DNA of 64,000 nucleotides from Alistipes sp. Lineage in GTDB: Bacteria > Bacteroidota > Bacteroidia > Bacteroidales > Rikenellaceae. The translations under genes were made by a program, and so were the position numbers. The notes under the pieces were generated by a model. It was given only the letters and a program-made list of their open reading frames with translations, searched no databases and had not been told where the DNA came from. Shown here in pieces: positions 1-64,000 of this stretch (its first letter is position 1; every line of letters starts with the position of its first letter). The stretch lies in the NCBI GenBank assembly GCA_017517705.1, contig JAFWYM010000002.1, positions 47,337 through 111,336 on the forward strand, in the 5' to 3' direction.

Positions 1-2755
1 AGAGCGAGAGAGCCTGTTTCTCCGTTTCTCCACTATAGAAGTAGTTGTACGAGCTACCATCGCGATAGTACATCTTGTTTTCAGCGTAATCGCCCTCCTT
101 ATTGCCAATGGTTGCTACACCTTCCGCAATAGTTACGGTGAACGAGGCGTCAGCATCAACATAGTTCTTGTTGTTGAGTTTATACGATGTGCTGGTCGAT
201 GCAAGGAAGCCCTTGTTCGTGTCATCGTAGAAGGCAAAGGTGCCCGCAGCCGAGCCATTAGCCAAAACGAAGGTCTGCACTGCGTCGGTAGGTGTGAGGT
301 AGTAGTTACCAAGTTTGGTGACCTCGGTAGCAACACGACGCTCGCTCGTTATAGTTTTGCTCATAGCCACATCGAAATCCTTGGCAGCAATAATCACCTG
401 GTCGCCGGCCTCGAGAGTAGAGGCATCGGTAACAAGCTCCCAAGTGTTACCCTTCGAGGTGTCGGCACTCTGCACAATGATAGTAGAAGTCTTAGCATAG
501 CCATCAGTGAAGGTTACAACAACTGTGCGGGGCGCGCCATCGTTAGCCGGCAACGTAACCGTAGCCTTATCAGCGTTGGTCGTATACTCGAGCTCGGCAT
601 AGAGCGCATCAACCATACAAGAGATATCGCCTGCAGGGCTCAAGGTACCCACCTTGTTGAGTGATACCTCAACGCTACCACCTGTGTAAGCAACGAGGTC
701 GTTATTCACAGATGCCTCCAAGTTGTAGTAGCCCTTACAGATGGCGTGGGCTGAGCTCGATCCACCGGTGGCTTCAGCAGATACCGCAGCTATGATGGTA
801 ACGATATCACCGATGTTGATGCTTGTATTGTCGATGAACAAGTCGCCATTAGCCATATCAATATACTTGAAGGTCGCCACATTGCCAGCAGCATCGGCAA
901 TAGTAGTGCTACCAGATGCAGATGTAGCCTTCTTGGTAAGTATACCCGTAACCTCATACTCCACATTTGCATCTACCTCCTTAGTGATAAACTCGGCTAC
1001 GGTAGCCTTAACGGGAGCGCCCTTCTGAACGACAGCGAAGCTCCAGATCTTACTCTCCTCGCCCTCGTGAGTAGCGGTGATGGTGACATTAGCATAGCGT
1101 GCTACGCCTTCGTTGGCCTCTGCGAGGTAGCTAAGAACACCATCAGCATAGTTGAGGGTGAGCCACTGAGCATCTGTAGCAACCTCAATAGCCCAGTCGC
1201 CTACATACGTGAACGTCACCTCCTCGAAAGGAGTCGCCTCCGTTACGCCCTCAACAGCAATAACTACAGACTCGTCAGCATCGGGAACAGTGACAACAGC
1301 ACCTGCAACAGGCACAACACCCTTAACACCCACCATCTTATAGAGGCATACATCATCGTGCTTAGCAGCATTGATACTAGCTGCATCGATACAACCAAAG
1401 CGACGATACGTACTGGTTGTTGAAGAAGGATTATAATTATAGAACTTCAAGAGAGTGTTGTCCCACTCGCTACCCTTAGCCTCGATTGTCGCCACACCAT
1501 CATTAACAGCAATCTCAAACGATGAATTCCTTGTGGGATATGCCGAAAGCTTGAGGTAGTTATCTGTCTGAGCATTGGTCAAGTATCCACTCTTGGTGTC
1601 ACCCTCGTAATCTTCAGCATTGTAGAAATCGAAGGCCGCCTTACTAGCATCCTGCTTAGTGAGGATGAGCGGCTGAACCATATGCTGATACTTGGTCGCA
1701 TCCGTAACAATGGGGTGATAGAGATAATCGCCAGCCTTAATAATGTTGGTATTGTATGATGCGTACGGATAAGTTGTTGTGCTGTTACATCCCAATACAA
1801 AGTCGCCGTTTACGGCAGCAATCGTCACAATATCACCCTCGGCAAGTGTCGAGGCATCACGCACGAGCTCCCACCTATGGCTGGCCACAACACCCTCCAT
1901 ATTCACACCAAAGCGGTTAACCATACCGCCCTCGAGCGTGAGGGTCTTACCCTCGCCGATAGTGCCACGCTTAACATATAGCTTATCGCTGGTTAGAACC
2001 GTGACAGTGTAGCTATCGCCACCCTCCAAAGCCGTAGGCAGCACGTTGAAGTATACATCTGTATTCGACGTGGTGGCAACACTGACACTGCTGACGCCCT
2101 CAGCTACGGTAAAGGCGTGGGGAAGAGCAAGGTCTGTAGTAATGGTACCTGCAAGGCTCTTACCCTCGGCTGTGAAGATAACCTTCTCAACCTGCTCGGC
2201 AGTGAAGTTCTTTAGCGTCATCTTAACAACAGCCACGAGGCGTGTGAACTGCACCTGCTGTGCCTCGGTGGGCTGAACGTCGGTAGTGACAACCTTCGAC
2301 ACCATAAGGTCGGCATCGGGATCGTACGAGCCCTCGGCCATCGTCTGGTGAGCAGGGAGTCTAAGGGTTGCTGCGTTGATGCTCTCAGCCTCAACATACG
2401 CACTTGCGGGATATACCGTAACATACTTATACTCGCCTTGGCCTACATTACCGTTAAATGTGGCAGTGATATGCGCCTTGCCCTCGACCTTCGCGTATGC
2501 TACATCCGTAGCCGCTGCCAGGACATCCGTCTGCTCCAACACGGCGAAGCTCTCGCTATCGTTCCAGCTAAACACAGGAGCATCGTCGCTCGACGTATCG
2601 ACAGATGTACGTGTTGCCTCGGGCTCGGCAACGAAGGTTACCACAACATCTCCCTGATTAGAGTTGCTATTAGGCTCATCAAACTCATTTGAGCAAGCTG
2701 TAAGACCCATTGCTGCTACAGCAACGACGGTCAAGAGTTGAAACATCTTTTTCAT
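1..2755 (-). CDS. Fimbrillin-like surface lipoprotein, 3' end beyond window
   Basis: The reading frame is open without a stop from the ATG at 2755 to the window edge, about 918 codons. It begins MKKMFQLL and has a lipobox LTAC with Cys21, so it is an exported lipoprotein. Residues about 30-270 resemble fimbrillin/Mfa-like proteins (a VTFVAEPEATRT start and a VNRFGVNMEG end). Then come a WELV..A.EGD module (about 293-470), a BACON-like Ig module (about 475-575), an OB-fold-like segment (about 580-760) and a second WELV module from about residue 770. The repeated WELV modules resemble ones I recall from many Bacteroidales surface proteins. It is the last visible gene of the lipoprotein operon, 15 bases after the 46-residue gene. 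I infer a pilus- or adhesin-like surface role; the C-terminus is unseen. Confidence 0.85.
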   Translation of the reverse strand, partial: MKKMFQLLTVVAVAAMGLTACSNEFDEPNSNSNQGDVVVTFVAEPEATRTSVDTSSDDAPVFSWNDSESFAVLEQTDVLAAATDVAYAKVEGKAHITATFNGNVGQGEYKYVTVYPASAYVEAESINAATLRLPAHQTMAEGSYDPDADLMVSKVVTTDVQPTEAQQVQFTRLVAVVKMTLKNFTAEQVEKVIFTAEGKSLAGTITTDLALPHAFTVAEGVSSVSVATTSNTDVYFNVLPTALEGGDSYTVTVLTSDKLYVKRGTIGEGKTLTLEGGMVNRFGVNMEGVVASHRWELVRDASTLAEGDIVTIAAVNGDFVLGCNSTTTYPYASYNTNIIKAGDYLYHPIVTDATKYQHMVQPLILTKQDASKAAFDFYNAEDYEGDTKSGYLTNAQTDNYLKLSAYPTRNSSFEIAVNDGVATIEAKGSEWDNTLLKFYNYNPSSTTSTYRRFGCIDAASINAAKHDDVCLYKMVGVKGVVPVAGAVVTVPDADESVVIAVEGVTEATPFEEVTFTYVGDWAIEVATDAQWLTLNYADGVLSYLAEANEGVARYANVTITATHEGEESKIWSFAVVQKGAPVKATVAEFITKEVDANVEYEVTGILTKKATSASGSTTIADAAGNVATFKYIDMANGDLFIDNTSINIGDIVTIIAAVSAEATGGSSSAHAICKGYYNLEASVNNDLVAYTGGSVEVSLNKVGTLSPAGDISCMVDALYAELEYTTNADKATVTLPANDGAPRTVVVTFTDGYAKTSTIIVQSADTSKGNTWELVTDASTLEAGDQVIIAAKDFDVAMSKTITSERRVATEVTKLGNYYLTPTDAVQTFVLANGSAAGTFAFYDDTNKGFLASTSTSYKLNNKNYVDADASFTVTIAEGVATIGNKEGDYAENKMYYRDGSSYNYFYSGETEKQALSL

Positions 2756-2770
2756 AGTTCAAATAAGTTT

Positions 2771-2911
2771 TTAGAGATCCTCATCATAGTCGTTATATCC
2801 GGAATCCTGTCCCGGATCACCACCATCGCCAAAGCCACTAAGGCCAAAGCCATGCTCCACTTCAATCTGCTCTACATCGAGCGAGGGAGCCACGTAAATA
2901 ATCTTGTTCAT
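2771..2911 (-). CDS. 46-residue acidic small protein upstream of fimbrillin-like gene
   Basis: The ORF encodes MNKIIYVAPSLDVEQIEVE followed by a Gly/Asp-rich tail ending DYDEDL. It has no signal peptide or lipobox. I recall similar short proteins, with a basic start, a hydrophobic IYVAPS-type segment, a VEQIEVE-like middle and an acidic glycine-rich end, beside fimbrillin-type genes in Bacteroidales, but I know no function. The start at 2911 is chosen because the frame upstream runs into the end of the FISUMP gene (stop at 2935). The gene sits 23 bases after that gene and 15 bases before the fimbrillin-like start, so it is certainly co-transcribed. An untranslated spacer is the alternative, but the codon use and family resemblance argue for a real protein. 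Confidence 0.7.
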   Translation of the reverse strand: MNKIIYVAPSLDVEQIEVEHGFGLSGFGDGGDPGQDSGYNDYDEDL

Positions 2912-2934
2912 AATCGTTTGTGTTATAATAATTG

Positions 2935-4575
2935 TTAATCGTTGTTTGTCTCCTTCACGCAGCGCACCGAGGCGGCATAGGCACGGGCACCATAAGAGTA
3001 CCATGAGGCCGCAACGCTCTCATCCAAGAGCGGGTAGACACCATAATATATCTCGTTGTAGGCAACAAAGAGTGTCGCAGCCTTACCCAACGGCAGCATC
3101 GTCTCATTGTCGCTCTCGGCAGTCCAGTAGAGCATACGCTCTGAGGTCTCGCCCACGAGTCCCGAGACATCGAAGTTACCCACGGCGGGGAAGTAGCTAT
3201 CGCCATCGGTCCACGTCCAGCCACACCTCTCCTTACGCCACTTGCTATTCACATAGGCACAGGCAAAGTCCTTGTCGAGGTACCCAAAGGCACCGGCAGG
3301 GGGCACACAGTAGCCCGCAGGACAGGGGTCAAATATGGTTTTATAGGACGTGCCTGCCTCAGCCGAGCCCCACAGCTGCGATGTGGACTGCATGGCCACA
3401 TTCGAGCTATTGACCAAATCCTGCTGCATATACCAATCGAAGAGGTACTCACCGATGGGTATGTCGGTACGGCAGCCGAGGATTGTTGTGGGATGGTTCA
3501 AGGCGTACTCTATATTTCCCGGAGCATTGAGCGCCACGGGAGCCTCGAAGCCTACATAGCGCCACTCGTGCGAGCCATCGCCACGTTGCGTGTTATTCAC
3601 GTTAAGCACAACACGCTTAGCCTCTATCTCCTGCTCTATGGCGTTATACTCCTCCTCCGTCTCGGCAATGTTATACTCCTCGTCATAGCGGTGTGTAGGC
3701 ACCTCCATATACTCCACAGGCGAGGGTAAGAAGGGCTCCTTACGTCCCCACTGGTAGAGCATACCGCGGTTGTTGATATCGTCAGGCTCGTTATTCAGAG
3801 CTCCGAGGTTACGATCCATCCATTCGAGACCGTTAGATGTCACGGTCGTGAGGTTGTCGTTGCTAACCCATATATGCCAGCTCCAGAGTATGCGGCCACC
3901 GCCATCCATAAGCGCCACAAGGGCATTACCCTCCGTCGTACCCGTAGTGAGGTATATACGCTCCTCAGCAGCCGAGTAGAAGGGCTCGCCTGCGATGATG
4001 CGCGTACTCCGCGTCTTGTCGCCATCGAACGTCGACTCCCAGATAAGCTCGGCGTAGCTGCCACCCTCAAGCATGGCGCTATGGGTGGCTATATAGCGCG
4101 AGTTGCCATCAGCACCTCCATTACCCTTGACGTCGGCACGGAACGATAGCGTCGTCTCGGTGGGTGCCTTGTAGCAGTTGGCCGTAGCCGTAGCCGAGAG
4201 ATCGATTGCCGGGATGCCCATCTGCAGCAGCTTGAAGCGTGCCACGGCAGTATCAGGCTTACTGCCTGCGGTGATGGTGATGACGGCGAGGCGCTCCTCT
4301 GAGGCACTATTCTCGTCGACAAAGAGTGTAAGGGTATTCCCCTCGATACTTACATCTATCCAGTCGGCCTCGGTAGTGGCATCCCACACCTCACGGTTGG
4401 TGGCAACAAAGAGCTCCTTGCTTCCACCCTCGCGTGCGATAGTAGCAGAGGTCGACGAGAGCGTCACGTTAGCATAGTCGGGCTCGGCATAGCACACCTC
4501 GCGAGACTCATTCGTACAGCCCACAATAAAGAGCAGGGCGATGGTAGCAATATGGTATATATATCCAATTTTCAT
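2935..4575 (-). CDS. BACON plus FISUMP-domain lipoprotein
   Basis: The protein is 546 residues. Its N-terminus MKIGYIYHIATIALLFIVGC is a lipoprotein signal with Cys20. A BACON domain follows at about residues 30-115 (the ADWIDVSIEGNTLTL core and a KLLQMG end). A middle all-beta region leads into a C-terminal FISUMP-type domain from about residue 245: GLEWMDRNLGA, then FDPCPAGYCVPP, LYWTAES and the closing SVRCVKE, all typical of that family. FISUMP proteins are exported and found in fimbria/adhesin operons of Bacteroidota, but their molecular role is poorly known. It lies 15 bases after the LRR gene in the same operon. I infer a cell-surface accessory or tip-like component. Confidence 0.85.
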   Translation of the reverse strand: MKIGYIYHIATIALLFIVGCTNESREVCYAEPDYANVTLSSTSATIAREGGSKELFVATNREVWDATTEADWIDVSIEGNTLTLFVDENSASEERLAVITITAGSKPDTAVARFKLLQMGIPAIDLSATATANCYKAPTETTLSFRADVKGNGGADGNSRYIATHSAMLEGGSYAELIWESTFDGDKTRSTRIIAGEPFYSAAEERIYLTTGTTEGNALVALMDGGGRILWSWHIWVSNDNLTTVTSNGLEWMDRNLGALNNEPDDINNRGMLYQWGRKEPFLPSPVEYMEVPTHRYDEEYNIAETEEEYNAIEQEIEAKRVVLNVNNTQRGDGSHEWRYVGFEAPVALNAPGNIEYALNHPTTILGCRTDIPIGEYLFDWYMQQDLVNSSNVAMQSTSQLWGSAEAGTSYKTIFDPCPAGYCVPPAGAFGYLDKDFACAYVNSKWRKERCGWTWTDGDSYFPAVGNFDVSGLVGETSERMLYWTAESDNETMLPLGKAATLFVAYNEIYYGVYPLLDESVAASWYSYGARAYAASVRCVKETNND

Positions 4576-4590
4576 AGTCGTAATATCGTA

Positions 4591-7500
4591 TTATTTCCAA
4601 TCTATAGGCATATCGTAGTAGTCGCTGAGATTCCTACAATCGGCGAAGCATTCGGTATGTGCCGAAGCCGATGAGGGCACCATAAGGAAGTGGTCGCCAC
4701 GCTCACGCTCGTAGAGGTGTACCTTACTCTGGGTGCCATCCTCGGCGGTGATGATGGTATAGGGCGACTCACCGGAAAGCTGTATGCAGCCTGCGAAGCA
4801 GCCGTCGATATAGTTTATGCGACGCACGGTGTCGAAGAGCGATACCGGGATGCTTCGTAGCGATGTACACTGCGCGAAGCAATCCGAGAAGGTTATGCTC
4901 GACGACGTAGTGCCTATGGCCGAGAAGAGGCCCTCGGGAACACTTGTGAGGCTCTGACACTCGGCAAACGTAGCCTCGAAGTATTGTATCGAGGGGTTGT
5001 TGGCAAAGAGTCCCGCAGGTATCGTCTTAAGCGATGTGCAGCCGTGGAACATACCCTTGACAGTAGTGATGTCGGGGCACGACGCGAGGAGACCCTCGGG
5101 GATGCTCTCCAATGCAGTGCAGTCGGCAAAGGTCTCCGAGAACTGCTTAGCCTTGGTATTCGAGGCAAAGAGATCGGCCGGGATACTCTTGAGCGACGAG
5201 CAGCCAGCAAAGGTGGCTGTGAACTTAAGCTTTGTCTCGCCAAAGGGAACAAACAGATCCGCAGGAATATACTCCAGCTGCGGGCAGTTGCAGAAGGCAT
5301 AAGCGATAGATGACACCGACGTAGTCTCGGGGAATATCGAGCCCTCAATGCGCTTAAGGTTGGGACAGTTCTCAAACACGCTCTCGAAGCCACTCGACAC
5401 CTTCACGTTCTTTGCAAAGAGACCTGCGGGGATGGTCTCGATGCCCGAGCCGTCGAAGAGGTTTTTGAAGCCCGGCGAGGTGACGGTGGTGAAGTGATCG
5501 AATAACGCCGCAGGCACGGTCTTAAGGTTGGGACACTCCGAAAGCATATACGTGAAGTCGGCAGAAGAGTAGTCCCTAACCTCGCTGAAGAGAGCTTCGG
5601 GGATGCTCTCTAGGGCTGTGTTGTGGAACATATATGTGAACTCGTAGGCCAGCGACATACCGCGAAGCAGACCCTCGGGGATGGTGCGCAATGCCGTGCA
5701 ATCGGCAAAACAGTAGCGGAACGACTTAGCTCCCGTCAGTCCATCGAAGAGACCCTCCTCTACCTCCGTGAGGCTCTTACAATCCTGGAATACGGCACCT
5801 ATGGTCTTAACGCCCGTGAGTCCCTCGAAGATGCCGGCTTGCAGCTTCGTAACGCCCGTACGATAGAAGATATACTCAAGGTTGGTCACGGTGCTATTGT
5901 TTACGAAGATGCCCGAGGGTATCGAGGTGATAGACGAGCAGCCAGCGAACATATATTTAATGTCGGTTACGGTTGTGGCACCGAGCATGAGCTTCTCGGG
6001 GATAGACTCCAGAAGCACACACGCCGAGAAGGCACCCGTGAGCTTCGTGACATTGGCACTCGCAGCAAAAAGATCCTCGGGGAGGCTCTTGAGAGCTGTA
6101 GCGCCAAATACGTAGTCCATCTGCTTGATATTAGGGCACTTGGCAAAGAGCCCTGAGGGTAAGGTATGGAGTCTACCTGCACGCACCATGGCGCTCACCT
6201 CGTCGAAACCTCCAAGCGTAGCAGTTGTTATGACAACACCCGTACCCGTAGCGTAGAAGGCATACGAGAAATCCTCGGCTGCAGCACAGTTGTCGAAGAG
6301 ACCTGCAGGAATCTCCTCAATAGACTCCGAATATGAGAAGCACTCCTCGAAGTTCTTGGCAAGGGTGGCGTAGCGGAACAACCCTGCGGGAATCTCCTTA
6401 AGCGACAGACAGCACGAGAAGGCGCCAAGGAACGTCTTAACGTTGGCAAACGAGCCTGCCACATCATTGGGGATATACTCGAGGTTGACACATCCGAGGC
6501 ACATATCCCGGAGATTGGTATATCCGAGTTTACCCCACGAGAAGATATTGCGCAACTCGGTGGTGGCCTCAGTGTCGTCGCCGAACATTAGCGACGATGC
6601 CTCGCCGGCAATTGTTATGGTGTAGAGTCCCGGCTCCTTGTACTGGTGCATACCGCGACGCCCCTCGAAGCTCTCGAGCTCGCTGCCATCACCCCAATCC
6701 ACGGTGATCGCTCCCGTAGAGTTAGACGTGAGCACAGGGGCTGCCGTGAGCTTATAGTCGGCCTCGGGAATCTCCACCTCGTAGATGAGCTCCTCGGTGT
6801 CGGGGCCTATCTGCAAGATGCTGATGGTTGCCGTGGCCGAGTTATTCTGGTCTCCAACGACGATATCTATGCTACCACGACGCTCATTGCCACCCGCATT
6901 TGGCTCCACGGTGATGGCCACACTATCGCCCTCAAGCACGGCGCTAAACCAGCTATCCGTAACATTGACAATGGCACGCTCAAGCTCGGGGTTGGAATCG
7001 AACGTAAGGGTACGTCTGCCTCCGTCGTCATCCGTAGCCACATTCTTGCTCCTCAACGTAATGAAGGCACTACCATCCTGCGTGACGGTGATGCTATCCT
7101 TAGCTATGTCGTCGCCCTCGCCCACAACAGCCGTAATCGTAGTGCTACGCTTAACGTGTGCAAGGTTGTCATCGGCCGTGAGTATCAGGTTGTCGCCATC
7201 CTTCTCGACAAGAAGCCAGCTGCAGGTACACTCCACATCCCAATCCTCGCGACTGCTATCTACAGCCACGGTCGTGGTGAGCGAGGTGTGAGCCTCGAAG
7301 TTGTGCTCCGCAACAGAGAGAGATATGTCACTGCTGGCCGTGCCCGCCTGCGTGATGCTTAGCGTAGCGGTCGTAGTGCGCTCGGCATCGTCCGTAGCCG
7401 TGATAGTAAGGGTTGCCGTGCGGCGCTCCTCAGCGCCATTAGCCTCGGCAGCAAGTGTGAGGAAGTAGCTATCGGCAGTTATCTCGAGCCAGTCGCCATC

Positions 7501-7737
7501 GCTGGTGGCATAGCTCCAGCTATCGCCGTTTGTGACCACGTCGATAAGAATCTCTCCTCCGCGAGCCTTGAACCTAACGCCACACTCCTCGCGGTCGAAG
7601 AGGTCGCTCTGGCTGCTAAGCTCGATAGTTAGACGTCCCTCCGATGCGGGAGGTGCAATCTCCACATCGGGATCCTCGCCACAAGCTACAGCAGCGAGAA
7701 CAAGCATTGACCATAGTACTATTTTCGATATCTTCAT
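4591..7737 (-). CDS. BACON and BspA-like leucine-rich-repeat surface lipoprotein
   Basis: From the ATG at 7737 (MKISKIVLW) the protein is 1048 residues; a GTG two codons upstream is less likely. The lipobox LAAVAC marks it as a lipoprotein. Three BACON-type Ig domains occupy about residues 35-320 (for example DWLEITADSYFLTL and SWLLVEKDGDNLIL). A WGDGSELESFEG segment, as found in BspA-like proteins, comes next. About twenty leucine-rich repeats with a 27-residue period then run nearly to the C-terminus, each with an L..IP.GLF core followed by ..F..C..L. BspA-type LRR proteins of oral and gut Bacteroidota bind host matrix proteins or other bacteria; binding is inferred here. It is the second gene of the lipoprotein operon, 11 bases after the first. 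Confidence 0.9.
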   Translation of the reverse strand: MKISKIVLWSMLVLAAVACGEDPDVEIAPPASEGRLTIELSSQSDLFDREECGVRFKARGGEILIDVVTNGDSWSYATSDGDWLEITADSYFLTLAAEANGAEERRTATLTITATDDAERTTTATLSITQAGTASSDISLSVAEHNFEAHTSLTTTVAVDSSREDWDVECTCSWLLVEKDGDNLILTADDNLAHVKRSTTITAVVGEGDDIAKDSITVTQDGSAFITLRSKNVATDDDGGRRTLTFDSNPELERAIVNVTDSWFSAVLEGDSVAITVEPNAGGNERRGSIDIVVGDQNNSATATISILQIGPDTEELIYEVEIPEADYKLTAAPVLTSNSTGAITVDWGDGSELESFEGRRGMHQYKEPGLYTITIAGEASSLMFGDDTEATTELRNIFSWGKLGYTNLRDMCLGCVNLEYIPNDVAGSFANVKTFLGAFSCCLSLKEIPAGLFRYATLAKNFEECFSYSESIEEIPAGLFDNCAAAEDFSYAFYATGTGVVITTATLGGFDEVSAMVRAGRLHTLPSGLFAKCPNIKQMDYVFGATALKSLPEDLFAASANVTKLTGAFSACVLLESIPEKLMLGATTVTDIKYMFAGCSSITSIPSGIFVNNSTVTNLEYIFYRTGVTKLQAGIFEGLTGVKTIGAVFQDCKSLTEVEEGLFDGLTGAKSFRYCFADCTALRTIPEGLLRGMSLAYEFTYMFHNTALESIPEALFSEVRDYSSADFTYMLSECPNLKTVPAALFDHFTTVTSPGFKNLFDGSGIETIPAGLFAKNVKVSSGFESVFENCPNLKRIEGSIFPETTSVSSIAYAFCNCPQLEYIPADLFVPFGETKLKFTATFAGCSSLKSIPADLFASNTKAKQFSETFADCTALESIPEGLLASCPDITTVKGMFHGCTSLKTIPAGLFANNPSIQYFEATFAECQSLTSVPEGLFSAIGTTSSSITFSDCFAQCTSLRSIPVSLFDTVRRINYIDGCFAGCIQLSGESPYTIITAEDGTQSKVHLYERERGDHFLMVPSSASAHTECFADCRNLSDYYDMPIDWK

Positions 7738-7748
7738 AGTCACAAGGG

Positions 7749-8891
7749 TTATTTCTGGTACTTAATAAACTTGATGTTGCCCATAGGATACATCGTAGGA
7801 TACATATTCGAGCCAAAGGCCTCCTTATCGCCATTGTCGTCATACGACCATAGGCCGAAGCCCACATAGTTGTAACCGCTGACTCCAGGCATCTTAAGCG
7901 TAAGTATCGTATGGTCGGCAGAGGGCTCTACAGCAACCTCAAGGGCGGCGTATGAGAATTGATTGGCATTGATGAGCGTGATGTAGAGGAATACCTCATA
8001 GGCGTATACGCTCCAACCAAAGGGTATGATGAAACCCTCCGTGGCGGGGTCGTAGCGCACCTCGAGCGATGTACCCGGATAGAGGAAGTCACGCATATAG
8101 AGCGTCTCATTATAGGTACCCTCGACGATGTCGAAGATAAGGTAGTACTGCGAGGCACTGGGGCTGCCATCCATAGTGTTGAGCGAGCCATTTGTCGTGT
8201 AGAACCATTTGTCGGCGGTGATCTCCCACTTACCCGTGAGTTTGTAGTAGGGATTCTTCTCGTGCGTACTCTGGCTGAGAGCGATGGTAGCACTAAGGGT
8301 ATTATCTCCCTCACCCGCCGTTATCGTTGCCGTAGCACTGCGATCCTCATGTGCGGTATTTGCCTCAGCCGTAAGCATCACACAACCGCTCTTGTCGTCG
8401 TTGACAGTAATCCAGTCGGCATCGACAGTGACATTCCACGCATAGTTCGACACGAGGTTGAAGGTGTAGGTGCTACCCTCCGAGTCGAAGGTGTGAGCCT
8501 CAGCAGCCGAGTGGCTGAGCTCCACAGCCGTGGCACCCTCCTGAATGATAGCAATGGTGCTATCATCGAAGCTCGACGTGGGGCTTGTCACCACCACCTC
8601 AGCACGACGCGAGAATGTCGATAAATTCTTCGAGACATTGATAGTAAGCGTATTACCATCCACAGAGTAGCTAAACCACTCCTGCGCATCACCCCTTACA
8701 GCCCAGCCTTCCGTCGCAGGAAAGGGGCATACATCGATCGTTGTGCTACCTCCCGTAGCGTCGAATACTGCGGCATGATTACTGAGACTGAGGCTACTAA
8801 CGACGAGCCTCTCCTCCTCAGCACATCCTACATACACCAGGGGTACAAGTGTAAGCAAAGCACAACAAAATTGTTGTAGTATACGTATCAT
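7749..8891 (-). CDS. Two-BACON-domain lipoprotein, first gene of surface operon
   Basis: The protein is 380 residues. MIRILQQFCCALLTLVPLVYVGC is a lipoprotein signal with Cys23. Two BACON domains follow (about 30-120, with EWFSYSVDGNTLTI; about 120-210, with ADWITVNDDKSGCVML). The C-terminal 170 residues, from NPYYKLTGKWEITA onward, form a beta-rich domain with GFGLWSYDD that I do not recognise; it could be a lipocalin- or jelly-roll-like binding domain. BACON domains are thought to bind mucin or glycans or to act as spacers. The gene has a consensus promoter just upstream and leads four further surface genes, so I infer a surface complex or display locus. Confidence 0.85.
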   Translation of the reverse strand: MIRILQQFCCALLTLVPLVYVGCAEEERLVVSSLSLSNHAAVFDATGGSTTIDVCPFPATEGWAVRGDAQEWFSYSVDGNTLTINVSKNLSTFSRRAEVVVTSPTSSFDDSTIAIIQEGATAVELSHSAAEAHTFDSEGSTYTFNLVSNYAWNVTVDADWITVNDDKSGCVMLTAEANTAHEDRSATATITAGEGDNTLSATIALSQSTHEKNPYYKLTGKWEITADKWFYTTNGSLNTMDGSPSASQYYLIFDIVEGTYNETLYMRDFLYPGTSLEVRYDPATEGFIIPFGWSVYAYEVFLYITLINANQFSYAALEVAVEPSADHTILTLKMPGVSGYNYVGFGLWSYDDNGDKEAFGSNMYPTMYPMGNIKFIKYQK

Positions 8892-8928
8892 AATTGTTTG
8901 TTGTTTGTTTTTCCGGAATCCGTAAACG

Positions 8929-8960
8929 CAAATATATAAATAAATATGGGAATTTCCAAA
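8929..8960 (-). promoter_or_regulatory. Consensus Bacteroidota promoter of lipoprotein operon
   Basis: On the minus strand, TTTG at 8960-8957 is followed after exactly 20 bases by TATATTTG at 8936-8929. This matches the TTTG-N19/20-TAnnTTTG pattern known for the Bacteroides primary sigma factor. Transcription would start near 8922, about 30 bases before the ATG at 8891. Confidence 0.75.
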
Positions 8961-9007
8961 TTAAACGGGTATAACTTAACACATTAGCACCATATTATCG
9001 TTTGACG

Positions 9008-9039
9008 CTTGCGGATGAGGACAAAAAAACATAAATTTG
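9008..9039 (+). promoter_or_regulatory. Promoter of SDR gene
   Basis: CTTG at 9008-9011, a 20-base spacer and TAAATTTG at 9032-9039 fit the Bacteroidota consensus. The predicted start near 9046 precedes the ATG at 9071. It is divergent from the lipoprotein-operon promoter in the same 179-base gap. Confidence 0.6.
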
Positions 9040-9070
9040 CACTACCGTCCACCAAAGGCGGGAAATATCT

Positions 9071-9835
9071 ATGGTAGGGAGAATAGAACGAATGATAATA
9101 GTGGGTGCCACGTCGGGCATAGGGCGCGAGGTGGCCGAGAGGATGGCTGAGCGTGGTGTTCGCCTGGGCTTAGCGGGGCGACGCTTAGAGCTTTTAGAGA
9201 AGCTACAGGCAAAATATGGCCACCAGCGCATAGCCATAGCACAGCTGGATGTCACCGAGCCCACAGCTGCCGAAGCGCTGGAGACGCTGCTTGAGGAGGT
9301 AGGCGCTCCCGATGTGCTACTCTACGCCTCGGGCGTGGGCAAGCAGAATCCCGACCTCGAGGAGGTGAGGGAGTTAAACACCGTGCGCACCAACTGCGAG
9401 GGTATGGTGCGCATCGTAGATCGTTTTGTTAACTATGTTAAGGGCAAGACCTCGTACAGCAAGCGGCACAAGGCTCACGTTGCCGTCATCACCTCCGTAG
9501 CGGGAACTATGGGTATGGGGCAGGCACCCGCATACTCAGCATCGAAGAGTATGCAGAGCGCCTATATTGTGGCTCTTGCACAGCACGCACGAATGCAACA
9601 TATACCGGTAACGTTCACCGACATACGCCCTGGATTTGTCGCCACAGAGCTCCTCAACCCCGACAAACATTACCCTATGCTTATGACCAAAGCCGAGGCG
9701 GCACGACACATTATACGAGGCATCGAACGACGCAAACGCATCGTCATCTTCGACTGGCGCTTTCGATGTATCGTAGCACTCTGGCGCCTCATCCCACGTT
9801 GGCTGTGGGAGCGTATTACGATAGTCAAGAATTAG
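9071..9835 (+). CDS. Short-chain dehydrogenase/reductase (SDR)
   Basis: The protein is 254 residues with a Rossmann fold: GATSGIG near residue 13 binds the nucleotide, the catalytic Ser lies in ITSVAG, and the YSASK motif supplies Tyr and Lys. The usual NAG is YASG here. The C-terminus has a basic/aromatic tail (RFRCIVALWRLIPRWLW) that could touch a membrane. Substrate is unknown. An internal ATG at 9092 (MIIVGATSG) is an alternative start and would put the glycine motif closer to the N-terminus, as is common. It stands alone on the plus strand between two minus-strand blocks and ends five bases before the convergent PAS-like gene. Confidence 0.85.
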   Translation: MVGRIERMIIVGATSGIGREVAERMAERGVRLGLAGRRLELLEKLQAKYGHQRIAIAQLDVTEPTAAEALETLLEEVGAPDVLLYASGVGKQNPDLEEVRELNTVRTNCEGMVRIVDRFVNYVKGKTSYSKRHKAHVAVITSVAGTMGMGQAPAYSASKSMQSAYIVALAQHARMQHIPVTFTDIRPGFVATELLNPDKHYPMLMTKAEAARHIIRGIERRKRIVIFDWRFRCIVALWRLIPRWLWERITIVKN

Positions 9836-9840
9836 GCTCG

Positions 9841-10182
9841 TTACTCCCTCACGTAGTGGGGCATATCCTCGGGTATCTCCAACGAGAACTCCACAAGGCC
9901 GGCAACATCCTCACCTTCGTACCACGGCGTCTGGTATATAAGCTTCTTGAGGCCGCGCTTAGAGATGGTATAGGCGTTGTTCGCACCCTCACTCATTAGG
10001 CGGGCGATGATCTCGCGCGAGCGCTGCGAGTGGCAGGGAATCATCGACTTGCCACGCACATCGCCATTAACATCTATCGAGCGCTTATTCTGGTAGAGAA
10101 CCACACCATCGAGGTCGCAAACCGTGATAGCACATGTCTTGAGCGTATCGCTCCACGGGGTACGTATATTTTCAAAGTCCAT
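9841..10182 (-). CDS. Small PAS-like domain protein
   Basis: The protein is 113 residues with no signal peptide. The layout LKTCAITVCDLDGVVLYQNKR, then DVRGKSMIPCHSQRS, then TISKRGLKKLIYQTPWY and VAGLVEFSLEI resembles a single PAS sensor fold of a kind I recall as stand-alone PAS proteins in Bacteroidales. A conserved-looking MIPCH could bind a ligand or metal. It has no output domain, so it would act through a partner. It is the last gene after relA, 32 bases downstream. Family assignment is by pattern only. Confidence 0.65.
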   Translation of the reverse strand: MDFENIRTPWSDTLKTCAITVCDLDGVVLYQNKRSIDVNGDVRGKSMIPCHSQRSREIIARLMSEGANNAYTISKRGLKKLIYQTPWYEGEDVAGLVEFSLEIPEDMPHYVRE

Positions 10183-10214
10183 AATCGTTTATGTGTTATA
10201 GCTTAATAGTTAAG

Positions 10215-12440
10215 TTAGTTTATCCTGAAGGCATTTTTCACACCCTTAATGCGGCGCAACGAGTGTAGCAACATGTCGGTAACGCTGCTGCTGGGCACCT
10301 CGACCGTAAGTTGTGCCGTGGCCGTACCATCGCCCTTAGGCGTGAAGTTGATGCCACGCACCGAGAGCTTCAGCTCCTTGCTCGCCACATCCATGATAGT
10401 TGTTGCCAAGCCCGGGATGTCGGCTGCCGTTATGGCCACGGTGATACGGAATGCTCCCGAGGCACCCTCCCTCCAGCGTGCCTCCATAACACGATAGGGG
10501 TAGCGCTCGCGCATACGGCGGGCATTGGGACAGTCGGCGCGATGTATGGTGATGCCTGAGCTGATGGTGACAAATCCGAATATATCGTCACCCTTGATGG
10601 GATTACAGCAACGGCCAAGCTTATACTCTATGTTGTTGATCTTCTCGTCGATAACAAGAGCATCGCTACTTCGCGGTGCCGTCTCCTCACGCTCCTCGCG
10701 CAGCTTCATCTTGCGCTCCTCAACCTCGGCGGCAGCCTGACGACGCTCCTCATCGGCCTTGCCCGAGAGCCAATGTGTGAGAATCTCCTTGATGCTGAAC
10801 ATATCGATCTTCTGGTCGGCGATATGTACGTAGAGCTCATTACCACTGCGTATCTTGAAGTGCTTGCATAGGTAGGCTACAGCCTCGTCGATAGCGACAT
10901 CTATCTTCCAATTCTTGAGTTTGCGTTCGAGCTCCTCGCGACCGAGACGTGCATTCTTCTGTCGCTCCTCGCGTAGATGCAGGCGTATGCGTGAGCGTGC
11001 CTTCTGCGTGACACATATCGAGAGCCAGTCGGCCTTGGGCGTCTGATCCTTGCGCGTGAGCACCTCGCAGATGTCGCCATTCTTGAGCTGCTCCTTGATG
11101 GGCACGATGCGGTTGCCCACCTTTCCACCTACGCATATAGCACCGAGCGAGGTGTGTATGTCGAAGGCGAAATCCAACACCGTAGCACCCTCGGGGAGCT
11201 TGCGTATATCGCCCGAAGGGGTAAAGACAAATATCTCGCCCGTGGCAGGCTTCGACTCGAAGCGTCGTGCTATAGACTCCGACGTAGTATCCTCCAGAAG
11301 CTCGCGTAGGCGTCCCAGCCACTCCTCGGCACCCATGCCTCCCTGCTTGACACCCTTATATCGCCAGTGTGCAGCAATGCCACGCTCAGCAACCTCATCC
11401 ATACGCTCGGTGCGTATCTGCACCTCCACCCAGCGGCCATCACCTGTTACAACAGTCGTGTGCAACGACTCGTAGCCGTTGGACTTAGGGATAGATATCC
11501 AGTCGCGCATACGGTCAGGATTGGGGGTGTAGAGGTCTGTGACGTGCGAGAACACCGTCCAGCAGAGGCGCTTCTCCACCTCGCGCGGACAGTCGATGAT
11601 GATGCGCAGGGCAAAGATGTCGTAGACCCCTTTGAAGCCCACCTTCTGCTTGCGCATCTTCTGGAATATCGAAAATACCGACTTCGTGCGACTCTTGATG
11701 TGGTACTTGATGCCATCCTTATCCAGGAGCTTGCGTATGGGTTCCAGGAAGCGCTCAATGAAGGCCATACGCTCTGCCTCGCTCTCCTTGAGTTCCTCGA
11801 CAATATGGCGATACTCCTCAGGCTCGAGGTATTTCAACGACAAGTCCTCCAACTCGCTCTTTATGTTGTAAAGGCCGAGCTTATGGGCAATCTGCGCATA
11901 GAGGTTGAGGCTCTCCCAGCTCTTCTTGCGACGCTTCTTCTCGGGAAAGATGTCGAGCGAGCGCATAACCTCGAGACGATCGGCCAGCTTGATGAGTATG
12001 ACGCGCGGATCCTCGGAGTACGACACTATCATATCGCGGAAATCCGACGCCTGCTCCTTCGATGCCTTGAGCTTAATGTCCGATATCTTGCATAGAGCCA
12101 GCGCAATGCCGAGCACCTCCTCGCCATAGGCCGTGCGTATGTGCGCGGTGAGGGCGTCGAGCTCATCGCTATGCTCCTGTACGGCAATGCGTACAACATC
12201 GTGGACGATGGCCGCAATCGTGGAGTTACGACCAAGACCCACCTCCTCGACAACGATACGTGCTACGGCAACACCGTGATCGAGCATCGGCGTATTGTCG
12301 TAGCGCACAACAGCACTTAAGTGCTCCGTGGCAAAGCTCAGGGCGTCGTCGACCATAGCCACCGTCTTTGCGGAGAACTGCGCGGTAATAAGCGTTCTAA
12401 AATCGTTATATCTCTCAGGTATAGCTACAGCACTGCTCAT
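10215..12440 (-). CDS. relA: RelA/SpoT-family (p)ppGpp synthetase
   Basis: The protein is 741 residues with the long RSH order: N-terminal HD domain, synthetase domain, TGS (FVFTPSGDIRKLPEGATVLD) and a C-terminal ACT domain (FRITVAITAADIPGLATTIM). The synthetase looks intact: RTKSVFSIFQKM, YDIFALRII, SNGYESLHT and VEVQIRT with the Glu-x-Gln signature. The hydrolase HD domain is altered: H55, H80-D81 and D154 remain, but the usual Glu-Asp after HDVV is R-I-A, RKM is RDM, and the His after LADRL is Glu. I infer strong synthetase and doubtful hydrolase activity. It makes the stringent-response alarmone and lies near the end of the exonuclease VII gene run. Confidence 0.93.
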   Translation of the reverse strand: MSSAVAIPERYNDFRTLITAQFSAKTVAMVDDALSFATEHLSAVVRYDNTPMLDHGVAVARIVVEEVGLGRNSTIAAIVHDVVRIAVQEHSDELDALTAHIRTAYGEEVLGIALALCKISDIKLKASKEQASDFRDMIVSYSEDPRVILIKLADRLEVMRSLDIFPEKKRRKKSWESLNLYAQIAHKLGLYNIKSELEDLSLKYLEPEEYRHIVEELKESEAERMAFIERFLEPIRKLLDKDGIKYHIKSRTKSVFSIFQKMRKQKVGFKGVYDIFALRIIIDCPREVEKRLCWTVFSHVTDLYTPNPDRMRDWISIPKSNGYESLHTTVVTGDGRWVEVQIRTERMDEVAERGIAAHWRYKGVKQGGMGAEEWLGRLRELLEDTTSESIARRFESKPATGEIFVFTPSGDIRKLPEGATVLDFAFDIHTSLGAICVGGKVGNRIVPIKEQLKNGDICEVLTRKDQTPKADWLSICVTQKARSRIRLHLREERQKNARLGREELERKLKNWKIDVAIDEAVAYLCKHFKIRSGNELYVHIADQKIDMFSIKEILTHWLSGKADEERRQAAAEVEERKMKLREEREETAPRSSDALVIDEKINNIEYKLGRCCNPIKGDDIFGFVTISSGITIHRADCPNARRMRERYPYRVMEARWREGASGAFRITVAITAADIPGLATTIMDVASKELKLSVRGINFTPKGDGTATAQLTVEVPSSSVTDMLLHSLRRIKGVKNAFRIN

Positions 12441-12464
12441 ATATGATATTATGAATTTTCCGGT

Positions 12465-13238
12465 TTAAAAATGTTTATGTACAACAACAAGGTCGTCGTT
12501 ACCCACAGCATAGAGCCTGCGCTCCTCAGCGGTGAGCATTTCGGCAAAGGCCACGCGCTCAACAACGAAGCCCGCCTCGCGCAGTCTGTCGTCGTAGTCA
12601 CGGCCATAGATACGACGGTGGTCGTACTGCCCAAAGAGGCGCGTGCGCTCCGCAGGGTCGGTAATCGTGTCATCCTCGAAGGTCGTGGCACGACTCCTAT
12701 CCTCGGGTACAACCATTATGCCCCACCCTCCCGGGCGCATGATGCGAAACAGCTCGCGCATAGCACGGCGGTCATCCTCGATATGCTCAAGAAGGTGGTT
12801 GCAGATGACAACATCTACTGAACGATCCTCCATAGGTATATGTTGCACGTCGAAGTGCATATCGGCTAATGGAGACTCCAAATCGGCCGTGATATAGGCC
12901 TCCGTGCCTCGATAGAGAGGCTTGAAATGGCGCATGAGCGACACCTCAGGGGCTATATGCAGTAGGCGCGGGCGACTATCGAAAAGGTCTGTATGGCGCT
13001 CCATCCACAACCATATCATGCGGTGACGCTCGAGAGCCAAGCATCGAGGACATAGGGCATCCTCGCGCGAGGTGATATAGCCGTAGGGAAGGAACCTACG
13101 CCTACGACAACCACATATCGGACATCTGCGACCACGACCTACGTAGAGCAACCCCACGATGGGGACTGCCCAACCGGCGATACGTTGCAGCCAGCTGCGC
13201 GGGATATGGTTTAGCGCCCAGCGGATGATACCCTTCAT
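12465..13238 (-). CDS. SAM-dependent methyltransferase with N-terminal zinc-binding motif
   Basis: The protein is 257 residues. An N-terminal CPICGCRRRRFLP...CPRC pair of CxxC motifs suggests a structural zinc. A class I methyltransferase core follows, with RLLHIAPE as motif I, DVVICNHLLEHIEDD as motif IV and FRIMRPGGWG after it; this matches the Methyltransf_11 pattern. The first part of the glycine loop is unusual (HIAPEVS rather than DxGxGxG), as in some glycosyltransferase-linked methyltransferases. Substrate is unknown. It starts four bases after the xseB stop and is followed by relA after 24 bases, so it is part of that operon. Confidence 0.8.
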   Translation of the reverse strand: MKGIIRWALNHIPRSWLQRIAGWAVPIVGLLYVGRGRRCPICGCRRRRFLPYGYITSREDALCPRCLALERHRMIWLWMERHTDLFDSRPRLLHIAPEVSLMRHFKPLYRGTEAYITADLESPLADMHFDVQHIPMEDRSVDVVICNHLLEHIEDDRRAMRELFRIMRPGGWGIMVVPEDRSRATTFEDDTITDPAERTRLFGQYDHRRIYGRDYDDRLREAGFVVERVAFAEMLTAEERRLYAVGNDDLVVVHKHF

Positions 13239-13242
13239 AGCA

Positions 13243-13440
13243 CTACGCCTCGGGATTTATTAGTTGCTCGACCTCCTCCTCAGCCGTAAGAAGCATCTTG
13301 CGGCACTCTGCGATAAGCTCCGAGGCACGACGCACGGCCGTAGACAGCTCATCCACACCAAGCTCCCCAGAGCGTAAACGCGCCAGGATGGCATCCACCT
13401 CGGCCATAGCATCAGCGTATGTTAACTTCTTCTTTGCCAT
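13243..13440 (-). CDS. xseB: Exonuclease VII small subunit
   Basis: The 65-residue protein MAKKKLTYADAMAEVDAILA... is all-helical and of typical length. The hallmark ELGVDELSTAVRRASELIAECR region is where XseB packs along the large subunit. It starts four bases after the xseA stop. It is essential for the single-strand-specific exonuclease VII complex. Confidence 0.93.
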   Translation of the reverse strand: MAKKKLTYADAMAEVDAILARLRSGELGVDELSTAVRRASELIAECRKMLLTAEEEVEQLINPEA

Positions 13441-13444
13441 ATTG

Positions 13445-14725
13445 TTATATTTTATTCGTTCGTTTCTTTGTCACCACACTATCTATCGTTCCACCATGAA
13501 CCTCGATGCTAAGATTATCGCCCGAGGCTACCCTATCGATATTTACGGCTCTGCCATCCTCACCCCGCACTATGGCGAAGCCAAAGCGCAGGATCTTCGC
13601 TGGCGAGGCGCCATCAATTACGCTCTCAGCCGCTGCCGTGCGCTGCTTCTCGCGGCATATCATATTGCGTGCCTCGTCACGCAGTCGCAACTCGGCATTA
13701 TCCAGACGCAGGCGACAGCCATTGAGCATCACGGCCGTGGTACGCGCAAGCTCCGAGGTGCTGCGCTCAAGGCGTAGACGCTCGTTTGCGATACGAGCCA
13801 CGACGCTGTCACGCAGCTGCTGCGCAAGGCTCTCAATGGTGTTATACTCCGCATCGGCAAGCTCCACAAGGAGGGTAGCTACAGCCGTGGGCGTCTTGCA
13901 CGAGGTATGAGCCACCATATCTGCCACCGAGACATCCTTATCGTGGCCTATGCCCGTGATTACGGGAAGTGGAAATTGTGCTACGTGCGAGGCGATACGG
14001 TAGGAGTCAAAGAGGGCGAGGTCGCTTGTCGAGCCACCACCACGAATGATGGCAACGACGTCAAAGGAGTCCTCACGCTCAGCGATATGATCGAGTGCCG
14101 CGACGACACTCGCCTCAGCAGCATCGCCCTGCATGAGACTCTCGAAGAGGGTCACCGAAAAGCGATAGGGGGCACGCCGCAGCTCGTTCATAAAGTCCTG
14201 ATAGCCCGCGGCCGTACTACTCGACACAACAGCTATGCGAAGCGTGGGGCGTGGCATATCCATCTCGCGATTCATATCCCATACGCCATCGGCCTGAAGC
14301 TGTGCTATGGTCTGGCGGCGGCGGCGCTCCACCTCGCCGAGCGTAAAGCTCGGGTCGATGTCCACTATCTGCAACGAGAAACCATAGACCTCGTGATAGG
14401 TGACAACGACACGTACGAGGATGGTTATTCCAGCCGTGAGCGTAGCACCCGTGGCTGCGGCAAACTTTGCTGCGATGGCCGTATATGCCGAGCGCCATAT
14501 CACAGCGCGAGCCTCGGCACGTGGGGCGCCATCATTCGCACCCTTCTCCACAAGATTAAGGTAGCAGTGTCCCGAGCGGTTGAGCTTCAACTCCGACACC
14601 TCGGCACTAATCCATACAGGCGTGTCGAAGCGCATCTCAAGCGTGGCGCGTACCATACGCTGAAGATCCAGGAGCGTAAGACTCTCGGTGGGTGTCGTGG
14701 CGATATCTCGAAATAGCGATGTCAT
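13445..14725 (-). CDS. xseA: Exonuclease VII large subunit
   Basis: The protein is 426 residues. An N-terminal OB fold (about 30-130; PVWISAEVSELKLNRSGHCY) binds single-stranded DNA. The catalytic domain carries RIAVVSSSTAAGYQDF, IIRGGGSTSDLALFD and ITGIGHDKDVSVADMVAH, the conserved Exonuc_VII_L signatures. A helical C-terminal region, which binds the small subunit, follows. It is tightly coupled to the TonB-C gene upstream (5 bases) and xseB downstream (4 bases). It degrades single-stranded DNA into oligonucleotides in repair. Confidence 0.95.
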   Translation of the reverse strand: MTSLFRDIATTPTESLTLLDLQRMVRATLEMRFDTPVWISAEVSELKLNRSGHCYLNLVEKGANDGAPRAEARAVIWRSAYTAIAAKFAAATGATLTAGITILVRVVVTYHEVYGFSLQIVDIDPSFTLGEVERRRRQTIAQLQADGVWDMNREMDMPRPTLRIAVVSSSTAAGYQDFMNELRRAPYRFSVTLFESLMQGDAAEASVVAALDHIAEREDSFDVVAIIRGGGSTSDLALFDSYRIASHVAQFPLPVITGIGHDKDVSVADMVAHTSCKTPTAVATLLVELADAEYNTIESLAQQLRDSVVARIANERLRLERSTSELARTTAVMLNGCRLRLDNAELRLRDEARNMICREKQRTAAAESVIDGASPAKILRFGFAIVRGEDGRAVNIDRVASGDNLSIEVHGGTIDSVVTKKRTNKI

Positions 14726-14729
14726 AGTA

Positions 14730-15272
14730 TTAGCGTAGTATTACGGCGTGTTCTACAGGGAGATTCTTGCCCTCGGGAAGAAGCAGGTTGACCAAGACGA
14801 TGCTCGCCACAGGCCTGCCCTCTCTCACAGCAGGCGTCCAGCGTGGTGAGACATCGATAGCCTTAGCTACACGCTTAAGGAATTGGCGCGACGTAGACTG
14901 CAGCACCTCCGTGATGGTTGCCCTACCCTCCGTATCGATTGTCAGACGTAGCGACACGCGCGCCGCGGGCATCTTATCACTCCACTGCACACTATCGGCA
15001 AGGTATGACGTGTAGTTGTCGTAGCCCTCGACATCGAAGCGTGCCGGCGAGTCATAGACGAGGCGAAGAAGAATGACACCCTCCAGAGCACCCTCGCCCC
15101 ACTCGGCAATAGTCTCCTCGTTGGCGGGGAGGATGTCGATACTCTCGATATCCTCCTGCGGGATGGCATCGATGCTCTGGACAATGACGCCATTGACGAC
15201 ATATAGAGGCTCGCGAGCACTAAGCGTCGCACAACACACAAGGGCAATGATGGCAAGTAACGCGCGGCACAT
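14730..15272 (-). CDS. Secreted TonB C-terminal-domain protein with plug-like N-terminus
   Basis: The 180-residue protein has a signal peptide (MCRALLAIIALVCCATLSA). A short YVVNGVIV..IDAIPQEDIESIDIL segment looks like the NG/ESI motif of TonB-dependent-receptor plugs and carboxypeptidase-like linkers. The last 90 residues are a TonB-C fold (ARVSLRLTIDTEGRATITEV and SPRWTPAVREGRPVASIVLV). It lacks the N-terminal membrane anchor of a true energy transducer, so it is probably a periplasmic or surface accessory. It sits between the DUF2490-like gene and xseA with 2- and 4-base spacers. Confidence 0.75.
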   Translation of the reverse strand: MCRALLAIIALVCCATLSAREPLYVVNGVIVQSIDAIPQEDIESIDILPANEETIAEWGEGALEGVILLRLVYDSPARFDVEGYDNYTSYLADSVQWSDKMPAARVSLRLTIDTEGRATITEVLQSTSRQFLKRVAKAIDVSPRWTPAVREGRPVASIVLVNLLLPEGKNLPVEHAVILR

Positions 15273-15274
15273 GG

Positions 15275-16060
15275 TTAGAGTTTGAATTTATACGATATAC
15301 CAAACGTGTGGCGGAACTCATTCTCCTGGACATAACCCTTGAGAGCACCACTGTTACCCTTATAATCGATGTTATAACCACGATCGTAGTCGAAGTAATA
15401 GTAGAAGTCGAGACGATGATAGCGCGATATGCGGAACTTGGCACCCACACCAAGGCGATAGCGGGTAATGTAGTTGTCGGTGCGCAGCACCTCACTCTTG
15501 TAGTTGGCCACAACCTGCGGGGCATTGAGCGTATTGTTCATCTCAAACAGAGCATAAGGGCTCCAGCGCGAGTGGCGCAAGCTATACTCTGCCATAAGGC
15601 GAGAACGGAGCACAAGCTCGGGGTTCATCTTCTCGTAACGGTTGACCGAGTCGGTGCGGAAGGTTGTCTGCAGGCGCTCCCTGAGCGACAGCTCCACGCG
15701 ACCCACCTTGACAGTACCACGCACATTCACATTAGCACGGTGACGTGGCTTATCCCAGCTCTTGACGTCCGACTCATAGCCATTGATGAGGATATAGTCG
15801 GCGCCAAAGTCGAAATATTTGTTCACCCTATAGTTGACGCCTACGCCTGTCTGTATGCGGTCTACCGAGCCGAGGTCGTTATTCAGGCGCAGCTGCACGG
15901 CGGCCTCCAACGTCAGGTCGTCCACAACCTCCCACTCCACAGCACCCTCCACGCGACCACGAAAGTCGTTTGTCGTGCTACGAGTGGGTGTGAGCATCTC
16001 CTGCGCATAGGCTCCAAACGATGTGCATATCAGGGCTAAAACTATTGTTATCTTTCTCAT
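15275..16060 (-). CDS. DUF2490-like outer-membrane beta-barrel protein
   Basis: From the ATG at 16060 (MRKITIVLALICTSFGAYAQ, a clean signal peptide with an AYA-Q cleavage site) the protein is 261 residues. An ATG at 16072 is possible. The body shows alternating strands (WEVVDDLTLEAAVQLRLNND, YFDFGADYILIN, RYRLGVGAKFRISRYHRLDFYYYFDYD) and a C-terminal aromatic/Leu end FGISYKFKL, as in DUF2490 barrels. Function is unknown. It follows DUF4956 by 13 bases and precedes the TonB-C gene by two, so it belongs to the VTC operon. Confidence 0.8.
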   Translation of the reverse strand: MRKITIVLALICTSFGAYAQEMLTPTRSTTNDFRGRVEGAVEWEVVDDLTLEAAVQLRLNNDLGSVDRIQTGVGVNYRVNKYFDFGADYILINGYESDVKSWDKPRHRANVNVRGTVKVGRVELSLRERLQTTFRTDSVNRYEKMNPELVLRSRLMAEYSLRHSRWSPYALFEMNNTLNAPQVVANYKSEVLRTDNYITRYRLGVGAKFRISRYHRLDFYYYFDYDRGYNIDYKGNSGALKGYVQENEFRHTFGISYKFKL

Positions 16061-16073
16061 ACTGGCATCCATA

Positions 16074-16823
16074 TTACTCGTTAAAAGCATTCTTCTCGTT
16101 AATCTTAAGCGTGCTATCCGTAGGTGGCACCTCACCCCTCTCGGGTGTGTAGTACACCTTCAGAAAGGCGACATCGCGCAGAAAATCCACATTGCCCACA
16201 TCGACCCTTAAAACCTTATGTCCGAGGCGCTCCTCGAGGTCAGCAATAAGCTCCCCACGGCGCTCGGGACGTATAAGTTCGATGCGCTCGTAGCATACGA
16301 GCCTCGAGGCCTCCTTGCGGCGCATAACGTGGTACTCCAAGATGTAGAGGATGGCGATGATAAGGCCGTTAGCTAACGCCAACTCGGCATACGACACCAT
16401 AAGGTTTATGCCATTGATGACAGCCACGGCGATGGATAGAAAGAGGTAGGTCATCTCGCGTATGGGCACCATCTCCGTACGGTAGCGCATAATGCCGAAG
16501 ATCATAAAGAGGCCGAGACCTATGCTCACATCGATGCCAACGCTCTTCATGAAGAAGAGAAGCATGAAGACTGCCGACGAAAAGAGCATAAACGTCACAG
16601 CAAAGTCCTTACGATGGCTCTTGGGGTAGTAGAAGAGCCACACTATGGCACTGCAGACGATGAGGTTGATAAGGAACTGCACACCCAGTTGCATTACAGA
16701 CATCGTGTCACAAAGTGGTATGCCGAGGAACGTAGCTCCCATATCGGCATCAGCACCCGAGAGGGCAGCTATCTCAGCATCAAAAAGATCGGGGTCGAGA
16801 CCCTCGCTGTCGAAACGTATCAT
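16074..16823 (-). CDS. DUF4956 membrane protein
   Basis: The protein is 249 residues. After a soluble start it has four or five membrane segments (QFLINLIVCSAIVWLFYY, FAVTFMLFSSAVFMLLFF, YLFLSIAVAVINGINLM, NGLIIAILYILEY), with the family hallmark GLGLFMIFGIMRYRTEMVPIREMTYLF between them, and a cytosolic C-terminal domain (VLRVDVGNVDFLRDVAFLKVYY). DUF4956 genes are commonly paired with VTC-domain polymerases and often CotH proteins; here VTC is 11 bases upstream. The joint role in polyphosphate or envelope biology is inference. Confidence 0.9.
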   Translation of the reverse strand: MIRFDSEGLDPDLFDAEIAALSGADADMGATFLGIPLCDTMSVMQLGVQFLINLIVCSAIVWLFYYPKSHRKDFAVTFMLFSSAVFMLLFFMKSVGIDVSIGLGLFMIFGIMRYRTEMVPIREMTYLFLSIAVAVINGINLMVSYAELALANGLIIAILYILEYHVMRRKEASRLVCYERIELIRPERRGELIADLEERLGHKVLRVDVGNVDFLRDVAFLKVYYTPERGEVPPTDSTLKINEKNAFNE

Positions 16824-16834
16824 AGGACGTTGTT

Positions 16835-17647
16835 TTATCTGTTCGTTATTATGTTGAGGCCTCCAAGCCTCTTCTCTATATCGCGTAGCTTCGCCTTGAA
16901 GCGGTTATGCTTGACACCCTCGACCGTGAGCATAGTGGCAAGGCAGTACTTGCTGACCTTGAGTGGTGCGATGCGCATATCGCGCAACAACTCCTTCATC
17001 GTCGAGCGCGTAAGCCCATCCTGCTTGAGCTCCAAGATAGCCATACCCTCAATCGATGCCGTGCGACCACTGCGCACATCCCGATAGCGAAGGTCGAGGT
17101 CGATGGTTATACGCTCCGTGAGCATGGCATTAACCAGTGTCATACGCAGAAAGCGTGTCGCTATGGCAGGAGTAATATCCTCGGGGCGAAAGGCCGAGCG
17201 CAGAGTGAAAAACGCAAGGGCGTCGCCATCGTCGGCAAAGGCCTCGAAGTGGCTGCGGGCAATAGCTATGCGCTCTTTCTTCGTGCGACCTCGGTTGGTC
17301 TTATTCTTAACCTCGAGGAATGTAATGCCCGAAGCCTCATATGTGCGTGTGCGTACCTTCTGGCGTGTGAGCACCCTATTGTGGTGCATAAGGTACATCT
17401 GTCGCTCGGGGGTATCGTAGTAGAGGGTATCGTAGCCCACAGCCCGCGCATTGTCGATATGCTGCACGCGGTAGCCCGCCGAAGCGCTACGCTCCAAGAG
17501 GGCGACAACCTCATCATAGCTCAGAACATACTTCGTGTCGATGCGATTCATGAGTTTCACATGGCGCATCTCCGCAAGCGTGATGGGCGCCATACGCCCC
17601 CATACCGCAAGGCTGTTGAAGGTGGTGTATGTCTCACTGCCCCGCAT
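16835..17647 (-). CDS. VTC-domain polyphosphate polymerase
   Basis: From the ATG at 17647 (MRGSETYTTFN) the protein is 270 residues. A longer frame to 17704 overlaps the upstream gene and is rejected. The tunnel-fold residues of VTC4-type polymerases are visible: MNRIDTKYVLS, the basic strand LTRQKVRTR, the FLEVKNKTNRGRTKKER strand, AILELKQDG and VSKYC. The eukaryotic homologue makes polyphosphate from ATP at a membrane. No SPX domain is present, as usual in bacteria. It starts four bases after the preceding gene and is followed by DUF4956, its usual partner. Confidence 0.87.
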   Translation of the reverse strand: MRGSETYTTFNSLAVWGRMAPITLAEMRHVKLMNRIDTKYVLSYDEVVALLERSASAGYRVQHIDNARAVGYDTLYYDTPERQMYLMHHNRVLTRQKVRTRTYEASGITFLEVKNKTNRGRTKKERIAIARSHFEAFADDGDALAFFTLRSAFRPEDITPAIATRFLRMTLVNAMLTERITIDLDLRYRDVRSGRTASIEGMAILELKQDGLTRSTMKELLRDMRIAPLKVSKYCLATMLTVEGVKHNRFKAKLRDIEKRLGGLNIITNR

Positions 17648-17651
17648 AGCA

Positions 17652-18077
17652 CTACTGGTATATATACTCGAACTGTCGGTAGGAGTTGAGCGTACCATTA
17701 GCATTGTAGTTCAGACGCCGTGTACACACACCCTTATCGTCGTACTCGAACTTACGCACCTTATCGATTTTGTTGCGTTCGTTATATACTATCTCCTTGA
17801 TAAGCAACCCCTTATCGTTGTACGTATACTCCGAGCGCCACGCCTGATGGCGACCAAAGTCGCTATACTCGATCTCCTCGACGAGCTGACCCTCGGCATT
17901 GTATACCTCGACATGGTCGATCCACTTGTTACGCCCATCGGGCGTCGTCTTCCACTCATTCACCGTGAGCCTCTTGCCGTGGCTGCGAGCCATAGCTCCA
18001 CGCCCCGGCTCCGAGGCCAAGGATGCAATGCTCACAACAAGAGCTACGATGGTTATAATTGCTGTGTGTATCTTCAT
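17652..18077 (-). CDS. Small secreted protein with toxin-RHS-like tandem motifs
   Basis: The protein is 141 residues with a signal peptide (MKIHTAIITIVALVVSIASLAS). The mature part has about four strand-turn repeats of the Y...G.L..E type (YNAEGQLVEEIEY, YNDKGLLIKEIVY, YDDKGVCTRRLNY, YNANGTLNSYRQFEY), like the antitoxin-YwqK/RHS short repeats. It is first in the run leading to VTC. No enzyme motif is seen. A surface or periplasmic structural role is the most I can infer. Confidence 0.75.
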   Translation of the reverse strand: MKIHTAIITIVALVVSIASLASEPGRGAMARSHGKRLTVNEWKTTPDGRNKWIDHVEVYNAEGQLVEEIEYSDFGRHQAWRSEYTYNDKGLLIKEIVYNERNKIDKVRKFEYDDKGVCTRRLNYNANGTLNSYRQFEYIYQ

Positions 18078-18088
18078 CGCACTTGGTT

Positions 18089-18124
18089 AAAAAACGACCG
18101 GAACACCATAGATGGGTCCGGTCG
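18089..18124 (-). terminator. Intrinsic terminator after prfA
   Basis: On the minus strand an 8-bp stem (CGACCGGA / TCCGGTCG, arms 18117-18124 and 18095-18102) with a 14-base loop is followed by six T residues (18094-18089). It lies 34 bases after the prfA stop and 12 bases before the next start, so it separates prfA from the VTC run unless there is read-through. Confidence 0.8.
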
Positions 18125-18158
18125 ATATAGTGAGGTCTATAGTTTATGCCGTTCCCTA

Positions 18159-19244
18159 CTACAACTCGCTCTCCTTCAAACGCTCGGCGTTCTCCGCAAC
18201 GATAAGCTGGTCGATGACATCCTGAATATCGCCATCCATAAACGCAGAGAGGTTATAGATGGTGTAGTTGATGCGGTGGTCGGTGATACGTCCCTGCGGG
18301 TAGTTGTAGGTACGAATCTTTGCCGAGCGGTCACCCGTAGATACCATCGTCTTACGCTTCGACGCAATCTCGTCGAGGTACTTCGAGTACTCGAGGTTGA
18401 ATACTCGTGTACGCAACTCCTCGAAGGCCTTGTCGAAGTTCTTGAGCTGCGACTTCTGATCCTGACACTGCACGACGATGCCTGTGGGGATGTGCGTAAG
18501 GCGAATAGCCGAGTAGGTGGTATTCACCGACTGACCACCGGGGCCTGAAGCACAGAATATATCCTTGCGGATATCGTTCATCGAGATCTCGATATCGAAC
18601 TCCTCTGCCTCGGGCAATACGGCAACAGATGCTGCAGAGGTGTGTACACGACCCTGAGTCTCGGTCTGAGGCACACGCTGCACGCGGTGTACACCCGACT
18701 CATACTTAAGTGTGCCGTAGACACTCTGTCCCGTAACCTTCATAACAACCTCCTTGAAGCCACCGGCAGCACCCTCCGACGACGATGTTATCTCGTAGCG
18801 CCAGCCCTTAGACTCGATATACTTGGTGTACATACGCAAGAGGTCACCGGCAAAGATTGCCGCCTCGTCGCCACCCGTACCACCACGAATCTCGACGATG
18901 GCATTCTTGTCGTCCTGCGGATCCTTCGGGATCAGCAACAGCTTGATATCCTCCTCCATCTTCTCGATGGCTGGCTCTAAGGTTGCCACCTCCTCACGCG
19001 CTATCTCGCGGAACTCCTCGTCCTTCTCGTTTGCCAAAACATCCTTAGCCTCGGCAAGGTTTGCCAATGCCGTACGGAAGCGATCCGATGTCTCGACGAT
19101 GGGCTCAAGCTCCTTATACTCCTTCGTCAGCTGCACAAACTGCTTAACGTCGGCAATGACCTCAGGGTCGGTGAGCTTCTGGCCTATCTCCTCGTATTTG
19201 AGCTTCAGTCCGTCGAGTCGGATAAGTATCGAATTATCTGCCAT
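18159..19244 (-). CDS. prfA: Peptide chain release factor 1
   Basis: The 361-residue protein has the full class I release-factor layout: helical N-terminal domain, PCRF region (AIVEIRGGTGGDEAAIFAGDL), the RF1 codon-recognition PxT motif in RVPQTETQGRVHTSA, and the catalytic GGQ in GPGGQSVNTTYSAIR that triggers peptidyl-tRNA hydrolysis at UAA and UAG. The length is standard. A minus-strand TATATTTG box lies at 19277-19270, 26 bases upstream of the start. Confidence 0.97.
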   Translation of the reverse strand: MADNSILIRLDGLKLKYEEIGQKLTDPEVIADVKQFVQLTKEYKELEPIVETSDRFRTALANLAEAKDVLANEKDEEFREIAREEVATLEPAIEKMEEDIKLLLIPKDPQDDKNAIVEIRGGTGGDEAAIFAGDLLRMYTKYIESKGWRYEITSSSEGAAGGFKEVVMKVTGQSVYGTLKYESGVHRVQRVPQTETQGRVHTSAASVAVLPEAEEFDIEISMNDIRKDIFCASGPGGQSVNTTYSAIRLTHIPTGIVVQCQDQKSQLKNFDKAFEELRTRVFNLEYSKYLDEIASKRKTMVSTGDRSAKIRTYNYPQGRITDHRINYTIYNLSAFMDGDIQDVIDQLIVAENAERLKESEL

Positions 19245-19269
19245 ATTTCCAATAAATTAATTTTTCGCG

Positions 19270-19277
19270 CAAATATA
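19270..19277 (-). promoter_or_regulatory. -7 box of prfA promoter
   Basis: TATATTTG on the minus strand matches the TAnnTTTG consensus. I see no good -33 TTTG at 19-20 bases, so the site is supported by the -7 box and its position only. Confidence 0.5.
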
Positions 19278-19751
19278 ACGAAAATTTTTCATTCTCCGTG
19301 TAGCTTTCACACAAAATCATTCACGCCACGAAGCATTCACCCTAAGCAGCCTCATGGATAGCCGGCATCTATGCTCGACAAAAAATAATTTTTTACGCTG
19401 TCTTCATAACATATTGAAGGTTAAATAATTTGATTTCTTTCTAAAATTTATAGTAAAAATATTTAACAAAAAGACTTGACAAGGCCTTTTTCATGCTGTA
19501 TATTTGTACCGTCAAACGTCGCATAACGGATAGTCTTACCTACGAAGTTATTAACACTTGTACATGGGCAATACGGATGTTATCAACATAGTTAATAGAT
19601 TATATCATAACATTATATGCAAGTTATATATTTCTTATTAACAAGAAATTTACAGACTTTTCAACATCATATTTTAGTGCAAATACGGTAGGCAGATTAA
19701 AAATTTGGCGCGTCTGATCCGACAAAGTACAACATATTAAATTATTTAACG
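19278..19751. other. AT-rich intergenic region with DnaA-box-like sites and leader
   Basis: This is the gene-free switch point between the minus-strand block on its left and a plus-strand block on its right. It is much more AT-rich than the genes around it. It holds a plus-strand promoter at 19475-19506 and three exact TTATYAACA sequences (19548-19556, 19580-19588, 19635-19643). No ORF is convincing. It could be a long 5' leader of the phage-like operon, a small-RNA locus, or an origin-like region. Confidence 0.5.
19475..19506 (+). promoter_or_regulatory. Promoter upstream of phage-derived genes
   Basis: CTTG at 19475-19478, a 20-base spacer and TATATTTG at 19499-19506 fit the host primary-sigma consensus. 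A start near 19513 gives an untranslated leader of about 239 bases before the first phage-type gene, unusually long for this window. Confidence 0.6.
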
Positions 19752-20708
19752 ATGAGATTTACAAAAATACCTAATGATGGGGCCTCGTGGGACTCGGCAC
19801 TATGCTACGCCATTGAGACGGAGTCGAGCAACCCGAGCGACGTCGTGGTGGAGATTGTCGATGCCATAAGCGGGGAGCTGATGGGTGTGCGGCGTCTCTA
19901 CGGCATCACCGAGGCGGAGATCGACATTGCCCCCTATGTGCGTAGGGCTATAGGCGTAGCAACACTCTCAACGGCAACACTACAGCTGTCGCCATCGGCA
20001 CGCAAAGTAGTGGTACGTGTCGGCGATGTGGAGGCTCCCGTAAGGCTCTACTATCGCGCAATGATTGACCTGAGCAGGCCGCACATCATCTCGAGCATGG
20101 AGCAACAGCGTGTGGTGGGGTGTGGTGAGGTGATACGTTACACGCTATACGCCAAGCGCGAAGTGCGAGTCACGGTGATCAACAAAAGCCTTCTCAGCCC
20201 CGCACGATTCGCGGCGCTGGACACCTTTGGGATGCCTGTGGAGTTGGCAATAGACACATCGTCGTACAAGGGGGATAGTGTGCCCATAACGGTGGAGATA
20301 AAATGCGATAACTCGGAAGCATACACCATGGACTACACAGTGATGGAGCCCTCGACAGGTGGTTGTCGCCTTGCATGGTACAACAGCGATGGTGGCATCG
20401 AGTGCTACACCTTCCCCCGGGTGATAAGGAGCAGCATCGAATCGACACTTATGACCCAGATAGATGGCGCCATTCCGCGCCTTAGAACCGCAGCAGTACG
20501 ATATCGCCTAATCTCGGCAATGGAGCGCAGCAAGGAGATAGAGCGCATCCTCGGCATCGTACTCTCACCCGATATATTCGAGTGCAACGGCAAGGAGTGT
20601 CGCAGCGTGAAGCTCCTCAGCCGTAACATAGTATTCGACGACCACGGAGGGCTACGTCGCATAGAGTTAGAGATCGAAAAGGGATGGAGGAGAGAGCTAT
20701 GGAGTTAA
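19752..20708 (+). CDS. Phage tail/baseplate-like protein
   Basis: The protein is 318 residues with no signal peptide. The segment LAWYNSDGGIECYTFPR (about residues 219-235) matches a W.N..G..e.ytF pattern I recall from structural proteins of Bacteroidetes phages. The rest is predicted mostly beta. It opens the phage-type block behind a long leader and overlaps the next gene by about ten bases. Base composition and codon use look like the host genes around it. Tail or baseplate is inferred from the motif and from the neighbour, not from a firm family match. Confidence 0.6.
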   Translation: MRFTKIPNDGASWDSALCYAIETESSNPSDVVVEIVDAISGELMGVRRLYGITEAEIDIAPYVRRAIGVATLSTATLQLSPSARKVVVRVGDVEAPVRLYYRAMIDLSRPHIISSMEQQRVVGCGEVIRYTLYAKREVRVTVINKSLLSPARFAALDTFGMPVELAIDTSSYKGDSVPITVEIKCDNSEAYTMDYTVMEPSTGGCRLAWYNSDGGIECYTFPRVIRSSIESTLMTQIDGAIPRLRTAAVRYRLISAMERSKEIERILGIVLSPDIFECNGKECRSVKLLSRNIVFDDHGGLRRIELEIEKGWRRELWS

Positions 20709-23020
20709 GAATCGATGGTGTGGCATGCCCCTTAGTCAATAGAGACGTTCAACTGCCGGGGTACAATGCCAAGAGGCTACGCAGCGTCGAGGCGTGGCGC
20801 GAGGGTGAGGCCCTAAAACTCAAGATAGGGGCAACAACGGAGGTAGAGAGGCTTCTGGGCACCGCCTGCGACCTACACCGCGACGTGGAGTTTAACGATA
20901 GATACCACCACGCCGAATTGATGGTTGATGGCCTCCCCATATTTGCCGGACGTGCGGTGCTCATAGGAGCCGAGCATAGTAGCGAGGGCGACAGCTACGA
21001 GGTGGAGGTGCGTAGCGGCGGCCACGAGTGGGCCGAGAGTGCTGCACTCTCACGCCTGAACAAGAGCAACGTGGAGTGTCACCGCGTAATGAATATGCTC
21101 GGCGTGCACGAGTCGTGGGAGGATGATGGTGCTGTGCGCATGCTCCCCGTGCGTCGCGACAGCTATCCCGAGCCGGCACCTACAGGGCTGTATGTGACAC
21201 ATGAGATGCTGCTACCACAAGACTACTACCCCTTCATCTCGGTGTACGAAGTCATTCGCAGCATTGTCGAAGATAGCGGATATAAGTTGCGTAGCGACTT
21301 CCTCGACACAGCGTTTGCCAAGCGACTGATGTTTAGCGGAGCGTATCACCGCCTGAATGTAGAGGCTGCATATACCGAGATGGGCTTCAAGGCTGTGCGC
21401 ACAACATCCACAAGCGCAGTGGCAGGCTCGTTGGGGCGCGTAGACCTATGTAACCCTCTGATAGCGACAAACGTGGGTAACATTGTCGATACGGTGAACC
21501 CCAATACCAAGGATGAGGCTGGCATCCCCAATGGCGAGGCATACTCCACGGGTGGCTGCTTCCGCTTCGAGGCAGGACGTCCGATATTTGTACCCAAGCG
21601 CGAGGTAAATGCAGCCTTCGACATACACCTGCGCTACACGACCGACTACCGTATAGCATCGTCCACACGTCTCAAGGGTTTCGACCGCATATATGTGGGC
21701 AGCAACTGCTATGTCGACATCGACCTGCAAAACCCCTTCGACGATATGCGCAACGAGGTAGTAGCCGGGGTACAGTACAAGCTATTCATCTTCGACTACG
21801 ACCCCGAGATGATGTATAGCCTAAAGGGGGTTGGAGAGATCAGCTCGGCGGTGACGAGCGTGACATTCGACACAGGAGCCACGGAGAACGTCAGGCTCTA
21901 CTGCAAGAGCCCCGACGATACGTTCTACAGCATATATATGGGCGACTGGGCACTGTATGAGGGCTATGTAGATGAGCGCGGGGAGCGCACCGTGGAGCTC
22001 ACAATACGTACCCCCTACGAGCTATGCACACCGACATCACCACGCCGCTTTGACGACATAACGATCGAGGGTGCAGAGCAGGGGCAACGCATAACCATAC
22101 TCCCGAAGTGCAGCATAACACCCATATTTGGCGGTGCCGCAGGGTATGGTCAAACGCTTAGCTTCGAGGATGTTGCCAACCACGACATCGCACAGTCGAA
22201 GCTCCTCGAGGCCATAGCACACATGTTCAACCTTTGCATCTACTCGCACCGACCCTCACATACGCTCTATATCGAGCCCTACGACGACTTCTTCTCGGGC
22301 GAAGTCTGCGACTGGCGTAATCGTCAGGTGGGCGAGAGCCTCGAAACGAGGGAGTGTGCGGCAGAGAGCTTCGAGATCACGACACTCGGCTACCAGCCTG
22401 CCGATGGAGCTGCAGCACGCATAACGACAGGCGAGGATAAGGAGCTCGGCACGTGGCACCTTGAGAATCGCAGCTACGCAGCAAAGCACGCAAACGACAC
22501 ACGCCTCAACCCGCTCTTTATGCCTACGGCATCGTATGCCGAGATACTATCGTTGGCACCCTCGGCATCGATGCTCACGGTGGGCGATAGAGACCTTATC
22601 GCCAAGGATGACTACATAGCCCCGCGCATAGTCCTATACTATGGTATGCAGCCTCTACCCAAGGGCGAACTATGGCCTCAGGGCACGGGCGACAGATACC
22701 CACTTGCGGCATTCCACATACCAACGATGGGCGAGACGCTGTGCTTCGACGACCGTGAGGGTTGCGAGGGTCTACACCGTTACTTCGACAATGAGCTACG
22801 CGAGAGTGCCCTGCGGCAGCTCCTTACGACAGAGATCGCCCTTCACCCCGAGGAGTATATCGCCCTATACGACCCCGCCAGCGAGGGGGCTAACATACGC
22901 TCGCGCTTCAGGCTCCGCATCGGTGGCGACAGCTCGCTCTTTAGGCTCGAGGAGATCGTGGCATACGATGCCGAGCGCCACGTGGCAACGTGCCGCTTCC
23001 AGCGCCTTATGGCAGATTAA
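20699..23020 (+). CDS. Phage baseplate/tail-tip-like protein
   Basis: From the ATG at 20699 (MELRIDGVACPL), preceded by a GGAGGAGAG stretch, the protein is 773 residues; an in-frame ATG at 20684 is the alternative. The region LLEAIAHMFNLCIY...HTLYIEPYDDFF...DWRN matches a phage pattern I recall (a ..FNL.. stretch, IEPYDDF, DW), seen in tail-associated proteins of Bacteroides and Flavobacterium phages. Its start overlaps the previous stop, so the two are translationally coupled. I infer a particle tail component; there is no enzymatic motif. Confidence 0.65.
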   Translation: MELRIDGVACPLVNRDVQLPGYNAKRLRSVEAWREGEALKLKIGATTEVERLLGTACDLHRDVEFNDRYHHAELMVDGLPIFAGRAVLIGAEHSSEGDSYEVEVRSGGHEWAESAALSRLNKSNVECHRVMNMLGVHESWEDDGAVRMLPVRRDSYPEPAPTGLYVTHEMLLPQDYYPFISVYEVIRSIVEDSGYKLRSDFLDTAFAKRLMFSGAYHRLNVEAAYTEMGFKAVRTTSTSAVAGSLGRVDLCNPLIATNVGNIVDTVNPNTKDEAGIPNGEAYSTGGCFRFEAGRPIFVPKREVNAAFDIHLRYTTDYRIASSTRLKGFDRIYVGSNCYVDIDLQNPFDDMRNEVVAGVQYKLFIFDYDPEMMYSLKGVGEISSAVTSVTFDTGATENVRLYCKSPDDTFYSIYMGDWALYEGYVDERGERTVELTIRTPYELCTPTSPRRFDDITIEGAEQGQRITILPKCSITPIFGGAAGYGQTLSFEDVANHDIAQSKLLEAIAHMFNLCIYSHRPSHTLYIEPYDDFFSGEVCDWRNRQVGESLETRECAAESFEITTLGYQPADGAAARITTGEDKELGTWHLENRSYAAKHANDTRLNPLFMPTASYAEILSLAPSASMLTVGDRDLIAKDDYIAPRIVLYYGMQPLPKGELWPQGTGDRYPLAAFHIPTMGETLCFDDREGCEGLHRYFDNELRESALRQLLTTEIALHPEEYIALYDPASEGANIRSRFRLRIGGDSSLFRLEEIVAYDAERHVATCRFQRLMAD

Positions 23021-23038
23021 CCAACAAACACTGTAATC

Positions 23039-24211
23039 ATGAAAACATCACATTGGCAGGGGCTGCAGAGGTCTTTGCCTCGCCCCTCGCGTCGATATGA
23101 ACGCCTCATTGGCAAGCTCTTAGAGCACGATATGCTCGATGTGAAGAGGTGCGAGCAACACGCAATACACCACATGGTTAAGCACATAGCGAGTCGCCAA
23201 CGTGGCCGCTGCGATGCGATGTACGTGACCGCCGAGCATTTCTGCTGCTCCTACGAGAAGGTGCGAAAGGCGGTATACAATATTGACAATCACATTAACA
23301 ACAACAAGATGAACAGAACAATCAAGATTCGAAACGAGGTCGATGAGACCATCATCGACATCGAGGGTACCATTGGCCTCAGCGAGGCGTGGCAGTTCGA
23401 CAACCCCGACAGCCGCGTGGCTACCTACGAGCGTTTTCGCCAGAGCGTGTCGGAGATTGCCGACATACGCAATGCCCGCATACGTGTCAATATACGCTCG
23501 ACGGGTGGCGATGTGAACGATGCCATCCTTATCTACGAGGCGCTACGTGCCACGGGGGCACACGTCACCACCTGCTGCTACGGATATACTGCCTCGGCAG
23601 CAACCATCGTGGCACAGGCGGCAAGCCAGGGGTGTAGACTCATAGCTCCCTCATCGCTGTACCTCATTCACAACTCACTATGCTCCACAGAGGGTAATGC
23701 CGAGGAACTTCAGGCTGAAGTCGATATGCTACGCCAGACCGACCGTCGCATTGCCGAGATATACGCCACACGCTCGGGACAGAATGTGGAGGTCATCGAG
23801 GCTCTTATGTCCGAGAATGGAGGTCGTGGTCGTTGGCTATCACCCGCGGAGAGCATCGCCGCGTGCCTTGTCGATGCCATCGAGGGTGCGGCCACGGAGG
23901 AGGCGACGGAGCCCTCCATCGTGGAGCGCACAAAACAGAGCCTTAAGAGGCTTCTGGGAGCCATAGGCGTGAATGGCGACGACGGGCACCCCGCGACAGA
24001 GGACGACGTGAACTACATCCCGCGTCAGGTGGTCAACGACGTGGCACCACAGCCTAAGAGCAGTGATGTAACCATCGACTTCGAGGAGCACCAGCGTGCC
24101 GCAGAGCCAACGATGGTTAAGGCCGTGGAGGATCCCGACCCTGTGGACTATGCCATAAGCCCACGTGCCAAGGCCTACGATGGCGATGCACGACGCATGA
24201 AGCTAAGATAG
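23039..24211 (+). CDS. ClpP-like phage head maturation protease with N-terminal extension
   Basis: The ORF encodes 390 residues. The protease core (about 91-270) begins MNRTIKIRNEV at 23309 and shows the S14 features: RSTGGDVNDAILIYEAL, the serine region YGYTASAATIVAQAAS and the histidine in LIHNSL. Such enzymes cut scaffold or capsid protein during head assembly. Residues 1-90 are an extra basic, His/Cys-rich piece (AIHHMVKHIASRQRG, HFCCSYEKVRKAVYNI) that could be a helix-turn-helix. It could be a separate small gene fused in frame, or an artefact if translation starts at 23309. The capsid gene follows after 75 bases. Confidence 0.75.
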   Translation: MKTSHWQGLQRSLPRPSRRYERLIGKLLEHDMLDVKRCEQHAIHHMVKHIASRQRGRCDAMYVTAEHFCCSYEKVRKAVYNIDNHINNNKMNRTIKIRNEVDETIIDIEGTIGLSEAWQFDNPDSRVATYERFRQSVSEIADIRNARIRVNIRSTGGDVNDAILIYEALRATGAHVTTCCYGYTASAATIVAQAASQGCRLIAPSSLYLIHNSLCSTEGNAEELQAEVDMLRQTDRRIAEIYATRSGQNVEVIEALMSENGGRGRWLSPAESIAACLVDAIEGAATEEATEPSIVERTKQSLKRLLGAIGVNGDDGHPATEDDVNYIPRQVVNDVAPQPKSSDVTIDFEEHQRAAEPTMVKAVEDPDPVDYAISPRAKAYDGDARRMKLR

Positions 24212-24286
24212 ACGAATAGACAAACAAACAGTGGATATATATCCTATAAACCAATCATTTACTAACATCTAAAAATCATTTTCATT

Positions 24287-25264
24287 ATGGGACTTATTGA
24301 GAATCCTAAGACCTACACCGGTCGCGACCTTGAGACAATCTTTTTCCGCCCAATGTTTACGGGTGCCAACGCCGAGGAGCTCGGTATTCGTGTGCTCTAC
24401 AATATGCCGGTGCCGACAACGATACAGCTTTGGAGCCCGCAGTCGACCATACTCAAGGAGTATAGTGGCGGCTGGACAGGTGGCGACTCGGCCAATAGAA
24501 TGCAGAAGACCATCGACATGAGTAAGATCAAGGCCGAGGCATCCTTCTCGGCAGAGAGCTACTTCCAGCAGGTATACGAGCTCATCGTAGGTCGTGCCGA
24601 TGTTAACCTTGACGACCTCACAGGCACGGAACTCGAGCAGGCCGAGACAGAGATGTTCCGCAAGGCTATAGCCGAAAACCTGCGCGTGCTGATGTGGATC
24701 GGCGATAAGGGGGCAATGAACTACGCGAATATTAACGGCTTCCTGACCTTGGCGTACACCTATGCCGACGAGACGGATCTTCCCGTTGTGGATGTTGCGG
24801 AGGCACCATCGAAGGATAACATCCTCGACATCTTTAAGCGTATGTGGCAGAGTGCATCGCCCGAGCTCAAGGCCTTGAAGAGCGAAGGCCACCTCGCCTT
24901 CTACGTCACGTCGGACGTATGCGATGCCTACGAGGAGTACCTCGACAGCTGTGGTAGCGATGGCGCATATACCGACCTATTATCGGGACGTCGCGAGCTT
25001 ACGTACCACGGCATCAAGATCGTGGATATGGGTATATCGCAGTATATGCCACTACCCTACAACGATCAGTCGACCCACTGCCTCCTCACCGATAGTCGCA
25101 ACCTCGCCCTGGCCGTTAACACCGCCGATATGCCCGGCTCAGAGGTACGTATGTGGTACAACCCCGACGAGATGGAGAATCGCCAGCGTGCCACATTCCT
25201 TGTGGGTGCAGAGATCCTCGACGAGAACCTGCTTGTTCTTGCTCGATTTGAGCAATCAGCATAA
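24287..25264 (+). CDS. Phage major capsid protein
   Basis: The 325-residue protein starts MGLIENPKTYTGRDLETIFFRPMF. It fits an HK97-fold capsid in size, in its position between protease and portal, and in the C-terminal end VRMWYNPDEMENRQRATFLVGAEILDENLLVLARF, which resembles the P-domain end of capsid proteins. It is complete, with no frameshift. It would form the shell after cleavage by the upstream protease. Capsid identity rests on pattern and gene order. Confidence 0.75.
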   Translation: MGLIENPKTYTGRDLETIFFRPMFTGANAEELGIRVLYNMPVPTTIQLWSPQSTILKEYSGGWTGGDSANRMQKTIDMSKIKAEASFSAESYFQQVYELIVGRADVNLDDLTGTELEQAETEMFRKAIAENLRVLMWIGDKGAMNYANINGFLTLAYTYADETDLPVVDVAEAPSKDNILDIFKRMWQSASPELKALKSEGHLAFYVTSDVCDAYEEYLDSCGSDGAYTDLLSGRRELTYHGIKIVDMGISQYMPLPYNDQSTHCLLTDSRNLALAVNTADMPGSEVRMWYNPDEMENRQRATFLVGAEILDENLLVLARFEQSA

Positions 25265-25267
25265 ACT

Positions 25268-26500
25268 ATGTCGGTTATGTCTAAGGATAGAGTATCTACA
25301 CGCGTGGTAGCCACACAAAACCGCTCGGAGCCCCTTTTGGGCTCGGGCGGTGGTGGCACCGCCACACACAAGGTATGGCAGTGGGGCGGCGACAATATGT
25401 TGCCATACGCCCTATCGCTGTTGGCACGCCGCTCTGTAGCACACCGCCGCATCATCAACGACAAGGCTGATTATATCGCCGGCAAGGGATTTACTTATGC
25501 CGAGGGCTCGGCCGAGTTGAAGTATATGGTAGAGCATGCCAATGGCAGTGGCGAGTCGCTGCATAGCATCCTGCGACGCATCGCCATGGACGAGGCGATG
25601 TTTGGCAACGCCTTCTTGGAGGTTGTCACCGACGCTCGTCGATCATTCCTCTCATTCTACCACATCGACGCCTCAAAGTGTCGTGTGGCATGCGACTCGA
25701 AACACGTTGTGCTGCATCACGACTGGTCGCAATTTACTACCGCACAGGCTGTGACGCTGCCGCTGTATCCTCTGTTCGAGCCTATGGCTGATGGTACGCT
25801 CCGCACCGTAGTACACTATAAGAGTTATGAGCCTATGTTCTCGCACTACGGTGTAGCACCATACATCGCTGCACTGGATGCCGCGGCCATCGTCTATAAG
25901 ACCGACCGCTGGAACATATCGCGCATAGATAACGCCTTCCAACTCTCGGGCGTCATGATGCTCGATGGTGCCGTGGATAACGAGGAGGAGGCCGACCGCG
26001 TTGTGCGCCTTGCGGAGGAGAAGTTTGCCGGCAACCCCGGACAGGTGCTCTTCGTGCTGCGCGACAATGCCGAGGGCGACAACTCGCGCTTCATCCCCAT
26101 CAACACCTCGACCGATGGCGACTGGCATACGTTGCACACCGTAGCCGAATCGGACTTAGTCGTCGCACACTCGTGGTTTCGCTCGCTCAGCGGCTTAGAT
26201 TACGCCTCGGGCTTCTCCACAGACCGCATACTTCAGGAGTATGAGGTGGCGCTCAATACAGTGATCCTGCCTATACAGGCTCAGCTGCTCGAGCCCATAC
26301 GTGCCATAATAGCCTCCGAGCTGGGTGTCGATGCCTCGTCGTTAGAGGTTGTCAACCGCCCACCTTCGCGCTCAAAGCCCCTATATATGCGAGTATGGGA
26401 GGCACGACGTGCCGATGGCCTCGACTACGATGAAAGCGACCCCGAGCAGCAGCGCTTCCTTGCCGAGATTACGAAGTATAACATACGATCAATCGAATAG
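25268..26500 (+). CDS. Phage portal protein
   Basis: The 410-residue protein shows portal-type features: WGGDNMLPYALSLLARRSVAHRRIINDKADYIAGKGF near the N-terminus, MDEAMFGNAFLEVV and SFYHIDASKCRV, and the long-helix segment GFSTDRILQEYEVALNTVILPIQAQLLEPI typical of HK97/PBSX-type portals. The portal forms the dodecameric ring for DNA entry and tail joining. It starts three bases after the capsid stop. A portal without a nearby terminase is odd, because its packaging motor is missing here. Confidence 0.85.
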   Translation: MSVMSKDRVSTRVVATQNRSEPLLGSGGGGTATHKVWQWGGDNMLPYALSLLARRSVAHRRIINDKADYIAGKGFTYAEGSAELKYMVEHANGSGESLHSILRRIAMDEAMFGNAFLEVVTDARRSFLSFYHIDASKCRVACDSKHVVLHHDWSQFTTAQAVTLPLYPLFEPMADGTLRTVVHYKSYEPMFSHYGVAPYIAALDAAAIVYKTDRWNISRIDNAFQLSGVMMLDGAVDNEEEADRVVRLAEEKFAGNPGQVLFVLRDNAEGDNSRFIPINTSTDGDWHTLHTVAESDLVVAHSWFRSLSGLDYASGFSTDRILQEYEVALNTVILPIQAQLLEPIRAIIASELGVDASSLEVVNRPPSRSKPLYMRVWEARRADGLDYDESDPEQQRFLAEITKYNIRSIE

Positions 26501-26502
26501 CT

Positions 26503-26961
26503 ATGAATACCTTAATCACACCTACGGATGTTATGCAACTCGCCTTTAGTCGCGATGAGCTCTACAACACGAGCGTAATCACCAACCTCGACATAGCTGC
26601 CGCCGAGGAGCGATACCTACACCCCATTGTCGGGCGTGCGCTCTACGACAAGCTACTCAAGGGTAACTACCCGAGCCTCACGAGTGACTACGTTGCGCCC
26701 ATGGTTGCCGCATGGACGCGCTATATCGTCGAGCCCCTCTTGGCCTCGCGTTGCGACGTATGTATGGCAACAGGAGGCTCTTCGGCCGATAACGAGGCTA
26801 CCACGGAGCGTTGCCGCTCGCTGCGCCTCAGGGCTCGAACACTCTCACGTGCTCTCGCTGAGCATCTCAACACTCAGGCGTCGGACTACCCCGAGTACAA
26901 CCCCGACACAAACCCTTTAAATCGTTGTTCTATAGATGGAAATATTGTTCAAGTATATTAG
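26503..26961 (+). CDS. Head-tail connector-like protein (DUF6712-like)
   Basis: The 152-residue protein starts MNTLITPTDVMQLAF, two bases after the portal stop. The segment IAAAEERYLHPIVGRALYDKLL and the following helix resemble the small head-completion proteins of Bacteroidetes phages (DUF6712-type). It would sit between portal and tail. Its 3' end overlaps the holin start by 26 bases. Confidence 0.6.
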   Translation: MNTLITPTDVMQLAFSRDELYNTSVITNLDIAAAEERYLHPIVGRALYDKLLKGNYPSLTSDYVAPMVAAWTRYIVEPLLASRCDVCMATGGSSADNEATTERCRSLRLRARTLSRALAEHLNTQASDYPEYNPDTNPLNRCSIDGNIVQVY

Positions 26962-27361
26962 TGCCACGCTCGCCGCTATCGTGGCTACACTATGCCCCGT
27001 AGCACCCCTCGTTGCTACGGCCCTGCTCTTCGTCGCCATCGACTTCTGCACCGGTATCGCCGCCTCGCGTGCTATCGCTCGGCGCGAGGGACGAAAGTGG
27101 TGGCTGGAGAGCCGCAAGGCGTGGCGCACGGTGGCCAAGGCAGGCTTTGTAGCCATCGCCATCGTCATGATGTGGATTGTCGACAGCTGCATCCTCGGCT
27201 TCATGCACCTCAACCTCGCCAACATATTCACAGGCTTTGTCTGTGGCGTGGAGTTGTGGTCGTTTCTGGAGAATGCCGCAACCATCAGCCGCTCACCACT
27301 CTTTGAGTGGCTCGGGAGATGGGTTAAGCGCCGCGTAGGAGAGGAGGTGGGCGATGAGTAG
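26936..27361 (+). CDS. Phage holin family protein
   Basis: The 141-residue protein has three hydrophobic segments (ISATLAAIVATLCPVAPLVATALLF, AGFVAIAIVMMWIV, ANIFTGFVCGVELWSFL) separated by a basic loop (ARREGRKWWLESRKAWRT), matching the toxin-secretion/phage-lysis holin pattern. It overlaps the connector upstream and the lysozyme-like gene downstream. It would permeabilise the inner membrane so that the cell-wall enzyme can act. Confidence 0.8.
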   Translation: MEILFKYISATLAAIVATLCPVAPLVATALLFVAIDFCTGIAASRAIARREGRKWWLESRKAWRTVAKAGFVAIAIVMMWIVDSCILGFMHLNLANIFTGFVCGVELWSFLENAATISRSPLFEWLGRWVKRRVGEEVGDE

Positions 27362-27758
27362 AGGCCTTAGAAACCGTAACCCGGGGAATATACGACACTC
27401 GGGGGTACACTTTAAGGGCGAGGTTACACCGAGCCGTGATGCCTCGTTCAAGGAGTTTTCATCCATGGACTATGGATACCGAGCTATGTTTGTGGTGCTC
27501 GACAGCTACCGTCGTCGCTATGGACGGAACACCATACGCACGATGATAGAGCGCTACGCTCCACCCTCGGAGAACTTCACCGACGGCTACGTGCGCTTCA
27601 TCGCCCGTCGTACGGGCATCGCCCCCGACGAGGAGCTCGACACTCGCTCGCCGCGCGACATGATACCCGTTGTTGCAGCCATGAGCGAGATAGAGAATGA
27701 CGTGGCTCCCGTGATGGCGGATATCGAGGCGGGCTGGGAGCTCTTTATTAGGAAATAA
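27354..27758 (+). CDS. Phage structural protein P5/lysozyme-like protein
   Basis: The 134-residue protein opens SRGLRNRNPGNIRHSGVHFKGE, the RNNNPGNIR signature of the phage P5-type muramidase-like family. The later FSSMDYGYRAMFVVLDSYRR and IERYAPPSENFTDGYVRFIA fit as well. These proteins are thought to digest peptidoglycan during lysis or entry. It overlaps the holin by eight bases and is followed by a strong terminator, closing the block. Confidence 0.85.
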   Translation: MSRGLRNRNPGNIRHSGVHFKGEVTPSRDASFKEFSSMDYGYRAMFVVLDSYRRRYGRNTIRTMIERYAPPSENFTDGYVRFIARRTGIAPDEELDTRSPRDMIPVVAAMSEIENDVAPVMADIEAGWELFIRK

Positions 27759-27770
27759 CACGTCGTAAGC

Positions 27771-27804
27771 GTGGGGTTGGCTTCATTGGCCAGCCCCACT
27801 TTTA
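27771..27804 (+). terminator. Intrinsic terminator of phage-derived operon
   Basis: GTGGGGTTGGC at 27771-27781 pairs with GCCAGCCCCAC at 27789-27799 (one G-T wobble), followed by TTTT. It lies 13 bases after the last phage-type stop. Confidence 0.85.
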
Positions 27805-27823
27805 ATTAAAAGTGGGCTACAAT

Positions 27824-27854
27824 TTTGAAGAGATAACAAATTTTTATAAATTTG
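27824..27854 (+). promoter_or_regulatory. Consensus promoter of SDR-sialidase genes
   Basis: TTTG at 27824-27827, 19 bases, then TAAATTTG at 27847-27854. The start near 27861 is 38 bases before the ATG at 27899. Confidence 0.75.
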
Positions 27855-27898
27855 CACGATATAGTGCGAATTAATGAAACTAAAACTATAACCTTACT

Positions 27899-28645
27899 AT
27901 GAAGCGTAGAATTTTGATTACCGGAGCAACATCGGGCATAGGTCGTGCCACGGCTCTTAGGTTAGCAGCTGCCGACACCGAGATTATCATCACTGGCCGT
28001 CGTCGCGATAGGCTCGAGGCACTTAAGGCCGAGGTCGAGGCGCGTGGTGCCGAGTGCATGGTCCTGAACTTCGATGTGCGCTCGGAGGCCGAGTGCATCG
28101 AACATCTCAAGCCGCTGGGCAGAGTTGATGTGTTGGTCAACAATGCCGGTCTTGCCGCCGGTTTGGAGCATATCGACAAGGGCGACTCGGCCGATTGGGA
28201 TGCCATGATTGACACCAACGTCAAGGGTCTGCTCTACGTTACGAAGATTATTAGTGGCGCGATGGTCGAGGCCGGCAGGGGTGGCCACATCATCAACATA
28301 GGCTCTATTGCAGGTACGGAGCCCTACGAGAATGGCGCAGTATATTGCGCCTCGAAGCATGCCGTGCATGCCATCTCGCAGGCTATGCGTGCCGACCTCC
28401 TCTCGGCAGGCATCAAGGTAGGTGAGGTACGCCCGGGCATGGTCGAGACGGAGTTCTCGGAGGTGCGCTTCCACGGCGATAAGGAGCGTGCCGCTGGTGT
28501 ATATAAGGGTGTCGAAGCGCTGCAGGGCGAGGATATTGCCGAGGCAATACACTGGATGCTCTCACTCCCCGCGCACATGAACGTCAACGACATCGTGCTT
28601 ATGCCCACATGTCAGGCAGGAGCATACTACACATACCGCAAATAG
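27899..28645 (+). CDS. SDR oxidoreductase, YdfG/serine dehydrogenase-like
   Basis: The 248-residue protein has ITGATSGIG at residue 7, the NNAG motif, the catalytic Ser in INIGSIAG and Y-x-x-x-K as YCASK. The ending VNDIVLMPTCQA closely fits the YdfG family (NADP-dependent 3-hydroxy acid / serine dehydrogenase). It is probably co-transcribed with the sialidase 41 bases downstream, but a metabolic link is not obvious. Confidence 0.88.
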   Translation: MKRRILITGATSGIGRATALRLAAADTEIIITGRRRDRLEALKAEVEARGAECMVLNFDVRSEAECIEHLKPLGRVDVLVNNAGLAAGLEHIDKGDSADWDAMIDTNVKGLLYVTKIISGAMVEAGRGGHIINIGSIAGTEPYENGAVYCASKHAVHAISQAMRADLLSAGIKVGEVRPGMVETEFSEVRFHGDKERAAGVYKGVEALQGEDIAEAIHWMLSLPAHMNVNDIVLMPTCQAGAYYTYRK

Positions 28646-28686
28646 CCGATATCAAACATATTACACTATCGCAAAAACTGATTACG

Positions 28687-30246
28687 ATGAAGCATATATT
28701 TACGACCCTGCTGCTTGGTTTAATAGCCGTAGGTGGTGCTACGGGGTGTACCAACAAGGTTGAGAATGTTAAGCCTGTGGTTATCGAGATACCAAACAAC
28801 GTCTTCCGTGTAAACGAGAATGGCGGAGAGTTTGCCACCGACTACACCATAGACATCGAGACAGAGCTCGAGGTGGTCTATACCGAGGAGTGGATCGACA
28901 ATGTTGAGCTCAGCGAGGGTAAGGTGCTATTCAGCATATTGCCCAACGACACCGACGCGGCACGCGAGACAACCATAACGCTGAAGAGTGGTAGTAGCCG
29001 TGCCAATATATTCATCGCGCAGTGCGAGCCATCAAAGCGTTTCGAGGTATTCCCATTGCCCGACCCCAATGCTATACCCTACCGTATTCCCGCCATAGCT
29101 GTAGCTCAGGATGGAACTTTGGTTTGTGCAGCGGATTATCGCCACAGTGGCACAGACATCGGCGTGACACACAATGGCCGCATCGACCTGCACTACCGTC
29201 TAAGCTACGACAATGGTGCTACATGGACCGAAATTAAGACCCTCATAAATGGTCAAGGTGCAGCATCTACGGACTTCATGCACGTGGGCTTTGGCGACCC
29301 GGCGATTGTTGCCGACCGCACATCCAACAGGGTACTCATGCTCAGCTGCGCAGGAAATGTATCTTTCCAGAATGGCACACGCCAGCAGCACCAGAATGTT
29401 GCACGCTTCTATAGTGAGGATGGGGGCAAGACATGGGGCGAGCCCGACGATATAGCCGAGAGCATCTACTCGCAATTCGACCAAAGCAACTATGGCCCCA
29501 TCCGCTCGATGTTTATCGCCTCGGGTGCCATATATCAGAGTCGCCATGTCAAGACCGGCGAATACTATCGTCTCTATTGCGCAATATTGGCACGCACACC
29601 TAATGCTACACACATGAACTATGTGCTATACTCCGACGACTTTGGAGGCACTTGGCGCGTGCTTGGCGACATCAACACCCCGGCGGTATATAGAACGGCA
29701 GATGAGGCTAAGGTTGTGGAGCTCCCCAATGGCTCTCTACTCATAAGCTCGCGATATAATGGTGGTCGTTACTACAACATATTCTCCTTCACCGACGAGG
29801 CTGCTGCCACGGGAACATGGATGACAGCATCCTTCTCGGGTGCCGAGAACAATGGTGTTACGGCCCTCGACAACTCAACAAATGGCGAGGTCATGCTTCT
29901 TCCTGTTGTGCGCCAGAGTGATGGTGAGAAGATGCACATCCTATTACAATCGTTGCCCTTGGGCCCGAACCGCAAGAATGTGGGCATATACTACAAGGTG
30001 CTCGAAACAGATATGGACTATATCTCTACATCTGCCGTGGCAAGCAAGTGGGATGGTGTTAAGCAAATCACGGAGCTCAACTCTGCATATTCAACAATGG
30101 CATGGCAGGCGGATAATCGCATAGGCTTCCTCTTTGAGGAGGAGACACATGGTGCGAGCAACTACGCCTACGGAGGATACACCATCTTATATCACAGCTA
30201 TACCATCGAACAGATTACCGACAATCTATACCGCCACGCGGAGTAG
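28687..30246 (+). CDS. nanH: Exo-alpha-sialidase (GH33) lipoprotein
   Basis: From the ATG at 28687 the protein is 519 residues. A frame start at 28609 overlaps the SDR gene and lacks a signal peptide. MKHIFTTLLLGLIAVGGATGC gives a lipoprotein. A BACON-like domain (about 25-115) precedes the six-bladed sialidase. The YRIPAIAV motif (RIP) and Asp-boxes YDNGATWTE, SEDGGKTWGE and SDDFGGTWRV are clear. Further catalytic arginines are likely in HTHNGRIDLHY-like and EARG-like positions, though I cannot place each one. It removes terminal sialic acid from host glycans at the cell surface. Confidence 0.93.
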   Translation: MKHIFTTLLLGLIAVGGATGCTNKVENVKPVVIEIPNNVFRVNENGGEFATDYTIDIETELEVVYTEEWIDNVELSEGKVLFSILPNDTDAARETTITLKSGSSRANIFIAQCEPSKRFEVFPLPDPNAIPYRIPAIAVAQDGTLVCAADYRHSGTDIGVTHNGRIDLHYRLSYDNGATWTEIKTLINGQGAASTDFMHVGFGDPAIVADRTSNRVLMLSCAGNVSFQNGTRQQHQNVARFYSEDGGKTWGEPDDIAESIYSQFDQSNYGPIRSMFIASGAIYQSRHVKTGEYYRLYCAILARTPNATHMNYVLYSDDFGGTWRVLGDINTPAVYRTADEAKVVELPNGSLLISSRYNGGRYYNIFSFTDEAAATGTWMTASFSGAENNGVTALDNSTNGEVMLLPVVRQSDGEKMHILLQSLPLGPNRKNVGIYYKVLETDMDYISTSAVASKWDGVKQITELNSAYSTMAWQADNRIGFLFEEETHGASNYAYGGYTILYHSYTIEQITDNLYRHAE

Positions 30247-30286
30247 TAGTAAACGAAGATAAACAACACAAATAAACAAGGTACAA

Positions 30287-30847
30287 ATGAAAGAGATACT
30301 TAAGTACTACCAGGATTTCCCGAAGGAGGGCATTGTCTTTGTCGACATCATCCCCTTCCTACAGAATAAGAGCATCTTCAAGGAGCTTATCGGCCGTGTG
30401 GCTGAGGCTACGACGACGCCCAATGTCATCGCTCCCGAGGCACGTGGCTTCCTCTTCACGGCACCACTGCTCACCGAGGCTAATCACGTCGAGAACATCA
30501 TCCCCGTGCGTAAGAGTGGCAAGCTACCCTTCGCTGAGGGCGACCTTCAGGAGGTGCTTATCGAGAAGGAGTATGGCTTCGACAAACTCTACTATCGTAC
30601 GAGCGACATCGCTGCAGGCAAGGCCACGGGCGATGTTATCGAGGTGACCATCATCGACGATGTTCTTGCCACGGGAGGCACGGCCGAGGGTCTTGCCCGC
30701 TCGTTGGAGAGCCAGCGCATCGTAAAGGATGGCAAGGAGTACAGCGTGAAGGTGAAGGAGTTTGTCTTCATCGTCGAGATTGTCGAGCTTGGCGGTGCTG
30801 AGCGCCTCAGAAAGATAGCCCCCGTGCGCTCTATCACGGAGATATAG
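30287..30847 (+). CDS. apt: Adenine phosphoribosyltransferase
   Basis: The 186-residue protein starts YYQDFPKEGIVFVDIIPFL, contains the IAPEARGFLF loop and the PRPP-binding VTIIDDVLATGGTAEG motif. An insertion (QRIVKDGKEYSVKVKEF) near the end makes it slightly longer than most. It salvages adenine to AMP. It lies upstream of recG by 21 bases, in what looks like an operon. Confidence 0.95.
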   Translation: MKEILKYYQDFPKEGIVFVDIIPFLQNKSIFKELIGRVAEATTTPNVIAPEARGFLFTAPLLTEANHVENIIPVRKSGKLPFAEGDLQEVLIEKEYGFDKLYYRTSDIAAGKATGDVIEVTIIDDVLATGGTAEGLARSLESQRIVKDGKEYSVKVKEFVFIVEIVELGGAERLRKIAPVRSITEI

Positions 30848-30868
30848 TCAAACAGAGGTCTTAGGGCG

Positions 30869-32992
30869 ATGGCTGATGTGTTAGGTCGTGATATAAAGTA
30901 CGTTTCGGGCGTTGGCGAAGTACGCGCACGCCTCCTGGAGCGCGAGGTGGGTGTCCGCACTGTGGGCGACCTGCTCATGCGCTTCCCGTACCGCTATATC
31001 GACCGCACACGCCTCTTCCGCATTGCCGACATCGACGAGTCGATGGAGAGCACCTATGTGCAGCTACGCTGTCGCGTGGTGGGCAAGTCGTTCGTTGGCG
31101 AGGGGCGCAAACAACGCCTCGTTGTCGAGGTCACCGACCCCTCAGGCTGTGGCGAGCTGCTATGGTTTCAGGGCACAAAGTGGATAGACAAGCGCGTGGA
31201 GCTGCAACGCGAATACCTCGTCTTTGGCCGCCCCTCGATATTTAAGGGGCGCATGAGCATCGTACATCCCGAGATTGAGCCCATAGAGCAGGCTCTCGCA
31301 CGTAAGGTTGAGAGTGGCTTCCAGGGTATATACTCGACAACGGAGAAGCTCTCGTCGGTGATAACGGTCAAGGCCATGCACACCATCGTGCATAACGCAT
31401 GGCAGCTTGTGGCGGCAGATGCCACGGCCTTTAGCGACCCCCTAGCCACGGATATGCGCCATCGCTTGGGGCTCATATCGCTGCGCGATGCCATCTACAA
31501 CATACACTTCCCGCAGTCGGCCGAGATGTTGCGCCAGGCGCAGTACCGACTGAAGTTCGACGAGCTCCTCGGTGTGCAACTGACGATACAGGCACGTCGC
31601 ACCTCGCGCCATAACCGCGGTGGAGGCTTCATCTTCCCACGTGTGGGCGAGGCCTTCAATACCTTCTACCGCGAGAAGTTACCCTTTGCTCTTACGGGAG
31701 CACAGCAGCGCGTGATAAAGGAGATACGTGCCGACATGGTCTCGGGGCAGCAGATGAACCGCCTACTTCAGGGCGATGTGGGTAGTGGCAAGACAATGGT
31801 GGCATTCATGTCGATGCTCTTGGCTGTAGACAACGGCTTTCAGGCCTGCATCATGGCACCCACGGAGATTCTCGCACGCCAACACTATGCCTCGATGGTA
31901 CGCTTTGCCGAGGGACTTAATATCAAGATTGCCATCTTAACAGGCTCGTCGAAAGTGAAGGAGCGCCGCGAGGCTCTCGCAGGCATTGCCACGGGCGATG
32001 TAGACATCCTTATAGGTACACACGCCCTTATCGAGGATCGCGTGCAGTTCTCCAACCTCGGATATGTCGTCATCGACGAACAGCACCGCTTCGGTGTGGA
32101 ACAGCGCGCCAAGCTATGGACCAAGAACCAACAGCCACCACATATCCTCGTTATGACCGCAACACCCATACCGCGCACGTTGGCGATGACCCTCTATGGC
32201 GACTTGGAGGTCTCGGTGATAGACGAGCTACCCCCGGGGCGACAACCTATACGCACGTATCACTACTTCGACTCTATGCGCCTGAAGATGTTTGGCTTCC
32301 TACGCCAGGAGATAGCCAAGGGTCGCCAGGTATATATCGTCTACCCGCTTATCAAGGAGTCCGAGAAGATGGATTATAAGGATCTCTACGATGGCTACGA
32401 ATCCATCACGCGCGACTTCCCACTGCCGAAGTACCGCACGACGGTGTGCCACGGTAAGATGAAGCCCGCGGATAAGGATGCGGCCATGGCGCAGTTCAAG
32501 CGTGGCGAGGCAGACATCCTCATCGCCACCTCGGTGATAGAGGTGGGTGTCGACGTGCCCAACGCCACGGTCATGGTCATCGAGTCTGCCGAGCGCTTCG
32601 GCCTCTCACAGCTACACCAGCTACGCGGTCGCGTAGGACGCGGTGGCGAGCAGTCGTACTGCATACTTATGTCGGGCGACAAGCTCTCGAAGGAGGGACG
32701 CGCACGCCTCGAGGCTATGTGTGCCACGAACGACGGCTTCGAGCTCTCAGAACTCGACCTTAAGCTACGCGGTGCAGGCGACATCCACGGCACGCAGCAG
32801 AGTGGCGAGGCCTTCGAGCTCAACATCGCCAACCTCGCTACCGACACACAGATTATGCAGCTCACGCGCGACGAGGCACTCGCAATCCTTGCCGCCGACC
32901 CTACGCTCGCAGAGCCCAAAAATGAGGGCCTACGCCAGCTCCGCGACAGACATCGCAAGCGCGAGTGCATAGATTTTTCCGACATATCGTAA
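30869..32992 (+). CDS. recG: ATP-dependent DNA helicase RecG
   Basis: The 707-residue protein has an N-terminal wedge/OB domain (YVQLRCRVVGKSFVGEGRKQRLVVEV) and a helicase core with Walker A QGDVGSGKTMVAFM, motif II VVIDEQHRFGVEQR, motif III MTATPIPRTL and motif VI QLRGRVGRGGEQSYC. The C-terminal RecG end is DLKLRGAGDIHGTQQSG. It remodels stalled replication forks. It ends 47 bases before the next ATG. Confidence 0.97.
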   Translation: MADVLGRDIKYVSGVGEVRARLLEREVGVRTVGDLLMRFPYRYIDRTRLFRIADIDESMESTYVQLRCRVVGKSFVGEGRKQRLVVEVTDPSGCGELLWFQGTKWIDKRVELQREYLVFGRPSIFKGRMSIVHPEIEPIEQALARKVESGFQGIYSTTEKLSSVITVKAMHTIVHNAWQLVAADATAFSDPLATDMRHRLGLISLRDAIYNIHFPQSAEMLRQAQYRLKFDELLGVQLTIQARRTSRHNRGGGFIFPRVGEAFNTFYREKLPFALTGAQQRVIKEIRADMVSGQQMNRLLQGDVGSGKTMVAFMSMLLAVDNGFQACIMAPTEILARQHYASMVRFAEGLNIKIAILTGSSKVKERREALAGIATGDVDILIGTHALIEDRVQFSNLGYVVIDEQHRFGVEQRAKLWTKNQQPPHILVMTATPIPRTLAMTLYGDLEVSVIDELPPGRQPIRTYHYFDSMRLKMFGFLRQEIAKGRQVYIVYPLIKESEKMDYKDLYDGYESITRDFPLPKYRTTVCHGKMKPADKDAAMAQFKRGEADILIATSVIEVGVDVPNATVMVIESAERFGLSQLHQLRGRVGRGGEQSYCILMSGDKLSKEGRARLEAMCATNDGFELSELDLKLRGAGDIHGTQQSGEAFELNIANLATDTQIMQLTRDEALAILAADPTLAEPKNEGLRQLRDRHRKRECIDFSDIS

Positions 32993-33012
32993 TATTACTT
33001 ATAAATAAACGT

Positions 33013-33020
33013 TATATTTG
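33013..33020 (+). promoter_or_regulatory. -7 box before zinc-ribbon gene
   Basis: TATATTTG at 33013-33020, 19 bases before the ATG at 33040, fits TAnnTTTG. A -33 element is not clear. Confidence 0.45.
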
Positions 33021-33039
33021 CAACCCAAATATCATAGTT

Positions 33040-34281
33040 ATGGCACTTATAAGATGTACTAAATGTGGTAATCTCGCCTCGAGCAAGTCTAAGGCCTGCC
33101 CCGTATGTGGCGAGCCTATCGTTGCACAGGATGTTGCAACATCGGAGACCGCAACGACAGAGACTGCAACGACAGAGACCGCAACAAATACACCCAAGAC
33201 ACTCAACGACATCCTTGCCGAGCGTGCCGCACATACCTCGATAAACGATGCTATGGCTACGGAGGAGACAACGACGGCAACTGCGGAGCAGCCACAACAA
33301 CCATCCCACACCCCTACACCCGATGTTGAGCCCGAGGGCGATGATGACTACGCCTACGACAATGCCATCGCCGACTATGAGGCGGAGCTTGACCGTAAGG
33401 AGCGCTCAATAAAGGGCTTTAGACTACTTCTCGGTGTGCTTATCGTACTCTTGGTGCCTGCCGCCTTCTTCTCCATACGTTGGGGCTTGAAGGTTAAGAC
33501 CATCGAGGAGGACTACGCCATCGTTCAGTCGGCACGTAAGCTCTTCGAGGAGCAAAACTCTATGCTACAGCGCGATGCCGAGAGCCTCGTTGCCGAGCTT
33601 GAGGGGCTGAAGGATCAGAACGATACGATGCTCGTGAAGTACGAAGAGGCTGTCGTTATGCTCGAACAGCTACAGAGGGAGAAGACCTACAACTACGAGC
33701 AGCTGGCAAAGTATAAGCGCGAGGTGGAGACCCTGCGTGGCGTTATGAAGGGCTACCTACGACAGATAGACTCGCTCAACACCATCAATAGCAGCCTCCA
33801 GGCCGAGAATGTAGCTTACAAGAAGGAGATATCCACAGCACAGCTGCGTGCCGACGTAGCCGAGGAGAAAGCCGACGAGCTTAATACTAAGGTGCGCATC
33901 GGTGCCGTCATTCGTGCCAGTGGCATACGCATGGTTGCGCTCAACGATAAATCTAAGGAGGTGCGCCGCATAAAGATGGCTACACGCCTACGTGTAGACC
34001 TCGAGCTTACGGCCAACGAGCTTGCCGAGCCCGGTGAGAAGAGTATATATATATGTATCACCTGCCCCGATGGGTATGTGCTCTCACCGCAAGATATGAT
34101 TCTCTTCTCGTTCGAGGGTGAGGATATGATGGCCTCGGCAGTGCGTAAGGTCGACTACGAGAACCAATCGGTACCTGTGAGCATCTTCTACGATGGTGCC
34201 GCTTTCGAGAAGGGTACCTATAAGGTCGACATCTACATCGACGGCCGCCATAGCGGTTCGCAGGAGACATACTTCGAGTAA
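33040..34281 (+). CDS. Zinc-ribbon, membrane-anchored coiled-coil protein
   Basis: From the ATG at 33040 the protein is 413 residues; a longer frame to 32965 overlaps recG. Order: CTKCGN...CPVCG zinc ribbon (6-25); a low-complexity Thr/Glu stretch with three TETAT repeats (33-50); an acidic linker; one membrane segment (LLLGVLIVLLVPAAFFSIRWG, about 125-146); coiled coil (about 160-285); and a C-terminal beta domain (IRASGIRMVALNDKSKEVRR to the end) resembling a bacterial Ig-like sensor. Function is unknown; its topology suggests a cytoplasmic zinc ribbon with a periplasmic stalk and domain. Confidence 0.8.
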   Translation: MALIRCTKCGNLASSKSKACPVCGEPIVAQDVATSETATTETATTETATNTPKTLNDILAERAAHTSINDAMATEETTTATAEQPQQPSHTPTPDVEPEGDDDYAYDNAIADYEAELDRKERSIKGFRLLLGVLIVLLVPAAFFSIRWGLKVKTIEEDYAIVQSARKLFEEQNSMLQRDAESLVAELEGLKDQNDTMLVKYEEAVVMLEQLQREKTYNYEQLAKYKREVETLRGVMKGYLRQIDSLNTINSSLQAENVAYKKEISTAQLRADVAEEKADELNTKVRIGAVIRASGIRMVALNDKSKEVRRIKMATRLRVDLELTANELAEPGEKSIYICITCPDGYVLSPQDMILFSFEGEDMMASAVRKVDYENQSVPVSIFYDGAAFEKGTYKVDIYIDGRHSGSQETYFE

Positions 34282-34286
34282 CGGCA

Positions 34287-34373
34287 GCGAATTATCTCGT
34301 CAATGGACTGTACTATGGTGTACTGCCCATTGCTGAGATAATTCGTTAGCGGCAGCAGATGCTGCCTTTTCAC
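34287..34373. repeat. Hairpin repeat, copy 1 (with terminator)
   Basis: An 87-base unit whose ends form a 19-bp imperfect stem: 34288-34306 (CGAATTATCTCGTCAATGG) pairs with 34327-34345 with two mismatches. The loop contains GTAC..GTAC. It is followed directly by a second hairpin GGCAGC-AGAT-GCTGCC and TTTT. A near-copy lies at 34543-34628. No ORF is present. Confidence 0.7.
34351..34370 (+). terminator. Intrinsic terminator of zinc-ribbon gene
   Basis: GGCAGC at 34351-34356, loop AGAT, GCTGCC at 34361-34366, then TTTT at 34367-34370. It lies 70 bases past the stop at 34281 and inside repeat copy 1. Confidence 0.65.
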
Positions 34374-34542
34374 GGCATAATTTGTTGTCAGAAGGGGTTA
34401 GGCTTGGTCTCGACATGAAATTAGCCCGGATGGGACATACTTAAGCGTATTTCTCATTCGGGCTAATGATTGAGAGGCCGAGAATGGCCCCTTATCACAA
34501 CAAATTAAATTTGTTGTCAAAAGGTAGTAGATGCAACGCTCG
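34374..34542. other. Spacer with two further palindromes
   Basis: Between the two hairpin repeats lie a 13-bp stem (34420-34432 with 34455-34467, ATTAGCCCGGATG / CATTCGGGCTAAT) and the palindrome CAACAAATTAAATTTGTTG (34498-34516). GTTGTCA.AAGG occurs on both sides. No gene is visible. Confidence 0.5.
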
Positions 34543-34628
34543 GCGAATTTCGAGGCGATGGGCTGTACTATGGCGTACTGCCCATTGACGAGATAATTCG
34601 TTAGCGGAAGCAGATGCTGCCTTTTCAC
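34543..34628. repeat. Hairpin repeat, copy 2
   Basis: The second copy of the 34287-34373 unit shares TGTACTATGG.GTACTGCCCATTG and the following GAGATAATTCGTTAGCGG almost exactly, but its left stem arm is diverged. It ends just before the stop of the patatin-like gene (34638). Confidence 0.65.
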
Positions 34629-34637
34629 AACAAAGAA

Positions 34638-36932
34638 CTAGAAGAATAGTCCCTTACGCCCAAATATAGCATACCCGAAGTTGAAGGTTAGATATAGGTT
34701 CTTGGATGAAGAGAAGTCGTACTTGGTAAGGGCAAGGCTTACGGGCCCAATGGGGGTATGATAGATGATGGAGAGATCGGACATATAGTGGACGATCTCG
34801 CCAGCAAACTTATCGCGAAGCATAGCGTATACACTAAGGCGTGCATAGAGGTTGTCGATGATGCGCAGGGTGGGCATAAGACCGACACCGAGATAACGGT
34901 TAGCTCGGAACTCGGGCATATATATCATTCGCGAATGCAGAAGAGGGGCATAGTGGGGCGACGAGAGCAGCGTAGCCTCGCGCGAGTCGAAGGTGGGATG
35001 GTTGGTATATACACCCTCCACGGCATAGCCCCACGAGAAGATGCCGCTCGACGTAACGTCGAAATATTGCTCCCACTTGGCCTTGATACCCCACCATTGA
35101 CGTATACGGCTGAAGCGATCCTCGGGCTCGGGATTGATGATATCGGCACGTGAGTCACGCTCATCGCGACCATAGACATAGATGCCCGTAGCCATAAGAT
35201 GCGTGCCCGAGGTGGGGAAGAGCGGCTTATTCAGCGAGGTGCGCTCTAGCGATACACCCCCGGAGAGGTAGGAGAAATGCGTATACTGACGCTTGGGGTA
35301 TCCCACCATCTCATAGCTGTAGCTATTGCGACCACCATTGATGGTGATGTCAGCAACAGCCTTACGGCTTAAGGCCATACCCACCGAGAGCGAGCCGAAG
35401 TTCTCCATAACGCGCATCTGCTCAGCATTATCCACCTGCGTGAGGTTGCCGAAGTTACCCTTCAACGTATTGTGGATGTTGAAGTTATACGAATAGTCGA
35501 AGTATATCGGGGCATCGTATATAAGCGTTGTTCGACCTTTGAGGCGTGCCATAGTATATACCGGGCCAAGCAATATGTCGAGGTTGAAGGTCTGCCCTAC
35601 CCTGCTCCACCAGCCATACTCCAGACCAAGGTATGCCTGATTGAAGGCTGTAGAGGATATGTTACCACCTATCGAGATATCGAAGTTGGGCTTCACGCTG
35701 AGTGGCAGTGTGACATCGTAACGCTCCGTGGCGTCGTTATAACGGAAGATGGGAAAGGCGCTCTTGACCGGCACGTTAGCCAACATCGTGAGGAAGTTGT
35801 TGGTTATCTCGTCACCCGAGAGCGGGAGAGTGTCTTTAGCCTTATTGTGACCTACGTACATCATATCGTGGGCTATGCGTGCCTGGCTCTCCTTAAGACC
35901 AAGAATCTCGACATTACCCATGTGAGCCCGCGGAAGTGTAGCTATAAACGCCCTGCGACGCTCGGCATAATCCTCCTTCGACATACGTCGTGAGACCTTA
36001 GCCTTGATCTCGGGCATAGCCTCTAAAGCATCGTTGTATCCCGCAGCCATAATCTCGGCAGCACGCTTAAAATCGAGGGTCGAGGCCTCCACCGCACGCT
36101 GTACAAGCACCGAGCGATCTGCAGGCATATTGAAGTCCGTAGGCTTGGTTATCAGAGACATAAGCTGATCCACAACAGAGGCATCCTTAAGGCTCTTAGG
36201 CTTGATGTCGACACAGCAGGCGCCTATCAACACGTCGGGGTGGAAGTTATCCTCCAACGAGCGCCACGGGAAGTTATCGTAGCAGCCACCATCACACATC
36301 AACACCGAGTCAATCTCCACGGGAGGGAATGCCACGGGCAGTGCCATAGAGGCGCGTATGGCTAAGGCGAGGTCTCCACTTGAGAGCTCGACGGCACGGT
36401 GCTCCGACATATCGGTGGCCATACAACGGAACGGAATCATGAGATTGTCGAAGTTGCCCCCTGCGGCCGTAGATGCCTGGGCAAAGAAGGAGTTGAGCGC
36501 GATGTCTATCTCCGCAGAGCTAATCACCGAGCCCGGGAGGATTATACGCTGACGCCCCGATGCGGCATCCTTGCTATCAGGCCCCACGGGGAGGGTAATC
36601 ATATTGCTGATGCGGTCGCGCTGGATGTAGTGGTAGCGATACTTATCGTCGATGCCACCACTAACCCACCTATCCAGATCGCCCGAGAGGGCCACCTCCT
36701 CCATCTCCTCGATGGTATATCCCGCAGCGTACATGCCACCGATGATAGAGCCCATAGATGTGCCGGCGATATAGTCGATGGGGATGCCATTCTCCTCCAG
36801 CGCTCGAAGCACACCGATATGGTAGAGACCCTTAGCACCACCGCCACTCATCACCACACCGACACTCTGAGCCTCCGCCGACAAGGGTAATAGAAGCAAA
36901 ATGGCGATTATTATGGTGGAAAATCTTTTCAT
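34638..36932 (-). CDS. Patatin-like phospholipase with outer-membrane barrel
   Basis: From the ATG at 36932 (MKRFSTIIIAILLLLPLSAEAQ) the protein is 764 residues with a signal peptide. The patatin domain (about 25-300) has the oxyanion loop SGGGAKGLYHIG, the nucleophile GTSMGS and the DGGCYDNFPW dyad. A POTRA-like segment (about 310-400) leads into a C-terminal barrel of surface-antigen/BamA type ending YLTFNFGYAIFGRKGLFF. This matches PlpD-type autotransporter lipases, in which the barrel holds or exports the lipase. It is divergent from pheS. Confidence 0.88.
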   Translation of the reverse strand: MKRFSTIIIAILLLLPLSAEAQSVGVVMSGGGAKGLYHIGVLRALEENGIPIDYIAGTSMGSIIGGMYAAGYTIEEMEEVALSGDLDRWVSGGIDDKYRYHYIQRDRISNMITLPVGPDSKDAASGRQRIILPGSVISSAEIDIALNSFFAQASTAAGGNFDNLMIPFRCMATDMSEHRAVELSSGDLALAIRASMALPVAFPPVEIDSVLMCDGGCYDNFPWRSLEDNFHPDVLIGACCVDIKPKSLKDASVVDQLMSLITKPTDFNMPADRSVLVQRAVEASTLDFKRAAEIMAAGYNDALEAMPEIKAKVSRRMSKEDYAERRRAFIATLPRAHMGNVEILGLKESQARIAHDMMYVGHNKAKDTLPLSGDEITNNFLTMLANVPVKSAFPIFRYNDATERYDVTLPLSVKPNFDISIGGNISSTAFNQAYLGLEYGWWSRVGQTFNLDILLGPVYTMARLKGRTTLIYDAPIYFDYSYNFNIHNTLKGNFGNLTQVDNAEQMRVMENFGSLSVGMALSRKAVADITINGGRNSYSYEMVGYPKRQYTHFSYLSGGVSLERTSLNKPLFPTSGTHLMATGIYVYGRDERDSRADIINPEPEDRFSRIRQWWGIKAKWEQYFDVTSSGIFSWGYAVEGVYTNHPTFDSREATLLSSPHYAPLLHSRMIYMPEFRANRYLGVGLMPTLRIIDNLYARLSVYAMLRDKFAGEIVHYMSDLSIIYHTPIGPVSLALTKYDFSSSKNLYLTFNFGYAIFGRKGLFF

Positions 36933-36947
36933 TTGCGAAATTATTAG

Positions 36948-36955
36948 TAACTTTG
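36948..36955 (+). promoter_or_regulatory. -7 box before pheS
   Basis: TAACTTTG fits TAnnTTTG on the plus strand. A start near 36962 precedes the pheS ATG (37040) by about 78 bases. The -33 box is weak. Confidence 0.4.
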
Positions 36956-36996
36956 TACGTTCTATAGTATGTTTTGTTATCAAGCATATCTATAGG

Positions 36997-37004
36997 CAAA
37001 TTTA
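36997..37004 (-). promoter_or_regulatory. -7 box of patatin-like gene promoter
   Basis: TAAATTTG reads on the minus strand at 37004-36997, 64 bases before the ATG. ATTG at 37028-37025, 20 bases upstream, could serve as -33. Confidence 0.5.
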
Positions 37005-37039
37005 GTACATAAGATCGACATAAACAATAGGAAAGATAT

Positions 37040-38065
37040 ATGATCAACAAAATCGAAGAACTTTTGGCCGAAATCGAGGCATTTGCCCCAAAGACGGCCG
37101 CCGACGTTGAGGCCTTCCGCATCAAGATCCTTGGCAAGAAGGGTGCTCTTGGTGCCCTTATGGAGGAGTTCAAGACGGTGCCCAACACCGAGAAGCGCGA
37201 GATAGGTCAGCGCCTCAACCACCTCAAGACGGTGGCCACAGAGCGCATAAACACGCTGAAGGAGGAGATTGGCAATGCTGCTGCGATGAATGCGGCAAAG
37301 ATTGACGATATGACACGCCCCGGCACAACGGAGGCCGTAGGCTCGCGCCACCCCATCTCTATCGTTAAGAACGAGATTGTCGGCATCTTCTCGCGCCTTG
37401 GATATACCGTTGCCGACGGCCCCGAGATCGAGGACGACTGGCACGTATTCTCGGCATTGAACTTCCCGCCCGAGCATCCGGCACGCGATATGCAGGATAC
37501 CTTCTTCATCGAGAGCAACCCCGATGTAGTGCTTCGCACCCACACATCATCTATCCAGGTGCGCACGATGGAGCGCCAGAAGCCCCCTATCCGCGTGATA
37601 TGCCCGGGACGTGTATTCCGCAACGAGGCCATATCGTATCGCGCACACTGCATCTTCCACCAGATTGAGGGTCTCTATATCGACCGTAACGTATCGTTTG
37701 CCGACATGAAGCAGTCGCTCCTATACTTTGCCAAGGAGCTCTTCGGCGAGCAGGCACAGATACGTATGCGCCCCTCGTACTTCCCCTTCACGGAGCCCTC
37801 AGCCGAGGTCGACGTGTCGTGCTCGATATGCGGTGGTAAGGGCTGCGGCGTATGTAAGGGCACAGGCTGGCTGGAGATTATGGGCTGCGGTATGGTTGAC
37901 CCCAACGTGCTTGAGGCAAACAATATCGACCCCAAGGAGTTCTCGGGCTTCGCCTTTGGTATGGGTATTGAGCGTATCGCTATGCTCAAGTATGGCGTTG
38001 GCGACCTGCGCCTATACTTCGAGAACGACGTACGCTTCCTTAACCAGTTTGAGAGCGCATTATAA
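37040..38065 (+). CDS. pheS: Phenylalanyl-tRNA synthetase alpha subunit
   Basis: The 341-residue protein has an N-terminal coiled coil and a class II catalytic core. Motifs: HPISIVKNEIVGIF, FDTFF-like DTFFIESNP, FRNEAISYRAHCIFHQIEGLYID (motif 2), FTEPSAEVDV, the CSICGGKGCGVCKGTGW cysteine cluster common in Bacteroidota, and motif 3 FGMGIERIAMLKYG. It charges tRNA-Phe together with PheT, which is not in this window. Confidence 0.97.
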   Translation: MINKIEELLAEIEAFAPKTAADVEAFRIKILGKKGALGALMEEFKTVPNTEKREIGQRLNHLKTVATERINTLKEEIGNAAAMNAAKIDDMTRPGTTEAVGSRHPISIVKNEIVGIFSRLGYTVADGPEIEDDWHVFSALNFPPEHPARDMQDTFFIESNPDVVLRTHTSSIQVRTMERQKPPIRVICPGRVFRNEAISYRAHCIFHQIEGLYIDRNVSFADMKQSLLYFAKELFGEQAQIRMRPSYFPFTEPSAEVDVSCSICGGKGCGVCKGTGWLEIMGCGMVDPNVLEANNIDPKEFSGFAFGMGIERIAMLKYGVGDLRLYFENDVRFLNQFESAL

Positions 38066-38121
38066 CGAGGTTGGGGCTGCACAACAGGTAGCCCCGCCCT
38101 CACAATAGAGAGGATATCTGA

Positions 38122-39858
38122 GTGAGTGGCATTAGAGATATACTTATTATAACCCTTGTGTGGTTAACATTCATGGCATCTGCCACTGCCGACGAGCCGT
38201 CGGCCGTGGAACAAGATGCCTATTCTTTCACTGTGGCCGATACACTCCGAAACACCTATCGCCATACGGAGGCTATCAAGCACCTCACCATACACCGCGA
38301 TAGTGCCACGGCACGCCGTATATGGCTCGACATCGTTGAGCGCGACACAGCTTACGCCCCCGCACACTACTACCTCAGTCGCCTCGACAACAACGAACAC
38401 TCGTTGCGCCACGCCTACCTCGCCTTTGCAGCCGATAGCACCAACAAGTGGTATACGGAGAACTACGCATCGCAACTCGTCGCCAAGCATCAATACCCCC
38501 GCGCCATACCCATCTTCCGCCGACTGATGCGCCTCGACCCGCGAAACCTGCAGGCATATCACGCCTTAGCGATACTCTACGGCTCAGCAGGGATGCCCTA
38601 CTCGGCAATCGCCATACTCGACTCGGCAGAGCTGCGCGTGGGATACAACCCCTACCTCGCGGAGATACACCAGCAGCTGCTACTCGACACACGACAATAC
38701 AACCGCGCCATCGAGGCAGGACGACGACGTGTGGCGGAGCACCCCTACGATAGCAGCGTGCGCACATCGTTGGCTATGGCCTACGACGCGGCAGGGCGCG
38801 ACACCTTAGCACGCGAGACCCTGGAAGAGGCATTTCGCCTCGACACCACCGACATTGCTACAACAACACTCATCGCCGACTACTACTACTCGAAGGATGA
38901 TACACGACGTATGCTCGACTACGAAGAGCATCTCTTCCGTAATGCCAACCTCGATGTCGAGGACAAACTCAGTCGCCTCGCCAACCACACCTCGAACGTA
39001 TCGTTCTACGGCAAGAATTACCTACGCATAGGAGCCATCATCCGAGGCCTCGCCATAGACTACCCCAACAACCCTAAGGTGGCAAGGGTATATGCCGAGC
39101 ATATGATGGCCGGGGGCGAGTATAGCTTGGCCCTCAACTACTTACGCCATCACCTTGAGGATGAGGGCACTACCGACGAGAACTTCATCTACGTGCTACA
39201 ACTCGAGCACTTCCTCAAGGAGAGTGAGCTCCTCGAGGCCGACCTTAGCGAGGCACTACGACGCTTCCCCGATTCGTTTGCGCTGCTGAGCTTCGCGGGC
39301 TTCCTACGCAGCGAGAGCGACGACCACGAGGGTGCCTTGGCCATATTCGAGATGGGCGCAGAGAGGGCTACCAACGATGTGGAGCGCAGCGATATGTGGG
39401 GATATATTGGCGACGTATACCACGATATGGGCGACGACAAACGTGCATTCAAGGCCTATCGCAAGGCCCTAAAATATAACGGCAACAACATCCTTGTGTT
39501 GAATAACTACGCCTACTTCCTCTCGCTCCTCGACCGCGACCTTGAGAGGGCGCTGGAGATGTCGAAGAGGGCCATCGAGGGCGAGCCCGACAATGCTTCA
39601 TATCTCGATACCTACGCCTGGATACTACACCGCCTGGGGCGCAACGAGGAGGCCAAGAGCATCATGCGTCAGGCGCTATCCATCAGCGGACAACGCGACA
39701 GCTCGCTCCTTGCCCACTATGGCGACATCCTCTGGGCCTTAGGCGAGAAGTTTATGGCCGAGACATACTGGCAGAAGGCCGTAGATCGTGGCTACGACAA
39801 AGAGGAGATGGAGCGCCACATCGCCGAGATAACAAAACCCGACACCAAGAAAAAGTAA
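38122..39858 (+). CDS. Periplasmic TPR-repeat protein
   Basis: The 578-residue protein begins at a GTG (38122); this gives a good signal peptide, SGIRDILIITLVWLTFMASATA. About a dozen tetratricopeptide repeats follow, the clearest being RRLMRLDPRNLQAYHALAIL, KAYRKALKYNGNNILVLNNY and EMSKRAIEGEPDNASYLDTYAWILHRLGR. No enzyme domain is seen. It lies seven bases upstream of the EnvC-like gene, so an envelope-assembly or scaffolding role is likely. The GTG start is chosen for lack of a better ATG. Confidence 0.85.
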   Translation: MSGIRDILIITLVWLTFMASATADEPSAVEQDAYSFTVADTLRNTYRHTEAIKHLTIHRDSATARRIWLDIVERDTAYAPAHYYLSRLDNNEHSLRHAYLAFAADSTNKWYTENYASQLVAKHQYPRAIPIFRRLMRLDPRNLQAYHALAILYGSAGMPYSAIAILDSAELRVGYNPYLAEIHQQLLLDTRQYNRAIEAGRRRVAEHPYDSSVRTSLAMAYDAAGRDTLARETLEEAFRLDTTDIATTTLIADYYYSKDDTRRMLDYEEHLFRNANLDVEDKLSRLANHTSNVSFYGKNYLRIGAIIRGLAIDYPNNPKVARVYAEHMMAGGEYSLALNYLRHHLEDEGTTDENFIYVLQLEHFLKESELLEADLSEALRRFPDSFALLSFAGFLRSESDDHEGALAIFEMGAERATNDVERSDMWGYIGDVYHDMGDDKRAFKAYRKALKYNGNNILVLNNYAYFLSLLDRDLERALEMSKRAIEGEPDNASYLDTYAWILHRLGRNEEAKSIMRQALSISGQRDSSLLAHYGDILWALGEKFMAETYWQKAVDRGYDKEEMERHIAEITKPDTKKK

Positions 39859-39865
39859 CCTCATT

Positions 39866-40981
39866 ATGTTGCAACGCATACTACACATAATCGTCGTAAT
39901 ACTACTCTCAGCTACCCCACTGCTAGCGAAGGATGACAAAAAGACCGAAGAGCAGCGTCGCCGTCTCGAGCAGTATAAGAAGGAACTCGACAAGGCTAAG
40001 CGCGAGGTGGACAACCTCAAGCGCGAGAAGAAGTCGGCATCCGAGCAGGTGGCCGTCCTCGACCGTGAGCTACGCATGCGTGGCGAGTATATCACCGAGG
40101 TGGAGAACGAGCGCGATGCTGTCGAGGAGCATATCCTACACGCCGATGCGCTCATCGACTCATTAAATAGGGTTCTGGAGCATAACCGTGCAATATATGC
40201 CGAGGCTGTACGTATCGCCAACCGCAACTACCGCCAGAATAGTGGCACCAACTACCTGCTGTCGTCGGACAACATTGCCGAGGCTGCGCGACGTATGGCC
40301 GAGATGCAACATATAGCCGAGAGCCGCCGTGCCCTTGCCGACACCATACGTGTGCAGACTACCCTACTCGACCACCAGCGTGCCGTGCTCGACGCCCGTA
40401 GCCACGAGCTCGACTCCATCAGCGACATCCTGGAGAGCGAGCATCGCAAGCTCGCAGCAACACGCACCGAGGCACAGCGCACATACAACAAACTATCGAA
40501 GCGCGAGAAGGAGGCCGTAAACGAGCAACGTCGCCAACAGAAGCTCCACGATGAGGCTGTCAAGGAGCTCCAAAATATGCTTAAGGGTAACACCGTGGGC
40601 GCAGGATTCTCACGTAATACCAAGGGGCTAAACCTCCCCGTGGATGGTGGCAAGCTTTCGCAGGAGGGCTTTGGCGCAACCATCAGCGGCAAGAAGGGCG
40701 ACGCCGTGAAGACCATACACGAGGGTATCGTTCAGGAGATACAGTACAAGGAGAATACCAAGCGCTACACAATCTTCCTCGGATATAACGAGTACCTCGT
40801 AACATACACAAACCTCGCATCGGTGAGCGTCAAAAAGGGCGACATCGTCAAGAAGGATCAAAAGATAGGTATCATAGGCAGTGGCATCAACCCCAATGAC
40901 GCCCCCTATGTGCGCCTGGCGATATACGACTGCGAGACTAAGAAGCCTCTTATCGTCTCGGACTTCTTCAAAAAGATGTAA
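39866..40981 (+). CDS. EnvC-like coiled-coil protein with degenerate LytM domain
   Basis: The 371-residue protein has a signal peptide (MLQRILHIIVVILLSATPLLA), a long coiled coil (about 25-245) and a C-terminal M23/LytM-type domain (about 265-370). The zinc ligands are missing: where active enzymes have HxxxD there is SGKKGDAVKT, and the HxH strand reads YVRLAIY. This resembles EnvC/NlpD factors that activate amidases during cell division rather than cutting the wall themselves. Confidence 0.85.
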   Translation: MLQRILHIIVVILLSATPLLAKDDKKTEEQRRRLEQYKKELDKAKREVDNLKREKKSASEQVAVLDRELRMRGEYITEVENERDAVEEHILHADALIDSLNRVLEHNRAIYAEAVRIANRNYRQNSGTNYLLSSDNIAEAARRMAEMQHIAESRRALADTIRVQTTLLDHQRAVLDARSHELDSISDILESEHRKLAATRTEAQRTYNKLSKREKEAVNEQRRQQKLHDEAVKELQNMLKGNTVGAGFSRNTKGLNLPVDGGKLSQEGFGATISGKKGDAVKTIHEGIVQEIQYKENTKRYTIFLGYNEYLVTYTNLASVSVKKGDIVKKDQKIGIIGSGINPNDAPYVRLAIYDCETKKPLIVSDFFKKM

Positions 40982-40995
40982 TAGCAACTTTCGAT

Positions 40996-41433
40996 ATGAT
41001 ACATTTCTACAACCAAGAGTGCAACTACCTGCCCACCAAACGATTGACACTGCGCAAATGGATACAGGAGGTTATCCGTCGCGAGGGATACACCGCAGGG
41101 GAGATAAACTACATATTCTGCTCGTCGGACTACCATCGCCAGATGAACCGCGACTTCCTCGGCCACGACTACTATACCGACGTCATCACCTTCGAGGAGC
41201 GAGAGAGTAGGGTAGCAGATGGCATTGTAAGTGGCGAGGTATATATCGATGTCGCCACCGTGGAGGATAATGCTGAGCTATACAACGCACTGCCAATCAA
41301 CGAGATGCGTCGCGTAATAGTACACGGTGCCCTGCACCTATGCGGACATAAGGACAAGAGTCAATGGGCAGAGAAGCAGATGCGTCGTTTAGAGAACAAG
41401 TATCTGCGACTATTAAGCGAGGAGATGCTATGA
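40996..41433 (+). CDS. ybeY: Endoribonuclease YbeY
   Basis: The 145-residue protein has [21 protein letters not shown] and the metal site [12 protein letters not shown], the H3-type zinc motif of the 16S rRNA maturation RNase. Its stop overlaps the mnmG start (ATGA arrangement at 41430-41433). Confidence 0.95.
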
Positions 41434-43313
41434 TGATGCAGTATGATGTTGTAGTCATCGGCGCTGGCCATGCCGGCTGCGAGGCCGCCTCAGCAGCAGC
41501 ACGCCTCGGGTCGCGCACGTTGCTGGTAACTATCGACCTCGAGAAGATAGCCTCAATGTCGTGCAATCCCGCCGTTGGTGGGGTAGCCAAGGGTCAGATT
41601 ATCAGGGAGATAGATGCTCTTGGTGGCATGATGGGACGCATCACCGACAAGACAGCAATACAGTTTCGTATGCTCAACCGCTCCAAGGGCGCTGCAATGT
41701 GGAGTCCGCGAGCGCAGTGCGACAAGGCAGCCTTCTCACGTGAGTGGCGCCATACGCTGGAAAACACCCAAAGGCTCTATCTGTGGCAAGATTCCGTCAC
41801 AGAGATACTCCTCGACCATTCGGGCGAGAAACCCCGCGTAAGGGGCGTAAAAACGCGCATGGGCGTGGAGATCGGGTGTAGTAGGGTAGTGCTCACCGCA
41901 GGAACATTCCTCGATGGCGTGATGCACTGCGGCGAGGCACAGGCCGAGGGTGGCAGAGCAGGCGACCAGGCCTCACACGGCATTACGGCTCAACTCGTAG
42001 GCCTCGGCTTCGAGCAGGGCAGGATGAAGACAGGAACACCTGCACGACTTGATGCCCGCACCATAAACTTCGATGCTCTGGAGATTCAAGAGGGAGATGC
42101 AGAGCCATCAAAATTCTCGTATGACGCTGATACACAAGCTGTTAAGCATCAACTACCCTGCTTTATGGTATATACATCGAAGCGCGTACACGACATCTTA
42201 CGCACGGGCTTCGACCGCTCACCGCTATTCAACGGCACGATATCGGGCATAGGCCCACGCTACTGTCCGAGCATCGAGGATAAGCTACGCACCTTTGCGG
42301 AGAAGGAGCAACATCAACTCTTCCTTGAGCCCGAGGGACGCAATACCAACGAGTATTATCTCAATGGATTCTCCTCGTCGCTACCCTACGAGGTACAGCT
42401 CGAGGCGCTGCACAACATCGTGGGCCTTGAGGATGTTCACGTCTATCGCCCGGGGTATGCCATCGAGTACGACTACTTCCCACCCACACAGCTTAAGCAT
42501 ACCCTCGAGACCAAGATTGTCGACGGTCTATACTTTGCCGGCCAGGTAAATGGCACAACGGGATATGAGGAGGCTGCAGCTCAGGGGCTCATGGCGGGAA
42601 TAAATGCACATAGGTCGTTGAAAGAGGAGGAGGGAATAGTTCTGAAGCGCGATGAGGCATATATTGGCGTACTTATCGACGATCTCGTCACCAAGGGAGT
42701 AGACGAGCCATACCGCATGTTTACATCGCGTGCCGAGTACCGAATCCTTCTTCGACAGGATAACGCCGATGCACGACTTACACCTCTTGGCCACGAAATA
42801 GGTCTCGTGAGTGAGGAAAAATATGCCAGACTGCTCGAAAAAAACACGGCTGTAGATTCGCTTATTTCTATGCTCCGTCGACAGTCGGTCAAAATAGGCG
42901 AGATTTGCGACTATTTAATTTCGCTCGGCGAAGAGCCTCTAACTCAAGGAAAGAAACTATACGACATCGTCCTTAGGAGCAATGTGACAATCGAAACACT
43001 CAAAGAGGTTGTTCCGCGACTAAAGAAATACATCGACGAGAACGCCTTGTCGAAGGAGGTCGTCGAGCAGGCAGAGATACAGATTAAGTATCGAGGATAT
43101 ATAGAGAGGGAGAGATATTTCGCCGAAAAGATGCACCGACTGGAGAATATATCCATACCTGACGGTTTCGACTTCAATTCTATGCAGTCGCTGACAATAG
43201 AGGCACGACAGAAATTGAGCCGAATAAGACCCACCACTATAGGTCAGGCATCAAGAATACCGGGTGTGTCGCCCGCAGACATCAATGTATTGCTCGTAAA
43301 ATTTGGGCGCTAA
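41430..43313 (+). CDS. mnmG: tRNA uridine-5-carboxymethylaminomethyl synthesis enzyme MnmG (GidA)
   Basis: From the first of three ATGs at 41430 the protein is 627 residues ([16 protein letters not shown]); the longer frame to 41364 lies inside ybeY. FAD-binding [13 protein letters not shown], the [13 protein letters not shown] motif, and the C-terminal helical [21 protein letters not shown] mark the family. It works with MnmE on the wobble base of tRNAs. In many bacteria this gene lies close to the replication origin, which is relevant to the parS-like sites beside it. Confidence 0.97.
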
Positions 43314-43318
43314 CACAC

Positions 43319-43356
43319 AAAAAAAGGATTGTTCCACGTGGAACAATCCTTTTTTT
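43319..43356. terminator. 38-bp perfect palindrome between convergent genes
   Basis: Seven A residues, a 24-bp perfect palindrome (43326-43349) and seven T residues give a strong bidirectional terminator between mnmG (plus) and ilvE (minus). Its core TGTTCCACGTGGAACA is also a parS-type sequence. Confidence 0.8.
43330..43345. promoter_or_regulatory. parS-like ParB-binding site
   Basis: TGTTCCACGTGGAACA is a perfect 16-bp palindrome matching the chromosomal parS consensus bound by ParB/Spo0J in other bacteria. It lies next to mnmG. No parA or parB is in the window. Confidence 0.65.
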
Positions 43357-43372
43357 ATCAATGCGTCTGTTG

Positions 43373-44386
43373 TTACTCAACAACGATATTCCAGTTGTGA
43401 GTATCCTCGCAACGACCATACTGAATACCCTGGAGACGATCGTACATCTTCTTGCAAGTCTCACCAACCTTCATACCGTAATCGTAGGTTACGTTGTTGT
43501 CGAGGTCGTAGAGAGCACCGATGGGCGAAATAACAGCTGCAGTACCACAAGCACCAGCCTCCTCAAATGTAGCAAGCTCCTCAACGGGGATATCGCGCTC
43601 CTCAACAGTAAGGCCGAGGTCAACGGCAATCTGGCGAAGGCTCTTGTTAGTGATTGAGGGAAGGATAGAGAGCGACTTAGGAGTGATATACTTACCATCC
43701 TTGATACCGAAGAAGTTAGCAGCACCAAACTCCTCAACCTTGCTATGAGTAGCAGCATCGAGGTAGAGGACGTTAGAGAAGCCCTTCTTGTGAGCAGACT
43801 CCAACGACCAGATAGATGAAGCATAGTTACCACCCACCTTAACATCACCTGTTCCACGTGGAGCAGCACGGTCCTGGTCACGCATGATGAGAGCCTTGAT
43901 AGCATTCATACCACCCTTGAAGTAGGGGCCTACAGGGGCGCAGAAGATGATAAGATCAGCCTCATCAACGGCACGAACACCAAGACAAGTCTTTGTGCCG
44001 AGGAGGGTAGGACGCAAGTAGAGCGAAGCACCTGTCTCGTAGGGAGGAACGAAATCAAGGTTACGACGAACACACTCCATACAGCCCTCAACAAACTGCT
44101 CAACAGTAGGTGCGGGGAGGCAGAGGCGGTTAGCCGAGTTGATCATACGCTTAGCGTTCTCATCCGGACGGAAGAGACGAATCTTGCCATCAACACCGCG
44201 GAAGGCCTTGAGGCCCTCGAAGATCTCCAAACCATAGTGCAAGCAAGCTGCAGACATGTGCATCTTGATGTACTCGTCGTCGGTCACCTCCATCTGGCTC
44301 CACTGGCCATTAGCGTAGTGGTAACGTACATTGAACGCGGTCTTGTAGTAGGCAAAACCAAGCTCACCCCATTTAATGTTTTCCAT
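43373..44386 (-). CDS. ilvE: Branched-chain amino acid aminotransferase
   Basis: The 337-residue fold-type IV PLP enzyme contains LHYGLEIFEGLKAFRG, RPDENAKRM, SLYLRPTLLGT, the lysine motif GTGDVKVGGNYASS, and EEAGACGTAAVISPIG. It interconverts Val, Leu and Ile with their 2-oxo acids. Codons for APRGTG contain a near-parS sequence at 43850-43865. Confidence 0.95.
   Translation of the reverse strand: MENIKWGELGFAYYKTAFNVRYHYANGQWSQMEVTDDEYIKMHMSAACLHYGLEIFEGLKAFRGVDGKIRLFRPDENAKRMINSANRLCLPAPTVEQFVEGCMECVRRNLDFVPPYETGASLYLRPTLLGTKTCLGVRAVDEADLIIFCAPVGPYFKGGMNAIKALIMRDQDRAAPRGTGDVKVGGNYASSIWSLESAHKKGFSNVLYLDAATHSKVEEFGAANFFGIKDGKYITPKSLSILPSITNKSLRQIAVDLGLTVEERDIPVEELATFEEAGACGTAAVISPIGALYDLDNNVTYDYGMKVGETCKKMYDRLQGIQYGRCEDTHNWNIVVE
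43850..43865. promoter_or_regulatory. Second parS-like site, inside ilvE
   Basis: TGTTCCACGTGGAGCA differs from the perfect site at 43330 by one base and lies 520 bp away within the ilvE coding frame. ParB sites often occur in clusters and within genes. Confidence 0.45.
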
Positions 44387-44465
44387 AGTAAAGTAAAAGT
44401 TTAATTGGTTATTTGTATATGTTTAGGTTGTCGTTAATAAGGCTAACCCATTAATAATCAAATAT

Positions 44466-46508
44466 TTATCCTATCATTGCACCCGCCATGGTCTTATCCT
44501 CAGGCTGCACCAATACAAGGCGTCCGAGGGCATCCTCGGCCATAAGAATCATACCGCGCGACTCTATGCCCTTAATCTCGCGAGGAGCAAGGTTTGCAAG
44601 CACCAGCACCTGACGTCCTACAAGCTGCTCGGGAGTATAATACTCGGCGATGCCCGACACGATGGTGCGCTTGTCGATACCCGTATCTATCGTGAGCTTC
44701 AAGAGCTTCTTTGTCTTTGCCACCTTCTCGGCCTCGAGGATTGTTGACACACGTATATCCATCTTCTGGAAGTCATCAAACGTAACCTCAGCCTTCTGCT
44801 CGGTGACATTCTGTGCCGCCTCAGCCTCGAGCTTAGCACGGCGCGAGGCCTCGAGCTTGGCAAGCTGTGCGTCGATGACATCATCCTCAATCTTCTCAAA
44901 GAGCAGCTGCGCCTCACCAATGGTGTGACCTGCAGACATAAGCTCCATAGAGCCGAGTTGCTCCCATGAGAACTTATCCACCGCCAACATCTTGAGCATC
45001 TTAGCAGCCGAGAATGGCATGAAGGGCTCAATGGCAATAGCCGTATTTGCCGTTATCTGTAGCGCCACGTTGAGGATGGTCTTAACACGCTCGGGATCCG
45101 TCTTTATGACCTTCCACGGCTCTGTATCTGCGAGATACTTATTACCTATGCGCGAGTATGCCATGGCATCCTTGAGCGCCTCGCGGAAGTGGTAGTGCTC
45201 GATGTTACGCTCCAACGACGCCTTGATCTTCTGCATCTCCTCTATTGTGGCAACATCGTAGTCCGTGAGCTCTCCGCGCTCGGGAACAATGCCGTCGTAA
45301 TACTTCTTCGTGAGCACCAAGGCGCGGTTCACGAAGTTACCCAATACGGCTACGAGCTCAGAGTTATTACGCGCCTGGAAGTCCTTCCACGTGAAGTCAT
45401 TGTCCTTCGTCTCGGGGGCATTGGCACACAATACGTAGCGCAACACATCCTCCTTGCCGGGGAACTCGTCGAGGTACTCGTGGAGCCATACAGCCCAGTT
45501 CTGCGATGTCGATATCTTGTCACCCTCGAGGTTGAGGAACTCGTTTGCGGGAACATTCTCAGGGAGGACATAGCCGCCATGCGCCTTCAGCATCGACGGG
45601 AAGACGATGCAGTGGAAGACGATGTTATCCTTGCCGATGAAGTGTACCATCTTGGTGTCCTCGCTCTTCCAATATTTCTCCCAGTCGGGTGTAAGGTCTT
45701 TAGTAGCAGATATATAGCCTATGGGGGCATCAAACCATACATACAACACCTTGCCGTCGGCACCCTCCACAGGCACGGGGATACCCCAGTCTAAGTCGCG
45801 GCTTACGGCGCGAGGTTGCAGGCCGAGGTCGAGCCAGCTCTTACACTGACCGTAGACGTTCGACTTCCACTCCTTGTGCCCCTCCAATATCCACTCGCGG
45901 AGGAAGCCCTCGTACTTGTCCAGAGGCAAGTACCAATGCTTCGTCTCACGCTTCACGGGCACAGCACCCGATACGGCGCTCTTGGGGTTGAGAAGCTCAT
46001 CGGGCGAGAGCGTAGAGCCACACTTCTCGCACTGGTCACCATAGGCCTTCTCGTTCTGGCAGTGGGGACATGTGCCCACAATATAACGGTCAGCAAGGAA
46101 TGTCTGCGCCTCCTCGTCGTAGTACTGCATGGATGTCTGCTCGATAAACTTACCCTCGTCGTAGAGCTTACGGAAGAACTCCGAGGCTGTCACGCGATGC
46201 GTGGGTGACGATGTGCGCGAGTATATGTCGAACGACATACCGAGGCGCTCGAACGAGCTCTTGATGATCTCGTGATAGCGATCCACGACCTGCTGGGGTG
46301 TGATGCCCTCCTTACGTGCCTTGATAGTTATAGGCACGCCATGCTCGTCGCTGCCACAAACGGAGATAACATCGTAGCCCTTCAGTCGAAGGTAACGAGA
46401 ATATATATCCGACGGCACATAAACACCCGCCAAGTGACCGATGTGTACAGGGCCATTGGCATAGGGTAGTGCCGAGGTAATAAGATAACGCTTGTATTCT
46501 TTGCTCAT
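44466..46508 (-). CDS. metG: Methionyl-tRNA synthetase with C-terminal tRNA-binding domain
   Basis: The 680-residue protein carries the HIGH site as PVHIGHLAG, a zinc cluster ([18 protein letters not shown]), and the KMSKS equivalent [10 protein letters not shown]. The C-terminal Trbp111/EMAP-like OB fold starts near 575 ([26 protein letters not shown]). It charges tRNA-Met. Confidence 0.97.
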
Positions 46509-46592
46509 AATGTTGTTTGTTACTCAGGTCTAAGTTACTGATGCTACGGCCATAAGCACACCATGTGCTACGCCTCAGCGCACAATACGAAA

Positions 46593-46624
46593 CAAAGGTA
46601 ATAAAAATATGTGAAACATTCAAC
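46593..46624 (-). promoter_or_regulatory. Promoter of metG
   Basis: On the minus strand, GTTG (46624-46621), 20 bases, TACCTTTG (46600-46593) fits the host consensus. The start near 46586 leaves about 78 bases before the ATG at 46508. Confidence 0.6.
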
Positions 46625-47203
46625 ACAAAACCCATGAAAAAGCGCGTGCATATAAAAGTAAACCCGCAAGAGCTTTTTTAAGAGCATGGGCAGCACCCAA
46701 TAATAACGCAGAGGCTCAGAGGCAAAGAGACGCAGAGAAAAAGAGGCGCAAAGATAAAGAGACGCAGAGGAAAAATAAAAAACTTCCCTTTTGTCTCTGT
46801 GTTTTGCCGTTATTACCATTCCACTCCCCGCTAACGCTCCAATAGTAACGTGAGTAACAGGAGTAACAGGAGTAACGGGAGTAACGGGAGTAACGGGTAC
46901 CCCCACCCCCGTTACTGCGTTACTCCGTTACTCGGGGGAGGGAATATAGGGAGTTTAGGGAATATAGGGAGTATGGGGAGTATGGGTAATTATCTGTTAG
47001 CGCTTTACCCATTCTACCCATTCTACCCATTCTACCCAGGCTCCCCATGGCTACGCTTTTAGTTATAGGGAGTATGGGGAGTATAGGGAGTATGGGTAGC
47101 CCTCTGATAGCGCCATACCCAGTCTACCCATTCTCCCCATTCTACCCAGGCTCCCCATGGCTGCGCTATAAATAATGCGCCTCTTCGTCCCGTCGTCTCT
47201 ACC

Positions 47204-47533
47204 GGATCCTTCGACTACGCTTGCGCTCCGCTCAGGATGACAAAGTGCAGCATCGCACTGCATCGTCCCCCTTCGCACCACATCGCAATCCATCGCACCC
47301 CACTATACCCGCCCCCTAAACATCACGGGTATTAAAAATAATACCCGCAATACGGTAGAGGGTAGGAGGCGTGGTTGTCATCCTGAGCGGAGCATAAGCG
47401 TAGTCGAAGGATCTGCCCGCGAGGAGACTTTGCCTCTCTGTTCCATTGTCGCTTCCAGATTCTTCACTGCGTTCAGAATGACACTTAGGCTGCCCATTAC
47501 CCGGTCATCCTGAGCGGAGTGAAGGATCTCTGG
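47204..47533. repeat. Three dispersed copies of a CCTGAGCGGAG element
   Basis: GGATCCTTCGACTACGC...GCTCAGGATGACA at 47204-47243, its reverse-oriented partner at 47374-47414 (TCATCCTGAGCGGAG...GTCGAAGGATCT) and a shorter one at 47503-47533. Facing copies could form long hairpins. Such GTCGAAGGATC-type repeats are scattered in some bacterial genomes. Confidence 0.6.
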
Positions 47534-47904
47534 CAGCGACAGCCACGCCTCGGTCGTCTCTACCCGCTAACGCTCCAATAGTAACGGGAGTAACGGGAGT
47601 AACGGGTACCCCCACCCCCGTTACTGCGTTACTCCGTTACTCGGGGGGAGGAGAGTATAGGGAGTTTAGGGAGTATGGGTAGTATGGGTAGTTATCTGAT
47701 AGCGCTCTACCCATTCTACCCAGGCTCCCCATGGCTGCGCTTAAAATTATGCGCCTCTTCGTCTCTTCCTTGATGATACGTGCCGCCACACTCCACAACG
47801 AAGTATATTCAGCGGTAGATGCCCACGTTGGGGCATGGTGGCAACTATCGCTCCTCACCGCTACGGATGCCCCGCCTCGGCATGACAAATTTAGTTATGC
47901 TCCA

Positions 47905-48099
47905 CAGTCTTTTAAGACTGAGCCTTAATAGACTCTATAACGACATGTCTATTAAGGTATTGAACTATATATACATAGCCTCCTTGGGATGGCTATACGA
48001 CGACCCGCTATGCTAAATATATATTTAACATAGTGCTGGCTATTAGCGTGTTGTCGCTGTATGTGTTGCTATTGTCTTGTGGCGATTAGCATCCCTGCC
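47905..48099 (-). ncRNA. Candidate structured small RNA
   Basis: Starting about six bases after a consensus minus-strand promoter, the sequence folds into successive stems: TTGTGGC/GCCACAA (48103-48077), a 26-base imperfect palindrome at 48033-48008, AUAGCC-type stem at 47996-47975, an exact 11-bp stem (47957-47947 with 47933-47923), and CAGTCTT/AAGACTG (47920-47905). There is no ORF. No known RNA family could be assigned; 6S-type RNA or a regulatory RNA are possibilities. A U-tract at the end is lacking. Confidence 0.4.
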
Positions 48100-48105
48100 A
48101 CAATG

Positions 48106-48137
48106 CAAATATACAACATTCTGAGGCCGTTGTCAAG
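48106..48137 (-). promoter_or_regulatory. Promoter pointing into non-coding region
   Basis: Minus strand: CTTG (48137-48134), 20 bases, TATATTTG (48113-48106). No gene lies downstream for 1.6 kb, only the structured stretch and repeats, which suggests an RNA product. Confidence 0.5.
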
Positions 48138-48673
48138 TATTTTGACGTAAATTATTTCTATATTTTTTAGAAATAATGGGGAGAGTGGGTAGTGTTGGGT
48201 AGTTTAGAGAGTTTAGGGAGTTTAGGGAGTTTAGGGAGTATAAGGAAAACGATAATTCACTAAATTCCTTAATCTCCCTAAATTCCCCATCCTCCCCATC
48301 CACCCCTTGGTAACGGAGTAACGCGAGTAACGCAGTAACGGGGGTGGGGGTACCCGTTACTCGCGTTACTCCTGTTACTCGCGTTACTAAGTGGGGAGTA
48401 GTCTCTAAGATGGTATTGCTTATCACCTCGTGCTTCGCTTTGCGGCTGAGCTTATTCAGACCTGTTGCTCTCCTTGGTCATTTGAAAATTTTCCAGATTT
48501 CCAATCAAGGATAAAAGCTAATACACTTTCATCAAAAAATATGTCATCGCAGGACTAAATACCTACGACTAAACAAAGATACAAAAATATTTTGATTGCC
48601 ACCTTAACTCATACAAAAAAAGAGTGATTGTAATTTTTTAATTTTTTTATTATATTACTTAATAATTTTTTCG

Positions 48674-48681
48674 TATATTTG
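48674..48681 (+). promoter_or_regulatory. -7 box of fba promoter
   Basis: TATATTTG at 48674-48681 lies in a very AT-rich stretch 62 bases before the fba ATG. The -33 TTTG is not evident. Confidence 0.5.
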
Positions 48682-48743
48682 TGCAGTATTTGCATGCTAA
48701 GACTGAAAGATATATTTTCTAACAACATAACACATTTTGTAAT

Positions 48744-49742
48744 ATGATTAATTACAAGGATTTAGGTCTCGTGAATACTCGCGAGATGTTCAAGAAGGCC
48801 GTGGCTGGCGGCTACGCAATTCCTGCGTTCAACTTCAACAACATGGAGCAGCTTCAGGCTATCGTCATGGCTGCTGCTGAGACTAAGTCGCCCGTGATTC
48901 TTCAGGTGTCGAAGGGTGCTCGTCAGTATGCCAACCAGACACTCCTCCGCTACATGGCTGAGGGTGCTGTGGAGTATGCCAAGGAGCTCGGCTGGGAGAA
49001 GCCCCAGATTGTCCTCCACCTCGACCACGGCGACTCGTTCGAGACATGCAAGAGCTGCATCGACATGGGCTTCTCGTCGGTGATGATCGACGGCTCACAC
49101 CTCCCCTATGAGGAGAACGTAGCGCTCACAAAGAGGGTTGTAGAGTATGCTCACCAGTTTGACGTTACGGTTGAGGGCGAGCTCGGCGTATTGGCAGGTG
49201 TTGAGGACGAGGTGTCGGCCGAGGAGAGCCACTACACCAAGCCTGAGGAGGTTGTCGACTTCGTGACAAAGACGGGTTGCGACTCGTTGGCTATATCTAT
49301 CGGTACGTCGCACGGCGCCTACAAGTTCACCCCCGAGCAGTGTACTCTCGATCCCCAGACAGGTCGTCTTGTACCTCCTCCCCTCGCTTTCGACGTGTTG
49401 GAAGCTATCGAGGAGCAGCTCCCCGGCTTCCCCATCGTGCTCCACGGCTCGTCGTCAGTACCCCAGGATGAGGTTGACACCATCAACAAGTATGGCGGAG
49501 CGTTGAAGGCTGCCGTAGGTATCCCCGAGGAGCAGTTGCGTAAGGCATCGAAGAGCGCCGTATGTAAGATCAACATCGACTCAGACTCACGCCTTGCCAT
49601 GACAGCTGCCGTGCGTGAGGTATTTGCTCAGAAGCCCGCAGAGTTCGACCCCCGCAAGTACTTGGGTCCCGCTCGCGACAATATGAAGAAACTCTACATC
49701 CACAAGATCAAGGAGGTTCTCGGCTCAGATAACAAGGCGTAA
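48744..49742 (+). CDS. fba: Class II fructose-bisphosphate aldolase
   Basis: The 332-residue zinc enzyme shows VLHLDHGDSFETC (metal-binding His), MIDGSHLPYEENV, VEGELGVLAGVEDE, IGTSHGAYKF and VLHGSSSVPQDEV. It splits fructose 1,6-bisphosphate into triose phosphates in glycolysis. Codon use is the most biased in the window, as expected for a highly expressed gene. It stands alone with its own terminator. Confidence 0.97.
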   Translation: MINYKDLGLVNTREMFKKAVAGGYAIPAFNFNNMEQLQAIVMAAAETKSPVILQVSKGARQYANQTLLRYMAEGAVEYAKELGWEKPQIVLHLDHGDSFETCKSCIDMGFSSVMIDGSHLPYEENVALTKRVVEYAHQFDVTVEGELGVLAGVEDEVSAEESHYTKPEEVVDFVTKTGCDSLAISIGTSHGAYKFTPEQCTLDPQTGRLVPPPLAFDVLEAIEEQLPGFPIVLHGSSSVPQDEVDTINKYGGALKAAVGIPEEQLRKASKSAVCKINIDSDSRLAMTAAVREVFAQKPAEFDPRKYLGPARDNMKKLYIHKIKEVLGSDNKA

Positions 49743-49760
49743 GCAATATCGCCTTATCAA

Positions 49761-49793
49761 AAAAATGCCACCCATTGCGGGTGGCATTTTTTT
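49761..49793 (+). terminator. Terminator of fba
   Basis: AAAAAATGCCACCC (49761-49774), loop ATTGC, then GGGTGGCATTTTTT (49780-49793) plus more T residues; 18 bases past the stop. Confidence 0.9.
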
Positions 49794-49836
49794 TAATGAG
49801 TAATGAGTAGTGAGTAATTAGTAGCACAGTCGAAAA

Positions 49837-49877
49837 TAATGCCACCTACGGGTAGTGTCCCATAGGTGGCATCATTA
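49837..49877 (-). terminator. Terminator of ABC exporter gene
   Basis: Arms TAATGCCACCTA (49837-49848) and TAGGTGGCATCATTA (49863-49877) pair around a 14-base loop; on the minus strand the stem is followed by TTATTTT. It lies 19 bases past the stop at 49896. Confidence 0.7.
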
Positions 49878-49895
49878 CCTTGAAAATGTTTATTA

Positions 49896-51734
49896 TTATG
49901 TAAATGACTGCATCTCAATAAGGTGGGCATATATGCCTCCCTTGTCAAGAAGCTCTTGATGAGTACCCTCCTCGGCTATGCGACCTTGGTCGATGACGTA
50001 TATACGGTCGGCATTATATATGGTGCTAAGGCGGTGGGCAATGACAATAGAGGTACGACCCTCAAGGAGGTTAGTGAGGGCCTCCTGAACGAGCTTCTCG
50101 CTCTCGGTATCGAGTGCCGATGTAGCCTCGTCGAGGATAAGAATCTCGGGGTTCTTAAGCACAGCACGCGCTATGCTGAGACGTTGACGCTGGCCACCCG
50201 AGAGCTTTGTTCCGCGGTCACCAATATTTGTATCGTAACCCTCGGGACTCTCCATGATAAAACCATGGGCATTTGCCACCTTCGAGGCCTCAACAACCTC
50301 CTCGTGTGTAGCCGAGGGGCGACCCATAAGGATGTTACCCTCGATGCTATCGTTGAAGAGGACAGTCTCCTGCGATACGATGCTCATCTTCTTACGTAGC
50401 GACTCCTGCTTATAGTCGCCCACAGGAACACCATCGAAGAGTATCTCACCGGCAGTAACATCGTAGAAGCGAGGCACAAGCTCGCTGAGTGTCGACTTAC
50501 CACCTCCCGAAGCACCTACAAGGGCTATAGTCTCACCCTTACGTATCTTAAGGCTTACGTCGCTTATAACCTCTCTCTCGCCATCATACGAGAAGTGTAC
50601 GTTACGCATCTCTATACAATCCTTCAATCCCTCAAACTCCTTAGCATCGGGCTTATCCTGAACACCGCTCACGGAGTCTATGATCGTGAAGATACGCTCA
50701 CCTGCAGCAACACCCTGATTGATATTTGCAAACTGATCGATAAACGAACGTAGCGGGCGCGTTATCTGCGAGAAGGCGGCGATGAAGGCTATGAAACCGG
50801 CACCTGTTACCATACCACCCTCAACAAGAGTACCACCAAAGACAAGGATTACGGCCACGGCAGAGATACCCAGGAACTCGCTCATAGGCGATGCCAACTG
50901 CTGACGGCGAGCCATGGATATAAGTATGCGCGAGAGGTCGGCATTTATCTTCTTAAACTTCTTACCGATGAAGTGCGTAGCGTTATATCCCTTTACTATC
51001 TTCATTCCCGAGAGTGTCTCGTCGAGCACCGACACCATATCGCCCATACGCTCCTGACCACGCTTAGCGGGGTGACGTAGGCGCTTCACGATGCTTCCGA
51101 TGACTACACCCACAATAGGGAGGAAGATGACGGCAAAGAGCGATAACTGCCACGAGATACCTATCATAAGCGTGAGATAGCCGATGATAAGGAAGGGGTC
51201 GCGGAAGGCAACCTGCAGGGTATTGGTGATACAGAACTGCACAACCATAACATCCTGCGTAATCTTCGACATAATGTCACCCTTGCGCTGATCGCTGAAG
51301 TATCCCACATTCATGTCGATGACGTGCGTGAACATCTCGTCACGCATACGCTGAACAGTATTTATACGCAGGCTCTCGACAGTCATAGCCGCAGCATAGC
51401 GGAAGAGGTTGCTGAAGAGGTTCATACACACAGTAACACCACCTAAGAGGCCGAGAAACTTGATACTCGTAAACTCATCGCCGAAAAATTGTGTGTATAT
51501 GTACGATAGTATATCGTTGAAGCCCTGCTGGTTAAGCTCAATAGCAGGAAACGTATATAAAGGCTCGAACTGAAAGCCTCCATCCGTCGCAAACATAGCG
51601 TTGAGGATGGGTATTATCATCGCGTAGTTGAAGGTGTTGAACACGGCGTGCAACGCGGCAAAGATAAAGTAGGGTATAGTATATCGGCTTAGAGGCCTTG
51701 CAAAGTTCAGTAATCGGAAATAGGTCTTAATCAT
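49896..51734 (-). CDS. MsbA-type ABC exporter (fused membrane and ATPase domains)
   Basis: The 612-residue half-transporter has about six membrane helices in residues 15-330 and an ATPase with Walker A GASGGGKST, the signature LSGGQRQRLSIARA, Walker B ILILDEATSALD and the H-loop IVIAHRLST. Lipid A flippase or multidrug export are the usual roles of such homodimers; the substrate cannot be told from sequence. The next gene upstream (NrnA-like) ends 48 bases before it. Confidence 0.92.
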   Translation of the reverse strand: MIKTYFRLLNFARPLSRYTIPYFIFAALHAVFNTFNYAMIIPILNAMFATDGGFQFEPLYTFPAIELNQQGFNDILSYIYTQFFGDEFTSIKFLGLLGGVTVCMNLFSNLFRYAAAMTVESLRINTVQRMRDEMFTHVIDMNVGYFSDQRKGDIMSKITQDVMVVQFCITNTLQVAFRDPFLIIGYLTLMIGISWQLSLFAVIFLPIVGVVIGSIVKRLRHPAKRGQERMGDMVSVLDETLSGMKIVKGYNATHFIGKKFKKINADLSRILISMARRQQLASPMSEFLGISAVAVILVFGGTLVEGGMVTGAGFIAFIAAFSQITRPLRSFIDQFANINQGVAAGERIFTIIDSVSGVQDKPDAKEFEGLKDCIEMRNVHFSYDGEREVISDVSLKIRKGETIALVGASGGGKSTLSELVPRFYDVTAGEILFDGVPVGDYKQESLRKKMSIVSQETVLFNDSIEGNILMGRPSATHEEVVEASKVANAHGFIMESPEGYDTNIGDRGTKLSGGQRQRLSIARAVLKNPEILILDEATSALDTESEKLVQEALTNLLEGRTSIVIAHRLSTIYNADRIYVIDQGRIAEEGTHQELLDKGGIYAHLIEMQSFT

Positions 51735-51782
51735 ATGTAACAGGTTATGGTCTCAAATGGCGAGGCCATCAAAAATATATCT

Positions 51783-52808
51783 TTATAATCTACCCTCCGA
51801 AGCATACTCATTGATACACTTTTCGAAGTGCTTGAGAGTCTCCTCCATCGACATAAACGACTTGCCACCTGCAGCATTCTTATGTCCTCCGCCATTGAAG
51901 TAACGCTGCGCGAAGATGTTTACATCGATATTGGCACGCGAGCGTAGCGATACACGTATGAAGTCGGTATGCTCGGTAAACATTGCCGATATCTTCATCT
52001 TCTTGATAGTAAGCGGATAGTTAACAAAGCCCTCAGAGTCGCCCTGCTGGAACCAGAAGCGTCGCAATTCATCTGCCGTAAGCGACATATGTGCCACGGT
52101 GCCATTGTGAAATATCTTCATCTTGCGGTTTATGACATAACCGAACAAGCGTGCGCGTCCCTCAGTGAAGGAGTTATAGACATGGTTATGTATGTCGGGG
52201 ATAGATATACCCGTTTCGGCAAGTATCGATACCATACGGAACACATCGGGTGTTACGCTCGAGAATGCGAAGTTACCCGTGTCGGTCATCATGCCCACAA
52301 AGATATTCTCGGCCATCGTGCGCGATATATGCTCCGCACCATAGAGTTGCTCAATGATTATCGCTACAAGGTAGCAGGTGCTCGAGGCTGCGGAGTACGA
52401 CAACATAAGATCGAAATCCTCCGAAGGGTCGAGGTGGTGGTCTATGAGAATACGCTTGGCCTGTTGATTCTCATCTATAAGGTCGCTAAGTCCATCGAGG
52501 CGCGACATTGTGTGGAAGTCGAGACAGAAGATGAGTGTCGCCTCTCTCACAGCGGCAGCAGCACGTCCCTCGCTGTCGTTCTTATATATCACCACACTCT
52601 CGGCGCCAGGCATAAAGTCGAGATAATATGGGTATTTATTAGGAAGGATACAGGTAACCTTATGTCCTCTCTTTTGCAATATCTCAGCCCACGCCAACGA
52701 CGATCCCAAGGCATCGCCATCGGGATTTGTGTGCGAGAGTATCACCACACGTTGTGGCAGAGATAGGTATCTCTCGAGCTCCTCGAGTTTATTCTTAGCA
52801 ATATGCAT
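51783..52808 (-). CDS. DHH/DHHA1 phosphoesterase, NrnA-like nanoRNase
   Basis: From the ATG at 52808 (MHIAKNKLEELERYL) the protein is 341 residues. A longer frame would begin upstream of the predicted transcription start. DHH motifs: HTNPDGDALGSS, FCLDFHTMSRLD, ILIDHHLDP and MMTDTGNF; DHHA1 end: FNGGGHKNAAGG. These enzymes degrade 2-5-nucleotide RNAs and pAp or cyclic-dinucleotide products. Which substrate applies here is unknown. Confidence 0.9.
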   Translation of the reverse strand: MHIAKNKLEELERYLSLPQRVVILSHTNPDGDALGSSLAWAEILQKRGHKVTCILPNKYPYYLDFMPGAESVVIYKNDSEGRAAAAVREATLIFCLDFHTMSRLDGLSDLIDENQQAKRILIDHHLDPSEDFDLMLSYSAASSTCYLVAIIIEQLYGAEHISRTMAENIFVGMMTDTGNFAFSSVTPDVFRMVSILAETGISIPDIHNHVYNSFTEGRARLFGYVINRKMKIFHNGTVAHMSLTADELRRFWFQQGDSEGFVNYPLTIKKMKISAMFTEHTDFIRVSLRSRANIDVNIFAQRYFNGGGHKNAAGGKSFMSMEETLKHFEKCINEYASEGRL

Positions 52809-52835
52809 AATTATAGGTGTTATGCTAATACGTTG

Positions 52836-52843
52836 CAAATATA
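52836..52843 (-). promoter_or_regulatory. -7 box of NrnA-like gene promoter
   Basis: TATATTTG reads on the minus strand at 52843-52836; the start near 52829 supports the ATG at 52808. The -33 position is weak. Confidence 0.5.
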
Positions 52844-53400
52844 CAAAAAATAGGTGTAACTTGCTAAAATAATGTAATTTTTAACTATTAAGCCAATTGC
52901 TTAGACTTTTATTCCATATTGTAGAATACAATATATGAGCTATTGCCGAGATTAAACTGCCACCTCCCCAGCCACTTGTCAACAGATGTTTTTTATTTTT
53001 TTATACTTATATTAATATTAAATAAAATCTAAATAATAATAAATGCTGTTGAAAGTGTCAACAACTATCATTGTTGTGCATTATCAACAATTTATATATT
53101 TTGTAGTTTATAACTTTATGTTTTAAATTATTGATAATTAACAATATAATAAAGTAATAAACACTATGAACAGCATATTGTCAACATTTAAACATCTTTC
53201 TATTATTAACAATCGCAGTTTATAAGGCGGAGAAAAGCAGTTGAAAAAAATATCAATAAAATATATCCTTTTAATTTGGAAAAGAGAGACGGCCGTATAT
53301 ACAACGGCCGCCTCAATAGATGCAAATTATTTTATAAAAAGTTTTACCACTACTTATCAACCCTCTTATTAACACTCCGTGGGTAGTTTATCAACAACCT
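52844..53400. other. AT-rich DnaA-box-like cluster, candidate oriC
   Basis: The gap between NrnA-like and mrp genes is unusually AT-rich, with runs such as 52985-53040 and 53090-53165. It carries exact TTATYAACA at 53081-53089, 53203-53211, 53366-53374 and 53388-53396 (the last two reach into the mrp end), TTGTCAACA at 52976-52984 and 53178-53186, and weaker relatives at 53055, 53135 and 53354. A short GGCCG hairpin lies near 53290-53312. No ORF is present. These sites differ by one base from the E. coli DnaA box. Confidence 0.45.
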
Positions 53401-54424
53401 TTTCGGCAATGCCGGCATAATACTCCTCAACCCTCGGGTCGAAGCCTCCGGCGGGGCGTCCCGTATCGCTACCCTCCATGATAGATTGTATGATAGGTAC
53501 CTGTCCCAGAAGTTCTATTCCCGCCTCCTCGGCATATTGCTTGGCACCACCTCTACCAAAGAGGTAGTAGCGGTTGTTAGGAAGCTCCTCGGGAGTGAAC
53601 CATGCCATATTCTCAACAACACCCAGCACCGGAATGTTTACCGCCTCGTGGCGGAACATCTCTACTCCGCGTACTACATCTGCTACGGCAACCTGCTGTG
53701 GCGTAGAGACAATGACAGCACCCGAAATCTTGAGTTCGTTGATGATTGACAGGTGTATGTCGCCCGTGCCGGGAGGAAGGTCGACAAGGAGATAGTCGAG
53801 CTTACCCCACTGTGTCTGGTGTGTGAGCTGGTGTAGGGCATTTACAGCCATACCTCCGCGCCACATAAGGGCATCCGTAGGGCGTATAAAGAAGCCTATA
53901 GAGATAATCTTGATGCCGAGAGCCTGTGCCGGGATGATAAAGTCGTTACCATCCTCATCGCGCTCGGCCTCGGGAATATAACCCTCCACACCAAACATCT
54001 TCGTCTGTGAAGGGCCATAGATGTCGGCATCGAGGATACCCACGTTATAACCCCTCTGTCTTAGTGCCACAGCGAGGTTGGCTGTGACCGTAGATTTACC
54101 CACGCCACCCTTACCCGAGGCTATGGCTATAACATGACATATATCCGTCGTGGTGGTGATATTATCCTTACGTCGTGGCTTGGGTGCCGCCTCGCGGATG
54201 ATAACCATAGCCTGGCTCTCGGGGTAACGCTCCGCAATGAGAGCCTCAACCTGATGTTTTATCCTCTGTGCAAAGGGGTCGCGTGCCTTCTGAAAGCGTA
54301 GTGTGATGGCTATAGCACCATCCTCACCCCTATCGGCACGATCCACAAAGCCACTATCTACGATGTTGCTCCCCGTCTCGGGATGCATAATCTCGCGTAG
54401 TAGTACCTCCAATTCTTCGTTCAT
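53369..54424 (-). CDS. mrp: Mrp/NBP35-type iron-sulfur carrier ATPase
   Basis: The 351-residue protein has an N-terminal MIP18/DUF59 domain (about 1-85) and a deviant Walker A SGKGGVGKST P-loop ATPase (LDADIYGPSQ, LLVDLPPGTGDIH). The CxxC cluster ligand found in many homologues is absent: NMAWFTPEELPNN occupies that place, which I recall as normal in Bacteroidales. It probably delivers Fe-S clusters. It is followed upstream by sppA with 13 bases between. Confidence 0.92.
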   Translation of the reverse strand: MNEELEVLLREIMHPETGSNIVDSGFVDRADRGEDGAIAITLRFQKARDPFAQRIKHQVEALIAERYPESQAMVIIREAAPKPRRKDNITTTTDICHVIAIASGKGGVGKSTVTANLAVALRQRGYNVGILDADIYGPSQTKMFGVEGYIPEAERDEDGNDFIIPAQALGIKIISIGFFIRPTDALMWRGGMAVNALHQLTHQTQWGKLDYLLVDLPPGTGDIHLSIINELKISGAVIVSTPQQVAVADVVRGVEMFRHEAVNIPVLGVVENMAWFTPEELPNNRYYLFGRGGAKQYAEEAGIELLGQVPIIQSIMEGSDTGRPAGGFDPRVEEYYAGIAEKVVDKLPTEC

Positions 54425-54437
54425 CGTATACTTTTTT

Positions 54438-56267
54438 TTATAAATTAACCTTCACGTTTCCGGGCATAAGAGCCTGAATACCGCTATTCTTCATAATGAT
54501 AGGACTCTCCTCCAATATCTCACGTATCTCGTTGCCATAGATGTTGTAGTCCATACCCCAAGTCTTGGCATAGAGCATACCTACGCTATCCAACCACTCC
54601 TCGAAGGGTGTTAGTGGCGCCGTGAACTCATACAATGTGTAGTCATCGTCTATGTCGGCAAGCTCCAAGGCCTTACCTACAGCCTCGTTTATGCCACCCA
54701 GAGCATCTACCAAGCCGTGCTCCAGTGCCTCGGTACCACACCATACTCTGCCCTCGGCAATATCGAGAACCTTCTCGATGGGCATATTGCGACCCTCGGC
54801 AACGTGACCCGTGAATGTGGCATATATACTGTCGATGCTACGCTCTAAGGATTTACGCTCCATGGCTGTGAGCGGGCGCATCATATTCATACCTCCCGCT
54901 GCGGGCGATGTGGCTGCCGTGTCGAAGGTTATGCCGAGCTTGTTCTTAAACGTATCGCTGAGGTTGAAGAGTATACCAAAGACACCTATGGAGCCTGTGA
55001 GTGTGAGGTTGTCGGCATAGATATAGTCGGCAGGTGCCGATATGTAGTAACCACCACTTGCGGCCATCGAGCCCATAGATATAACCACAGGCTTCTCCCT
55101 CTGCAGTAGTTCCATCTCGCGCCATGCCACCTCCGAGGCTAAGGCCGAGCCACCCGGCGAGTTAACGCGCACAACAACAGCCTTTGTCGCCTTGCTTAGG
55201 CGTGCTGCGCGTAGCTCCTCGGCCAGGCGTGTGCCAAAGACATAGCCATCCATATACATGTTGCCGTCGACAATCTCACCATCGGCATATACGATGGCTA
55301 CGAGCGACGAATCTAAAGCATCTACCGTTGCAGTGCTGTCGGCCGAGACATGCGGGTGGTTGAAGCCCTCCATAGCGATATATTCGCCAAGGGTTATTGT
55401 AGAGTACTGTCCCTCGCTATTACGCTTCACATCATAGGCGTCGAAGAATGTGCTAAGCTCATCCTCATAGGCTATGGCATCTATAAGGTGGGCGTTGAGG
55501 GCATCCTCGGGAAGTGTGATGCTTAGCTCGCGAGCATAACGCTTCAATGCCTCGATATCGACATTGCGCGATGCCGCCACATCGCCACATATACTATTCC
55601 ACATAGCATCCACGAGGCTCTGCATCTGTCTACGGTTAGCATCCGACATCTTCGTGAGGATGAAGGGCTCGACACCGCTCTTATACTTACAATCCGTCGG
55701 GCGGAAGACCTCCACCTTGGCATCTATCTTGTCGAGCAGCCCCTTGTAGAACATCGTGCTCATACCCATACCGCTCCACTCCAACGATCCCTCGGGGTTG
55801 AGCCATACCTGATCGGCAACGCTGGCGAGGTAGTACTCACCCTGCGTGTAGCTGTCGTCGTAGGCCACGACAAACTTACCGGAGAGCTTGAAGCGCTCGA
55901 TAGCCTCGCGTAGCTCCTCGACGTTTGCCGCCGATACAGCACCCGCACCATCAATCTTAATACATATACCCTTGATATTATCATCCGTGGCGGCATTCTC
56001 GATGGCGGCGAGAGCCTCCATTATGGTTATGGGTTGCGAGAATGTCATATTCGCGGTGTCTAATCTACCCAGAGGAGAGATGAGTGGAGCATCAATAATA
56101 TCCTCGGCAAAGTCTATGTATAGTATAGACTCCTTAGCAATGGTAGGCTCCTCAGTATCGAACAACGCCACCAAACCGCCAATCGAGGCTATCATAATGA
56201 AGAAGATTATGCCTGTGCCTACAACAAGAGCCAGCAGCGAGGCTCCAAACGATTTCCAAAAGTCCAT
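54438..56267 (-). CDS. sppA: Signal peptide peptidase SppA, 67K type
   Basis: The 609-residue protein has an N-terminal membrane segment (SLLALVVGTGIIFFIMIASIGGLVALF) and two S49 repeats. The catalytic Lys is in KFVVAYDDSYTQGEYYLAS of the first half and the Ser in MGSMAASGGYYIS of the second; VNSPGGSALASEVAW precedes it. It degrades cleaved signal peptides in the inner membrane. Confidence 0.94.
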   Translation of the reverse strand: MDFWKSFGASLLALVVGTGIIFFIMIASIGGLVALFDTEEPTIAKESILYIDFAEDIIDAPLISPLGRLDTANMTFSQPITIMEALAAIENAATDDNIKGICIKIDGAGAVSAANVEELREAIERFKLSGKFVVAYDDSYTQGEYYLASVADQVWLNPEGSLEWSGMGMSTMFYKGLLDKIDAKVEVFRPTDCKYKSGVEPFILTKMSDANRRQMQSLVDAMWNSICGDVAASRNVDIEALKRYARELSITLPEDALNAHLIDAIAYEDELSTFFDAYDVKRNSEGQYSTITLGEYIAMEGFNHPHVSADSTATVDALDSSLVAIVYADGEIVDGNMYMDGYVFGTRLAEELRAARLSKATKAVVVRVNSPGGSALASEVAWREMELLQREKPVVISMGSMAASGGYYISAPADYIYADNLTLTGSIGVFGILFNLSDTFKNKLGITFDTAATSPAAGGMNMMRPLTAMERKSLERSIDSIYATFTGHVAEGRNMPIEKVLDIAEGRVWCGTEALEHGLVDALGGINEAVGKALELADIDDDYTLYEFTAPLTPFEEWLDSVGMLYAKTWGMDYNIYGNEIREILEESPIIMKNSGIQALMPGNVKVNL

Positions 56268-56330
56268 AGTCCAAAGTAATTTAAAATAAACATTACCTAT
56301 TACTCACTACCGATGAAAAACGATGTGAGT

Positions 56331-58304
56331 CTACTCCATAAGAAGTATCACGCCCGAGATGGGTGCTACATCAATCTTGCCGTTCGATGCGTCGTAGTGG
56401 CCTATGCCCTTCACGAAGATAGCATCACCATCGGCCACCCACTTATACCTACCCTCGGGAATGTCGAACGTGACACTCTCGCGCGAGCCATTCATCAGCA
56501 CCACGATTGTCTTGGCCGAGTCTATACCCTCGAGGTCGTGAAGCACGAAGCCCACAGCTGCACCATTGTCGTTCTCGATGAATGTTAGGTGGTTGCGAAC
56601 AGCCTCGGCCGTGCCGAGTGAGAATGCGGGGTGTGCCTTGCGCAGGGCGATGAGACCCTTGACATACTCCACAAGGTCGCTATATGTATGCTTCAACGAC
56701 CAGTCTATGGCGTTGTACTTGTCGGGCATATTATAGGTATTCTTCTCGCCGAGCTTCGTACGGTACATCTCCTCGCCACAGAAGATGAAGGGTATGCCCT
56801 GTGAGGTGAATACCCCGAAGTGACCCAGCTTGGCCATCTTCAGGAGCTCCTCCTCTGTAGCGTTAGGCGAGAGGTGCTCGAGACGGTCGCGTAGGTTGTG
56901 GTCGTCGTGGCAGGTGATATAGCTAATATGCTGCGTGGGTGCTGCGCACCACGCCTCCTCGGTATGGTTTACCTCGGGGTGCTCCACACCACCGGCGATG
57001 CCGAACTTAAGAGCCTCCTTGTTGCCCTCAATGCCGTGAATGAAGCCTCCCTCCGAGAGGTCGAGCGTGCCACGTAGGGCGTTACGTATGTCGTCCGAGA
57101 ATGCCGCGATGCCGGGCATACGGTAGGTGTAGCGCTTGAATGCGAGCTTCTGCTCATCGTAGAGTGGTGCTGCTGCTGCCCAGCCCTCGCCATAGAGCAG
57201 GATGTTGGGGTTGAGGGCCTCGAGACGTTGGCGTATGAGGTTCATAGTCTCGATGTCGTGGATGGCCATAAGGTCGAAGCGGAAGCCGTCGATGTGGTAC
57301 TCCTTGACCCAATACTCAAGCGACTCGACCATATATTTGCGCATCATAGGCTTCTCGCTGGCCGTCTCATTGCCACAGCCCGAGCCATCGGCAAAGGTGC
57401 CATCTTCGCGCATACGGTAGAAGTATCCGGGTACGGTGAGTTCGAAGCCGCAGTTCTCAGCCACCGTCGTATGGTTGTATACCACGTCGAGGACCACGGC
57501 GAGGCCGGCATCGTGCATAGCCTTCACCAACGTCTTAAGCTCGCGTATGCGTGCCTCGGGGTCGGCAACGCTTGTAGCGTAGCTTCCCTCGGGGGCGTTG
57601 TAGTTCTTGGGCTCGTAACCCCAGTTGTACTGTGTTGTCGGGCGCGACTCATCTATCGAGCCGAAGTCGGCAGTGGGGAGGAGGTGTACGTGTGTTACGC
57701 CCATCTCCACGAGGTGGTCGAGGCCTGTGGCGAGACCCTCAACCGAGCGTGTGCCACGCTCAGCCATACCGAGGTACTTGCCGGGGTGCTTCACGCCGGC
57801 AGAGGCGTGTGCCGTCATATCGCGGTAGTGCATCTCGTATATCACGATGTCCGAAGTCTTAATCTTGGGGGCACGATCCATCTCCCAATCCTTGGGGTTT
57901 GTGCGCTTAAAGTCGATGATGGCACCTCGGTTGCCATTTACATCGAGGGCGCGTGCAAATATTCCCGCCGTCTCTTTCAGTGCCTTGCCATCAACGGTAA
58001 CCTGAAAGGCGTAGTACATGCCGCGTTTGTCGCCGCTGACTTTAGCCCTCCACATGCCATTCTCCTTGGCGCTCATAGCCACCTCCTGCTCGAGGGTGTT
58101 GCCATCGTATAGGCGCACGACGACAGCCTCGGCTGTGGGAGCCCAGAGCTCGAATGTTGTAGCCTCGGGGGTATATGTCATCTCGTTGATGGGTGCTGTG
58201 GGGATGTTGTCACCCTCCTCTTTGGGTTGCTCCGACGAGCAGGCGATAGTAGCAATGGCAGCCACAAGTGTGATGCTGCGACAGATAAGTCGGCTTAGTT
58301 TCAT
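56331..58304 (-). CDS. pulA: Type I pullulanase lipoprotein (GH13)
   Basis: The 657-residue protein has a lipobox IATIAC (Cys22). A CBM48-type N domain (about 45-135) precedes the GH13 barrel. Motifs: YNWGYEPKNYNAPEGSYAT (pullulanase signature), VLDVVYNHT, the nucleophile in GFRFDLMA, the acid in LLYGEGWA and TCHDDHNLRDRL. It debranches alpha-1,6 links in pullulan, starch or glycogen, and as a lipoprotein it probably acts at the outer surface or periplasm. Confidence 0.95.
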   Translation of the reverse strand: MKLSRLICRSITLVAAIATIACSSEQPKEEGDNIPTAPINEMTYTPEATTFELWAPTAEAVVVRLYDGNTLEQEVAMSAKENGMWRAKVSGDKRGMYYAFQVTVDGKALKETAGIFARALDVNGNRGAIIDFKRTNPKDWEMDRAPKIKTSDIVIYEMHYRDMTAHASAGVKHPGKYLGMAERGTRSVEGLATGLDHLVEMGVTHVHLLPTADFGSIDESRPTTQYNWGYEPKNYNAPEGSYATSVADPEARIRELKTLVKAMHDAGLAVVLDVVYNHTTVAENCGFELTVPGYFYRMREDGTFADGSGCGNETASEKPMMRKYMVESLEYWVKEYHIDGFRFDLMAIHDIETMNLIRQRLEALNPNILLYGEGWAAAAPLYDEQKLAFKRYTYRMPGIAAFSDDIRNALRGTLDLSEGGFIHGIEGNKEALKFGIAGGVEHPEVNHTEEAWCAAPTQHISYITCHDDHNLRDRLEHLSPNATEEELLKMAKLGHFGVFTSQGIPFIFCGEEMYRTKLGEKNTYNMPDKYNAIDWSLKHTYSDLVEYVKGLIALRKAHPAFSLGTAEAVRNHLTFIENDNGAAVGFVLHDLEGIDSAKTIVVLMNGSRESVTFDIPEGRYKWVADGDAIFVKGIGHYDASNGKIDVAPISGVILLME

Positions 58305-58338
58305 AACTATGGTGCGTGTTAATAATTATTCATTAATG

Positions 58339-58346
58339 CAAAGGTA
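58339..58346 (-). promoter_or_regulatory. -7 box of pulA promoter
   Basis: TACCTTTG on the minus strand at 58346-58339, 35 bases before the ATG at 58304. No good -33 element. Confidence 0.4.
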
Positions 58347-58425
58347 CGATTTTTTATGTAATTTTTCTTACCTTTACACCAAATTAATGCGGTGTATAAA
58401 CAACGCTGCTAACGACAGTGATAGT

Positions 58426-59085
58426 ATGAAGAGAGTATTTATTCTTATTTTGACATTCGCGATGGCTATTCCGGCTATGGCATCAACACCCGCGGGTAGC
58501 TACGACGAGGAGCTCTATGCGCGCGATAAGGTGGCTACTACGGTGAAGCCTCAGTTTGAGGCTAATCTCGGCTTTATCACGGGAGGTAAGCTCAATACAC
58601 GTAATTTCGGTAAGGTTAAGACTAACCTCTCGCGCCCCTACCTTGAGCTTCTCGGTGGTGTGCGCCTTGGTGACTTTCTCTTTGCAGGTGTGGGTACAGG
58701 CGTGCAGTATGCCTATGGCGAGTGTAACCTTGTATCCTTGGCTACGGATCTCTCGGGTGTGGGCTCTCCCGACACGTGGGGCTCAGTGAGCATACCCATA
58801 TATGCTAATGTGCGTGGCTATATTCCCACACGTATAATCGTGAAGCCCTATATCTCGGTGAGCATCGGAGGTCACGTTGTGGCCACGTCGAACTTCTCCA
58901 AGGAGGGCTATGGCAAGCTTCGTGGTGGTCTGCTTATGAAGTTTGGCGCGGGACTCAACGTCGCTAACTTTAACTTCGGCCTCGGCCTTGCGTCGCAGAA
59001 CCTTGAGTGGTTAGATGCTAAGGGCGTCACGATGTTTAAGGCGGGAAACAACGCCTTCTATATCGAGTTGGGTGCTACCTTTTAG
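58426..59085 (+). CDS. Outer-membrane beta-barrel protein
   Basis: From the ATG at 58426 the protein is 219 residues; the longer frame to 58018 is antisense to pulA and rejected. MKRVFILILTFAMAIPAMA is a signal peptide. Strands such as FEANLGFITGGKL, RLGDFLFAGVGTGVQYAY, IIVKPYISVSIGGHVV and LRGGLLMKFGAGLNV end in FYIELGATF, as in OmpA-like or OprF-like 8-stranded barrels. Function unknown. Confidence 0.82.
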   Translation: MKRVFILILTFAMAIPAMASTPAGSYDEELYARDKVATTVKPQFEANLGFITGGKLNTRNFGKVKTNLSRPYLELLGGVRLGDFLFAGVGTGVQYAYGECNLVSLATDLSGVGSPDTWGSVSIPIYANVRGYIPTRIIVKPYISVSIGGHVVATSNFSKEGYGKLRGGLLMKFGAGLNVANFNFGLGLASQNLEWLDAKGVTMFKAGNNAFYIELGATF

Positions 59086-59126
59086 CAACAAATTGTGTCG
59101 TAAAAATTCGCAGGCATAAATAACAT

Positions 59127-59164
59127 CAAGGGGCTGGCTAAAAAGTAACTTAGCCAGCCCCTTG
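59127..59164. terminator. Bidirectional hairpin between convergent genes
   Basis: CAAGGGGCTGGCTAA (59127-59141) pairs perfectly with TTAGCCAGCCCCTTG (59150-59164). It lies between the barrel gene (plus) and the membrane-protein gene (minus). T-tracts are weak. Confidence 0.7.
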
Positions 59165-59182
59165 AGTGTCGTATAATGGTTT

Positions 59183-59668
59183 TTACTGTCGATTCTTGAG
59201 GTCTATGTCGAGCTGCTGTGCAGGCTTGCGGAACCAGTCGATGAGCTTGCGGATAGGCAGCAGCGAGAGCTCCAAGCCGTCGTGTGCCAGAGCCATAAAT
59301 ATGGGGTAGACGTATACCGAGATGAGTGTGACAACAAACTCGGTGAATACATCGCCCACGGTGTAGAACTCGTTGAGCTCGGTAAAGCCGACAATCATCA
59401 TGATGAAGGCAAAGAGCACACCAAGGGGGTATGCCAAGAACGACACAGCATCGAAGATAAAGTCGATGAGCAGGCGCTTGCAGAACGAGAAGAAGGGCCA
59501 AAGACTCGTGATGTTTGCAAGGTTGAGGAAGCCACGCTCCTTCTGGTCGGCAAGGCGGGTGATGGCCTTAACCCATAGGTTGAAGGGCAAGAGCAACAGC
59601 TTGACGATGGCGTACAACACATGTAAAAGCGCGTCAATCAATGTCTTAACAAAGTTTTCAGGTAGCAT
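59183..59668 (-). CDS. Small integral membrane protein, unknown
   Basis: The 161-residue protein has about four hydrophobic segments (LIDALLHVLYAIVKLLLLPF, LWPFFSFCKRLLIDFIFDAVSFLAY, LGVLFAFIMMIVGF, VTLISVYVYPIFMAL) and a polar C-terminus (PIRKLIDWFRKPAQQ). I know no family. It has its own consensus promoter and stands alone. Confidence 0.7.
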   Translation of the reverse strand: MLPENFVKTLIDALLHVLYAIVKLLLLPFNLWVKAITRLADQKERGFLNLANITSLWPFFSFCKRLLIDFIFDAVSFLAYPLGVLFAFIMMIVGFTELNEFYTVGDVFTEFVVTLISVYVYPIFMALAHDGLELSLLPIRKLIDWFRKPAQQLDIDLKNRQ

Positions 59669-59731
59669 AGTATAAGTTTTTTTCGTTTAGCCTACTCTCT
59701 TTAGCATTTCGGCATTCTCTCGTGTTTAATA

Positions 59732-59762
59732 CAAAGATACGATTTTTTTCTGTCGTTGCAAC
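59732..59762 (-). promoter_or_regulatory. Promoter of membrane-protein gene
   Basis: Minus strand: GTTG (59762-59759), 19 bases, TATCTTTG (59739-59732), 64 bases before the ATG at 59668. Confidence 0.6.
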
Positions 59763-59781
59763 TACATTGGGCCGATGGTCG

Positions 59782-61338
59782 TTACTTCTCGGGTATCGAT
59801 GCGGCCTTGAGTCTGAAGAAATTGACATTTGCCGAGGGGTCGAGGATGCGATAATCATAGCGGTTGCCCCACCCTGCAGGTCGGTCTTTGATCTCGCAAT
59901 CCTCCTCTGTGTCGTTCACGACATAGTTGCGTATCATGTTATGCCAACCGTTGATGCGGGCTATCGAGCGCTCGTAGTAGAAGAGGTCGTTCTCTGGCGA
60001 GCATAGCTCGTTGAGTGCCTCGATGTATATCGCGCGATAGTCGTCGAACTCTAAGAGCTTGCCGATAAGCGGGCAGCGTCCCGTGTCGCCCCAGTGCAGA
60101 GGGTCGTGACTTGCCGAGTCCTCGATGACGTTGCAGTGGCTCGATGTACCAAGCGTATTGTCGTAGTCGTAGGGTATGAAGAAGAATTTATAGTTGTCCT
60201 TATCCGACGAGTTGAAGTAGATGTAGAAGTTGTTGCTATTGTTCCAGTAGTCGTCCCACATGCCCACAGCTACATTCACGGCGTATGTCCTAAGCAGCAG
60301 ACGTACGTCGCACACGGATGCTATCCAGTCGTGGAAGTCCTCGCCCGTGCGCTGCGAGAGGTTGCGCGTGAACTCCACAAGCTGCGCCTTGGCCACCTCG
60401 AAGTTCTCGACGTTGGACTTAAGTTCGTAGGTGTAGTTTGCGCCCGAGTCGTCGTCGTAGAATATCGAGGCGCTGTGTATGTCGTTATAGTTGAGCGTTG
60501 CGCCCCAGCGGCACTTCCACAGGTTGTGCTTGTGGTCGCCAAAGAGCTCCTGGCGCTTCTTCACATACTTATCGTCGATGGCCTCAATCATCTCGTAAAC
60601 ACCGTAGTATGCCGGCTTGGCGTCGCCCTCGACGTGTATCCATAGGCGGCAGTATGAGCTGTAGGCAGCTGTCCATATACCAAAGCGGCGGAAGAGGTCA
60701 TAGCAGTAGAGCTCGCGACAGTAGGCACGGTCGTCCTTATGCCACTTGAGGTGTATCTTGCGCACGTTGTGTAGCTCGTGCGCATCGTCCTTCTGATACT
60801 TGCGTAGGTTGAGCATAAAGTGGCAGTGGTGCCAGTCGGCATTATCCCTCTTGTGCATCTCGCCACCATTACCCTCGGGACGCTTGCGCGAGGTGTTACC
60901 TCTTAGGCGTAGGCCGGCATCCTCGAAGTAGTGGGTCTCGCCCTTCGACCTAAACTCTGCGTCGCAGTGTATATACTCTGCGGTGTTGTTGTCGCGGTCG
61001 TAGGCCTTGAGTAGTTCGTTCCACTGCCCCTCCGTCACGTTTATAACCACCTCGGGCACGACGTTCATATCGAATACCCATGCCAATTCGCCCTCCGCCC
61101 AGCTCGTATTGGGATAGTCGCTATCGTAGGGGGGCTCAGGCTCCTCGGGTTCTTGTGGCTCCTCGGGTTCTTGCGGCTCCTCGGGTGTCTCGGGCTCTTT
61201 GTTGTCGTCCTCCTCGCCATTATTGGCGCCACCCTCCTCCGTGGGGTTGTCGACGCTTATGCTTAGATCTTCGCAGCCAACGGTGAGGCCCGCAACGATA
61301 AAGAGTGCCAGCGTGAGAATATAGAGATGACGTTTCAT
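59782..61338 (-). CDS. CotH kinase-family lipoprotein
   Basis: The 518-residue protein has a lipobox GLTVGC (Cys22), followed by a Glu/Pro repeat linker (EEPQEPEEPQEPEEPEP, about 50-68). The CotH domain shows AGLRLRGNTSRK, VRKIHLKWH, YYGVYEMIEAID and FIPYDYDNTLG. CotH is an atypical protein kinase in spore formers; in Bacteroidota it is a surface lipoprotein of unclear target, often encoded near VTC and DUF4956. Here those partners are 43 kb away. Confidence 0.9.
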   Translation of the reverse strand: MKRHLYILTLALFIVAGLTVGCEDLSISVDNPTEEGGANNGEEDDNKEPETPEEPQEPEEPQEPEEPEPPYDSDYPNTSWAEGELAWVFDMNVVPEVVINVTEGQWNELLKAYDRDNNTAEYIHCDAEFRSKGETHYFEDAGLRLRGNTSRKRPEGNGGEMHKRDNADWHHCHFMLNLRKYQKDDAHELHNVRKIHLKWHKDDRAYCRELYCYDLFRRFGIWTAAYSSYCRLWIHVEGDAKPAYYGVYEMIEAIDDKYVKKRQELFGDHKHNLWKCRWGATLNYNDIHSASIFYDDDSGANYTYELKSNVENFEVAKAQLVEFTRNLSQRTGEDFHDWIASVCDVRLLLRTYAVNVAVGMWDDYWNNSNNFYIYFNSSDKDNYKFFFIPYDYDNTLGTSSHCNVIEDSASHDPLHWGDTGRCPLIGKLLEFDDYRAIYIEALNELCSPENDLFYYERSIARINGWHNMIRNYVVNDTEEDCEIKDRPAGWGNRYDYRILDPSANVNFFRLKAASIPEK

Positions 61339-61364
61339 AGCTGAATACTATATGTTTTATACTG

Positions 61365-61372
61365 CAAAATTA
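61365..61372 (-). promoter_or_regulatory. -7 box of cotH-like gene
   Basis: TAATTTTG reads on the minus strand at 61372-61365, 27 bases before the ATG at 61338. No -33 match at 19-20 bases. Confidence 0.35.
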
Positions 61373-61410
61373 CACAAAATCTATCAAACACATATCCCCT
61401 ATGCAGCATT

Positions 61411-62094
61411 TTACTCTCGAATTTTAGCTATAAATTCTGGATACTCGCTCCATAGCGGCTCTGTCAGCAACCACCACTCGCGTGCTTCGGCCGCAGCCGT
61501 AGGGCGCTCCGAGGATATATCGCGGCGATACTCCTCGTCGTCGGGGTGCTCCGTGGATGTCAGCTCGGCATAGAATGCCTTATGCCGTGAGCGTAGCACG
61601 CCTATGAGGCTCTTGTCCACCCGGCCGTGGCGCATGAACGATGCCCACAGGCGGGCAATGACGGCCTCGGCAGACTTGTCCGAGAGGTCTATCTCTATAT
61701 CTGCGAAGGCGTCCCACTCCTCCAATACAACGTAGCATAGAGCCAGGAGGTTGATACCCTCGAAGTGATCTTCGGGGTCGCACTCGAGGAGCATCTCCAG
61801 GAGTGCCGTGGTCATCTCGAGGTCGCCGATGCGGAAGTGGTCGATGGCTGAGCCATAGAGTATGGTTATGGCAGCACGGCTATTGGCATGCTCCCAGCGT
61901 AGCGCCAGAGCCTCATCCTCGGGGAGCACCTCCATAAGTAGCTGAAAGGCACCGTAGCGTGCCTCGCAAGCCTCGGCATAGCACCCCTGTGTGACAAGCC
62001 TATCGATATGCTCCTTATGTCGCACGAAGTTATACTTCCCACGACCCTCGAGCTCAAAAGTCTGCTCTCCCGTAGGGTTAAATCTCACCTCCAT
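61411..62094 (-). CDS. Helical-repeat cytosolic protein, unknown
   Basis: The 227-residue protein has no signal peptide or known domain. Regular helices such as FRIGDLEMTTALLEMLLECDPEDHFEGINLLALCYVVLEEWD look TPR-like. It overlaps the cstA stop by 17 bases, so it is translationally coupled to cstA and may aid its function. Confidence 0.7.
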   Translation of the reverse strand: MEVRFNPTGEQTFELEGRGKYNFVRHKEHIDRLVTQGCYAEACEARYGAFQLLMEVLPEDEALALRWEHANSRAAITILYGSAIDHFRIGDLEMTTALLEMLLECDPEDHFEGINLLALCYVVLEEWDAFADIEIDLSDKSAEAVIARLWASFMRHGRVDKSLIGVLRSRHKAFYAELTSTEHPDDEEYRRDISSERPTAAAEAREWWLLTEPLWSEYPEFIAKIRE

Positions 62095-63511
62095 TTCGTA
62101 TACTTCTCTTTATTAATATCATCATACCACCCGCGATGATGGCCGTGGTGGCGCCACCATATATGTATGCTGCGTCACACGCACCCAAGCCTATAAATTG
62201 GTTCGACACGAAGACAAACGACGAGCATATATAGGTCATAAATATTGCCGGAATGAGTGCGAGGAGGCTCCACTTGCTACCGCGACGCATAAGCCACGAG
62301 GTTATCATCCATAGCGTGATGACCGAGAGTGCCTGATTCGACCATGCGAAGTAGCGCCAGATGATGTCGAAGTCGATGAAGGCAATGCCTACGCCTATGG
62401 CAAAGAGCGGGAGGCTCACAATGAGGCGGTTGATGACGGGCTTCTGGTCGTAGTTGAGCATATCGGCAACGATAAGGCGTGCCGAGCGAAAGGCTGTATC
62501 GCCCGAGGTGATGGGCGCAGCAACGACACCCAAGAGCGCGAGGATGCTACCCAGCGTACCCAGCGTGGCGACAGATATTGTCGATACGGCGAGACCGGCA
62601 TCGTTGCCATTTTCCTGCATCCATATATTGAGGCCATCGACACCGTGGAAGAAGGCCATGGCTATAGCTGCCCACACAAGGGCGATGATAGACTCTGAGA
62701 TCATGGCTCCGAAGAATATGGGTCGCGCCTGTTTCTCGTTGGTCATACAGCGCGCCATAAGTGGCGACTGCGTGGCGTGGAATCCCGAGATGGCGCCACA
62801 GGCGATGCTTATGAAGAGTGTCGGAATGATGGGTAGCGCCTCGGCATTGTAGTGCATGTTGCCTATCGACGTAAGCTCTGGCACCTCGTAGTCACCTAAG
62901 AGGATGACGCCAAACATGCCCAACGCCATCAATATCAGCGCGGCACCAAAGAGCGGGTATATCTTGCCGATGATCTTATCCACGGGCATAATCGTGGCGA
63001 TGAAGTAGTAGACGATGACGATAGCAACCCACCATAGATATGGTATGTCGGTCATCGAGGTGAGTATCTTCGAGGGTGTGACGATAAAGACACCGCCGAC
63101 GAGCACCATAAGTATAGGTATCATCACAAGCGAGAACTTACGCATGCCGCCACCGAGATACTTACCTATAGTCTCGGGGAGGCTCTTGCCACCATTGCGT
63201 AGCGATATGACTCCGGCGATGTAGTCGTGCATGGCACCCATAAAGATGCCGCCGAGCGTTATCCATAGGAATGCCACAGGGCCATAACAAGCACCGAGGA
63301 TGGCACCAAAGATGGGACCCGTGCCCGCAATATTGAGGAGCTGTATAAGGAATATGCGCCAGCGCGGAAGGGGTATATAATCTACTCCGTCGTAGTGCGT
63401 CTTAGAGGGTACATCAGCCTTAGAATCGATGCCTACCACACGATCAAGGAGGGCTCCATAGAGGAAGTAGGCTGCAATGAGGGCTGCAAGACAAAGGAAA
63501 AATGTTACCAT
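62078..63511 (-). CDS. cstA: CstA-family peptide/pyruvate transporter
   Basis: The 477-residue polytopic protein (about 12-13 helices) has DGVDYIPLPRWRIFLIQLLNIAGTGPIFGAILGACYGP and HDYIAGVISLRNGGKSLPE, the CstA signatures. It is the shorter form, lacking the extra C-terminal third of E. coli CstA, as is usual in Bacteroidota. CstA proteins import peptides or pyruvate under carbon limitation. Confidence 0.93.
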   Translation of the reverse strand: MVTFFLCLAALIAAYFLYGALLDRVVGIDSKADVPSKTHYDGVDYIPLPRWRIFLIQLLNIAGTGPIFGAILGACYGPVAFLWITLGGIFMGAMHDYIAGVISLRNGGKSLPETIGKYLGGGMRKFSLVMIPILMVLVGGVFIVTPSKILTSMTDIPYLWWVAIVIVYYFIATIMPVDKIIGKIYPLFGAALILMALGMFGVILLGDYEVPELTSIGNMHYNAEALPIIPTLFISIACGAISGFHATQSPLMARCMTNEKQARPIFFGAMISESIIALVWAAIAMAFFHGVDGLNIWMQENGNDAGLAVSTISVATLGTLGSILALLGVVAAPITSGDTAFRSARLIVADMLNYDQKPVINRLIVSLPLFAIGVGIAFIDFDIIWRYFAWSNQALSVITLWMITSWLMRRGSKWSLLALIPAIFMTYICSSFVFVSNQFIGLGACDAAYIYGGATTAIIAGGMMILIKRSIRNGGEI

Positions 63512-63597
63512 AACACTAATTTTTTTTCATTTATGGTGCGAATTTAATAAATTTTTACGATATTTGCACCGTCAACGACAAAGTTGGCCATTAGGTT

Positions 63598-63670
63598 GCC
63601 TTAATAGCTCAGTCGGTAGAGCACTTCATTCGTAATGAAGGGGTCGGGGGTTCGAGTCCCCCTCAAGGCT
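63598..63670 (+). tRNA. tRNA-Thr (anticodon CGU)
   Basis: A 73-base cloverleaf: acceptor GCCTTAA/TCAAGGC (one A-C mismatch at position 6), D arm AGCTCAGTCGGTAGAGC, anticodon stem-loop CTTCA-TTCGTAA-TGAAG with CGT, T arm GGGGG-TTCGAGT-CCCCC and discriminator T. CCA is not encoded. Confidence 0.93.
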
Positions 63671-63673
63671 CAG
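63650..63673. repeat. att-like direct repeat, copy 1 (tRNA 3' end)
   Basis: GTTCGAGTCCCCCTCAAGGC plus TCAG: the tRNA-Thr 3' end, identical over 24 bases to 63977-64000. Confidence 0.7.
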
Positions 63674-63709
63674 GGTGCTGAATATGGCGCGCTTATGTTT
63701 GGAATTGTT

Positions 63710-63737
63710 AACCGCATCGTTATGGTGCGGTTTTTTT
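63710..63737 (+). terminator. Terminator after tRNA-Thr
   Basis: AACCGCA (63710-63716) and TGCGGTT (63726-63732) form a stem running into seven T residues ending at 63737. Confidence 0.8.
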
Positions 63738-63749
63738 GTGATGTTTATC

Positions 63750-63855
63750 TGGGTGGTGTAGTCTGCCGACTATCAGATGTCGTGTGGGAGAGTGCTTTGT
63801 GAGCAAGCTCCCAGCCTCTCCCTCACGACATCAACGCTACGCGTTACACCACCCA
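63750..63855. repeat. Nested long palindrome
   Basis: The outer arms TGGGTGGTGTA (63750-63760) and TACACCACCCA (63845-63855) pair perfectly. Inside, GATGTCGTGTGGGAGAG and CTCTCCCTCACGACATC pair with one mismatch. The whole 106-base unit could fold into one rod. No ORF. Confidence 0.7.
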
Positions 63856-63976
63856 AACAATCAAGCCGTTTAGGGCTCTGCTCACAGGATAGGGGTTGAG
63901 CCGATAGGGTTATAGTTTATTGCTCGCCATTGTCATGGCTGCGCTTTTTTAGAGGTATCGGCTCCACGGCTTCGCC

Positions 63977-64000
63977 GTTCGAGTCCCCCTCAAGGCTCAG
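63977..64000. repeat. att-like direct repeat, copy 2 (window edge)
   Basis: An exact copy of the tRNA-Thr 3' end without the 5' part of the gene; the T-stem 5' strand is missing, so this is not a second functional tRNA. Confidence 0.7.

Follow-up and report, generated by a model that had tools for sequence, protein, structure and literature searches.

The terminase gene of the Rhodobacter capsulatus gene transfer agent (RcGTA) lies inside the head-tail cluster, and the particle has a full siphovirus-like tail. Capsid-forming phage satellites (cf-PICI type) carry their own integrase and show a mobile distribution. In the parts of Kogay et al. 2022 (PMC9662315) drawn on here, a gene transfer agent is defined as a particle with proteins from tailed phages, the genes for which are fully endogenized (often at several loci) and inherited mostly vertically with host co-diversification, and which packages mostly random host DNA in a head too small for all of its own genes and delivers it to other cells. 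FpGTA of Faecalibacterium forms particles without identifiable tails, and its operon I occurs in all 12 Faecalibacterium genomes examined and not in Gemmiger or Subdoligranulum (PMC12946183, portions used here). Open-licence papers on gene transfer agents in Alistipes, Bacteroidales, and Bacteroidota, and on Rikenellaceae or Alistipes prophages, yielded no description of a system like the one reported below.

We analyzed a 64,000-nucleotide stretch of an Alistipes sp. genome (hereafter, the window; GenBank assembly GCA_017517705.1, contig JAFWYM010000002.1). At 19752..27758 it contains eight consecutive, intact ORFs, as the initial annotation had described; they lie on the plus strand and are close-packed or overlapping (Table 1). 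Based on sequence comparisons, we propose with a probability of about 0.63 that this block and a second, terminase-bearing locus constitute an independently domesticated gene-transfer-agent-like particle system with a reduced or absent tail.

Table 1 Features of the block and its flanking signals in the window.
Feature	Position	Strand	Description
Promoter-like site	19476..19506	+	TTGACAA-N16-TATATTTG, near-consensus, ~245 bp 5′ of g1
g1	19752..20708	+	318 aa; counterpart of the protein preceding g2 in prophages
g2	20684..23020	+	778 aa; counterpart of an 845–884 aa prophage protein encoded directly 5′ of the tape measure
g3	23039..24211	+	390 aa ORF; ClpP-like head-maturation protease (PF00574 3e-26, phrog_94 1e-34)
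g4	24287..25264	+	325 aa; major capsid-like, weak PHROG matches
g5	25268..26500	+	410 aa; portal protein (PF04860 2.7e-10, phrog_11226/12)
g6	26503..26961	+	152 aa; DUF6712-like (PF20459 3e-4, below cut-off)
g7	26936..27361	+	141 aa; holin, Phage_holin_4_1 (PF05105 2.8e-12, phrog_199)
g8	27354..27758	+	134 aa; endolysin/muramidase-like (phrog_873 1.4e-41)
Intrinsic terminator	27771..27799	+	Closes the block; 12-pair stem, T-rich tail

The eight genes had been read as two tail/baseplate-like proteins, head protease, capsid, portal, connector, holin, and a lysozyme-like protein. Profile searches agreed with the protease, portal, holin, and endolysin-like assignments, and weakly with the capsid: g4 matched phrog_11320 (1e-6, unknown function) and phrog_1623 (‘virion structural protein’, 3e-5), and its prophage counterpart matched phrog_1623 at 2e-15. 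For g5, the PF04860 match was barely above the cut-off and the PBSX portal model fell below its own. The g6 product, encoded after the portal in the loci examined, is a probable head-tail connector. We infer a tail-tip or adaptor role for g1 and a distal-tail or baseplate role for g2; neither matched a family in Pfam, PHROG, or NCBIfam, the PDB profile search was also empty for g2, and the PDB matches of g1 (best E 0.0011, no single stretch significant) were not credible. In g3, an 80–90 aa protein is fused or run on to the protease; this small protein has a separate ORF in prophages (L050, L055) and several other genera.

The absence of a terminase, noted initially, holds for the block but not for the genome. 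A search for homologues elsewhere found a terminase large subunit on contig C38 (the block is on contig C15), adjoining an S24/CI-type repressor, which resembles CI repressors in having an HTH and a peptidase S24 domain. Repressor and terminase occurred together in all 37 loci examined, accompanied in 34 by a small protein X. Positions that we take to be the Walker A, Walker B, and RNase-H acidic residues of the terminase were invariant in nine aligned rows, and no small terminase was found beside the large subunit. A tape-measure homologue, also sought elsewhere in the genome, gave no accepted match; the best candidate (E 0.025) was a gene reading as PurB.

Matches to the portal were found in 143 of 151 Alistipes genomes, usually as a single copy, and in 181 of 200 Rikenellaceae genomes (17 of 22 genera; 105 of the 109 best genomes); in the order sample, five sporadic matches fell outside the family. 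The terminase was detected in 142 of the 151 genus genomes and in 181 of the 200 family genomes (105 of the 109 best). The genera labelled g2, g10, g12, and g22 (genus labels, not block genes) are without portal and without terminase, and the two genes co-occurred across the 22 genera (Fisher p 0.0007, kinship ignored). Block genes were mostly colinear across the genus. Of 19 orthologous stretches, 15 had all eight in an unchanged order, and each gene was present in 46–51 of 51 twenty-kb Alistipes loci (the holin, g7, was not found in five). Among close Alistipes, portal distances were correlated with those of the terminase (Mantel r 0.79, 17 genomes) and of the host gene potA (Mantel r 0.78, 8 genomes). 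In the portal tree (49 rows), the prophage branches are very long, and Alistipes did not fall on one side of a branch when far prophages were included; in a quick tree without these, the root relative to the prophages was still not placed. Judged by distance correlation rather than tree congruence, the block looks old and mainly vertically inherited in Rikenellaceae.

A host-type promoter and a strong terminator had been said to frame the block, and both signals were recovered (Table 1). The terminator fold has an MFE of -25.5 kcal/mol (z -4.5); terminator-like sites overall numbered 5, versus 5.5 expected. TTGACA-N16-18-TAnnTTTG was present 5′ of g1 in 41 of 62 loci, compared to 5 of 1020 random 350-bp pieces, and the genome contains eight sites of the block promoter type (reversed control: 0). 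TTGACAA-N16-TATNTTTG is found at both the block and terminase loci. We rejected a shared operator as proof of their co-regulation: because a repeat family and its ATPase gene account for five of the eight genome sites, and another lies 5′ of an unrelated 124-aa ORF, the motif represents a strong promoter type and not a dedicated regulon. At the terminase locus it occurred in 20 of 37 loci, these being the 20 closest Alistipes, and in none of the other 17. In line with the first description, no tRNA lies next to the block and its composition looks native (GC 0.545–0.572 in 2-kb windows, 0.44–0.58 across the whole window).

Prophage-like regions related to the block were identified in two Alistipes genomes (G006:C31 and G109:C17). 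They share its order (g1-g2-...-protease-capsid-...-portal-connector), which in G006:C31 reads g1-g2-tape measure-protease-capsid-portal-connector; the tail-first arrangement reported initially was therefore observed, but it is not a rearrangement. The prophage-region terminase is related to that of the window genome (59% identity), and the portals are 48–50% identical to the window portal, marking them as distinct copies. Unlike the Alistipes block, both regions encode a long tape measure (893 aa in G006, 770 aa in G109; PHROG tape-measure matches), and the G006 prophage also has ORFs that look by eye like an integrase, a small terminase, and a reverse transcriptase. A full prophage here in close relatives had been named as a finding that would overturn domestication. 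In a partial search for one, at a cut-off of E 1e-3, none of the 51 twenty-kb Alistipes loci matched the integrase, the small-terminase-like protein, or the tape measure of the G006 prophage; these were the only queries, and other integrase types are possible. Judged with the G006 queries, none of the loci thus looks like a complete prophage, which would have an integrase, a small terminase, and a full-length tape measure.

A short ORF between g2 and g3, corresponding to the C-terminal end of the tape measure only, is kept in 8 of 14 blocks of other genera and in none of Alistipes. Profile comparison alone of these ORFs with prophage tape measures was not significant (probability 0.8%). The end peptide was also without a tblastn match in the phage collection. 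An end-motif test drew on 81 loci from viral contigs: L259 and 80 listed stretches out of at least 120 that matched. Among the matches listed plus L259, 78 of 81 hits placed the motif 18–40 aa short of the C-terminus, and 77 of these 78 were in frames of at least 300 aa or open to the left. Nine of ten motif proteins (chosen for length, plus that of L259) matched tape-measure families, two of the nine with an endolysin family as best match, and the tenth matched unknown families only. At the level of sequence, this test makes a convincing case that the short ORFs represent the tape-measure end. Only 8 of the 51 Alistipes loci yielded a tail-tube-like gene. At a guess, a 171-aa protein without a credible Pfam, PHROG, or PDB match could be the tail tube. 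No receptor-binding protein, small terminase, or full set of tail genes was found for the system.

Median dN/dS values were 0.08 for the repressor, 0.13 for the terminase, 0.20 for the portal, 0.28–0.53 for the other block genes, and 0.42 for X. The comparison suggested at the outset thus indicated purifying selection on the block genes (medians 0.20–0.53), of which g1 evolved fastest (0.53, a high value); the terminase median is the lowest among structural and packaging genes but derives from closer relatives than the others. Of the loss and decay in relatives initially regarded as potential counter-evidence, partial loss was seen in three genomes. Capsid and portal are lost in G129, g2, g3, g7, and g8 were not found in G100, and the portal and g2 were not found in G110, with a terminase match retained in all three; these partial losses show that the particle is dispensable. 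Flagged stops in block genes of 80 named loci lay at natural C-termini in 7 of 7 cases. Internal stops were found in single portals (G043, G052) and single terminases (G058, G119, G047, G183, G221, G231), and some terminases are partial. Locus L117 is a partial match (g1 70% and g2 68% covered).

Under the proposed reading, the block would be an operon for the structural and lysis proteins of a particle system derived from a domesticated prophage, with the DNA-packaging motor (terminase large subunit) encoded at the second locus together with X and the repressor. Relief of the repressor in some cells would switch on both loci. Capsid, protease, and portal, to judge by their families, would assemble heads, which the terminase may fill with host DNA (no phage genome or small subunit was found beside it); holin and endolysin would then lyse the cell and release particles, and the packaged DNA would reach related cells. 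In other genera, the ancestral tape measure was trimmed down to the C-terminal end; in Alistipes it was lost. With the tape measure gone and a tail-tube-like gene not found in most Alistipes loci, we expect a particle that is tailless or has only a very short tail. A bolder and distinctly doubtful extension is a family-wide Bacteroidota gene transfer agent without tail injection, in which DNase-proof heads filled with host DNA are released by lysis and their DNA is taken up via the competence channel of recipients. This would explain the loss of both tail genes and the position of comEC just 3′ of the block in many Alistipes species. In 21 of 86 loci, comEC lies no more than 2.5 kb beyond the portal, which is only suggestive of DNA delivery to other cells. 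Virome records with block genes exist; since contamination cannot be excluded for these, they were not counted as packaging evidence.

A domesticated phage particle with a function other than transfer, such as lysis-linked kin killing or decoy capsid, portal, or terminase parts against infecting phages, is possible though in our view unlikely. Interference with phages is conceivable because related prophages occur in the same genus, and the missing full tail, receptor-binding gene, and small terminase, the lost tape measure, the rarity of the tail-tube-like gene, and the partial losses in G100, G110, and G129 would all suit such a role. The low terminase dN/dS (closer relatives) and its family-wide matches speak for transfer instead, as do the holin and endolysin adjoining the head genes, an arrangement that fits release of filled heads. 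An encapsulin-like compartment or empty capsid that packages no DNA would account for a block with capsid, protease, and portal and no terminase, but retention of portal, holin, and endolysin and the co-conserved, motif-bearing terminase elsewhere in the genome make this very improbable. Of the two particle types named in the initial annotation, the gene-transfer-agent-like one is consequently favoured over the compartment.

We give equally little credence to a capsid-forming satellite borrowing helper-phage tails. Head genes with a packaging gene and no full tail set, the CI-like repressor domains, and integrase-like matches some kilobases off in single loci (L213, L256) recall such elements, whereas the two unlinked loci, the family-wide spread with a vertical signal, the lysis genes, and the lack of a G006-type integrase match in the 51 Alistipes loci do not. 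Least probable of all is that the block is an ordinary decaying remnant, or that related prophages inserted independently more than once. The three partial losses, the stops inside single portals or terminases, and the prophage relatives in G006 and G109 speak for this; the natural C-terminal positions of the flagged stops, the colinearity across the genus, and the divergence of the prophage portals argue against it. A domesticated particle, as first suggested, is favoured over a plain old remnant by the family-wide, usually single-copy, mostly colinear distribution, purifying selection, and the co-conserved, unlinked terminase locus.

If the gene-transfer-agent-like reading is true, a common gut family would have its own inbuilt device for DNA exchange, passed on stably and independent in origin. 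Lineages differ in how much of the ancestral tail they keep: prophages have the whole tape measure, other genera its end, and Alistipes nothing of it. The family would thus offer a natural series for following how a phage is converted for use by its host, and the selection that maintains such agents would become testable in a genus with cultured members. Set against the definition above, descent from tailed phages is indicated by gene families (portal, head protease, holin, endolysin, and terminase) and by the existence of a colinear prophage relative, endogenization, at the sequence level, by loci on two contigs, C15 and C38, that are usually single copy across the family, and vertical inheritance by the distance correlation (close Alistipes only) and near-restriction to one family.

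In Rikenellaceae, unlike in RcGTA, the terminase and the head genes are encoded apart, an S24/CI-type repressor accompanies the terminase, and the tape measure has been reduced or is missing. The only PDB sequence match of the portal profile was the RcGTA portal Rcc01684 (E 0.0055, 55 columns, no stretch significant alone), and the relation to RcGTA seen here goes no further than generic portal similarity. Shared with RcGTA and its alphaproteobacterial relatives (partly from general background, partly from the parts of PMC9662315 used here) are phage-derived head, portal, protease, and lysis genes, vertical inheritance, and more than one locus. In the portions of PMC12946183 used here, a faecal study, Rikenellaceae ranked with the most abundant families by total DNA. 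Other families dominated the particle fractions (a non-significant difference), and of 25 GTA-type events, 23 were assigned to Ruminococcaceae, Oscillospiraceae, and Christensenellaceae; this pattern counts against a gene-transfer-agent reading for Rikenellaceae. FpGTA differs in its Bacillota host and in having the terminase with portal and capsid, and its particles, proteome, and packaged DNA have been demonstrated (PMC12946183, same portions); the Rikenellaceae particle is a prediction from genes. The lack of identifiable tails in FpGTA particles resembles the reduced or absent tail proposed here. Both systems belong to gut anaerobes, are split between two unlinked operons, and include a holin and an endolysin.

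The initial annotation described eight consecutive intact genes between a promoter and a strong terminator, with native composition and no adjacent tRNA, and inspection of the window bore this out: no tRNA was found near the block, and its GC content resembles that of the remaining window. The gene identities that it assigned are secure by family for the protease, portal, holin and endolysin-like protein, weak for the capsid, under the family cut-off for the connector-like protein (g6), and matchless for g1 and g2.

Location and basis of the block genes, the terminase locus and associated elements
Feature	Location	Strand	Basis or remark
Block (g1-g8)	window 19752-27758	+	eight intact genes (ORF inspection)
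g1, g2		+	no match in family searches
g3, head-maturation protease		+	secure by family match
g4, capsid-like		+	weak capsid match (family search)
g5, portal		+	secure by family match
g6, connector-like		+	DUF6712 match below its cut-off (family search)
g7, holin; g8, endolysin-like		+	secure by family match
Near-consensus promoter	window 19476-19506		ahead of block
Leader	window 19507-19751		~245 bp from promoter to g1, similar spacing in many relatives; possible regulatory RNA
Terminator	window 27771-27799		past block
Repeat copy with same extended promoter	window 48106-48136	-	
Terminase	contig C38		478 aa; phrog_38 at 4.6e-90
Protein X	contig C38		97 aa; upstream of terminase
Repressor	contig C38		HTH and peptidase S24 domains; divergent, upstream of terminase
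Reverse-transcriptase-like ORF	L053:12737-15680		in G006 prophage

The extended promoter (TTGACAA..GCCT..ATGTTGTATATTTG) recurs in a dispersed repeat family, with copies in the window and on contigs C16, C32, C38 and C6 of the same genome. Read by eye, the C6 copy (L160) precedes a 413-aa ATPase-like gene, four further copies, the window's among them, look like derivatives without that gene, and two keep a VTPVTPVTP-type tail.

The reported lack of a terminase applies to the block itself and not to the genome, because a PF03237 search, following the suggestion that a homologue be sought elsewhere, found a single terminase on contig C38. In nine aligned terminase rows, the positions that we take to be Walker A, Walker B and RNase-H acidic residues are invariant. 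The repressor and terminase occurred together in all loci compared (20/20 close, 3/3 distant Alistipes, 14/14 of other genera), with a repressor likeness of only 38% in two loci of other genera (L245, L246), and protein X was present in 34 of 37 (20 close, 2 distant Alistipes, 12 of other genera). In genome G186 (locus L243), the three genes lie ~4.5 kb upstream of g1, a layout that would fit an ancestral single cluster.

A portal profile compared with the named genome collection gave 256 related stretches, and the best 80 were retained. The window portal was matched in 143 of 151 genomes of its genus (taken to be Alistipes, family Rikenellaceae; 59 of the best 61), usually in single copy, and the terminase in 142. 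At the family level, portal (profile A1) and terminase were each matched in 181 of 200 genomes (105 of the best 109), representing 17 and 18 of 22 genera, respectively, with part of the terminase matches being partial or containing an internal stop. The genera coded g2, g10, g12 and g22 had neither gene, and the genus coded g15 (one 57%-complete genome) had a terminase without a portal (co-occurrence over genera, Fisher's exact p 0.0007, no kinship correction). In the order sample, 8 of 295 genomes had a portal match (three Rikenellaceae and five others). Among the eight portal-less genus genomes, six of which are <85% complete, gene g2 was present in G016 and G129 and not found in the other six. 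The genomes are mostly drafts or were assembled from metagenomes, and a gene missing from any one of them counts as weak evidence. Block genes were also found on eight IMG/VR contigs (L233-L240) and on two unannotated human-faecal 'Bacteriophage sp.' scaffolds that resemble Alistipes chromosome (MT838805.1, MT838736.1), one of which continues into comEC, showing that virus catalogues contain the host locus.

Portal protein distances were correlated with those of the terminase (Mantel r 0.79, p 0.0001; 17 genomes) and, in the 8 genomes where potA adjoins the terminase, with those of PotA (r 0.78, p 0.0001). Median dN/dS (Nei-Gojobori; pairs with dS of 0.05 to 1.2) was 0.023 for prfA, 0.078 for the repressor, 0.13 for terL, 0.20 for the portal, 0.28-0.45 for g2-g4 and g6-g8, 0.42 for X and 0.53 for g1, values that are rough near saturation and come from pair sets differing between genes. 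Seven flagged stops in block genes were displaced natural ends; one further flagged stop lies in X of L073.

Twenty stretches of 16-20 kb comprised 19 orthologous blocks and one prophage-like relative (L050), and in the 51 named Alistipes loci of twenty kb every block gene was present in 46 to 51. Partial loss was seen in relatives: L042 (G100) lacks g2, g3, g7 and g8, G129 (L256) retains g1, g2, g3, part of g6 and g7 and has lost capsid and portal, and in G110 (99% complete) neither the portal nor g2 was found, all three genomes keeping a terminase match. The full set of eight genes keeps its order in 15 of these 19 orthologous blocks, and L040, L041 and L045 lack only g7. The block genes are mostly colinear, and their neighbours vary: prfA lies upstream in 27 of 72 loci (those with >=9 kb upstream), and comEC starts <=2.5 kb beyond the portal end in 21 of 86 (those with >=4 kb downstream).

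Two Alistipes genomes, G006 and G109, carry a second, divergent copy besides their own block. The G006 copy has a terminase by match and, by eye, ORFs reading as integrase, small terminase and reverse transcriptase, the neighbours of the last resembling a diversity-generating retroelement. Both copies share one structural order (g1-g2-tape measure-82 aa-protease-capsid-171 aa-portal-connector), thus the tail-first order noted initially is real and ancestral. The two tape measures have lengths of 893 and 770 aa. In 8 of 14 blocks from other genera, this slot is occupied by a short ORF that ends with Y(V/I)(L/V)ES(D/E)I (stop-to-stop frames 79-255), which was found in none of 81 Alistipes loci (75 with both g2 and g3 matches). 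Of 81 hits among the matches listed on viral contigs, 78 have the motif 18-40 aa before the C-terminus, and 9 of 10 tested viral proteins carrying it matched tape-measure families, which indicates that the tape measure has been cut to its C-terminal end in other genera and lost in Alistipes. With one query, the 171-aa protein, perhaps a tail tube (a guess), was matched in up to 12 of 14 blocks from other genera; among the 51 Alistipes loci, 8 matched at least one of four queries for it. A gene of 138 aa that lies upstream in another genus was matched in 8 of the 51, so the loss is uneven within the genus.

We propose as a working model a cycle like that of a gene transfer agent (GTA), whose particle would have a very short tail or lack one, in which relief of the repressor would start the cycle, heads would assemble, the terminase would presumably fill them with host DNA, holin and endolysin would lyse the cell, and DNA may be delivered to other cells. 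Of the six features in the published GTA definition (Kogay et al. 2022, PMC9662315), three are testable in sequence, and all three were found. Judged from its genes, the system probably works like a GTA, and we do not class it as proven.

The gene for the competence channel, comEC, stands shortly after g8 in a large group of Alistipes species (e.g., L129, L131, L149), a neighbourhood of interest because ComEC serves entry of RcGTA DNA into recipients (PMC10883770); it may also be inherited synteny of one clade. Our search of open-licence literature turned up no account of this kind of system for Alistipes, Rikenellaceae or Bacteroidota. In a faecal study (PMC12946183), Rikenellaceae belong to the families most abundant in total DNA, other families dominate particle fractions (difference not significant), and 23 of 25 GTA-type events, those named, fall in families other than Rikenellaceae, which is mild evidence against constant activity of the Rikenellaceae system. 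The same study describes FpGTA of Faecalibacterium, which is the closest parallel among known systems.
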